Origin: Promethearchaeia archaeon
Lineage (GTDB): Archaea > Asgardarchaeota > Lokiarchaeia > Sigyniarchaeales > SOKP01
Length of the DNA stretch: 41,799 nt
Assembly: GCA_029856085.1 (NCBI GenBank)
Contig: JAHQWI010000075.1
Span: 1-41,799, forward strand
Direction of reading: 5' to 3'
Numbering within the stretch: the first letter of the stretch is position 1; every line of letters starts with the position of its first letter. The translations under genes and the position numbers were made by a program. This document shows positions 1-41,799 of the stretch, in pieces. The notes beneath the pieces were generated by a model. That model saw nothing but the letters and a program-made list of their open reading frames with translations, had not been told where the DNA came from and made no database searches.

Positions 1-739
1 TTTTGATAGATTGATCTATTTCAACCTCAATTTGGGTATCAGGTTCACCTTCTTTATGCCCTTTAAGAGACATAATTTCTTCTTTGAAATATCCATTTTC
101 CAAAGCCTTCGCTGCTAAATTATGGCTACGTGTACTTAATTTATCCATTTCATCCTTTGTGAAAAGCTCTGCTTCTTCCTCAGCAAGTTTTTGAGCTGCT
201 TGAAACAATAACCGACTCGTTTTCCAATCATATAAATTATCATTATACCATTTGCTATCTGGATCAAGCATAAGTTTATCTGGCGGCATCCCATATACTG
301 TTACTTTTCCATCGTAACTATGCATTGGTACTCGAGTAAATTGATCAAAACCTAAGGATACCACCACATCGGAATAACCCATTGAAATATTGCCAAAACC
401 AACATGTAAAGTTGTCATACCGGAACCATCTTGTTTGTCAAATATCGTTGCAGGCACATGAAAGGGAAATTTTGCCATAAATATTGGAATCCTTCCCCCA
501 AATGTCCCGTGCTCATGTTGTAATAAAGTACTACCAATCAAAACCTCACTAACATTCTCACGTTTGAGTGTGCTTCCTTTGTTTGGTATTCGTTTGTCAA
601 ACATATCTATCAAAACATGAGCTGCAAATTCTAATCCCTGCTTATTACTAAAAACATCATCAGCAGGATCCAGAGGATTTGCTTGAGAAAATGGTGTCCT
701 TACATGGTCTACTAAATATACTTCTCTTGCTTCTTTCAT
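1..739 (-). CDS. Thiolase-family protein, N-terminal part (truncated by window edge); nucleophilic Cys position is Asp
   Basis: Hand translation of the minus strand from ATG at 739: MKEAREVYLVDHVRTPFSQANPLDPADDVFSNKQGLEFAAHVLIDMFDKR...GGRIPIFMAKFPFHVPATIFDKQDGSGMTTLHVGFGNI... It aligns without gaps to the thiolase at 10892-12169 (...IDRQCGSAGSGMHIG...). Absent from the ORF track because it runs off the edge. Confidence 0.85.
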   Translation of the reverse strand, partial: MKEAREVYLVDHVRTPFSQANPLDPADDVFSNKQGLEFAAHVLIDMFDKRIPNKGSTLKRENVSEVLIGSTLLQHEHGTFGGRIPIFMAKFPFHVPATIFDKQDGSGMTTLHVGFGNISMGYSDVVVSLGFDQFTRVPMHSYDGKVTVYGMPPDKLMLDPDSKWYNDNLYDWKTSRLLFQAAQKLAEEEAELFTKDEMDKLSTRSHNLAAKALENGYFKEEIMSLKGHKEGEPDTQIEVEIDQSIK

Positions 740-876
740 ATTTCTTTTTCTCTTTTTTATTTAAAATATAAGATTATAATGTTGAAATTTAATGATTAAA
801 TAAATATTTTCATATCATCAAAACTAGACATACTGTTTAAAACCAAAAAAAAAATAAAAAAGAAGTTTACTAATTT

Positions 877-1659
877 TTACCTTCCTTTAAAAACAGGTTT
901 ACGTTTTTCTACAAAAGAGGTAGCAGCTTCCTTATGGTCTTCAGAAGCATAACATTTGGCATTAAATTCTCCTTCAACCTTTAGCATTTCATCAAAAACC
1001 TTATCATAACCTCTATGTATCGCTTCCTTCGAAAGGGCCAAAGCAAGTGGTGCTTGTTCTGCTAGATGATTAGCAAACTCCATTGTTTTAGGTAATAACT
1101 CTTCATGAGGAAATACTGCATTAACCAACCCAATCTTATAAGCTTCATCAGCAAATATACGTTTACCACTAAATATAAGCTCTTTTGCTTTATGAACACC
1201 AATAAATTTAGGTAGTAAAAAACTGCCATTCATATCTGGAATTAATCCCATGCGAATGAAGAATTCTCCAAAACTAGCTTTCTTTGATGCGTAGATAATG
1301 TCGCAACTTAATGTTAAATTAGTTCCAAACCCAACTGCTACACCATTTACTGCAGCAATAATTGGTTTGTATAATCGAAAAAAATCATAAGGGTGAATAG
1401 TTACAGCACCACCTGAAGTTTCTTCCCTAAATTTCCCGCTAGCAAATTCTTGAACATCTGCTCCTGCACAAAATGCTTTCCCTGCTCCCGTTATGACAAT
1501 TACTCTCACGTCAGAATCTTCTTTAGCTTCCTTTAGTGAATTTTTCAAATCTGCATTCATCTGTACATTGATGGCATTCATTCTTTCGGGGCGATTAAGT
1601 GTAATAACTGCCACCATACCTTTTTTCTCGTATAGAATAGTTTCATATTCTGGACTCAT
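877..1659 (-). CDS. Enoyl-CoA hydratase/isomerase (crotonase) family, PaaG-like
   Basis: Crotonase signatures VITLNRPERMNAIN, GAGKAFCAGADVQEF, AAVNGVAVGFGTNLTLSCDIIYAS and C-terminal FVEKRKPVFKGR. Start taken at internal Met (MSPEYETILYE); the ORF extends to 1677. Confidence 0.93.
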   Translation of the reverse strand: MSPEYETILYEKKGMVAVITLNRPERMNAINVQMNADLKNSLKEAKEDSDVRVIVITGAGKAFCAGADVQEFASGKFREETSGGAVTIHPYDFFRLYKPIIAAVNGVAVGFGTNLTLSCDIIYASKKASFGEFFIRMGLIPDMNGSFLLPKFIGVHKAKELIFSGKRIFADEAYKIGLVNAVFPHEELLPKTMEFANHLAEQAPLALALSKEAIHRGYDKVFDEMLKVEGEFNAKCYASEDHKEAATSFVEKRKPVFKGR

Positions 1660-1891
1660 ATACCATAACACCTTCAAATAAAAACTATTAAAATTCTGTA
1701 ATTTGTTAGTTTTTAGTTTGTATTAAATAAAATTGATGATTGTACTATTTAATTTTTTTACTTTTTACATAAAATTAGAAGAAACAGCACTAAAATTATC
1801 AAGATAAAAAATAAAACTTTATTATCATACCAGTTTAAATAAAATATTGAATGAATATTGACCTAAAAAAAGTATTATTTGATGATAAAAA

Positions 1892-3022
1892 ATGAGTAGT
1901 AAAGCTGAATATGAAAAAGCTCTTAAAACTTTATTTAAAGCAGGAGGATTTCAATTCCCATTTTCAGAAACTATACATGAAATTCTAAAAATAACTATCA
2001 AAGATGAAAATCTAGATTTCATAATGGCTTTTGAAAACCAGTCCTCTCAAACAATGGAGCAATTAAAAGAGAGTAGTGGATTATCTGAAGAAGAAATTCT
2101 AGAAAAAGCAGACGCTTTAGCAAAAATGGGGGTAATAATCAACCAACCTAATCGTAGTGGTGTAATGGTATATCAATTATTCCCTTTTCATAGGCAATTT
2201 GAATACATTTTTATGCAAAACCTTGAAAAAACGGAAGAGAATTATAAGATAGCACGGTTATTCGGTAAATTGAATGAAGAACATAGCGATATTGTCCAAT
2301 CTCAATATGACGGATATAGTGCTGCATTGAATCGTATGCCTGCAATGGATCGTACGGTTCCAATATTGGAGGATTTGGAAACTGGTGAAGAAATTAATGT
2401 TATCGTAAATGAAGAACTGGAAGTGCCTACAGAAAAAATATTACCGACTCAACAAATTCGAGAACTTATTGAAAAATATGATGATATCGCTGTAGGTAAT
2501 TGCTATTGTCGTCAACATCAAGAATTTCTAGGTAATCCCTGTAAACAAATCGAACTTACGCCAAGTTGTATGACCTTAGGGAAATCAGCAAGGCATACAT
2601 CTAATCACGGTTTCTCTAAATTAGTGTCTAAAGAAGAAGCATTGAAAATTCTTAAAAAATGTGAAGATGCAGGATTAGTCCATAAAGCCTATCATAAATA
2701 CGGTAATTCATCAGCCGAGGAAGTCGCAATCTGTAATTGTTGTAACTGTTGTTGTATGACTGCACGAGATTGCTTAATTTTTCCTGTAGTCAATGAGACA
2801 AATTACTTAGCTGAGATCGATGAAGATTTATGCATAGGATGTGGTACCTGTGTAGATCTATGCTATAATAAAGCGATTGAATTAAATGATGACGATAAAG
2901 CGGAAAGGATAGAAGAATTCTGTGCTGGATGTGGTGTGTGTGCTTATCATTGCCCTGAAAATGCTATTTCTCTTATTGAAGGTCCAAGAATGGTAAGAAT
3001 GCTCCCCCCACGTAAAAATTAA
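1892..3022 (+). CDS. Winged-helix-like domain fused to Cys-rich 2x[4Fe-4S] ferredoxin
   Basis: N-terminal SSQTMEQLKESSGLSEEEILEKADALAKMGVI resembles a wHTH. Central NCYCRQHQ...C...SC and CNCCNCCC. C-terminal CIGCGTCVDLC and CAGCGVCAYHCPENAI. Paralog at 26122-27255. Confidence 0.85.
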   Translation: MSSKAEYEKALKTLFKAGGFQFPFSETIHEILKITIKDENLDFIMAFENQSSQTMEQLKESSGLSEEEILEKADALAKMGVIINQPNRSGVMVYQLFPFHRQFEYIFMQNLEKTEENYKIARLFGKLNEEHSDIVQSQYDGYSAALNRMPAMDRTVPILEDLETGEEINVIVNEELEVPTEKILPTQQIRELIEKYDDIAVGNCYCRQHQEFLGNPCKQIELTPSCMTLGKSARHTSNHGFSKLVSKEEALKILKKCEDAGLVHKAYHKYGNSSAEEVAICNCCNCCCMTARDCLIFPVVNETNYLAEIDEDLCIGCGTCVDLCYNKAIELNDDDKAERIEEFCAGCGVCAYHCPENAISLIEGPRMVRMLPPRKN

Positions 3023-3163
3023 ATTTTTTCTTTATTCGTTCTTTTTTAATTGAATGATTCTTATGTCTAGAGTTGTTTAAAAAATTCTTAATACATATAA
3101 ATAATATAAATAATAGAAAAGAGATTTTATAATTAAAGAAGTGAAATTTAGCTAAGAATTCTA

Positions 3164-3568
3164 ATGGATAATTTAAGAATTAAGCGATATCATGATAAAA
3201 TAAATCATGTTATAGATTATATAAAGGATTTACCAATAGAACCAAAAAACGAACTTGAAAAACGTGGGATATTTTATTCCCTACAAACATCCATTGAAGC
3301 AATTGTAGATTTAATTGCAATGCTTATTAAAGATTTAGGAATTCAAGTTAAAGATGATGTTGCCAATATTTCGGAAATTGTCAAAGTTAGAAAACTAAAA
3401 TCAGAGTTAGGAGAAAACTTAAAAAAAGCTAATGGTATGCGAAATATTATAGTCCATCGTTATAATAATTTTGAAGAACAGATAATCCTAAATTCTGTTG
3501 AAGAAATTAAAGATCTTTCATATCAATGGATAAAAATTGTGGAGGAAATATTAAATGAAATCATATAA
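3164..3568 (+). CDS. hepT: HepT-like (DUF86) HEPN toxin
   Basis: HEPN RX4HXY motif (RNIIVHRY). Overlaps the downstream MntA-like nucleotidyltransferase. Confidence 0.85.
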   Translation: MDNLRIKRYHDKINHVIDYIKDLPIEPKNELEKRGIFYSLQTSIEAIVDLIAMLIKDLGIQVKDDVANISEIVKVRKLKSELGENLKKANGMRNIIVHRYNNFEEQIILNSVEEIKDLSYQWIKIVEEILNEII

Positions 3569-3953
3569 GATAGCAGAAATAAGGGAAAATTTAAGATCAC
3601 TAAAGCAGAATTATGAAGTGATTATATTTGGATCCCAAGTGGAAGGTGGAGCACGCCCAAATTCAGACATTGACATTGCTGTGATTTCACGTGAAAATGT
3701 TATAGAAAAAAATATTAACTTCCAAAAAGAACTTTTAGGAAAATTTTCTTCAAAATTTGACGTTCGCGTATTTGAATTATTTCCAATCTATATTCAAATT
3801 TCTATTATTGACCACTATAAAGTTATTTTTGGAGATATTTTAGAAATTTCTGAATATTTTTATACCTTTCGTAAAAAATGGGACGATTGTAAACATCGGA
3901 TCCTATCTAATCAATTCTCAAGTCATCGTGAGAGGCTTGCCTTAATCAAATAA
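3555..3953 (+). CDS. mntA: MntA-like minimal nucleotidyltransferase (antitoxin of HepT)
   Basis: GSX10DXD motif (GSQVEGGARPNSDID). Overlaps the hepT-like ORF. Confidence 0.85.
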   Translation: MKSYKIAEIRENLRSLKQNYEVIIFGSQVEGGARPNSDIDIAVISRENVIEKNINFQKELLGKFSSKFDVRVFELFPIYIQISIIDHYKVIFGDILEISEYFYTFRKKWDDCKHRILSNQFSSHRERLALIK

Positions 3954-4135
3954 ATTGAATTTTATTGAGAATTACACTTGAAGCATGAGAATAGATTTAA
4001 ATTTTAATTTTTGGATTAAACGTTAAAATATGGTTTCTAAGACAATATCTATTCGGGAAGATGGATTTAATATGAATAATTATAAATGTATATAAAAAAT
4101 ATAATACTTAGTATATAAATGATGGTAATACCAAT

Positions 4136-4894
4136 TTGACTATTATTAATTTTAAAGTGGATGAAGGGAAAAAGAAGAAAATCGAAGAAATTGCTAAGTT
4201 TAAAGGGTATAAAAGTGTCAGCGAATTCATTCGGGAAGCTATTGATGAAAAAATGAATTTGCAAAAATTACTTGACGACTTTAAAGAAAAAAATCCTCCT
4301 ATCGATTTAGATAAAATTGACATACCAGATTTCATACCAGATGGAAAGTATTTAGGAATCTCTAGAAATACAATTGTAGTTATTGGAGATACATTGCAAG
4401 AAGTAATGAAAAAGCTTTATGAAAAGTTCCCAGAAGCGTCTGCAGGGATTCTACGTAAAGGTAAAGAAATGGAGCAGTTTGAGACACTTTTCTCACTATT
4501 TTCTACTGAAAATACCAAATGTTTCCAGCAAGCTGAAATTGCTAAAAGATTTTTTCCTATTTTAGAATTTTTCATATCACTTAATGGGGATAAAAAGTCT
4601 TTACTTGGATTAGTTGATACTGGAGCATCGATCATGGCCCTTGATAGAAAATTCATTGAAAATTTTGAATTAAAACCTATTAGAAGAAGTAAAATATTAA
4701 CTGCGAATGGAATTATTGAAGCATCAATCTATAAAAGTATGTTCCAATATGAAAATTTCTCACATGAATTAGAATTCACATCATCTGATATTAGTGGATT
4801 GCCAATTCAAGCACTTATCGGTAAAAATTTTATTGATGAGTTTAATATACTTTTCCTAGGGAGAGAAAAACTATTTTGTATCCAAAAGCTTTGA
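4136..4894 (+). CDS. RHH (CopG-like) domain - DUF5678-like domain - retropepsin-like aspartic protease fusion
   Basis: N-term TIINFKVDEGKKKKIEEIAKFKGYKSVSEFIREAIDEKM (RHH). Middle IPDGKYLGISRNTIVVIGDTLQEVMKKLYEKFP. C-term LVDTGASIMALDRKFIE...ALIGKNFIDEFNI (clan AA aspartic protease). TTG start inferred; no in-frame ATG upstream before a stop. Confidence 0.75.
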   Translation: MTIINFKVDEGKKKKIEEIAKFKGYKSVSEFIREAIDEKMNLQKLLDDFKEKNPPIDLDKIDIPDFIPDGKYLGISRNTIVVIGDTLQEVMKKLYEKFPEASAGILRKGKEMEQFETLFSLFSTENTKCFQQAEIAKRFFPILEFFISLNGDKKSLLGLVDTGASIMALDRKFIENFELKPIRRSKILTANGIIEASIYKSMFQYENFSHELEFTSSDISGLPIQALIGKNFIDEFNILFLGREKLFCIQKL

Positions 4895-5098
4895 ATAATT
4901 CTGCACTTGAAAAATCATCGAATATTAAACAAATATCTTCTTTTACTTAAATTAATATCCCCTACTGTTTAAATATTTCATTCAACACATTTCCAAGGGA
5001 AGGGGGATTGTCTAATTCCAGCACCTCACTGGTTTGAACTGCTCTATTTAAGGCATCCTTATCGATGATAAAAAGAAAAAAAGTTAAAATTTTGAAAC

Positions 5099-5929
5099 CT
5101 ATTCTACAATGGCATAGGCATTCCCAAGTACAACTGGGCCTCGGTCAGTTCGTACTTGAATGATATAACGACCGTTATCCTTCCAACCTTCTGTTGTGAG
5201 GGTTTCTCCAGGAAACACGACACCTTTAAATCTTGCACTGAATTCTATAAAGCGAGAAACATCCCCATCACATAGCCCATATACAATAGCACGTGTAGCA
5301 ATCCCGTATGTACATAAACCATGAAGGATTGGTTTTGGTTGACCTGCCATTTTAGCAAAATTCGGATCTATGTGTAGTGGATTAAAATCTCCATTTAGTC
5401 TATAAAATGCTGCTTGATTTGTACTAGTCTGATAAGAAATGCTAAAATCTGGTTCTACTCCCTCGGGAGGAATTATGGGCTCAGTTTTTGGTCCTGGGTC
5501 CCCACCGAAACCCCCTGAACCACCAACGAAAAAGACATACCTTGTATCAAATATATGCTCACCTTCTGACGAATGCCCGGATATTTTTGTATGTATAACA
5601 GCAGCTTTACCTTTATCGTATATATGTTCTATAACGGCTTTTGTATTTATTGTTCCATTTGGTTTAAAAGGTACATAAAGACGGATTAATTGCTCACCAT
5701 GTAATAATCGGACAAAATCAGTTCCCTTTGGGAAAAGTAGTCCGCTGCCTGCGACTATCGTTGCAAAACTCGGAAACACTTTCATATCGCCTTTTACTCT
5801 TTCATAAACAAAGGCTAAATCTTCTGCTTGTGCACCAATTCCCAAATTATACAAGGCACTCATTTTCCAATCGTACTTAAATGTTCCCTCTCTTGTTTGT
5901 CCTACTGAATTTGAATCTATTTTTGACAT
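5099..5929 (-). CDS. MaoC-like / (R)-specific 2-enoyl-CoA hydratase (MFE-2 hydratase-2 type)
   Basis: Hydratase-2 motif YRLNGDFNPLHIDPNFAKMAGQPKPILHGLCTYG. Tandem paralogs at 6050-6889 and 7063-7896. Confidence 0.93.
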   Translation of the reverse strand: MSKIDSNSVGQTREGTFKYDWKMSALYNLGIGAQAEDLAFVYERVKGDMKVFPSFATIVAGSGLLFPKGTDFVRLLHGEQLIRLYVPFKPNGTINTKAVIEHIYDKGKAAVIHTKISGHSSEGEHIFDTRYVFFVGGSGGFGGDPGPKTEPIIPPEGVEPDFSISYQTSTNQAAFYRLNGDFNPLHIDPNFAKMAGQPKPILHGLCTYGIATRAIVYGLCDGDVSRFIEFSARFKGVVFPGETLTTEGWKDNGRYIIQVRTDRGPVVLGNAYAIVE

Positions 5930-6049
5930 TCCTATTTTTCACTTATTTTTATAAATTGAATTTTTTGAGTAATAATACTAAATACAGATCAAATTAAAAA
6001 TAATTTCTAAAAAAAGGTAAATAAAAGGGATTTGAAATGCAAATTTATT

Positions 6050-6889
6050 TTACTCTACAACAGCGTATGCATTACCTAAAACTGTTGATCTTTCAGTTTT
6101 TACTTGGATTATATAGCGTCCGTTATCTTTCCAGCCTTCTGTTGTCAAAGTTTCACCAGGATATACCTCGCTAGTAAATCTTGCTTTAAATTCTTTAAAA
6201 CGTGAAACATCTCCATCACAAAGACCATAAACTATAGACCTTGTGGCATAGCCATAGGTACATAATCCGTGAAGGATTGGTCTGTCAAATCTTCCACTTC
6301 TCTTAGCAAATACAGGATCTAAATGTAATGGGTTGTAATCGCCACTTAATCTATATATAGCTGCTTGATTTATATTGGTTTTATATGATAAACTAAAATC
6401 TGGTTCTTTTCCCTCAGGAGGATCTAACGGTTCAGCTTTGGGACCACGATCTCCACCCCAACCACCTTCACCAATATAGAAATGAACATATTTGGCATCG
6501 AAAATATGTTCGCCATCAGGAGTTCTACCCGACATTCTAGTATGAATAACAGCAGCTTTCCCCTTATCAAACATATTTTCACATACCCCTTTGACTTTTA
6601 ATTCCCCTTCAGATGGAAAAGGCTTAACAAGTTTTATCATTTGTTCTCCATGGATAAATCGCGCACCATCAACGGGCTTACTACTAAATCTTGGGAATCC
6701 TGCTCCCGCGAGAATACAGGCATAACTAGGGAAGACTTGTACACCTCCAGGATTTCGCTCATAAACAAACTTGAGTTCATCTGGTTGAGCACCAATCCCA
6801 AGATTATAAAGTATTACATCTTTCCAAGTATATTTAATCGTCCTTTCTTCGGTTTCTTTACCAATAATATCTAAATTTAAACTTGTCAT
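6050..6889 (-). CDS. MaoC-like / (R)-specific 2-enoyl-CoA hydratase (paralog 2)
   Basis: YRLSGDYNPLHLDPVFAKRSGRFDRPILHGLCTYG; same architecture as neighbours. Confidence 0.93.
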   Translation of the reverse strand: MTSLNLDIIGKETEERTIKYTWKDVILYNLGIGAQPDELKFVYERNPGGVQVFPSYACILAGAGFPRFSSKPVDGARFIHGEQMIKLVKPFPSEGELKVKGVCENMFDKGKAAVIHTRMSGRTPDGEHIFDAKYVHFYIGEGGWGGDRGPKAEPLDPPEGKEPDFSLSYKTNINQAAIYRLSGDYNPLHLDPVFAKRSGRFDRPILHGLCTYGYATRSIVYGLCDGDVSRFKEFKARFTSEVYPGETLTTEGWKDNGRYIIQVKTERSTVLGNAYAVVE

Positions 6890-7062
6890 ATTTACTACTC
6901 ACTAATTTTTAGATTTTTTTTAACTAATTTATATTTCGAATAATTAATTAATCATTTCAATTAAACATTATTTCTGCTTAATTTCTCTGGAGTTAAGTTA
7001 CAATGAAAGAAACAACATAAAAATAGAAAAAAAAGAAAAAATCCTTAATATTTTTTTAGAAA

Positions 7063-7896
7063 TTACTCAACAATTGCATGAGCGTTGCTGAGGACTACTG
7101 TATCTCCTTTTCGAACTTGAATTATATAACGCCCGTTATCCTTCCAGCCTTCAGTAATGAGTGTTTCTCCGGGATAAACGACATTTGTAAATCTTGCTTT
7201 AAATTCCTTGAAACGAGACACATCTCCATCACAAAGACCATATATTATAGCTCGAGTTGCATGGCCATAAGTACATAACCCATGGAGTATTGGTTTCTCT
7301 TGACCACCTTGACGTGCCAATACAGGATCTATATGTAAAGGGTTCAAATCACCATTAAGTCTGTAAAGAACTGCTTGATTTTCAGTAGTTTTGTATGTTA
7401 TACTAAAATCTGGTTCTACACCTTCAGGGGGTGTTAAAGTTTCACTTTTAGGACCTCGTTCTCCTCCAAATCCACCCGCCCCCAGGTAAAAGAAAGCTGA
7501 TTTGACATCAAATAAGGGTTCTCTCTCTTTGGTAAGAGCGGTGAATTTAACATGAATAACCGCTGCTTTACCTTTATCAAAAATATCGGTGACCTCACTG
7601 AAACAGATTACTTCTCCTGAAGAAGGAAAAGGTTTATGCAAATGGATTAATTCCTCTCCATGTATGAACCTGGGAAAAAAAACATTTCCCATGTTGCGTG
7701 GAAACGCAATTCCTCTAGCGATGGTTGCAAAACTTGGGAATACTTTAATTCCCCCTGGAGTATTCTCATAAACAAAGGGGAGTTCATCTGCCTGAGCACC
7801 AATTCCTAGAGCATAAAGTACTGCATCTCTCCAAGTATATTTAAAAGTCACTTCGGGGTTCTTAACACCAACGCAATTTAAATCTAATCCAGACAT
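7063..7896 (-). CDS. MaoC-like / (R)-specific 2-enoyl-CoA hydratase (paralog 3)
   Basis: YRLNGDLNPLHIDPVLARQGGQEKPILHGLCTYG; same architecture as neighbours. Confidence 0.93.
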   Translation of the reverse strand: MSGLDLNCVGVKNPEVTFKYTWRDAVLYALGIGAQADELPFVYENTPGGIKVFPSFATIARGIAFPRNMGNVFFPRFIHGEELIHLHKPFPSSGEVICFSEVTDIFDKGKAAVIHVKFTALTKEREPLFDVKSAFFYLGAGGFGGERGPKSETLTPPEGVEPDFSITYKTTENQAVLYRLNGDLNPLHIDPVLARQGGQEKPILHGLCTYGHATRAIIYGLCDGDVSRFKEFKARFTNVVYPGETLITEGWKDNGRYIIQVRKGDTVVLSNAHAIVE

Positions 7897-7999
7897 TTTT
7901 AACCATTTTTTAATTTTTATTTTTTTTAATTATTTTTTATTTCTGATAATATATTAATCATTACGATTGTATGTTTTTCATGTTTTTTATTCATTCATT

Positions 8000-8893
8000 C
8001 TAAATAAAACCACTTAATTTCAAACCTTCTATTAACCATTTTATATTCATTTCTAAATCATCTAATAATCCATATTCTACCATTTTAGAATTAGGAATAA
8101 AAGTCTCAAAATATTTAAGAGCAATTTCTCTGCTGGAGAGATTCTCATTATACCATTGAATTATCGCATTCTTTGTTTTAAAGTGAATTTCTTCCATTTC
8201 ATCAAGAATAGTTTTGAAATCTTCATCTGTCCATACCCCGAAATGAGCCAAAGTAATAGAATTTAACTTACCTTTCATATCTCTAAGTTTTTGAAAGGTT
8301 TTAAGTAATTCTGATTCATTGAACTCAGGAGGCATAAAAATTGGTTGAACATACGTGTATCCTGATTTATTCATAATTGCATCCCCAGTAAAAATATTTC
8401 TGTTTTTCTCATCGAAAAGTGCAATGGAATCCATTGTATGCCCAAAGAAATTAAATACTTCTAATTTCAGACCATTTAGATCGATTATATCACCTTCTTT
8501 TAACGGGGTTACTTCCTCTATAGGTTCCACTGTAGCTTCAAATACATCATTCATGGCAGCGGGTTCCTTTAAGTTATCTATTGCATTTTCAGAAGCTATT
8601 ACTTCAATATCAACCTCCGGTATTAATGCTTTTAACTCATTCACTCCAGCCGTATGGTCCCAATGTGCATGAGTAAGTAAAATCTTATGGATAGGGTAAA
8701 TTTGATACATTTTTAACTTTTCAATAATCCCTTTTGCCTGATCTGCTGTTGATGTATCAATTAGCATTCTAGTTCCTTCATTTTCAACTACATAAAGGGC
8801 TAAACTTCTTGATGCCCCAAATAAAAAACCATCAATTAAAAAACTGTTATCATTAAATTTCCCTTCTTTATGGATAAAAACCAATTTGATCAC
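8000..8893 (-). CDS. Metallo-beta-lactamase fold hydrolase
   Basis: THAHWDHTAG (HxHxDH) motif, plus FFGHTMDS and downstream TGDAIMNKSG. Confidence 0.9.
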   Translation of the reverse strand: MIKLVFIHKEGKFNDNSFLIDGFLFGASRSLALYVVENEGTRMLIDTSTADQAKGIIEKLKMYQIYPIHKILLTHAHWDHTAGVNELKALIPEVDIEVIASENAIDNLKEPAAMNDVFEATVEPIEEVTPLKEGDIIDLNGLKLEVFNFFGHTMDSIALFDEKNRNIFTGDAIMNKSGYTYVQPIFMPPEFNESELLKTFQKLRDMKGKLNSITLAHFGVWTDEDFKTILDEMEEIHFKTKNAIIQWYNENLSSREIALKYFETFIPNSKMVEYGLLDDLEMNIKWLIEGLKLSGFI

Positions 8894-8971
8894 TCTTTTA
8901 ATATGATATACACTTTATTCTAAGAACTTAATAAACATGAAAATAAAAAATAAAAAAAATGAAGTAATTTA

Positions 8972-9910
8972 TTATTTCATTAACTCATCTTGAGAAACGG
9001 CACCTTCTCGTTTAGAAGGTAAGTCTTTCATTAATTCTGGAAATCGTTCCGCTAACTGTTGAGGCGTAAATGGTTTCCAATCATTTGATATTTTCTTTAC
9101 AGCTCTCCATCCTCTGTATACCCAGACTTTATCAGCGATCGCTCTAAAGACCTCACCATTGATACCTTTAGCCTCATCTGTAGCGAGATAGGCTACTAAT
9201 GGTGCGAAATGTGAAGGATGAAAGATATCAAAACCATCAGGAGTTTTTGCTTTCATATAATCTCCCATTCTTGGAGTTAAATCAGTTGTCATACGTGTCC
9301 TAGCACTTGGTACAACACAGTTTACGGTTGCGTATTTAGCAACCTCTCGAGAAATTATAACTGTGAAAGTTGCGATACCTGATTTAGCAGCACCATAATT
9401 TGATTGACCAACATTACCATATAGACCAGAATCAGAAGCGGTATTAATTATTCTGCCAAAATTTCCTAAAGATTCATCCGCTTTTCCTTTTTCCCTGAAA
9501 TAAGCAGCAGCATGTCTAGTCAAATTAAATGTCCCCTTCATATGAACGGCAATAACAAGATCAAACTCTTCTTCTGACATATTAAATATCATTCTATCTC
9601 GCAAAATACCTGCATTATTCACAACGATATCGATTTTACCAAATTCAGAAATTGCTTGGTCGATCATTCCTTTTGTCTTGTTAAAATCAACTACAGAGTC
9701 ATAATTTGCTATTGCTTTGACTCCAAGCTTTTTGCATTCTTCAACAACACTATCCGCGATTTTGGCATCTTTGTCCAAATGAGTAGCCCCACCACCTATA
9801 TCATTAATAACTAAATTACAACCTTCTTTTGCCATAATTAAGGCTTCTTCGCGACCTACACCACGACCCGCCCCAGTAATTAAGGCAACTTTTCCGTCTA
9901 ACATTCCCAT
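8972..9910 (-). CDS. SDR-family (3R)-hydroxyacyl-CoA dehydrogenase-like (MFE-2/HSD17B4-type SDR)
   Basis: TGAGRGVG, NYDSV, VVNNAGILRDR, LYGNVGQSNYGAAK (YxxxK). Confidence 0.9.
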   Translation of the reverse strand: MGMLDGKVALITGAGRGVGREEALIMAKEGCNLVINDIGGGATHLDKDAKIADSVVEECKKLGVKAIANYDSVVDFNKTKGMIDQAISEFGKIDIVVNNAGILRDRMIFNMSEEEFDLVIAVHMKGTFNLTRHAAAYFREKGKADESLGNFGRIINTASDSGLYGNVGQSNYGAAKSGIATFTVIISREVAKYATVNCVVPSARTRMTTDLTPRMGDYMKAKTPDGFDIFHPSHFAPLVAYLATDEAKGINGEVFRAIADKVWVYRGWRAVKKISNDWKPFTPQQLAERFPELMKDLPSKREGAVSQDELMK

Positions 9911-9991
9911 ATTTTATCACTCAAAGATTTTGTAAATTATTTTAGGGGAAGAAATTTTCCTTAAACTTTAAATCTTTCATATTAAAAAGAT

Positions 9992-10792
9992 CTAAATTCC
10001 AGCATTAATAGTAAAACCACCATCAACAACTATTTTTGCACCTGAAATATAACTCCCTGCTTTTGATGCCAGAAACACAATTGTTCCCTTAATATCATCT
10101 CCTTTGCCGAATCGCTTCATTGGTATTAGGTTCAATAAAGGTATTCCAATCATTTTGTACATTGGTCCATTTTTATCTTGAAGAAATTCCATCATACCTT
10201 CTTCCATATTGCCTGGAAGAATAGCATTTACCCTAATATTATGTTTACCCCATTCTACTGCTAAAGATCTTGAAAGACCTATAACTCCTATTTTAGAGGT
10301 AGCATAAGCAGTCATCCCACTTGAAAACCCTACTTGTCCATTTTCACTTGAAAAATTGATAATACATCCGTTTTTTTGTCTAATCATCATTTTTCCTATT
10401 TCACGGCAACATAGAAAGGTTCCTGTTATATTTGTACTGATGATACTATTCCATCGTTCCAAACTATATGTTTTGGATTGTGCCATATCTGATATTCCAG
10501 CATTATTCACTAATATATCGCATTTTCCGTAGTGGTCTTTCATAATATTTGCCATTTGCTTTACATCATCTTCCTTTGTTATATCACATTTTATTGAAAT
10601 GCTATTACTGCCAATTTTTTTCAACTTTTCAACTGCATCCTCTAATTTTCCATGAATATCTCTGCCACAAATCGCAACATCTGCTCCTGCTTCAGCTAAT
10701 CCTTCAGCTGAAAAGAATCCTAATCCTCTACCTCCACCGGTGACAAGAGCAATTTGATTATCTAATTTAAACAAATCTTTTATATGTGTCAT
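9992..10792 (-). CDS. SDR-family oxidoreductase
   Basis: TGGGRGLG, LVNNAGIS, YATSK catalytic motif, C-term SGAKIVVDGGFTINAG. Confidence 0.92.
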   Translation of the reverse strand: MTHIKDLFKLDNQIALVTGGGRGLGFFSAEGLAEAGADVAICGRDIHGKLEDAVEKLKKIGSNSISIKCDITKEDDVKQMANIMKDHYGKCDILVNNAGISDMAQSKTYSLERWNSIISTNITGTFLCCREIGKMMIRQKNGCIINFSSENGQVGFSSGMTAYATSKIGVIGLSRSLAVEWGKHNIRVNAILPGNMEEGMMEFLQDKNGPMYKMIGIPLLNLIPMKRFGKGDDIKGTIVFLASKAGSYISGAKIVVDGGFTINAGI

Positions 10793-10891
10793 AAAATCAC
10801 TTTGAGTATTGATTTTATTAAAAAATAGTATATAATAGTAAAAAAAAAGAATGTGTTTATTCTTATTAAACTAGAAATAAATAAAATACAG

Positions 10892-12169
10892 TTAGGCGTC
10901 AAGATTTTCAATTATTGTTGCTACTCCCTGTCCGCCTCCAACACAGGCGTTGGCTATACCGTACTTAGCTTTCTTATCTTTCAAAATCCTTGCTAAGGTT
11001 CCTGTAAGTCGAATCATAGTTGACCCTAAAGGATGCCCAATAGCAGTAGAACCACCCATAACATTGACTTTTTCCCAGGGGAGGTTGAATTTGTCCATGC
11101 AATTCAAAGCAACAATACAAAATGCTTCATTTATTTCCCAATAATCAATATCTTCCGCTTTCATACCAGCGATATCTAAAGCTCGTTTGGTAGCAGGAAC
11201 TGGCCCTCTACCCATTGTTGAGGGATGTACTGCTGCCCAACCGATAGATATAATTCTCGCCATAGGATCAATGCCTCTCTTCTTTGCTTCTTCAGCTTCC
11301 ATACAAACGGCGGTTGTAGCGCCCGCATTCAATGGTGAGGAATTTCCTACAGTAATTACACCTTGGTCAGTCCCTTCTCTCTTTACATAACCCTCTTTAC
11401 CGCCATTTTTTTCTAAATAAAATGGGCGAGATAATCTTGGTAATTTAGCATGACCTTCCATACTCGACGGTCTTACGTTCATATCTCTATCGACCATTAA
11501 CGGAGTGTTAACATCTCCTTCTACATGTCCTTCAATTGGTATGATTTCACCTTTAAACCACCCTTCTTCATGACTTTTAACTGCTAAATTATGAGCTCGT
11601 ACTCCAAACTTATCTAAGACTTCTTTAGTGAATGTGGGTACCTCTTGTTCATATAGTTTCTGAGCTGTTTGAAGCATGTTAAACGATGTCTGCATTTCTA
11701 AATCAGGACGAAAATATTTACTACCTTTCTCTATCAATTTTAAATTAGGCTCAGTACCTCTACCTCTGACTCGTGTCATGTGTTCAAAGCCATTAGCCAA
11801 TACACATTTAGCGTTTCCAGTCATAATTTCCATAATCCCAATATGCATTCCTGAACCTGCTGAACCACATTGTCTGTCAATCGAAAATCCTGGAACACTT
11901 GCAGGAAAACCTGCTAAAAAAAGGGGAATTCTCCCTCCATATGACCAGTTTTCCAAAGTCCCATTTGCAACTCCAAGAGAGGCTTCTTCAATATCTTTTC
12001 TTTCTACGCCTTTATCAGCTAATTTCTCATCAAAGAATTTTATCAACAATTCAGCAACTAATTCATCTCCTCTAATTTCACCAAAAACATCTCTTTCAGG
12101 TTGTTTTGGTCTCGAACGAGAGAATGCAGTTCGAGCATAATCAATTAACCAAACTTCTTTTAATTCCAT
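10892..12169 (-). CDS. Thiolase (acetyl-CoA C-acyltransferase family)
   Basis: IDRQCGSAGSGMH (nucleophile Cys), EINEAFC, GGSTAIGHPLGSTMIR, C-term ACVGGGQGVATIIENLDA. Confidence 0.94.
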   Translation of the reverse strand: MELKEVWLIDYARTAFSRSRPKQPERDVFGEIRGDELVAELLIKFFDEKLADKGVERKDIEEASLGVANGTLENWSYGGRIPLFLAGFPASVPGFSIDRQCGSAGSGMHIGIMEIMTGNAKCVLANGFEHMTRVRGRGTEPNLKLIEKGSKYFRPDLEMQTSFNMLQTAQKLYEQEVPTFTKEVLDKFGVRAHNLAVKSHEEGWFKGEIIPIEGHVEGDVNTPLMVDRDMNVRPSSMEGHAKLPRLSRPFYLEKNGGKEGYVKREGTDQGVITVGNSSPLNAGATTAVCMEAEEAKKRGIDPMARIISIGWAAVHPSTMGRGPVPATKRALDIAGMKAEDIDYWEINEAFCIVALNCMDKFNLPWEKVNVMGGSTAIGHPLGSTMIRLTGTLARILKDKKAKYGIANACVGGGQGVATIIENLDA

Positions 12170-12344
12170 ATTCTTTTAACCTTTTTGTTATTTTTTTTGA
12201 ATTTAATTGAAATATTCAATTAAAAAGGAGAATTAAAGATACTATTTTAACAATTTTAATTTTGGAAATTGATTTAGGAGGGTGTAGAGTAGAAAAATTA
12301 ATTAAATATCTAAAAAAAGGATTATAATCTAAGCTTTAATATTT

Positions 12345-12720
12345 TTAATAAATTATTCTGGGGTCGATAATCGTATAAAGAATGTCTGCTGTTAACGTTC
12401 CTGAAATTATTATAAGTGTAAAAAATACAATAAATCCATTTATCAAGTAGTAGTCTGCAAGCATTAAAGAACTATAGAAATAATACCCCATACCTGTATA
12501 ATTAAATGTAATTTCTACAAACAGCGATCCTATAAGCGACGTTGCAATTCCTCCAATAATAAGATGACTCGAAGGAAGCATACCATTTCGTAGAGCATGT
12601 TTATATATTACATCTCTTTCTTTAACACCCTTTGCACGTGCAGTTCTAATATAATCCTTATCCAATACATCTAACATACTAGATCTTGTTTGTCGGGTAA
12701 TACTAGATTTTGTTTGTCGA
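12345..12720 (-). pseudogene. C-terminal remnant of OppB/DppB-type ABC transporter permease
   Basis: TRSSMLDVLDKDYIRTARAKGVKERDVIYKHALRN...GSLFVEITFNYTGMGYYFYSSLMLADYYLINGF is typical of the DppB/OppB C-terminal half. The N-terminal half and partner ABC genes are absent. Confidence 0.75.
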
Positions 12721-12725
12721 GATAA
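12678..12725. repeat. Two-copy imperfect 24-bp direct repeat at the permease/CMD junction
   Basis: actagatcttgtttgtcgggtaat / actagattttgtttgtcgagataa; first 18 nt differ at one position. Confidence 0.8.
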
Positions 12726-13077
12726 AGAAATCTTAATTCTACGTATCGCATGGCTCTGTGGTGCTAAATATGAATGGGATCATCACGTTATCGTGGGGAA
12801 ACGAGTTGGACTCACCAGTGATGAAATCAACCGAATAAAAATAGGTTCAGAAGCTCAAGGATGGAATCATTTTGATGCAACTCTATTACGTGCTGTTGAT
12901 GAACTCTACACAAACACATTTTTATCAGATATAACTTGGAAAACATTAACTGAACGCTATGACTCAAATCAGCTCATGGATTTAACTTTTGTTGTTGGTG
13001 CTTACAACATGTTAGCAATGTTTCTCAATTCTTTTGGAGTTCAAACAGAAGAATGTGTGAAAAATCCGTTAGAATAA
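12721..13077 (+). pseudogene. 5'-truncated carboxymuconolactone decarboxylase (AhpD-like) family protein
   Basis: Open frame reads DKEILILRIAWLCGAKYEWDHHVIVGKRVGLTSDEINRIKIG..., characteristic of CMD-family proteins but lacking the N-terminus. The annotated GTG start at 12793 lies inside the conserved domain. Confidence 0.7.
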
Positions 13078-13098
13078 ACTATCCGTTTCGAACTATTG

Positions 13099-14379
13099 TT
13101 ATAACCAGTATACAAGTATAAGTCCGATTAATGGGAAAATTGCTGCAAACGGTAAAACGGAGGCATAAGAATAAGAAACAATTATCCATAAAAACGCAAA
13201 TACTTGATAGGAAATAATTTTGGCTACCTGAAGATCTGTGATCCATATACCCATATAGAAAGCTCTGTCCAAAGGTGCCCGATTTACTATATACTTCGTT
13301 GCCCCAGTATAAATACATCCCCACGAAAAACCAAGGCATATCTGACCCATAATGAAGAAGGTAATATCCCTTGTAGCTGAACCTCTTGCATAGCAGAACA
13401 AAGTTAAAGCCGATAAAATAAATCCAACAGCCAGCAATAATTTTTCTGAAATTTTTGGGTTATCGATGAGTCTTCCCATAATAACCATGGCTACTATTTG
13501 TAAAATAGGGTTGAGTGCAACAACAAAACCTGCTAGTCCTATAGATATTTCAGCGTCATCTAATATAAGGATTATTATTTGGAGGATTGATATTAAACCA
13601 AATTGACGGAAAAAGACACAAATAAAGAGAAGGGATTTAACTTTAGCTCTTTTTCTTGTGGGGTCTGATTTTCCTTTTATTGACTCTTGGACTATTAACT
13701 CTTCCTTAATTAGATCAGTATTACTTTCTTTTTCTATCGTTTCTCCTTTCTTCATATCTCGCACTGGAATAGCAAAAATTAATGATATAGTCGTTGTAAT
13801 TATTAAGAAAAGAACCAACGATTCTACTCCGAATGAAGCAATGACAAAGCTTGATCCTAGAACCCCAATAGCCCAACCAGTGCTCTTAACTGCACTAAGG
13901 AGCGATAGTTGAGTTCCACTAACCTCAGTTGTTCCCAAATTTGCTATTATTTCCTTCTTTTTATTTGATTTTTCTACAATATCAGCAAATAAAGCATTTG
14001 ATGCAGGCATTCTCATTCCTAATAAAGAACCCCTAATAAAATTTAGAATACAATGATAGATGATATTATTACTTAGGTTTAACAGCATAAATACGACAAT
14101 TTGAGCGAAGAGGGCTGAAATAAAAAATAGTTTTCTACGACCTGTTCTATCACTTATTCTTCCAAAAAACCATGAGAAGACTGCCATCCCGACACCCATC
14201 CATGTCATAGTAAATATTATTTCACCAGCAGAGAATCCTTTTGAATCTAAAAATAATGGTAAGAATGCAAAATAGGCATAACCCGCTATTCCTGCAAAAA
14301 ATACAGCAGTAATGAGGGAGAATTTGTTTACAGAGAACCTTTGTTCATCGGATTTGAACTGTATCTTCAGTGTTTTCAT
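13099..14379 (-). CDS. Major facilitator superfamily transporter
   Basis: Multiple hydrophobic segments and MFS loop WFFGRISDRTGRRKLFF; second half VIMGRLIDNPKISEKLL. Confidence 0.88.
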   Translation of the reverse strand: MKTLKIQFKSDEQRFSVNKFSLITAVFFAGIAGYAYFAFLPLFLDSKGFSAGEIIFTMTWMGVGMAVFSWFFGRISDRTGRRKLFFISALFAQIVVFMLLNLSNNIIYHCILNFIRGSLLGMRMPASNALFADIVEKSNKKKEIIANLGTTEVSGTQLSLLSAVKSTGWAIGVLGSSFVIASFGVESLVLFLIITTTISLIFAIPVRDMKKGETIEKESNTDLIKEELIVQESIKGKSDPTRKRAKVKSLLFICVFFRQFGLISILQIIILILDDAEISIGLAGFVVALNPILQIVAMVIMGRLIDNPKISEKLLLAVGFILSALTLFCYARGSATRDITFFIMGQICLGFSWGCIYTGATKYIVNRAPLDRAFYMGIWITDLQVAKIISYQVFAFLWIIVSYSYASVLPFAAIFPLIGLILVYWL

Positions 14380-14593
14380 AATTTTTAAATTTTATATTGG
14401 TATCATGATCAGCTTTGGTTCATTAAATTAAATAAATTAAAAAAAGGTTTTCAGACAAGTAAAAGTATAATATTTTGCACAAAAAGGTATAGAATTAGAA
14501 CTATCACATTAAAAAAAAAGAATCGTTAAAAGAGAAATTTGATTTTTATTATCATCAATATAGTATTTTAGAACTAATGAGGAGATAAATGGA

Positions 14594-15739
14594 ATGATAA
14601 AAAAAATTGAAATTCATGGCTTTTGTGATGACCAATTCGAAAATGTAAAGGAAGTTTTCGCTGAAAACTTTAAACCCGATTTGGATGTAGGTGCTTCACT
14701 TGCACTAACAATTAATGGTAAGTTTGTAATTGATATTTGGGCTGGCTATGCTGATGAGGCTCAAACTAAACCATGGAAAAAAGATACAATAGTTAATGTA
14801 TATTCAACTACGAAAGTAATGACAGCCCTTTGCGTGCTCATGCTAGTTGATAGAGGTCTTCTTGATCTTGATGCCCCCGTAGCACAATATTGGCCTGAAT
14901 TTGCTCAAGCAGGTAAAGAAAATTTACCTGTACGTTATCTTCTTAGTCACACAGCAGGTATTCCTGGTTTCGATAAACGTATTCAACCTGAGACGCTCTA
15001 CGATTGGGATGCAATAGTTAACATACTTGCTGCACAGAAATCCTGGTGGAAACCTGGAACTAAAAGTGGATATCATTCAATTACATTTGGGTATCTTCTA
15101 GGTGAATTGGTTAGACGGATAACAGGTAAAACGCTTGGTATTTTTTTTAAAGAAGAGGTAGCAGAGCCCCTTAAAGCAGACTTTCATATAGGTTTATCTG
15201 CAGAACATGATTCCCGCGTTGGAGAATTGATTCCTCCTTCTCCAGCAGATCTTCAAAATGTGGAGAATATTGATCCAAATTCAATACCAATAAGAGTGTT
15301 ACTAAATCCTGTTCTGACAGCTAGAGAAACTCTAACTCGTGAATGGCGAGCAGCAGAAATCCCTGCTTCAAATGGTCATGGGAATGCTAGATCAGTGGCT
15401 CGAGTAGGAACAGCATTAGCTTGTGGAGGTGAGATTGATGGTGTAAGGCTGTTGTCTTTAAAAACTATTGAGAAGGCTTTAGAAGAGCAATCATATAGTA
15501 CTGATTTAGTTCTTAATAAACCTATACGTTTTGGTTTAGGTTTTGGTCTTGTTAGTAAAGATATGCCAATAAGTCCAAATCCGCGTGCATTTTATTGGGG
15601 CGGATGGGGGGGCTCGCATGTCACTATGGATCTTGATGCTAAGTTAAGCTGGGCATATGTTATGAATAGAATGGTGATGTCTCTAACTGGAGACCCTCGT
15701 ACTATGAGTATACGAGAAGCTATATATAAAGCTTTATAA
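14594..15739 (+). CDS. Serine hydrolase, beta-lactamase/EstB-like family
   Basis: SxxK motif VNVYSTTKVMTAL, LLSHTAGIPGF, YHSITFGYLLGELVRR; paralog at 40403-41548. Confidence 0.92.
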   Translation: MIKKIEIHGFCDDQFENVKEVFAENFKPDLDVGASLALTINGKFVIDIWAGYADEAQTKPWKKDTIVNVYSTTKVMTALCVLMLVDRGLLDLDAPVAQYWPEFAQAGKENLPVRYLLSHTAGIPGFDKRIQPETLYDWDAIVNILAAQKSWWKPGTKSGYHSITFGYLLGELVRRITGKTLGIFFKEEVAEPLKADFHIGLSAEHDSRVGELIPPSPADLQNVENIDPNSIPIRVLLNPVLTARETLTREWRAAEIPASNGHGNARSVARVGTALACGGEIDGVRLLSLKTIEKALEEQSYSTDLVLNKPIRFGLGFGLVSKDMPISPNPRAFYWGGWGGSHVTMDLDAKLSWAYVMNRMVMSLTGDPRTMSIREAIYKAL

Positions 15740-15803
15740 TTTTAATCTTTCTTATTTCAAAAAAGAAAATTTAAAAAAAAGTAATCAAAAAAAATAATAA
15801 TTC

Positions 15804-16631
15804 TTATTTACCTTGAAATTTTGGAGGTCTTTTTTGATTAAACGCCATGATTCCTTCAGTAGAATCCTTCGATAATGCGTTGAGGGCATAACCCCAGTGT
15901 TCAAATTGTAATCCTACATTTAAAGGTACTTGAGTTCCATATTGAATACACTTTTTAATAACGAATAGCGAATTTGTAGCAGCATTTCCTAACCAAGAGG
16001 CTTTTTCATGAACAAAATCTTCAAACTTATCATCATCGACTAAGAAAGAAATAAATCCCCATTCATTCATCTGTTCTGCAGTGAAATGTTCACCAAAGTA
16101 CATCATTCTGTTAACCCTCATTTTTCCAAGTTGCCTAATCATGCGTTGTGTGCCCCCATTACCAGGAAAAATTCCGCGTTTAATTTCAGGGAAACCGAAT
16201 TGTGATCGTTTTGATGCTATAACAAGATCACATACTAAAACTAATTCTAATCCACCCCCCAAAGCATATCCATCAACTGCTGCGATTAAAGGTTTTGGAA
16301 ATTCTTCAATTAAATCATAATACTTATGTCTTAGATACATTGCGTGACTTCGATGGCGTATATTACTCATATCAAGAGTAGGGCCTCCTCGGGCGGATAG
16401 GTCAGCACCCGCAGAGAACGCAGGTCTTTTAGTATATTCTTTAACACCTCTTAAAACTACACAGCGGACATTCTGATCGACCTCTACGGTTTCTAACGCT
16501 TCTGCAATCTCTTTGAGTGTTTGATTTTGAAGGGCATTTAATTTATTAGGACGTATTATTGATACAACTGCATAATTGCCTTCTTCTACTTTTTCAATTT
16601 TTACATGTTCAAACTTTTTTGGTTCAGACAT
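15804..16631 (-). CDS. Enoyl-CoA hydratase (crotonase) with both catalytic Glu positions
   Basis: AAVDGYALGGGLELVLVCDLVIASKRSQFGFPEIKRGIFPGNGGTQRM. Confidence 0.94.
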   Translation of the reverse strand: MSEPKKFEHVKIEKVEEGNYAVVSIIRPNKLNALQNQTLKEIAEALETVEVDQNVRCVVLRGVKEYTKRPAFSAGADLSARGGPTLDMSNIRHRSHAMYLRHKYYDLIEEFPKPLIAAVDGYALGGGLELVLVCDLVIASKRSQFGFPEIKRGIFPGNGGTQRMIRQLGKMRVNRMMYFGEHFTAEQMNEWGFISFLVDDDKFEDFVHEKASWLGNAATNSLFVIKKCIQYGTQVPLNVGLQFEHWGYALNALSKDSTEGIMAFNQKRPPKFQGK

Positions 16632-16767
16632 ATTATCTAACCTTTTTTTTAATGTGTATAGTATAATAATTAAAGGATTAATTATGAAAAAGAATTTCTA
16701 TTAGTAGAAAATGGGTCATAAAAAAAAATATAAAAAAATTAGATTGTTGTATTAAAACTTAAACTAA

Positions 16768-18267
16768 TTACAAAATATCTTCCCACGCCATCCTCTCATT
16801 TCCATAAGGATCTTGTTCTATAGTAATCTCTTTGTCAAAAATTATCGTAGCTCGTTTTTCTATTTCATATGGAGGTAATTTAGGCATGTTCTCATGATTC
16901 GGATTCCCGGTTTGAGCAAATGAAATCCAAGCATCCATCATTTTTTCTGATAACCTTTGCGTTTCTTCAGTTCTACCTGGAAAAATTCCAATATCTTTAT
17001 CCCCTAGAAGACCGAATACAAATGGAAGCTCAAGAGCATGCATTGCCCCAAATTTTCCCCCTTGGATTGGGCTTTTCCAGATAAACAAATACATAAAAGT
17101 ATTGGGTTGATGTTTACTTTGAACTTCTGCTAGACGAACAGAAGGGATGCGAAACATATAATCAGTTAAAATAGCATCCAATATATCTCTTGGAGTTTTT
17201 CTTAATTGCCTATAAATATTTATTATCTCTTTAGATTTGCCTTCTTCTTGTCTTGCGATTTTCATAATAGTTTTTACATTCTTCTCTAATCTCTCTTCAG
17301 TAAGATCAAAAGCTTTAGGTGTCCACATTAACCATAATTTGTTTTCGTCTAAGTTTGATCCTATAAATAAGTCAATATCCTTAGCAAAACCATTCCTAAC
17401 TGCTTCAAGGGGGTGTTCTGGTAATGTTTTCTCATCAACAACAGGTCCTACTCTTAATACACCTTCTTGTAACCTCAAAGTATTTTCCTGAGGTACAATA
17501 AACTTTTCAGCAGGAAGTTTCCGCAATGCCTCGATATCTCCTTTTTCTATTCCTAATTTCTGAATCAATTCTTCATAAACTCTTATTCCTACTATTGGAT
17601 TGAAACTTAACTTATGAGCTGATCCAGAATGAGGAATTGCTCGATGGAATAATCGTTTAGCGGCAGGCATGGCAAGCAAACTTGCCACAGCAAAACCACC
17701 TGCGGATTCACCGAATATTGTTACATTGTCTGGATCACCCCCATACTTAGAGATATTATTTTTGACCCATTTAAGCGCTGCAACCATATCAAGTAAACCC
17801 GCATTCGCAGTTGCATCCTTCTCATCAGGCATGTAAAGAAAACCCAAATACCCTAGACGATAATTGATACTTACCACCACCACATCTCCCCTTAGTGCTA
17901 GTCGTGCTCCATCTAAAGCTGCACCATTTCCTGTTATGAATCCTCCTCCATGTATCCAAAACATAACGGGCCTCTTACCATTATCTAATCCAGTGGTCCA
18001 TATATTTAAAGTTAAACAATCGGCTTCACTCTGTGGCATTGGTTCTCCAAATTGTGCTTCGAGAGCTGAAGGTGGCTGAATTGAAATAGGGCTATATTTT
18101 GTTGCATCAAACACACCACTCCAAGGCTCAACTGGAGCTGGAGGCTTGAAGCGGAGATTTCCTATAGGTGGTGCAGCATAAGGGATACCCTTAAATTTTA
18201 TAATACCTCTTCTGCTGTACCCACGTACTTTACCATGAGTAGTCTCTACAATAACATTATTTTCCAT
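16768..18267 (-). CDS. Carboxylesterase type B
   Basis: FGESAGG nucleophile elbow, FWIHGGGFITGNG oxyanion region, N-term GKVRGYSRRGIIKFKGIPYAAPP. Start set to the second Met (MENNVIVE). Confidence 0.93.
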   Translation of the reverse strand: MENNVIVETTHGKVRGYSRRGIIKFKGIPYAAPPIGNLRFKPPAPVEPWSGVFDATKYSPISIQPPSALEAQFGEPMPQSEADCLTLNIWTTGLDNGKRPVMFWIHGGGFITGNGAALDGARLALRGDVVVVSINYRLGYLGFLYMPDEKDATANAGLLDMVAALKWVKNNISKYGGDPDNVTIFGESAGGFAVASLLAMPAAKRLFHRAIPHSGSAHKLSFNPIVGIRVYEELIQKLGIEKGDIEALRKLPAEKFIVPQENTLRLQEGVLRVGPVVDEKTLPEHPLEAVRNGFAKDIDLFIGSNLDENKLWLMWTPKAFDLTEERLEKNVKTIMKIARQEEGKSKEIINIYRQLRKTPRDILDAILTDYMFRIPSVRLAEVQSKHQPNTFMYLFIWKSPIQGGKFGAMHALELPFVFGLLGDKDIGIFPGRTEETQRLSEKMMDAWISFAQTGNPNHENMPKLPPYEIEKRATIIFDKEITIEQDPYGNERMAWEDIL

Positions 18268-18288
18268 TATAATCACTTATTTTTTGTT

Positions 18289-18846
18289 TTACAATTTTGA
18301 TTTATAAATTACCGAAGGTTTTATTTTTTTATTATTTTGAAATCCTATGGCTTGAGTATTAGATCCATATTTTTTCTGCAAATTTTCTATAGTGTCTACA
18401 TCCAATGCATACATAGGGCATGCTTCCACGCATATTGTTTGTTGACCTTTTTCCAATCTCTCTACACATAGATCACATTTTCTCATTTTAGCATTAATAG
18501 TTGAATTAAATTGCGGCACATCCCATGGACAAACTTTTAAACATTTAGCTCCACATTCTTCTTTACCTAAGCACAGTTCTTGATCCACTACAATAATTCC
18601 ATCAGATTCTCTTTTTATAATTGCATTTGTAGGACATGCTTTTACACATGGAGGATCAGCACAGTGATTGCATGCTAATGCGAGGTAAGAAAGAGTTAGA
18701 TTAGGAAACTTCCCCTTTTCAATTGCTATTATACGCATCCAATTTTCAGGTCCCGCATCAATATCATTCCAGTCTTTACAGGCAACTGAGCATGTATAAC
18801 AACCTGTACATCTTGTTTGATCAAAGTAAAATCCCATTTGTTTCAT
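18289..18846 (-). CDS. DmsB-like four-cluster [4Fe-4S] ferredoxin subunit
   Basis: CTGCYTCSVACKDW, CNHCADPPCVKACPTNAI, CLGKEECGAKCLKVCPWDVPQF, CDLCVERLEKGQQTICVEACPMYALD. Start overlaps the stop of the DmsA-like gene. Confidence 0.93.
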   Translation of the reverse strand: MKQMGFYFDQTRCTGCYTCSVACKDWNDIDAGPENWMRIIAIEKGKFPNLTLSYLALACNHCADPPCVKACPTNAIIKRESDGIIVVDQELCLGKEECGAKCLKVCPWDVPQFNSTINAKMRKCDLCVERLEKGQQTICVEACPMYALDVDTIENLQKKYGSNTQAIGFQNNKKIKPSVIYKSKL

Positions 18847-21140
18847 GAAGATCCCTCCGATTCTTTTTTTGAATATAGTTCTACTTGAACTAGGGCGCTA
18901 TTCATGGGAAAAGCTCCTCCAGGAGAACGCGAATCTTTTGTCAGAACGTTCCCACACCCCCCAACATCAACACCTTCTTCGTTTGGATTATACCATGCTC
19001 CTTGATAGATGACTACTGCCCCAGGTATCACACGTTCTGTAACATTAGCAGGGATACGAACTCGTCCTCTATCGTTAAAAATGTCAACTAGATCTCCGTA
19101 TTCAATCCCTCTTGATTTGGAATCTATTGGATTTATCCAAACCATATGAGGTTCTACTTCCTCAAGCCATGGAATCATGTTTATACTTGAGTGAGTTCTT
19201 CTTTTATTATGGGTTGTGAGTAATTGTAAGGGATATTTTTTTGCTAAAGGAGCATCATAATGTTCTTCATGACTTAGATATTTAGGAATCGGTGGCATAT
19301 TTGGGATATTTAATTCTGCAATATGTTCACAAAATATCTCAATTTTACCCGATAATGTAGGGAAGGGATTATTCTCTGGATCCGCAATTTGTTCTTTAAA
19401 AGCAACGAATGACTCATCAACTTTTACTTTGTAAAATCCATCTCTTTTCATTTCGTCATAACTTTTTATGTCTTTACGAGGGGATGTAAATATTCGTAAG
19501 ATTTGATCTTCTGGTAAACTCAATAGACCTGGTTCAATACCTAATTTTTTAGATAATTCCTTGCATATCTCCAGATCCGATTTCGATTCATATAAAGAAT
19601 CAATCGCTTTATTTAAGTAAATGTAATAAGGTGAACCAAGCCAAGGTACTGCAATATCATTACGTTCCATAAAAGTATTAACTGGTAATAAGATATCCGC
19701 AAATTTAGCTGTCGGAGTCATAAATTGTTCGTGAATTACAATAAATTCAAGAGATTTCAAGGCTTTTATGCCTTTGTTAACATTGCTATATTGATTTAAA
19801 CGATTTTCTGCTGCTATATAAGCCATTTTCAAATCCGCGGGATAACCTCCTTTTCGTCCTTGTAATATAGCATCATAATATTCATTAAAATGAATACGAG
19901 TACTTGCTGGATTAGTCCCTCCTCTTAATTTATGTAAAGCATCTTTTCGAGGAGTGGCTCTAAAGTCAATAGGATTACCTCTTGGAGTTTGTTTCCTTTC
20001 GACTTCTTTTTTTTCTTCTTGTTTAATAGGTCCTGTCTTTTTCTTCCTTGTTGATGAAACTGTCTCCCGACTATAATATGCCCGCATGAAACCAGAGGCA
20101 TATCCACCATCAATACCGATATTTCCAGTAATAACACAAAGCACATTAGCAGCTCTAGAATATTGTTCTCCCAATGCAGTTCGAGCAGGACCCCATCCTG
20201 CCATAAGAGCTGCTGGTTTATTAAGGGCATACTCCTTAGCTAGACTTATAATTGTTTCTGCTGGCACTTTAGTAATTTCTTCTGCCCATTGTGGAGTCTT
20301 TGGGATTCCATCAGCTTGTCCCATTATATAAGCCTTATATTTATCATATCCAACTGTGTATTTATCAATGAAATTCTGATCTTGAAGGTTCTCAGTGATA
20401 ATTACATATGCCATAGCTATTAACATAGCAGTATCAGTACCTGGTCGAATAGGTATCCACTGATCCGCTAAGACCGCTGCTGAATCAGTAAAAATTGGAT
20501 CAATATTTATGATCTTGATACCTTTTTCTCTTGCTTTAGCTAACATTAAAGGTGTACCGGGGTCCCATATTGTATTAGCTGGATTCCAACCCCACATGAT
20601 GATAAGTTTAGAGTTGAATAAATCCTCACGAGCATTTCCAGTCATCATGGTTCCATAGGTGGCCATAGACGCAAAAAGAGCGCCTTCATAGGAAGGTGCG
20701 CCCCACATTCGAGTATACCCTCCAAATTGATTAAGCATTAAACCTACAGGCACAACACCATGGAGCATACCCTGATTTCCGGAACCGGGAACAAATAAAA
20801 TAGAAGAATTTCCATATTTTTCCTTAATTTCTTTCATTTTATTTGCTACTATATCTAATGCCTCATCCCAAGATATTCTTTCAAATCTACCCTCACCTCG
20901 TTCTCCAATACGACGCATGGGATATTTTAACCTATCTGGATGATATACTTTTTGTCGATATGCCCTTCCGCGTAAACAAGCTCGTAATTGGGGGTCTTCA
21001 CCATTATCTGTTTCAAAACGTATTATCTTACCGTCTTTAACATGAGCTTTAAGAGTACAGCGACCTCCGCAATCATGACAACAACCAGTATTAATTATTT
21101 TAATATCGCTTTTTTCTATTTCGATATTATCTTTATTCAT
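18843..21140 (-). CDS. Molybdopterin oxidoreductase catalytic subunit (DMSO reductase family, DmsA-like)
   Basis: N-term CCHDCGGRCTLKAHVKDGKIIRFE...C; WDEALDIV; GGYTRMWGAPSYEG; MWGWNPANTIWDPGTP; C-terminal molydop-binding domain INPIDSKSRGIEYGDLVDIFNDRGRVRIPANVTERVIPG. Confidence 0.94.
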   Translation of the reverse strand: MNKDNIEIEKSDIKIINTGCCHDCGGRCTLKAHVKDGKIIRFETDNGEDPQLRACLRGRAYRQKVYHPDRLKYPMRRIGERGEGRFERISWDEALDIVANKMKEIKEKYGNSSILFVPGSGNQGMLHGVVPVGLMLNQFGGYTRMWGAPSYEGALFASMATYGTMMTGNAREDLFNSKLIIMWGWNPANTIWDPGTPLMLAKAREKGIKIINIDPIFTDSAAVLADQWIPIRPGTDTAMLIAMAYVIITENLQDQNFIDKYTVGYDKYKAYIMGQADGIPKTPQWAEEITKVPAETIISLAKEYALNKPAALMAGWGPARTALGEQYSRAANVLCVITGNIGIDGGYASGFMRAYYSRETVSSTRKKKTGPIKQEEKKEVERKQTPRGNPIDFRATPRKDALHKLRGGTNPASTRIHFNEYYDAILQGRKGGYPADLKMAYIAAENRLNQYSNVNKGIKALKSLEFIVIHEQFMTPTAKFADILLPVNTFMERNDIAVPWLGSPYYIYLNKAIDSLYESKSDLEICKELSKKLGIEPGLLSLPEDQILRIFTSPRKDIKSYDEMKRDGFYKVKVDESFVAFKEQIADPENNPFPTLSGKIEIFCEHIAELNIPNMPPIPKYLSHEEHYDAPLAKKYPLQLLTTHNKRRTHSSINMIPWLEEVEPHMVWINPIDSKSRGIEYGDLVDIFNDRGRVRIPANVTERVIPGAVVIYQGAWYNPNEEGVDVGGCGNVLTKDSRSPGGAFPMNSALVQVELYSKKESEGSS

Positions 21141-21225
21141 AATCTTAAATCATTCTCAAAAAATTATTAATTACATAAAAATTTGGTATTATTTTAATTT
21201 TTATCGAGAAATTCTAAAATTAAGA

Positions 21226-22527
21226 TTAAGAACCTATTAGATAAATTAATCCTTCAGGAAGATGCTCCCGCCAAGCAATATATTCATGTCCACCAGGATA
21301 TTCTTCATAATTATGTGTATATCCTTTATCTTGGAGCATATTACGAAATCGATGGACTGAAGGCATAGTTCGAGTTTCAAGGCTTCCAACATTTACATAA
21401 AACTTTAATGGTAATTTTTCACTTCGTAAAAGTTGCTTAATTAGCCAATAATTTTCTTTTTCGTCTTCCTTGTTCCACCAGCGAACATAATCTTTTCCAT
21501 AATAATTAAGTAATCGCTGGAAAAATATGTTTCCTGGCGACCATCCATAGAAACCTGATTGTGATAAAATTTTTCTAAAAGTTTCTGGATATTTATATCC
21601 AATAAAAGCAGCTGCTAATGCACCAGAACTACTTCCCATTAGTACTGATTCATCGGGATCAGAGGAAATATGATAATTTTCTTTAGTCCATGATACTAGC
21701 TCTTTGGCAATAAAATCTGCGAATGGAGGGTAGCAATCTAAATCTTTTCCTCTTTGGAAACCACTGTAATTATGAATAAAAACAGCCACTAAAGGTGGAA
21801 TTTTATTTTTTGCGATTAAATTATCAAACATTATTGGGGGGTGTGTAAAGTCAAGAAATGCCTTTCCATCAAAAATCACCAAAAAATGATATTTATTCCC
21901 ATTTTTGGTAAAATTTGGAGGAGTATATACCCAAATCTTCCGATTCATATCTAATATTTCACTATAAAAAACCAATTCTTTTACCTTTCCTGAAGGTACA
22001 TTATCATCTTTCAATGTCCATACTCGTGGTTTTGTATCTGGCATTTCTAATACTGAATATTCAATTTCTATCCGTTGCCCTTCTCTGCGATATCTTTGAT
22101 AAAACTTTTTTGAGTTGAAAGGATCTGGGGAGCAGGTGTGCCAGTTGATAATAATATTATCATAAAACCTGTTATACCTTAGATTATTATTCTTACTTAT
22201 AGTATATATTGTACGTGTTCCATTAAGCACTTTAAACGTCTTATAAAAAAGATTTATTTTTTCGATTCGTTCGCAGACATTATTCGTAAGGACATCATCT
22301 TGATTTGCTAGGGCAGTTATAATAACAGCATTCTTAGTTTCTTTTGTTCCTTGAACAACAAAGGTTACAAGTTTATAGTTCTCATCAACTTCGAACGGTT
22401 CAATTATAGGTGTTCCAGTTTGTTCAATTTTTTTCCAAAACTCATCCAACGCTGATTTATTCTCTCCAATTAAATCCTGTTCGAGTTTAGATATTATTGG
22501 GCTTGTAAAGTGTTTTTTTCTTAGCAT
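21226..22527 (-). CDS. Enterochelin esterase (Fes)-like alpha/beta hydrolase
   Basis: Esterase-D-like GSSSGALAAAFIGYKYPETFRKILSQSG, GGHEYIAWREHLPEGL, and an N-terminal region resembling the Fes N-domain (FWKKIEQTGTPIIEP...VTFVVQG). Confidence 0.82.
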   Translation of the reverse strand: MLRKKHFTSPIISKLEQDLIGENKSALDEFWKKIEQTGTPIIEPFEVDENYKLVTFVVQGTKETKNAVIITALANQDDVLTNNVCERIEKINLFYKTFKVLNGTRTIYTISKNNNLRYNRFYDNIIINWHTCSPDPFNSKKFYQRYRREGQRIEIEYSVLEMPDTKPRVWTLKDDNVPSGKVKELVFYSEILDMNRKIWVYTPPNFTKNGNKYHFLVIFDGKAFLDFTHPPIMFDNLIAKNKIPPLVAVFIHNYSGFQRGKDLDCYPPFADFIAKELVSWTKENYHISSDPDESVLMGSSSGALAAAFIGYKYPETFRKILSQSGFYGWSPGNIFFQRLLNYYGKDYVRWWNKEDEKENYWLIKQLLRSEKLPLKFYVNVGSLETRTMPSVHRFRNMLQDKGYTHNYEEYPGGHEYIAWREHLPEGLIYLIGS

Positions 22528-22790
22528 GCTATCTTATGATAAGAATTATGAAAACGAATACTTTAGAAATATAATTAAATCTCATTTTTTTCATTTTTTT
22601 AATATTACCTTAAATTAAATATATGAATTAAACAAAATGGTTTTTCACATCATCTTTAGTTGTGTAATTAGGGGGCAAAACTTGATGAAAAAAATTTAAG
22701 TAAGTAATAGCATTTTAATTCAACAAAATCATATATTTATCTAATTTCTATTTAAATTCCCAATCCTAACAACATTATTCGGAAAAAACT

Positions 22791-23726
22791 ATGGTTCAGA
22801 CAAAAAATAAACCTGCACGTAAAGGTTTTATTTACGATTTACAAAGGTTCGCCATCCATGATGGTCCCGGAATTAGAACTCTGGTTTACATGAAGGGATG
22901 CCCCTTAAAGTGCCTATGGTGTTCTTCTCCTCAAACCCAGAAATCAAAACTTGAGATTATGCACAATGAAATTAATTGCAAGAAGTGTGGTAGGTGCATT
23001 GACTTATGCCCTGTTCATGTTATCGCAATTTCTGATGATGATGATGAGATAATTATTGACAGAGAATTATGCACATCTTGCGGTCAATGTGTTGAAATCT
23101 GCCCTAATCAAGCCTTAAAACTTATAGGTTATCATATAACTTTTGAGGAACTATTCCAAGAAGTTAATAAAGATAGTCCATTTTATAGGCGATCAAATGG
23201 TGGTGTCACTGTTGGTGGCGGTGAACCCACCATGCAACTCGATTTTGTTACAGCATTCCTTAAAAGATGTAAGCAGGTTTACATAAATACAGCAATAGAA
23301 ACATGCGGATATGTAAAATGGGATGGAATGGAAGATCTCCTTAAATATGTAGACCTCGTGTATATAGATATTAAACATATGGATCCAACTGTCCATAAAG
23401 AATTAACTGGTGTTTCTAATGAACTAATTTTAGAAAATGCTAAAAAAATTGCTGCGATAAAGCTAATGATAATTCGCATTCCCGTGGTATCGGTTTGTAA
23501 TGATTCTGATGATAATACAACAGCCACAGCAAGATTTGCTTTTGATTTAGGTGAAAATCTTAAAAGAATAGATCTTTTACCTTACCATAAATTTGGCACT
23601 CAAACATACAGTCGTATTGGAATGGAGTATAAACTTCCAGATGTTGAACCCCCCAGTGACGACCATATGATAAGGCTTAAGGAGATTGTTGAATCTTTTG
23701 GTGTAAAGGCTCAAATTGGAGGATAA
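22791..23726 (+). CDS. Glycyl-radical enzyme activating protein (radical SAM, with 2x[4Fe-4S] insert)
   Basis: DLQRFAIHDGPGIRTLVYMKGCPLKCLWCSSPQTQ (CxxxCxxC); CKKCGRCIDLCP and CTSCGQCVEICP; GGVTVGGGEPTMQ; TAIETCGY. Confidence 0.95.
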   Translation: MVQTKNKPARKGFIYDLQRFAIHDGPGIRTLVYMKGCPLKCLWCSSPQTQKSKLEIMHNEINCKKCGRCIDLCPVHVIAISDDDDEIIIDRELCTSCGQCVEICPNQALKLIGYHITFEELFQEVNKDSPFYRRSNGGVTVGGGEPTMQLDFVTAFLKRCKQVYINTAIETCGYVKWDGMEDLLKYVDLVYIDIKHMDPTVHKELTGVSNELILENAKKIAAIKLMIIRIPVVSVCNDSDDNTTATARFAFDLGENLKRIDLLPYHKFGTQTYSRIGMEYKLPDVEPPSDDHMIRLKEIVESFGVKAQIGG

Positions 23727-23832
23727 CAATCAAATTTTCTGAAATATAAAAATTATAAAAAATTCCTATTATTTCCTAATATATAATAATTAATATTCTT
23801 CACTTTTTAAATAGCATTAAGTATGACAAATT

Positions 23833-26025
23833 ATGATAAATACAATTCCAGATAAAATTCCTAAACCGATCTTGAAAAACTTGAAAAAGGGAAAGTATGA
23901 TAAGATTATTTTATTTACCCTAGCGGTTTTTGGCTCTCATAAATTAAAAGAATTTGTAAAGGATCCAAGCAAGTCTATTGAAAATAGGATGGATGGGGCA
24001 TTATTCTCTCAGTGGGCAGATAACTTAAAAGAAAAACAGCTTATTGAGGGATTTGAGTTAGATGATGAGACATATTATCGAATTACGTCAAAGGGTGAAG
24101 ATGAAATAATCAAATATTTGATAAGATTAAAGATTTTTAAAAAACTTGAGAATATTCTCATAGATTACTTTGATCCAACGGAAAAGGATAATATTGTGCC
24201 CTCAAAGTCTATATCTAATTATACAATAAACTATAAGGATTTTATATTCGGTCTTTATTCACTGTATTGGCGGTTGGATTCATTTCAAATTGCAAAGGAG
24301 TTTGAAAAAATAGGACCTGATAAAAAAGGTTCTCTTGGAAAGTGTTTAGAGCGTAATGCCAAAAAATATGCTAATAATAAAGCCTTGCTTTATGAAGATC
24401 AAGTGTATACACATAAAGAACTAAATGAATGGATCAACCGTTATGTAAATTTCTTTCTCTCTTTAGGTGCAAATAAAGGAGAAGTAATTAACGTCTTCTT
24501 AGAAAACAGACCCGAATTGATGTTTATAATGGGGGCAATGTCAAAAATAGGCACAATTGGATCCCTGATAAATACAAGGCAACGAGCAGCAACGCTTCGA
24601 CATAGCTTGAAATTAAATCAAGTGAGATTCTATGTTATTGGTGAAGAGCTTATTGATGCATTTGAGGAAGTTAAGGGAGATCTGGAATTGACTCAAGATG
24701 ATAAACTTTATTTTCTTAAAGATAACGATGAAACAATTATACCAGAGGGATATATTGACCTGATGGAACAAATAAAACATCAAGATATAAAAAATCCCTC
24801 AACCACTAATGAAATGTTAGGAAGTGATACTTACGTTTTTATTTTTACTTCAGGCACCACCGGTCTTCCTAAAGCAGCTCATATCCGTAATGTTCATACG
24901 CTAGGGGCTATATTAGGATGGGGTAAAATGGCATTAAATATGAAACCAGATGATATTTACTATATATCTCTTCCAATCTATCACAGTAATGCTTTACATA
25001 TTGGATGGTCAGCAGCAATTGCTAATGGATCTGCGGTTGCATTAGCACGTAAGTTTAGCGTAAGAAATTTTTGGAAAGATATAATTAAGTTTAAAGCCAC
25101 TTGTTTCAATTATATAGGTGAAATTTGCCGATACCTTTACAATCAGCCACCTAGTCCGAATGATAGAAGACATAAAGTCTACAAAATTGCTGGAAATGGA
25201 CTCAGACCAGAGATGTGGAAAGAGTTTAAGGAAAGATTTGGTATAAGAGAAGTTATTGAGCATTATGGAATGACAGAAATGCGGGGAATGTTTTGTAATT
25301 ATCTTAATTTAGACTGCACTATTGGAATGTGTTTAAGTCCTCATACCATCGTTAAATATGATCTTATTAAAGATGAGCCAATTCGCGGAGAAGACGGATT
25401 TCTTCAAATAGTTGAAGAAGGCGAAGCTGGACTATTTCTTATGGAAATTCAGGATCCCTATACCTTTGCAGGATATACTAACAAAACAGCAAGTAAGCAA
25501 AAAATACTTGAAAATGCTTTCGAAGAGGGTGATATGTGGTTGTATTCAGGTGATTTGATTAGGTATATAGGATATCACCATGCACAGTTCGTAGATCGTC
25601 TTGGTGATACTTTTCGGTGGAAAGGAGAGAATGTATCCACATCTGAAGTTGAAGACGTAATATCTTCTTTTGAAGAAGTTGACCATTCATCTGTTTATGG
25701 TGTTCAAATACCTGGTACTGAAGGAAGAGCTGGAATGGCTTCAGTTTTCTCCAATAAGAAACATGATGAGTTTAATTTTGATGGGATTATAAAAATCCTA
25801 AACGAAAATTTACCCAAGTATGCAATTCCCCTTTTCATACTTTTCTTATCAAAATTATCTACAACAGCTACATATAAAATCCCAAAATCAGATATGAAAA
25901 AAGTCGGTTTCGATATAAGTAAAATTGAAGATCCGATTTATGTTCTTTTGCCAGGTACTTCAGAATTTACACTTATGACTGAGAAAATTCATTTAAATAT
26001 TATTAATGAAAAATATCGATTTTAA
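23833..26025 (+). CDS. FATP/FadD-like acyl-CoA synthetase with N-terminal winged-helix-like extension
   Basis: FIFTSGTTGLPKAAH; VFLENRPELMFIMGAMSKIGTIGSLINTRQRAATLRHSL; YSGDLIRYIGYHHAQFVDRLGDTFRWKGENVST. N-term ~100 aa DKIILFTLAVFGSHKLKEF...YYRITSKGEDEIIKYL. Confidence 0.9.
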   Translation: MINTIPDKIPKPILKNLKKGKYDKIILFTLAVFGSHKLKEFVKDPSKSIENRMDGALFSQWADNLKEKQLIEGFELDDETYYRITSKGEDEIIKYLIRLKIFKKLENILIDYFDPTEKDNIVPSKSISNYTINYKDFIFGLYSLYWRLDSFQIAKEFEKIGPDKKGSLGKCLERNAKKYANNKALLYEDQVYTHKELNEWINRYVNFFLSLGANKGEVINVFLENRPELMFIMGAMSKIGTIGSLINTRQRAATLRHSLKLNQVRFYVIGEELIDAFEEVKGDLELTQDDKLYFLKDNDETIIPEGYIDLMEQIKHQDIKNPSTTNEMLGSDTYVFIFTSGTTGLPKAAHIRNVHTLGAILGWGKMALNMKPDDIYYISLPIYHSNALHIGWSAAIANGSAVALARKFSVRNFWKDIIKFKATCFNYIGEICRYLYNQPPSPNDRRHKVYKIAGNGLRPEMWKEFKERFGIREVIEHYGMTEMRGMFCNYLNLDCTIGMCLSPHTIVKYDLIKDEPIRGEDGFLQIVEEGEAGLFLMEIQDPYTFAGYTNKTASKQKILENAFEEGDMWLYSGDLIRYIGYHHAQFVDRLGDTFRWKGENVSTSEVEDVISSFEEVDHSSVYGVQIPGTEGRAGMASVFSNKKHDEFNFDGIIKILNENLPKYAIPLFILFLSKLSTTATYKIPKSDMKKVGFDISKIEDPIYVLLPGTSEFTLMTEKIHLNIINEKYRF

Positions 26026-26121
26026 GAAAAGAATTATACTTTAACGAGAAATTTTAAAATTGCAGCTAAATTTTATCATTTAATAAATTTTAAAGAGAAT
26101 TTTACAAATTATTGATGAAAA

Positions 26122-27255
26122 ATGTCAGAAGCTGTAAAAGAAAAATATATAGAAGCAGTAAAGGCAATTAACAGAGCCAGTGGTACACCACTTGGAGTAA
26201 CTGATACTACAATTGATATATTAAAGTTCCTAGTCCCAGAGGAGTATTTAGATCTAATAATAGCATTCAGTAAGCGAAAATCTCAAACTATGGAACAGAT
26301 AAAAGAGAGCAGTGGGATGTCTGAGGAAGAAATTTTGAAAAACGTTGAATTTTTAGCTAAAAAAGGTTTAATTATGAATCAACCGAGCCGATCGGGTTTA
26401 ATGGTTTTCAGATTGATGCCATTCATCAATGTAGGTGTTTTCGAATATACATTCATGAATAAACTTGAATATAATGATAGCGAAAAAGAAATAGCTATGC
26501 TTTTTCAAAAGTTAAGGGATGAGGGTCAAAGTCGCTTGTTTGCCAACTATGATTACGTTATTAATAACATCCTCCCTAATATACGACCAATTGATAGAAC
26601 AGTACCTTTTACAGAAAATAGGGAAACTGGAAACGAAATTGAGATAACCATTAATGAAGAAATAGAAGCTCCAGTAGAAAAAATATTACCTTCTCAGAAT
26701 GTAAGAGAAATAATAAATAAATTCGATGAGATTGCAGTTGGACATTGTTATTGTCGACACTATAAGGATTTATTAGGAGAACCTTGTACGCAGACAGACC
26801 TTCGAGAAAATTGTTTTACCTTTGGAAAATCTGCTCGCTATACAACCGAACAAGGCTTTGCTAGAATGATTTCTAAAGAGGAGGCATTGGATATATTAGA
26901 AAAATCTGAAACAGATGGGTTAGTGCATAAGGCTTATCATCCTAATATGGATTTTAAACGTGAAGAAGATAGTATATGTAACTGCTGTGCTGATTGCTGT
27001 GGGCAGTGGAGCGGCATAACCGTTAATCTATCAAATTATGTATCCCAAGTTAATCAAGAAATATGCGTTGGATGCGGGACGTGTGTTGAAAAATGCCCTA
27101 CAGGTTCATTGGAATTAAATGATGAAGGAAAATCTCAAAAAGTTGGGGAAAGATGCATTGGATGTGGAGTCTGCGCTGCTTTCTGCCCTGAGAATGCAAT
27201 CTCTTTGGTCGAAAATGAACGAGCTGTAAGACTTGCAGCCCCTCGACCTGCCTAA
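26122..27255 (+). CDS. Winged-helix-like domain fused to Cys-rich 2x[4Fe-4S] ferredoxin (paralog of 1892-3022)
   Basis: SQTMEQIKESSGMSEEEILKNVEFLAKKGLI; GHCYCRHYKDLLGEPC...C; CNCCADCC; CVGCGTCVEKCP; CIGCGVCAAFCPENAI. Confidence 0.87.
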   Translation: MSEAVKEKYIEAVKAINRASGTPLGVTDTTIDILKFLVPEEYLDLIIAFSKRKSQTMEQIKESSGMSEEEILKNVEFLAKKGLIMNQPSRSGLMVFRLMPFINVGVFEYTFMNKLEYNDSEKEIAMLFQKLRDEGQSRLFANYDYVINNILPNIRPIDRTVPFTENRETGNEIEITINEEIEAPVEKILPSQNVREIINKFDEIAVGHCYCRHYKDLLGEPCTQTDLRENCFTFGKSARYTTEQGFARMISKEEALDILEKSETDGLVHKAYHPNMDFKREEDSICNCCADCCGQWSGITVNLSNYVSQVNQEICVGCGTCVEKCPTGSLELNDEGKSQKVGERCIGCGVCAAFCPENAISLVENERAVRLAAPRPA

Positions 27256-27351
27256 ATTAAATCTTTTTTTATTTTTATTTTCAGAAAATTTAATTTATTA
27301 TATTTGTTATTTAAAATTATTTTTGAGTATAGCTTATAAAGTTGAATATTT

Positions 27352-28392
27352 ATGATAAAAACTGAAATAACAGAAATGTTGGGGATAAAATATCCTATTT
27401 TTTCTGCACCTATGGGTCCCTTTTATACACAAGCATTAGCAACTGCTGTTTCAGAAGCGGGTGGGCTAGGAGTTTTATCAGAAGTGGGTTTATGGGGTGT
27501 GGATCCATTACCAGAAATGAAGAAACATATGGAATATGTTGTTGAGCATACTGACAAACCTTTTGGGTTCAATATACGCACATCTCGAAATGAGATGCGA
27601 ATGGCTGTGAGAATGTGTAGAGAAATTCCAAAATTCATTATGGAAAATCCAAAGTTGAAGGAACAATGTATATATGCTGTAACAAGCGCTGGTTCTTCTA
27701 AAGTAATGCCTGAATCTCAGTCTTTTCAGAGACTTAAGGAAAGCAGTTCACAGATCAAACACTTTCATGTAGCTCCAGCGTTCTGGTTGGCAGAAAAATG
27801 TGTGAAATATGGCATAGATGGCTTATGTGTTACTGGAATTGAAGGTGGAGGACATCAAGCTTATGAAAAAGTTGGGACTAATGTTCTTATGACCCAAGTT
27901 CAACAAGCATTCCCTGACGTACCTAAAGTCGCTGCTGGGGGGATTGGTACTGGTATTCAATTAGCAGGAGCAATTGCTATGGGATATGGAGGAATTGTAA
28001 TGGGAACCCGTTTTATCGCATCGAATGAGTGTGAATTTCCTCAACAGTTTAAAATTTTAATTCCACCCGCAAAAGCAGAGGATACCATACTAATTCAGGG
28101 TGTTATAGCAAATATAAGAGTTTATAATAACAAATATGGACAAAAACATAGTGGAACTATATCAAAAGAGCAAAAATTGGCATATGAAAAAGAGTTTTTA
28201 CAATCAGATCAATGGAAAGAAGATGTTCAAAGTTATGATAGAGTATATGACGGTGATGTTGTGAATACTTGTTTACCTATGGGACAAGCTGCTGGGGTAA
28301 CTAAAAAGATCGAGAACGTTTCTGAAATCATTGAATCTGTCATGAAAGAAGCTGAAAATTATATCAAAAATGCTACTAAGTCGCTTATGTAG
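27352..28392 (+). CDS. Nitronate monooxygenase / 2-nitropropane dioxygenase-like FMN enzyme
   Basis: YPIFSAPMGPFYTQALATAVSEAGGLGVLSEVG; GIEGGGHQAY; VAAGGIGTGIQLAGAIAMGYGGIVMGTRFIAS. Confidence 0.93.
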   Translation: MIKTEITEMLGIKYPIFSAPMGPFYTQALATAVSEAGGLGVLSEVGLWGVDPLPEMKKHMEYVVEHTDKPFGFNIRTSRNEMRMAVRMCREIPKFIMENPKLKEQCIYAVTSAGSSKVMPESQSFQRLKESSSQIKHFHVAPAFWLAEKCVKYGIDGLCVTGIEGGGHQAYEKVGTNVLMTQVQQAFPDVPKVAAGGIGTGIQLAGAIAMGYGGIVMGTRFIASNECEFPQQFKILIPPAKAEDTILIQGVIANIRVYNNKYGQKHSGTISKEQKLAYEKEFLQSDQWKEDVQSYDRVYDGDVVNTCLPMGQAAGVTKKIENVSEIIESVMKEAENYIKNATKSLM

Positions 28393-28420
28393 CAAATTTA
28401 ATTTTTTTATAGAAATTCTT

Positions 28421-28504
28421 AGACAATTTACGCAGTTTCATGATTTCATTGAAGGACCAAGAGCTTTCTCTGAAAAAAGAAAACCTATTTGGAAAGGAAT
28501 ATGA
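28421..28504 (+). pseudogene. C-terminal remnant of an enoyl-CoA hydratase (near-copy of the 3' end of 28540-29337)
   Basis: RQFTQFHDFIEGPRAFSEKRKPIWKGI*. Nucleotides match 29254-29337 at 76 of 84 positions by hand count. Confidence 0.88.
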
Positions 28505-28539
28505 ATAATATACAAAATAAAAAAAAAATATGAGTAATA

Positions 28540-29337
28540 ATGGAGTATAAATATATAATTGTTGAAAAGAAAGAGCATCTGACAATTGTTCGCCTTAATA
28601 GGCCAGAAGTAAGAAATGCTATCAATCCATATGTAAGCATCGAATTAGAAGATGTGTTTAATGAATTTGAAAATGACTCAGATGCATGGATTGCGATCGT
28701 AACTGGAGTTGGTGATAAAGCATTTTCGGCAGGATTTGATTTAAAATGGGCTGCTAGTGCTAGTCCTGAAGAACAAAGAGAAGCCTTTAGCAAACTTAAA
28801 TATAAAGCTGTTACTGGAGGTCTCACCTTTAATCCGAATATTACTAAACCCGTTATCGCTGCTGTAAATGGTTTTGCCTTTGGTGGGGGATTTGAACTTG
28901 CATTAGGCAGTGATCTCATCATTGCTGCTGAACGTGCTGTTTTTTCTCTACCTGAACCATTAGTAGGGCGCGTTCCAACTGAAGGAGGCGTCCATAGATT
29001 GGTAAGACAAATTCCTTATCACCTAGCAATAGAAATTCTCTTTACATATAAGCGTATTTCTGCTCAAGAAGGAGTAGAACTTGGTTTTGTGAATAAAGTG
29101 GTTCCATTAGACCAGTTAATGGCTGAAGCAGAGAAAATGGCAAATGTTATAATGGAGGGTTCACCGTTAGCTATTCGAGCGATTAAGCAAATGGCAAATG
29201 ATGGACTTGAGACAACATTGAGAACAGCCTATTCTACAACGTTCCCTCTCTATAGACAATTTACTCAGTCTCATGATTTCATTGAAGGACCAAGAGCTTT
29301 CTCAGAAAAACGAAAACCAATTTGGAAAGGAGTCTAA
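28540..29337 (+). CDS. Enoyl-CoA hydratase (crotonase)
   Basis: VRLNRPEVRNAIN, AAVNGFAFGGGFELALGSDLIIAAERAVFSLPEPLVG (both Glu positions present), SEKRKPIWKGV. Confidence 0.94.
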   Translation: MEYKYIIVEKKEHLTIVRLNRPEVRNAINPYVSIELEDVFNEFENDSDAWIAIVTGVGDKAFSAGFDLKWAASASPEEQREAFSKLKYKAVTGGLTFNPNITKPVIAAVNGFAFGGGFELALGSDLIIAAERAVFSLPEPLVGRVPTEGGVHRLVRQIPYHLAIEILFTYKRISAQEGVELGFVNKVVPLDQLMAEAEKMANVIMEGSPLAIRAIKQMANDGLETTLRTAYSTTFPLYRQFTQSHDFIEGPRAFSEKRKPIWKGV

Positions 29338-29372
29338 ATTAGAAACAAATTAAAAAATGTATATGAAAAATT

Positions 29373-29519
29373 ATGGATTACGAACATATAATTGTTGAAA
29401 GGAAAGAACATCTGTTGATTGTCCGCCTTAATCGACCAGAAGTATTAAACGCACTTCACCCTTATATTTTTAAAGAAGTATCGGAGCTATCCTTTAAAAG
29501 TTTAGATTTTTTTAAATAA
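29373..29519 (+). pseudogene. N-terminal remnant of an enoyl-CoA hydratase
   Basis: MDYEHIIVERKEHLLIVRLNRPEVLNALHPYIFKEVSELSFKSLDFFK* matches the first ~36 aa of 28540-29337, then degenerates into a stop. Confidence 0.85.
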
Positions 29520-29565
29520 TTTTTCTCTATTTCAAATAAAAAAGACAGAAGAAAAAGAATCGGAC

Positions 29566-31236
29566 TTATTTTTCTTGAATTGGAATATAAAGATCTAATT
29601 CTGAATTATCAGAATTTAAACTAAATCTTTGGTCATACCATTCAAATTCTGCTCCGAATGGCACTCGTTCATATCTTGGATTGTTAGGAAGCCAATCTCC
29701 AATTATATATCTGTAAGTTTCACCTAAATTGTTCAATTTTCCAATTAATGTAAAAACAGCATATTTTTGAGCAGGAAATGTTTCAGTTATCATTCCCTCA
29801 GGCACATCTTCAACTTTGGATACTTCATTACAAACAATAAAACGATTTTCTCCTTTTTCAGTGAGTTCTTTAGTAATTATAGAAATTGCTAATGCATGGG
29901 ATTGGTCTTTATGTGGGACTTTAGTAATGAGCCCTTGAAATTTTGGCCATATAGTTGCGGGGTTACGTGTTTCTCTTTTGCCAGTGTCGTCTACACCTAC
30001 CACCTGGAACTCTTCTTTATCTACAAATGATGGTCCTCTCAAAAACAATTTAAATACGCTTGAAATTTCTTGTTTTTCACCTAAAACTAAATGAACTTTT
30101 TCCAGTTCAGTCGGAATATCGATCATCTGAGGGCATTTTTCAAGGCATTCACCACACTTTATACAAAGAGAAGCATTCCCTTCATCCTCCATCGTTTTTA
30201 ACTCTTCTTCAGATGTTGCTAATATGTTATATTTGGTTATCTGTTCCTCTTTATTTTCAATCCAAAGAAGTTCGTTTAATAACCTAAAATTTTGAGGGAT
30301 ATTAACTCCAGAGGGACATGGTTGGCAGTACAAGCAAAATGTACAAGGGATTATTGATTTTTTTCTATAGCGAATAGCCATATCAGAAATTAAATCTAAA
30401 TCTTCTTGACTTAAAGTATTAATCCCTGAATTATTTGCACTCTCTATGTTTTCTTTAACCATCTGCATTGAACCCATTCCAGACAATACTAAAGAGACAC
30501 CAGGATGATTCCATACATATTGAAGTGCCCAATCTGCAGGTGTTCGCTTTTTAGGAGCATTTTCTATTATTTCTTCAATTTCCTTAGTCGGAGTTGCTAA
30601 TTTTCCCCCTTTAATTGGTTCCATTACAACAACTGCAATACCTTTGCTTGCTGCATATTCTAATCCTTTGGTTGTAGCTTGAGTATTGTAATCAACTAAA
30701 TTCCATTGAATTTGGGACATATCCCAATTATAATAATCAATGATTTCTTTAAAAACATCAAAGGAGTCATGAAAAGAAAATCCAATTCCTTTAATTTTTC
30801 CTTTTGCTTTAGCTTCTTCCATCTTTTTAATTAAACCCAGTTTTTTTACTAATTCAAACGTCAGTTTATTTAATCCATGGAAGAGATATATATCAATATA
30901 TTCAGTTTGTAGTTTTTTCAGTTGAATATTTAAAAATTTATCAAAATCCTCAGTTTTGGTTACTCGACCCATTGGTAACTTAGTTACTAGCTTGATTTTC
31001 TCACGATATCCATCTTGTAATGCTTTTCCGACGATTACCTCACTCATTTCATTATGGTACGGAAAAGCAGTATCAAAGTAATTAACGCCATTATCGATTG
31101 CATATCGAATCATGCTAATCGCGTTTTCTTCATCTACCACTTCATTCCCATTTACTTTCTTCGTGAGAAATCTCATGCATCCAAAACCTAGTGCCGAGAC
31201 TTCCCAATCCAATGATCCCATCTTTCTATATTTCAT
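29566..31236 (-). CDS. Fe-S aldo/keto reductase with C-terminal GyrI-like (AraC effector-binding-like) domain
   Basis: AKR N-term RKMGSLDWEVSALGFGCMRF...YFDTAFPYHNEMSE. Cys motifs CTFCLYCQPCP and CIKCGECLEKCPQ. C-term ETFPAQKYAVFTLIGKLNNLGETYRYIIGDWLPNNPRYERVPFGAEFEWYDQRFS...LDLYIPIQ. Confidence 0.87.
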   Translation of the reverse strand: MKYRKMGSLDWEVSALGFGCMRFLTKKVNGNEVVDEENAISMIRYAIDNGVNYFDTAFPYHNEMSEVIVGKALQDGYREKIKLVTKLPMGRVTKTEDFDKFLNIQLKKLQTEYIDIYLFHGLNKLTFELVKKLGLIKKMEEAKAKGKIKGIGFSFHDSFDVFKEIIDYYNWDMSQIQWNLVDYNTQATTKGLEYAASKGIAVVVMEPIKGGKLATPTKEIEEIIENAPKKRTPADWALQYVWNHPGVSLVLSGMGSMQMVKENIESANNSGINTLSQEDLDLISDMAIRYRKKSIIPCTFCLYCQPCPSGVNIPQNFRLLNELLWIENKEEQITKYNILATSEEELKTMEDEGNASLCIKCGECLEKCPQMIDIPTELEKVHLVLGEKQEISSVFKLFLRGPSFVDKEEFQVVGVDDTGKRETRNPATIWPKFQGLITKVPHKDQSHALAISIITKELTEKGENRFIVCNEVSKVEDVPEGMITETFPAQKYAVFTLIGKLNNLGETYRYIIGDWLPNNPRYERVPFGAEFEWYDQRFSLNSDNSELDLYIPIQEK

Positions 31237-31295
31237 TTAAGTTCACTTCTTGAAATTATCTCATTTTAATAATAATAAAAATAGATTAAGAAAAA

Positions 31296-31841
31296 TTATT
31301 TTCTTTGAGCTAAAAAGGTACACATTCCATCATTAGGTATTTCCTGAGTCTGACTAACCTCAACATCATCCATTTTAAGAATATTAAAGATTGTTTTCCA
31401 AGCTGTTACACATCCACTTTTACAGGGTAGCGATTTCAATTCCTCTTCTGACAATGTTTCTTTTAGTTTATTATGAACTGAACACTTTCCTTCTTCAATT
31501 GAGAAACTAAATTCTTTATTATATGCAGTTTGGATTAACACAACACTTATTAAATGAACTGATAAGCATGCAATTTCAATAAACCTTTGAGCTTCATGAG
31601 GAAATCTTACCTCACCTGTTTTTTCAGCGACTAATTTGATCATTTCATACATGTGATCATTATATTCTGGTTTTATTCCTAATTCATAGGTTCTTTCCAT
31701 GAGCTTTTTTCCCCATTCCTCAAAAACCGAAGCATTTTTCGATTCAAGATATTGTTCAGCCACTTTAGCTCCTGCAAATTCTTCTTCTATTGTTTTAAAT
31801 AGTTTTTCAGGGATATTATAATCATATTTTGGCTGCATCAT
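31296..31841 (-). CDS. Conserved-looking protein of unknown function with Cys motifs, co-directional with ferredoxins
   Basis: Intact 181-aa ORF overlapping the start of the next gene; GKCSVHNK and PCKSGCVTAWKT Cys positions. No family recognised with confidence. Confidence 0.75.
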   Translation of the reverse strand: MMQPKYDYNIPEKLFKTIEEEFAGAKVAEQYLESKNASVFEEWGKKLMERTYELGIKPEYNDHMYEMIKLVAEKTGEVRFPHEAQRFIEIACLSVHLISVVLIQTAYNKEFSFSIEEGKCSVHNKLKETLSEEELKSLPCKSGCVTAWKTIFNILKMDDVEVSQTQEIPNDGMCTFLAQRK

Positions 31842-32245
31842 ATTTTTTTCAACCCCTTATATGTTGAATCTAATTCTTCAATACGTTTTTGATTTTCCAT
31901 CGCAACTTCTATTGAGTCAAATGGATGTTTATATGGATTTTCTCCTTCCTTTACTTCAGGAATTTTAATTTCAATAGTTATTGCATCCTCTGGGCAATGT
32001 TTAGTACATTCCATGCATCCAATACACTTTGGTGCCGCAGATCCTGCCACTAAATAATGTTTTGGACTATTTGGATTAGGTTTCATGAAAGCCCTAGACA
32101 CATTTGGGTATGAATGGACATGAAAAACACCTTGAGGACATTTAGTATAGCATTTATAATCACAAATCATTGGTAATTGACATTTTTCTCGATCTACTTT
32201 TACTCTTATAGTTGGTATATCTAAATTTTTTATTTGTATTGCCAT
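31838..32245 (-). CDS. Ferredoxin-like [4Fe-4S] protein
   Basis: CQLPMICDYKCYTKCPQGVF and CIGCMECTKHCPEDAITIEI. Confidence 0.88.
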   Translation of the reverse strand: MAIQIKNLDIPTIRVKVDREKCQLPMICDYKCYTKCPQGVFHVHSYPNVSRAFMKPNPNSPKHYLVAGSAAPKCIGCMECTKHCPEDAITIEIKIPEVKEGENPYKHPFDSIEVAMENQKRIEELDSTYKGLKKI

Positions 32246-32257
32246 TTATTCCACCTC

Positions 32258-33121
32258 CTACCAATCATACCTTAGAATTGGGAAATCACGCCTATTTCTT
32301 AGTTCAATAGCGTCAAATTCACAAGTACTTTCACAAAGCCCACATCCAAAACACATCTGAGCATCAATCTGCACCTTTCCCTTGCGAATATCTGCAGCTA
32401 TAGCACCAAACTGACATCTCTGAATACATTTAAAACATCCTGTGCATTTTTCTTCATTGTGGATTGCAACTCTTTCTCCTTTAATTAATTGTTTTTCTCC
32501 ATAGCGTAATCTATTTTCAATCGAAGCACAATCAGGTCGCGAACAATTGCATAGACCTCCAATATATGGACCTCCATTTCTCATACCAAAATTCATCAGG
32601 TTTTGAACTAATCCTTTTTTATTCCATTTAATAACCCATTCTCGTGCTTCATCATGATCCACCCATTCTGCACCAGCAACATATCTTGCGGGTGTTTTTT
32701 GCCATCTCAACATACCAATTCCCAGACCTAAGCAAGTCATTTTGGAACGGTCTCTCTCCACAAAACCATACTTAAATTTCCTACACTCACAATGAATAAA
32801 ACAAACCGGCGAGCTTATATCAATTAGATCTAATGAATCTTGAAGCGTGAGTGTCTGAGCACCCTGAACCTGAACATGTAATCTATTAGCAGCTCGCATT
32901 AGATCAGGAAATCTTTCTTCTTTAAGATTATAGGCATCTATTGCTTGAGCGATGAGAGGTCCGGCGGCGGCTTCAATAGCTGCAGTTCCACCTTTTATAC
33001 GTTTTGTATTTTTTTTCGCTAAATCTACACGATTTCGATGATACATGAAACGAGAATATCTCTTCGCATCTTTAAACCATATTTTTGCACTTGCATTATG
33101 AGTAAAACATATATCGCACAT
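32258..33121 (-). CDS. Cys-rich protein with C-terminal 2x[4Fe-4S] ferredoxin domain
   Basis: FIHCECRKFKYGFVERDRSKMTCLG; LCNCSRPDC; CTGCFKCIQRCQFGAI; CFGCGLCESTCEFDAI. Confidence 0.88.
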   Translation of the reverse strand: MCDICFTHNASAKIWFKDAKRYSRFMYHRNRVDLAKKNTKRIKGGTAAIEAAAGPLIAQAIDAYNLKEERFPDLMRAANRLHVQVQGAQTLTLQDSLDLIDISSPVCFIHCECRKFKYGFVERDRSKMTCLGLGIGMLRWQKTPARYVAGAEWVDHDEAREWVIKWNKKGLVQNLMNFGMRNGGPYIGGLCNCSRPDCASIENRLRYGEKQLIKGERVAIHNEEKCTGCFKCIQRCQFGAIAADIRKGKVQIDAQMCFGCGLCESTCEFDAIELRNRRDFPILRYDW

Positions 33122-33346
33122 TTTCTATTTTCCCCAAAATTTTTTCAAAAGAAGTTTATTTGTATTTTAATTCTTATTAAATTTTTTGTGATTTTGGTTA
33201 TATATAATATTTTTGATTTATACCAATATCAGTTTCCTTTATAACTACTTTAATGTAATTTATGATAACATTTTTAGTAGTATTAAAGTTTTAAATATTT
33301 TGTGAGATAAAATCAGTTAATAACAAAAAAAAATAAAGGTGAAAAG

Positions 33347-34102
33347 ATGGAATTTGAAACTGTTCTTTATGAAAGTAGAAATAAAATTGGTTATATTACT
33401 TTAAACAGACCCGAAAAACACAATGCGTTAAGTTATCAGCTACTTGACGATATTGATGCCGTTTTTGATCATGCAGAGGCAGATGACAGTGCAAAAGTGA
33501 TCGTGCTAAAAGGTGCGGGTAAAAGTTTTTGTTCTGGTTTTGACTTAAAAGGTTCATATTATTTAACACCCCCCGAAGGTGGTTGGAAATACAAGAATTC
33601 CTATGATATCTTAAATAAAAAGATATATGCGAAATATCCGCGCATATTTAATTTTCCAAAGCCAACAATTGCTCAAATTCACGGATACTGTACTGATGCG
33701 GGGTGTTATTTTCAACTTCTCTGTGATATCTCAGTGGCAGCAGAAGATGCGGTTTTAGGACATCCCGCTCAATTATGGGGTGGATCACAAAGTATGCCAC
33801 TTTGGCAACTTTATTTAGGTGTTAAAAAAGCACGATATCTTTTAATGAGTGGTCGAAGAATTTCGGGAAAAGAAGCAGCAGACATGGGGCTTGTGAGCAT
33901 AAGTGTTCCTCGAGATAAACTCGAAGAAGAAGTGAATAAATTAGCCGTTGAAATTGCTAAAATACCAGCCGAAGGAGCTTTACATAATAAAATTTGCATG
34001 AATACTGACCTTAAAATGCGAGGTATTGATGCCTTATTTGACTACTATGGTCAGATGAATAGGTTCTGGAGATTTATGCCTGGAAGGCCACCTAGAGGAT
34101 AA
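33347..34102 (+). CDS. Crotonase-family protein lacking both canonical hydratase Glu residues
   Basis: ITLNRPEKHNALSYQL, GAGKSFCSGFDLKGS, AQIHGYCTDAGCYFQLLCDISVAAEDAVLGHPAQLWGG. Confidence 0.9.
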   Translation: MEFETVLYESRNKIGYITLNRPEKHNALSYQLLDDIDAVFDHAEADDSAKVIVLKGAGKSFCSGFDLKGSYYLTPPEGGWKYKNSYDILNKKIYAKYPRIFNFPKPTIAQIHGYCTDAGCYFQLLCDISVAAEDAVLGHPAQLWGGSQSMPLWQLYLGVKKARYLLMSGRRISGKEAADMGLVSISVPRDKLEEEVNKLAVEIAKIPAEGALHNKICMNTDLKMRGIDALFDYYGQMNRFWRFMPGRPPRG

Positions 34103-34242
34103 CCAATGTTAGATTGATACATTATTTTTATCAGCTTTAATGGATAAAATTATTTAAATTTAAACCTAATTTTTTCTTTTTAAAAGAGATTTTTCACAAA
34201 TGGAATTTATGCAAGATTTCTTTCCCCTAGAGTGATGTTACC

Positions 34243-34599
34243 ATGTGCGCAAAATTTAGAGGAATCCCCGCTTTAATATATTCAGGTTTATGGAGACGTC
34301 AAATATTTGGAAGATTAAAGAAGGACTTTCCAGGTAAAACCAAACTAGTAGTTTATATAACTGATTATCCTCCAGCTGTTTCTATTAAAATTGATAGGGG
34401 AAATTTTGAGATGGAAAAATTAGAGAACGTAAAAGAACTTAATGATCTAGACAATATAGAATGCGATGGATATATTGCAGCACCTCAAAGTTATCTATTT
34501 GGAGGACCTGCAGCTTTAAAAAAAGGGATAGAGGAAGGAAAGGTAAAAATGAATAATGAAGCTGTAATCTTCGCAATTTTGCTTAGAAATTTACAATAA
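34243..34599 (+). CDS. Possible SCP2-like sterol/lipid carrier domain protein
   Basis: 118-aa ORF; pattern PPAVSIKIDRGNFEMEKL...CDGYIAAPQSYLFGGPAALKKGIEEGKVKMN resembles the SCP-2 domain layout. Recognition by eye only. Confidence 0.5.
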   Translation: MCAKFRGIPALIYSGLWRRQIFGRLKKDFPGKTKLVVYITDYPPAVSIKIDRGNFEMEKLENVKELNDLDNIECDGYIAAPQSYLFGGPAALKKGIEEGKVKMNNEAVIFAILLRNLQ

Positions 34600-34616
34600 T
34601 ATTTGAGGAATTAAGA

Positions 34617-35774
34617 ATGTCAAAAGATCCAAAAATGTCTGCACTTGAAAGAGTGTTGACAGTATTAGAAGGAAAAATACCTGATAGAGTTCCTAGTTTT
34701 ATTTTAGGTGGTGATTGTGATTTTGTATATAGGTTCATGAACTCTCCTTATGAACTCACAGAAGAGGATATGAAACAACTTGATAATGACAGAGTTTCTT
34801 ATATGATTCCCTTTATTCATTCAATAGTAGCTAAGTTTTCACCTCCAGATGTTTTACCAGGGGGAATTGATGCAAAAATTGATATGTGTTGGAGCACAAC
34901 TGGAGGAGGGCTGATAAAAATGGATTTCACTGATAGAGTACTAAATAACAACGGGGGTACTTTTGATGCAGTTGTAAAAGAAGATGGTATTCCACACTTA
35001 TGGTATACAGGGCCTGCACTCTTAAAAAAGGAATACATCAAGGAATATTGGCAACAAGAAAAAAATCTGAAACCAAATCCTGCGGCTTTTCGAAATTTGT
35101 CAAGAATTCGAAAAACTATGTTAGATAAATATGATATTGTAGTTTCTCAAGGAATTACTGGGCCATTCGAAAATTGTGTTTTTGGAATTGGACATGCTAA
35201 TTTTGCTCGTTTTGCAAGAAAAGAGCCAAGTTTTCTCCAACAACATATAGATTTTCAATGGGATATAATAGAAGAACCCTCATTAAAACTATTAATGAAT
35301 CAAAAACCTGATGTGGTAATGTGTGGAGATGATTATGGCTTTAATGCAGGTTTACAGATGAACGTAAAAAATTGGCGCAAATTTATAAAACCTAAATTGG
35401 CAGAGTATGTTAAATACGCTCATGATGCAGGTGCCAAATTTGTAATACATAGTTGTGGTAATATAGGCGAGATTTTCCCAGACTTTGTTGAGATTGGCAT
35501 TGATGGGGTAGAATCTTTAAAACCCAAAAACAATGATTTAAAAATGTATAGGGAAAAATATCCAGAAATCACCCTCATTGGAACCGTTGATGATTCAGAA
35601 ATACTGAAATATGAATCTCCTAAATTTATTCGAAATTCAATTAGAGAGGATATTCAAACTTTAGGAAAAAGGGGAGGCTACATTCCTGGTCCAACAAATT
35701 TCTTATTGGATCAACCCGCAGAAAATATAGTCGCTCTCTTTAAAGCGATACAAGATTATGGAGATATATATTAG
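34617..35774 (+). CDS. Uroporphyrinogen decarboxylase (URO-D)-family protein, possibly methyltransferase-like
   Basis: N-term ALERVLTVLEGKIPDRVPSFI; FVIHSCGNIGEIFPDFVEIGIDGVESLKP; GGYIPGPTNFLLDQPAENIVALFKAIQDYG. Confidence 0.85.
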   Translation: MSKDPKMSALERVLTVLEGKIPDRVPSFILGGDCDFVYRFMNSPYELTEEDMKQLDNDRVSYMIPFIHSIVAKFSPPDVLPGGIDAKIDMCWSTTGGGLIKMDFTDRVLNNNGGTFDAVVKEDGIPHLWYTGPALLKKEYIKEYWQQEKNLKPNPAAFRNLSRIRKTMLDKYDIVVSQGITGPFENCVFGIGHANFARFARKEPSFLQQHIDFQWDIIEEPSLKLLMNQKPDVVMCGDDYGFNAGLQMNVKNWRKFIKPKLAEYVKYAHDAGAKFVIHSCGNIGEIFPDFVEIGIDGVESLKPKNNDLKMYREKYPEITLIGTVDDSEILKYESPKFIRNSIREDIQTLGKRGGYIPGPTNFLLDQPAENIVALFKAIQDYGDIY

Positions 35775-35944
35775 GCATAAGTTTTTTTTAAATCCCCAAA
35801 ATTTTTAAAAAATTATTGATGATTAAACCTTTTTCTTCATAAAATCTAACTTAAAGTGATTTCTTTAAAGTTAATAACTGAAGGATTCTAGAATAAATTT
35901 AGTAAAACTATAAATTTTCAAATAACAAAATTATCAATAATCTA

Positions 35945-38272
35945 TTGGTAGATAATATGGTAAATCAAGAAGAAAATATAAATGATGAAGGAGTAAAAAT
36001 TATAAGAACTACTTCTGCATTTGATTGTGGAGGTAGGTGTCCCTTAAGGTTCCATGTTAAGGATGGAAAGGTTATACGGGTAGAAGGTGATGATTCTGCA
36101 GACTCTGACAATCAACTGAGGGCATGTTTAAGGTGTAGGTCAATTAGACAGTACATTTATCATCCAGAAAGATTAAGATATCCCTTAAAAAGAGCTGGTC
36201 CCAAGGGTTCGGGTAAATTTGAAAGGATTACATGGGATGAAGCTTATGATATTATCGTAGAGAAACTAAAGGAAACAATAGAAAAATATGGAAATCAAAG
36301 TATATTATATATTACTGGAGGAGGTTATTTTGGAGCATTACACGGTGCCGGAGTGGCTTATGCAAGATTATTGAATTCGCTTGGTGGATATTCAACATCA
36401 TATGGTAATATTTCTTCCCAAGGAGCAATTTTTGGAACTCAAGCATCATATGGTTTTGGTCAGATCTTTGTTGGCAACAGCCGGGAAGATTGGATGAATA
36501 CAAAATTAATTATATGCTGGGGTTGGGATCCTGCTCGTCAGATTTCAGGGACAAATACATTATGGTGGTTAATCAAGGCTAAAGAAAATGGAGCTAAAGT
36601 TATTGTTATTGACCCACGCTATTCAGATACTGCTTTAGTAGCTGCTGATCAATGGATCCCTATAATTCCCGGAACTGATACAGCTATGATGGTAGCGATG
36701 GCTAATGTTATCCTTAGAGAAAATTTACAAGATCAGGAGTTCCTCGATAAATATACTCATGGTTTTGATAAATATAAAGCATATGTCTTGGGTGATGAAG
36801 ATGGAATACCTAAAACTCCAGAATGGGCTGAAAAGATTTGTGGCGTACCTAGTTCAACAATTGAGAATCTAGCACGAGAATATGCTAATACCAAACCTGC
36901 CGCGTTAGAAGATTGCCAAGGTCCTGCTCGTTCTGCTATGGGTGGACAATACAATCGAGGAGCTATAACACTCTCTGCAATGACGGGAAATATTGGAAAA
37001 CCTGGTGGAAGTGCTTGTGGCGGACTTCATGGCATTCCATATGGTCATATGTTTAGAGGAATTATGATTCCTCCAGGTAGAAATACTGCTTGGCCAAAAG
37101 GTAAGTCTTTAAGAGGAAATATTAATCCCAGAGATCGTTTAGATACCAGAGTTCATGTAAATAAGATTTTTGATGCAATTCTTAATGGTAAATCTGGAGG
37201 TTATCCTTTTGACGTTAAATTTGCTTGGTTTGCGGTTTGTGATTTCGTAAATCAAATAGGAAATGCAAATAAATCTGCAAAAGCTATGAGTCGAGAGGAT
37301 TTGTTTACAGTTGTTCCAGAATTATGGCTAACGCCTACTGCTCAATATGCTGATATTGTCCTTCCTGTAACTGGATTTTCAGCAAGGAGTGACCTTACAA
37401 GACCATGGCCTTCAGGTCCTTATTTTGGTCATATGAATAAAGCAATTGAACCTATGGGTGAATGTAAGGATGATATACAAATAGCAGAAGAATTAGCTGA
37501 AAGACTAGGTATTAAAAACTTTAAAAGAGAGGAACTTATTGAACAATATTTAAAAAATCCCCAACTCGCTCCAGTGAAAGGAATATTAGACAAATATGAT
37601 GATATCAATGATAAATGGCTTCGCTTACTCGCTGTTATGGGACAAGATGTTCGGGAAAATATTGAAGATTATGACAAATATAAAAAGGAAGGGCTCCATA
37701 GAATTGAACTTAAAGAACCATACGTAGCATTCAAAAAGAACATAGACGATTTTGAAAAAAATCCATTCCCAACACCTTCAGGGAAGATTGAAATCTATTC
37801 CGATCAAGTTGCAAGCTGGAATAATCCTATTTGTCCACCTATTGCGAAATATATACCAACATGGGAGAATCGTGATGATCCTTTAGCAGAAAAATATCCA
37901 CTTCAATTGATTTCACCTCATCCAAGGCAACGGGTCCATTCCGAACTATATAAAATCGAATGGCTCATGGAAGCAATACCTCATCGTATGTGGATCAATC
38001 CTGCTGATGCAGAACCTAGAGACATTAGAAACGGCGATATGTGTTTAGTCTCCAACGATAGAGGGACGGTGGCAATAGAAGCATTTGTCACTAGAAGAAT
38101 TATTCCAGGAGTTGTTTGTATTTATGAAGGTGCATGGTATAATCCTGATGAGAATGGAATCGACAGAGGTGCATGTGCAAATACACTTACTAAGGATGCA
38201 ATGAGTGAAGGAGGCGCTGCTGCGTTAAAAACATGTCTGGTTCAAGTGATATTGGAGAAAGGAGGTGCCTAA
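35945..38272 (+). CDS. Molybdopterin oxidoreductase catalytic subunit (DMSO reductase family, DmsA-like), paralog 2
   Basis: AFDCGGRCPLRFHVKDGKVIRVEG...C; WDEAYDIIVEKL; GGYSTSYGNISSQG; CWGWDPARQISGTNTLWWL; C-term WINPADAEPRDIRNGDMCLVSNDRGTVAIEAFVTRRIIPG. Confidence 0.95.
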   Translation: MVDNMVNQEENINDEGVKIIRTTSAFDCGGRCPLRFHVKDGKVIRVEGDDSADSDNQLRACLRCRSIRQYIYHPERLRYPLKRAGPKGSGKFERITWDEAYDIIVEKLKETIEKYGNQSILYITGGGYFGALHGAGVAYARLLNSLGGYSTSYGNISSQGAIFGTQASYGFGQIFVGNSREDWMNTKLIICWGWDPARQISGTNTLWWLIKAKENGAKVIVIDPRYSDTALVAADQWIPIIPGTDTAMMVAMANVILRENLQDQEFLDKYTHGFDKYKAYVLGDEDGIPKTPEWAEKICGVPSSTIENLAREYANTKPAALEDCQGPARSAMGGQYNRGAITLSAMTGNIGKPGGSACGGLHGIPYGHMFRGIMIPPGRNTAWPKGKSLRGNINPRDRLDTRVHVNKIFDAILNGKSGGYPFDVKFAWFAVCDFVNQIGNANKSAKAMSREDLFTVVPELWLTPTAQYADIVLPVTGFSARSDLTRPWPSGPYFGHMNKAIEPMGECKDDIQIAEELAERLGIKNFKREELIEQYLKNPQLAPVKGILDKYDDINDKWLRLLAVMGQDVRENIEDYDKYKKEGLHRIELKEPYVAFKKNIDDFEKNPFPTPSGKIEIYSDQVASWNNPICPPIAKYIPTWENRDDPLAEKYPLQLISPHPRQRVHSELYKIEWLMEAIPHRMWINPADAEPRDIRNGDMCLVSNDRGTVAIEAFVTRRIIPGVVCIYEGAWYNPDENGIDRGACANTLTKDAMSEGGAAALKTCLVQVILEKGGA

Positions 38273-38274
38273 AT

Positions 38275-40281
38275 ATGCAAGTAGGATTTTATTTTGACCA
38301 AACAAGGTGTGCAGGTTGTAATGCTTGTAGAGTGGCATGTAAGGATTGGCATGACCAACCATCAGGTTCAGCATCATGGATGAGAATTAATTATCAAGAA
38401 GAAGGTCCATTTCCGAATATTTTTGCTAGCTATCTTATCTCAAATTGTTATCATTGTGAAGAACCTGTTTGTGCTTTTGTTTGTCCGAATGAGGCAATAA
38501 GTAAAAGAGAGGAAGATGGGATTGTTGTAGTTGATAAAGATAAATGTCGGGAAGAAGTTCCATGCGGCTTAATTTCGAAAGAAAAAATGGGCGCTAGTTA
38601 CTCATATGGTGAATTACAAGCACCTTGTCAAATCGCATGCCCGGTTCATCTTCATATCCCTGCGTACACTGCTTTGATAGCTAAGGGTAAGTTTAAGGAA
38701 TCTTTAGATTTAATTAGACAGAGGATGCCTTTACCTTCAGTATGTGGTCGTGTTTGCCTTCATCCTTGCGAAGAGGTTTGTGCTCGAAAAGATGTGGATC
38801 AAGCAATTGCTATTGAAGCACTGAAAGGATTTGTAGCAGATAACGTATCTGAAGAACCGCCAAAACGCTTACTGCAAACTCAATCAGAAAAGGTTGCAAT
38901 AATTGGGTCTGGTCCTGCAGGTTTAGCAGCAGCTTACGATCTAATTAGAATGGGTTATGGTGTTACTATTTTTGAAGCGTCGTCCCGTGCTGGAGGTATG
39001 CTGGTCGCAGGAATTCCAGAATACAGGTTACCACGTGATGTTCTCAACAGGGATATTGATTACATTAAAGCACTTGGGGTTGAAATAAAGACTAATACTT
39101 TAATAGATCTAAATCAAGGTTTAGAGGATCTATTAAAACAGGGATATGGTGCTGTACTAGTTGCAATTGGGGCTCATAAAGGGAAGAGACTTGGTATTCC
39201 TGGGGCTGATCTAGATGGGGTTCTAGTAGGAACTTCATTTATGCGAGATGTTAATCTTGGTAAAGAAGTTAAACTCGGTAATAAAGTATTAATCATAGGT
39301 GGTGGAAATGTTGCGATGGATTGTGCACGCACTGCCCGTCGTCTTGGTGCTACAGAAGTAGGTGTATCATGTCTTGAATGTTGTGATGATATGCCTGCAG
39401 ATATATTGGAAGTTGATCAAGCTCGTGAAGAAGGAATTCAGATCTATGATTCTCGTTCTTTCACGAAAATTTTGAATAATAATGGAAAAGTAGCTGGAGT
39501 AGGATGTCTTGAGATTACAGGATGTACATTTGATGATGATGGAGAAGCTCACTTTGATGTAGTAAGTGATGAAGAACACACTTTAGAGGCTGATACAGTT
39601 ATTTTTGCTATAGGTCAAGTTCCTGAAGTTAGTAATTCTAGTATAATAAAAATTAGTAAGAGGGGTACTATCACCGCAGATTCTGAAACTTTGATGCTTG
39701 GAACCAAGGGCTTGTTTGTTGCCGGAGATTGCTTTAGCGGTATAGCAAGTATTATTGATGCGATCGCTAGTGGTCAAAAAACAGCATCTAAAATTCATCG
39801 TTATCTTCAAGGTGATGTACTTAGAGTTAGATCAAGTCCAGAAATTGCAGCAACCGAAATAATAATCGACATCCCCCCAGAGACGGAGAAAAAAGAGCGC
39901 CAATCCATGCCACTTCTGTCAGCATCCGAGAGAGTTTCAAATTTCAAGGAGGTCACTTTAGGTTTCAGTGAGGAAGCAGCTATAACTGAAGCTGAGAGAT
40001 GTCTTAATTGCGCAGGCCACTTATGTAAAGATGTTTGTCCATATTCTGCGCCTCAATTCGTCGAGGAAGAAAAAGCAAGGATGCAGAAATGTAATTATTG
40101 CGTTGATCGATTTGATATTGGGAAACAACCTATATGTGTTGAAGCTTGTTATGCGCGTGCTCTTGATTCGGGAACCCTAGAAGAATTAAAGTCAAAATAT
40201 GGAGATATTCAAGAATCACCGGGTTTTTCTTATTCAATCAGTGCAAAACCAGCAATTTTATTTAAGCCAAAAAAGAAATAA
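38275..40281 (+). CDS. DmsB-like ferredoxin with nested GltD-like FAD/NAD(P)H oxidoreductase module
   Basis: DmsB part: CAGCNACRVACKDW, CYHCEEPVCAFVCPNEAI, CREEVPCG. Insert: APCQIACPVHLHIPAY...CGRVCLHPCEEVC...VAIIGSGPAGLAAAYDL...VLIIGGGNVAMDCARTARRLGA...FVAGDC. DmsB part resumes: CLNCAGHLCKDVCPYSAPQF, CNYCVDRFDIGKQPICVEACYARALD. Start at ATG 38275 preceded by ggaggtg; the ORF track extends to 38233. Confidence 0.93.
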   Translation: MQVGFYFDQTRCAGCNACRVACKDWHDQPSGSASWMRINYQEEGPFPNIFASYLISNCYHCEEPVCAFVCPNEAISKREEDGIVVVDKDKCREEVPCGLISKEKMGASYSYGELQAPCQIACPVHLHIPAYTALIAKGKFKESLDLIRQRMPLPSVCGRVCLHPCEEVCARKDVDQAIAIEALKGFVADNVSEEPPKRLLQTQSEKVAIIGSGPAGLAAAYDLIRMGYGVTIFEASSRAGGMLVAGIPEYRLPRDVLNRDIDYIKALGVEIKTNTLIDLNQGLEDLLKQGYGAVLVAIGAHKGKRLGIPGADLDGVLVGTSFMRDVNLGKEVKLGNKVLIIGGGNVAMDCARTARRLGATEVGVSCLECCDDMPADILEVDQAREEGIQIYDSRSFTKILNNNGKVAGVGCLEITGCTFDDDGEAHFDVVSDEEHTLEADTVIFAIGQVPEVSNSSIIKISKRGTITADSETLMLGTKGLFVAGDCFSGIASIIDAIASGQKTASKIHRYLQGDVLRVRSSPEIAATEIIIDIPPETEKKERQSMPLLSASERVSNFKEVTLGFSEEAAITEAERCLNCAGHLCKDVCPYSAPQFVEEEKARMQKCNYCVDRFDIGKQPICVEACYARALDSGTLEELKSKYGDIQESPGFSYSISAKPAILFKPKKK

Positions 40282-40334
40282 GCAATACAAATTTTTTTAT
40301 TTTTTTTTCGATTTATTATATTAATATATTTTTA

Positions 40335-40394
40335 GATATTTAGAGGAAAGATATTTAGAGGAAAGATATTTAGAGGAAAGATATTTAGAGGAAT
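40335..40394 (+). repeat. Four tandem copies of a 15-bp unit (gatatttagaggaaa) upstream of a start codon
   Basis: Direct reading: copies at 40335, 40350, 40365 and 40380; the last ends gaat instead of gaaa. Each contains agagga, an SD-like core. Confidence 0.97.
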
Positions 40395-40402
40395 GTTTAG
40401 AT

Positions 40403-41548
40403 ATGGATGAAGAAATTGAAATTCATGGTTTTTGTGATGAAAGGTTCGCGGCTGTAAAAGCAGCATTTGCGAAAAATTTTAGAGTAGACGGAGATATTGG
40501 AGCTTGTTTTGCTACTACTCTAAACGGGAAGTTTGTTATTGATATTTGGGGTGGTTATGCTGACAAAGCTAAATCGAGACCATGGGAAGAAAACACAATT
40601 GTAAATGTATATTCAACAACCAAAGTAATGACAATAATATGTGCACTCATGTTAGTCGATCGCGGACTACTCGATCTTGATGCTCCCGTAGCGAAATACT
40701 GGCCAGAATTCGCCCAGAACGGAAAAGAAAAGATTTTAGTTAGACAAATTTTCAGTCACTCCTCTGGTTTAGCCGGATGGGAAGAAAGAATAAGAACCGA
40801 AGATCTTTATGATTGGGATAAAGTTGTTAATCTATTAGCTGCTCAAAAACCATGGTGGGAACCAGGAACCAAGAGTGGATATCATGCAATAACACATGGT
40901 TATCTTTTAGGGGAGTTAGTTAGACGTATAGCTGGTAAATCTTTAGGTACTTTTTTTAAAGAAGAAGTGACTGGTCCACTTAATGCAGATTTCCATATTG
41001 GATTTGAACAAGAACATGATAAAAGAGTAGCCGATTTAGTACCTTGGGAAGAAGGTGATATAGGTTATAATGAAATGGATCCTAATTCAATTTTCAACCG
41101 AGTCTTCTCTAATCCGGTCGTACCCCCAGAAAAAACAAAAACACGAGAATGGCGCGCTGCTGAAATCCCTGCAGCAGGGGGACATGGTAATGCAAGATCA
41201 GTGGCGAGGATCGCATCAGCAATAGCATGTGGTGGTAAAGTAGATGATATTCGGCTTTTAAAAATGGAGACAATCAAAAAAGCAATGGAAGAGCAACACC
41301 ATTTTCAAGATCTTGTTATGTTAATGCCCATTCGGTTTGGTGTAGGTTTTGGTCTTCCTAGTAAAGAGATGCCTTTTCCAAACCCAAATACCGTATTTTG
41401 GGGTGGAGCAGGAGGAAGTTTAGTTGTGATGGACTTAGATAAGAAACTCAGTTTCTCCTATGTAATGAATCAGATGAAAATGACGACAACAGGCGATACG
41501 CGATCTGCAAGACTAATGTTGTCTCTATATGCTGGGTTGAATAAATAG
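40403..41548 (+). CDS. Serine hydrolase, beta-lactamase/EstB-like family (paralog of 14594-15739)
   Basis: VNVYSTTKVMTII, IFSHSSGLAGWEERI, YHAITHGYLLGELVRR, EWRAAEIPAAGGHGNARSVARIA. Confidence 0.93.
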   Translation: MDEEIEIHGFCDERFAAVKAAFAKNFRVDGDIGACFATTLNGKFVIDIWGGYADKAKSRPWEENTIVNVYSTTKVMTIICALMLVDRGLLDLDAPVAKYWPEFAQNGKEKILVRQIFSHSSGLAGWEERIRTEDLYDWDKVVNLLAAQKPWWEPGTKSGYHAITHGYLLGELVRRIAGKSLGTFFKEEVTGPLNADFHIGFEQEHDKRVADLVPWEEGDIGYNEMDPNSIFNRVFSNPVVPPEKTKTREWRAAEIPAAGGHGNARSVARIASAIACGGKVDDIRLLKMETIKKAMEEQHHFQDLVMLMPIRFGVGFGLPSKEMPFPNPNTVFWGGAGGSLVVMDLDKKLSFSYVMNQMKMTTTGDTRSARLMLSLYAGLNK

Positions 41549-41742
41549 ATCTAATAACTTAAGAAAAAAAATAATATTCTATTTTTCTTTTTTTATTAAC
41601 CAAAATGAACAGCAGTTATTCCTCCAGTAGCGCAAAGATTTTTACCAAAGTAAATTCACATGAAAGTGTAAAACTTCCTAAAATAATAAAAAGAGTAAAA
41701 AAATTGATATTATCAATTATATATTCAGATTTATCACGTAAG

Positions 41743-41799
41743 TTAAAGAGCTTCAACTACCGATGCAATACCTACACCGAAGCCGCCACACATTAATTG
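41743..41799 (-). CDS. Thiolase C-terminus (truncated by window edge)
   Basis: Minus-strand translation QLMCGGFGVGIASVVEAL*, the typical C-terminal CxGxGxG thiolase ending. Confidence 0.75.
   Translation of the reverse strand, partial: QLMCGGFGVGIASVVEAL

Follow-up and report, generated by a model that had tools for sequence, protein, structure and literature searches.

A GltD-type flavoprotein module nested inside the DmsB-type ferredoxin of a Lokiarchaeal gene pair predicted to encode an NADH-driven molybdoenzyme

In a 41,799-nucleotide (nt) stretch of DNA from a Lokiarchaeal MAG (contig JAHQWI010000075.1, here referred to as the window), a DmsA-like gene is directly followed by an open reading frame at positions 38275 to 40281 on the plus strand. 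A sequence-only reading had proposed that this frame encodes a GltD-like flavin module nested inside a DmsB-type ferredoxin, whose third cysteine motif it splits. We therefore asked whether such an arrangement is genuine, where exactly the module is inserted, and what kind of enzyme the gene pair may encode.

One open frame, shared by Lokiarchaea and bacteria

The frame runs uninterrupted from the ATG at position 38275 (an in-frame ATG is also present at 38233) to position 40281 and encodes 668 amino acids. Pfam searches revealed, in order along the protein, Fer4_9 (residues 11 to 75), Fer4_20 (115 to 193), Pyr_redox_2 (206 to 500), and the second half of the Fer4_11 profile (574 to 633). Similarly, the DmsB model TIGR02951 matched in two stretches with GltD-type models lying between them. 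Residues 1 to 97 and 581 to 666 aligned collinearly with a standalone DmsB-like protein encoded in the same window (18289 to 18846, minus strand), which lies beside its own DmsA partner (18843 to 21140, minus strand). Neither of these genes is part of the system, and they served only as comparators.

To exclude an assembly artifact, we searched for homologs. Full-length orthologs without stop codons (residues 1 to 668) were found in four more genomes of the genus at 81 to 97% identity and in three genomes of a sister genus at 75 to 77%. The genome itself carries a second copy, 88% identical over residues 481 to 668, that is cut by a contig end (C125; locus L085, positions 10566 to 11132). A scan of 85,000 species genomes added 13 bacterial MAGs whose match crosses the first junction, at 45 to 70% over the first 200 residues and, for all but the gap-masked locus L125, at 51 to 63% over the full length. 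These belong to Dehalococcoidia, MAGs labeled Deltaproteobacteria, Hydrogenedentota, one Pseudomonadales MAG, and one Proteobacteria MAG. Although all carriers seen are MAGs, one of them is a one-contig Dehalococcoidales chromosome (CP070842). The frequency is nevertheless low, with the nested protein present in 8 of 227 genomes of the Asgard phylum and in 6 of 393 Dehalococcoidia. Collectively, these data excluded chance, frameshift, and misassembly.

Next, we examined whether the fusion arose once. With the insert left out, the DmsB parts of 20 nested proteins formed one clade (99/93) that holds the 8 Lokiarchaeal ones as a subclade (100/99). Only the long-branched L125 fell outside, and one clade for all was not rejected (AU p 0.40). 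The GltD modules of all 24 nested proteins, L125 included, formed one clade (99/91) against 33 other GltD modules. A single fusion in bacteria followed by transfer to Lokiarchaea is therefore the simplest reading. We had also considered that the fusion arose within the genus by insertion into the Lokiarchaeal standalone DmsB, which is 62 to 69% identical and mutually exclusive with the nested form in the genus. This was rejected because the DmsB parts of the nested proteins group with bacterial nested ones and not with those standalones.

Interestingly, a quick tree of the DmsA proteins did not follow this pattern. The Lokiarchaeal nested DmsAs grouped with Lokiarchaeal standalone DmsAs and with L181, a contig of a Desulfobacteraceae MAG, whereas most bacterial nested ones formed another clade, and those of the nested loci L121, L123, L124, and L125 fell in a third region. 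Within this grouping, the DmsA of L181 is sister to the Lokiarchaeal nested DmsAs, but its DmsB is standalone and long-branched, so that L181 represents a possible intermediate or transfer partner. Forcing the Lokiarchaeal nested DmsB parts to join the DmsA-like grouping was disfavored, but only marginally (AU p 0.038 with L181 and 0.053 with the wider group). The nested subunit has thus probably been re-partnered with different DmsAs. Another fusion may exist in a Dehalococcoidia MAG, in which a standalone-like DmsB N-part lies in a 467-amino-acid open frame at a contig end (L212; G272:C253:3415).

A permuted GltD module between the second and third cysteines of group III

The N-terminal DmsB part (38275 to 38568, residues 1 to 98) contains cysteine group I (C12, C15, C18, and C22), group II (C58, C61, C66, and C70), and the first half of group III (C91 and C97). 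It is followed by a linker (38569 to 38619, residues 99 to 115), the GltD module (38620 to 40014, residues 116 to 580), and the C-terminal DmsB part (40021 to 40278, residues 583 to 668) with the second half of group III (C584 and C588) and group IV (C606, C609, C621, and C625). In standalone DmsBs of this group, group III reads C-x5-C-x(2-3)-C-x3-C. In the nested protein, C91-x5-C97-G is followed by the insert, and C584-x3-C588-P then continues the DmsB sequence. The insert extends from about G98 (nt 38568) to about H582 (nt 40020). Alignments in which MAFFT placed the CxxxCP of standalone DmsBs on C118/C122 or C66/C70 of the query were discarded.

The sequence-only reading was correct about the nested order, the split third group, the complete GltD-like module, and the start of the insert; however, it had taken the CLNC motif (nt 40000 to 40011) for the resumption of the ferredoxin. 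The segment just before C584, MPLLSASERVSNFKEVTLGFSEEAAITEAERCLNC, is not DmsB. Using phmmer, residues 540 to 588 were matched to the N terminus of canonical NfnB (5vj7 residues 6 to 46 and 4ylf residues 7 to 51), whereas in NfnABC and StnC the same segment lies, as here, after the flavin domain. The CxxC at 576/579 is thus intrinsic to the module, which is of the circularly permuted Stn/NfnABC type and not a plain GltD, and the ferredoxin resumes only at L583/C584 (nt 40021/40024). In support of this, the best Foldseek hits were 9bov_A and 8oh5_C.

Conservation of the ligand residues corroborated this boundary. In eight permuted relatives, C118, C122, C161, C165, C169, C576, and K184 are all kept, and C579 is kept in all but one, while the columns of C91, C97, and C584 carry no conserved cysteine. 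In 20 nested proteins all of these residues are invariant, with the exception of K184R in L121, and so are all ten cysteines of the N-terminal DmsB part. The ligands therefore divide into 16 cysteines of DmsB, enough for four [4Fe-4S] clusters, and 7 cysteines plus Lys184 of GltD, enough for two. The tightest join is seen in L125, which lacks the linker and reads CVGKAKCG-FPC at the front and CLTCQGM-C at the back, so that ligands of the GltD distal cluster and of DmsB group III are only 3 residues apart on both sides. By inference, the two clusters must be neighbors.

A first AF2 run with a GltD-rich alignment left the DmsB parts at pLDDT below about 45 and was uninformative there. A second run (99 rows), in which DmsB halves split at the expected boundary were added to the alignment, yielded a mean pLDDT of 83.6 and a pTM of 0.79. 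In this model the GltD module mostly reached 85 to 98 and the group II/III region about 66 to 80, while confidence remained low for residues 19 to 57 and 593 to 607.

A predicted soluble NADH-driven reductase

The upstream gene (35945 to 38272, plus strand) encodes a DmsA-like catalytic subunit with the Pfam domains Molybdopterin, Molydop_binding, and Molybdop_Fe4S4. It scored 639 bits with TIGR02166, below the cutoff of 777.7. It has no Tat signal, and its Ser154 (numbered from nt 35954) aligned with Ser147, the Mo-ligand position of DMSO reductase (1dms). An adjacent DmsA was found in 19 of 20 nested loci. A 25-residue insert in the Lokiarchaeal DmsA looked like an adaptation to the nested partner, but it is also present in L181, whose DmsB is standalone. 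Apart from DmsA, no neighbor is conserved across the loci, and gene neighbors thus gave no indication of the substrate.

Other genes of the window include two paralogous serine beta-lactamase-fold esterases (LipL-like; 14594 to 15739 and 40403 to 41548), one of which directly follows the nested gene and also lies next to it in loci L106 and L107. Several tandem copies of an approximately 15-base unit (gatatttagaggaaa) occupy positions 40337 to 40400 (plus strand), just upstream of this next gene. Three tandem paralogs of about 277 amino acids, belonging to one family (5099 to 7896, minus strand), are also found next to DmsAB genes in sister genomes. A 556-amino-acid protein (29566 to 31236, minus strand) fuses an aldo/keto reductase, a Fer4 region, and a GyrI-like/Cass2 small-molecule-binding domain.

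Lys184 aligns with K170 of StnC, which was reported as an unusual ligand of the cluster next to FAD in a non-bifurcating FAD site; K170A and K170C lost most activity, and K170R kept half (PMC10482914). The NADPH-binding YRR motif of NfnB/StnC is Cys-Leu-Glu here, and a Leu-Glu pair is found in 19 of 21 nested proteins. By Rossmann-fold rules, this predicts NADH rather than NADPH in most members. Cofactor use is, however, not uniform, since L121 and L211 keep an Arg/Lys motif (YRR and FRK, respectively), possibly a natural switch in cofactor preference.

In related enzymes, electrons run through the clusters in order FS0 to FS4, with FS4 next to the third subunit (ethylbenzene dehydrogenase, PMC8840923). 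If group III ligates FS4, as expected by analogy with NarH and E. coli DmsB, the module is inserted at the electron-entry cluster, where the quinol subunit DmsC would dock, and would replace that subunit. Consistently, neither DmsC (PF04976) nor NrfD (PF03916) was found in nine Lokiarchaeal genomes, including all eight carriers, although the positive controls were detected, and neither is conserved next to the bacterial nested genes.

Taken together, we consider it likely that the gene pair encodes a soluble, cytoplasmic, NADH-driven molybdoenzyme of the DmsA type, most likely a reductase of an oxo-compound (S- or N-oxide type), although there is no biochemical, transcript, or protein evidence for it. 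The predicted wire runs from NADH to FAD, the proximal cluster (C122, C161, C165, and K184), the distal GltD cluster (C118, C169, C576, and C579), DmsB FS4 (group III), FS3, FS2, FS1, DmsA FS0, Mo-bisMGD, and the substrate. The pairing of clusters in three dimensions is inferred, as are the NADH preference, the reductive direction (from the Ser-ligated Mo and NADH at -320 mV), and a use as an electron sink. Because the module is permuted, its two ends would ligate the same distal cluster and therefore lie close together, so that it can sit in a loop of the ferredoxin without breaking either fold. The arrangement would convert a quinol-dependent architecture into a soluble NADH-dependent one, which bears on how Asgard archaea and Dehalococcoidia can use DMSO-reductase-type enzymes without a matching membrane partner. 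Somewhat more likely than not, these proteins represent a distinct class of soluble molybdoenzyme, born once in anaerobic bacteria and passed to Lokiarchaea, whose portable cassette-bearing subunit now sits beside at least three DmsA lineages and gives anaerobes without a matching membrane partner an NADH-driven oxo-compound reductase.

Alternative readings appear less plausible. The enzyme could work in the oxidative direction, with the Mo subunit oxidizing a low-potential substrate and the GltD module reducing NAD+. GltD-type modules are reversible in principle, and the Lokiarchaeal neighbors include enoyl-CoA hydratase, CoA-ligase, and methyltransferase-like genes, compatible with a catabolic setting. 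Nevertheless, we regard this as unlikely, since the closest solved catalytic subunits are Ser-ligated S/N-oxide reductases, whose couples lie far above NAD+/NADH, and these neighbors are not conserved across loci. It is also doubtful that the ligands have been swapped, so that DmsB group III would consist of C576, C579, C584, and C588, and the stranded C91 and C97 would serve the GltD distal cluster. Indeed, CLNCAGHLCKDVCP alone reads like a complete ferredoxin motif, and C91, C97, and C118 would also complete a GltD-type cluster. However, C576 and C579 are conserved in permuted GltD relatives that have no ferredoxin after them (e.g., L013 and L016), where the columns of C91/C97 are not conserved cysteines, and the C-x5-C spacing of C91/C97 is that of standalone DmsB. 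Nfn-like electron bifurcation at the FAD, coupling NAD(P)H to both the Mo enzyme and a ferredoxin, is very unlikely: the Arg that tunes FAD in NfnB (R201) is conserved as R251, but the proximal cluster has Lys as in StnC instead of the Glu of NfnB (PMC10482914), and no gene other than DmsA recurs across the loci. Finally, an assembly error or a recent decaying fusion without function is refuted by the recurrence of the intact protein, at 45 to 97% identity and with invariant ligand residues, in independent assemblies from two domains.

Relation to known systems

Insertion of a GltD module into another Fe-S protein is known from StnC, and a tandem ferredoxin-GltD from AegA, but nesting in a DmsB-type subunit, inside a cluster's ligand set and coupled to a DmsA, was not found in the open-access papers searched, most subscription papers not being searchable. 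Compared with DmsB, the iron-sulfur subunit of DMSO/selenate reductase (TIGR02951), the nested protein retains all four cysteine groups and an adjacent DmsA, but group III is interrupted by about 485 amino acids, the score falls below the family cutoff (145.8 against 214.1 bits), and there is no DmsC partner. NfnB, the glutamate synthase beta subunit, and dihydropyrimidine dehydrogenase share the FAD and NAD(P)H folds and the two-cluster helical domain with the module; however, they are unpermuted, have Glu or Gln instead of Lys at the proximal cluster, and carry the Arg motif for NADPH. The PRK12771-like GltD proteins with a C-terminal Fe-S tail (L201 to L203) are the nearest non-nested relatives of the module in the same bacterial genomes, but they are encoded by separate genes without DmsB halves around them. 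E. coli AegA and YgfT also combine a ferredoxin of the HydN/DmsB kind and a GltD module in one chain, yet in tandem order with the ferredoxin first (PMC8097209), and the AegA model (NF009408) scored only 245 bits against a cutoff of 1003, with its best stretch restricted to the GltD part. The closest sequence and fold matches are StnC of the Sporomusa-type transhydrogenase and NfnA of NfnABC (PDB 8oh5, 9bov, and 9n5u), which share the permuted GltD module, the Lys ligand at the proximal cluster, and the placement of the module inside another Fe-S scaffold (GltD at 102 to 565 within a NuoG-like protein; PMC10482914). In that case, the host scaffold is NuoG/FdhF-like and feeds the StnAB bifurcating module, whereas here the host is a DmsB-type ferredoxin and the break falls inside the ligand set of one cluster.
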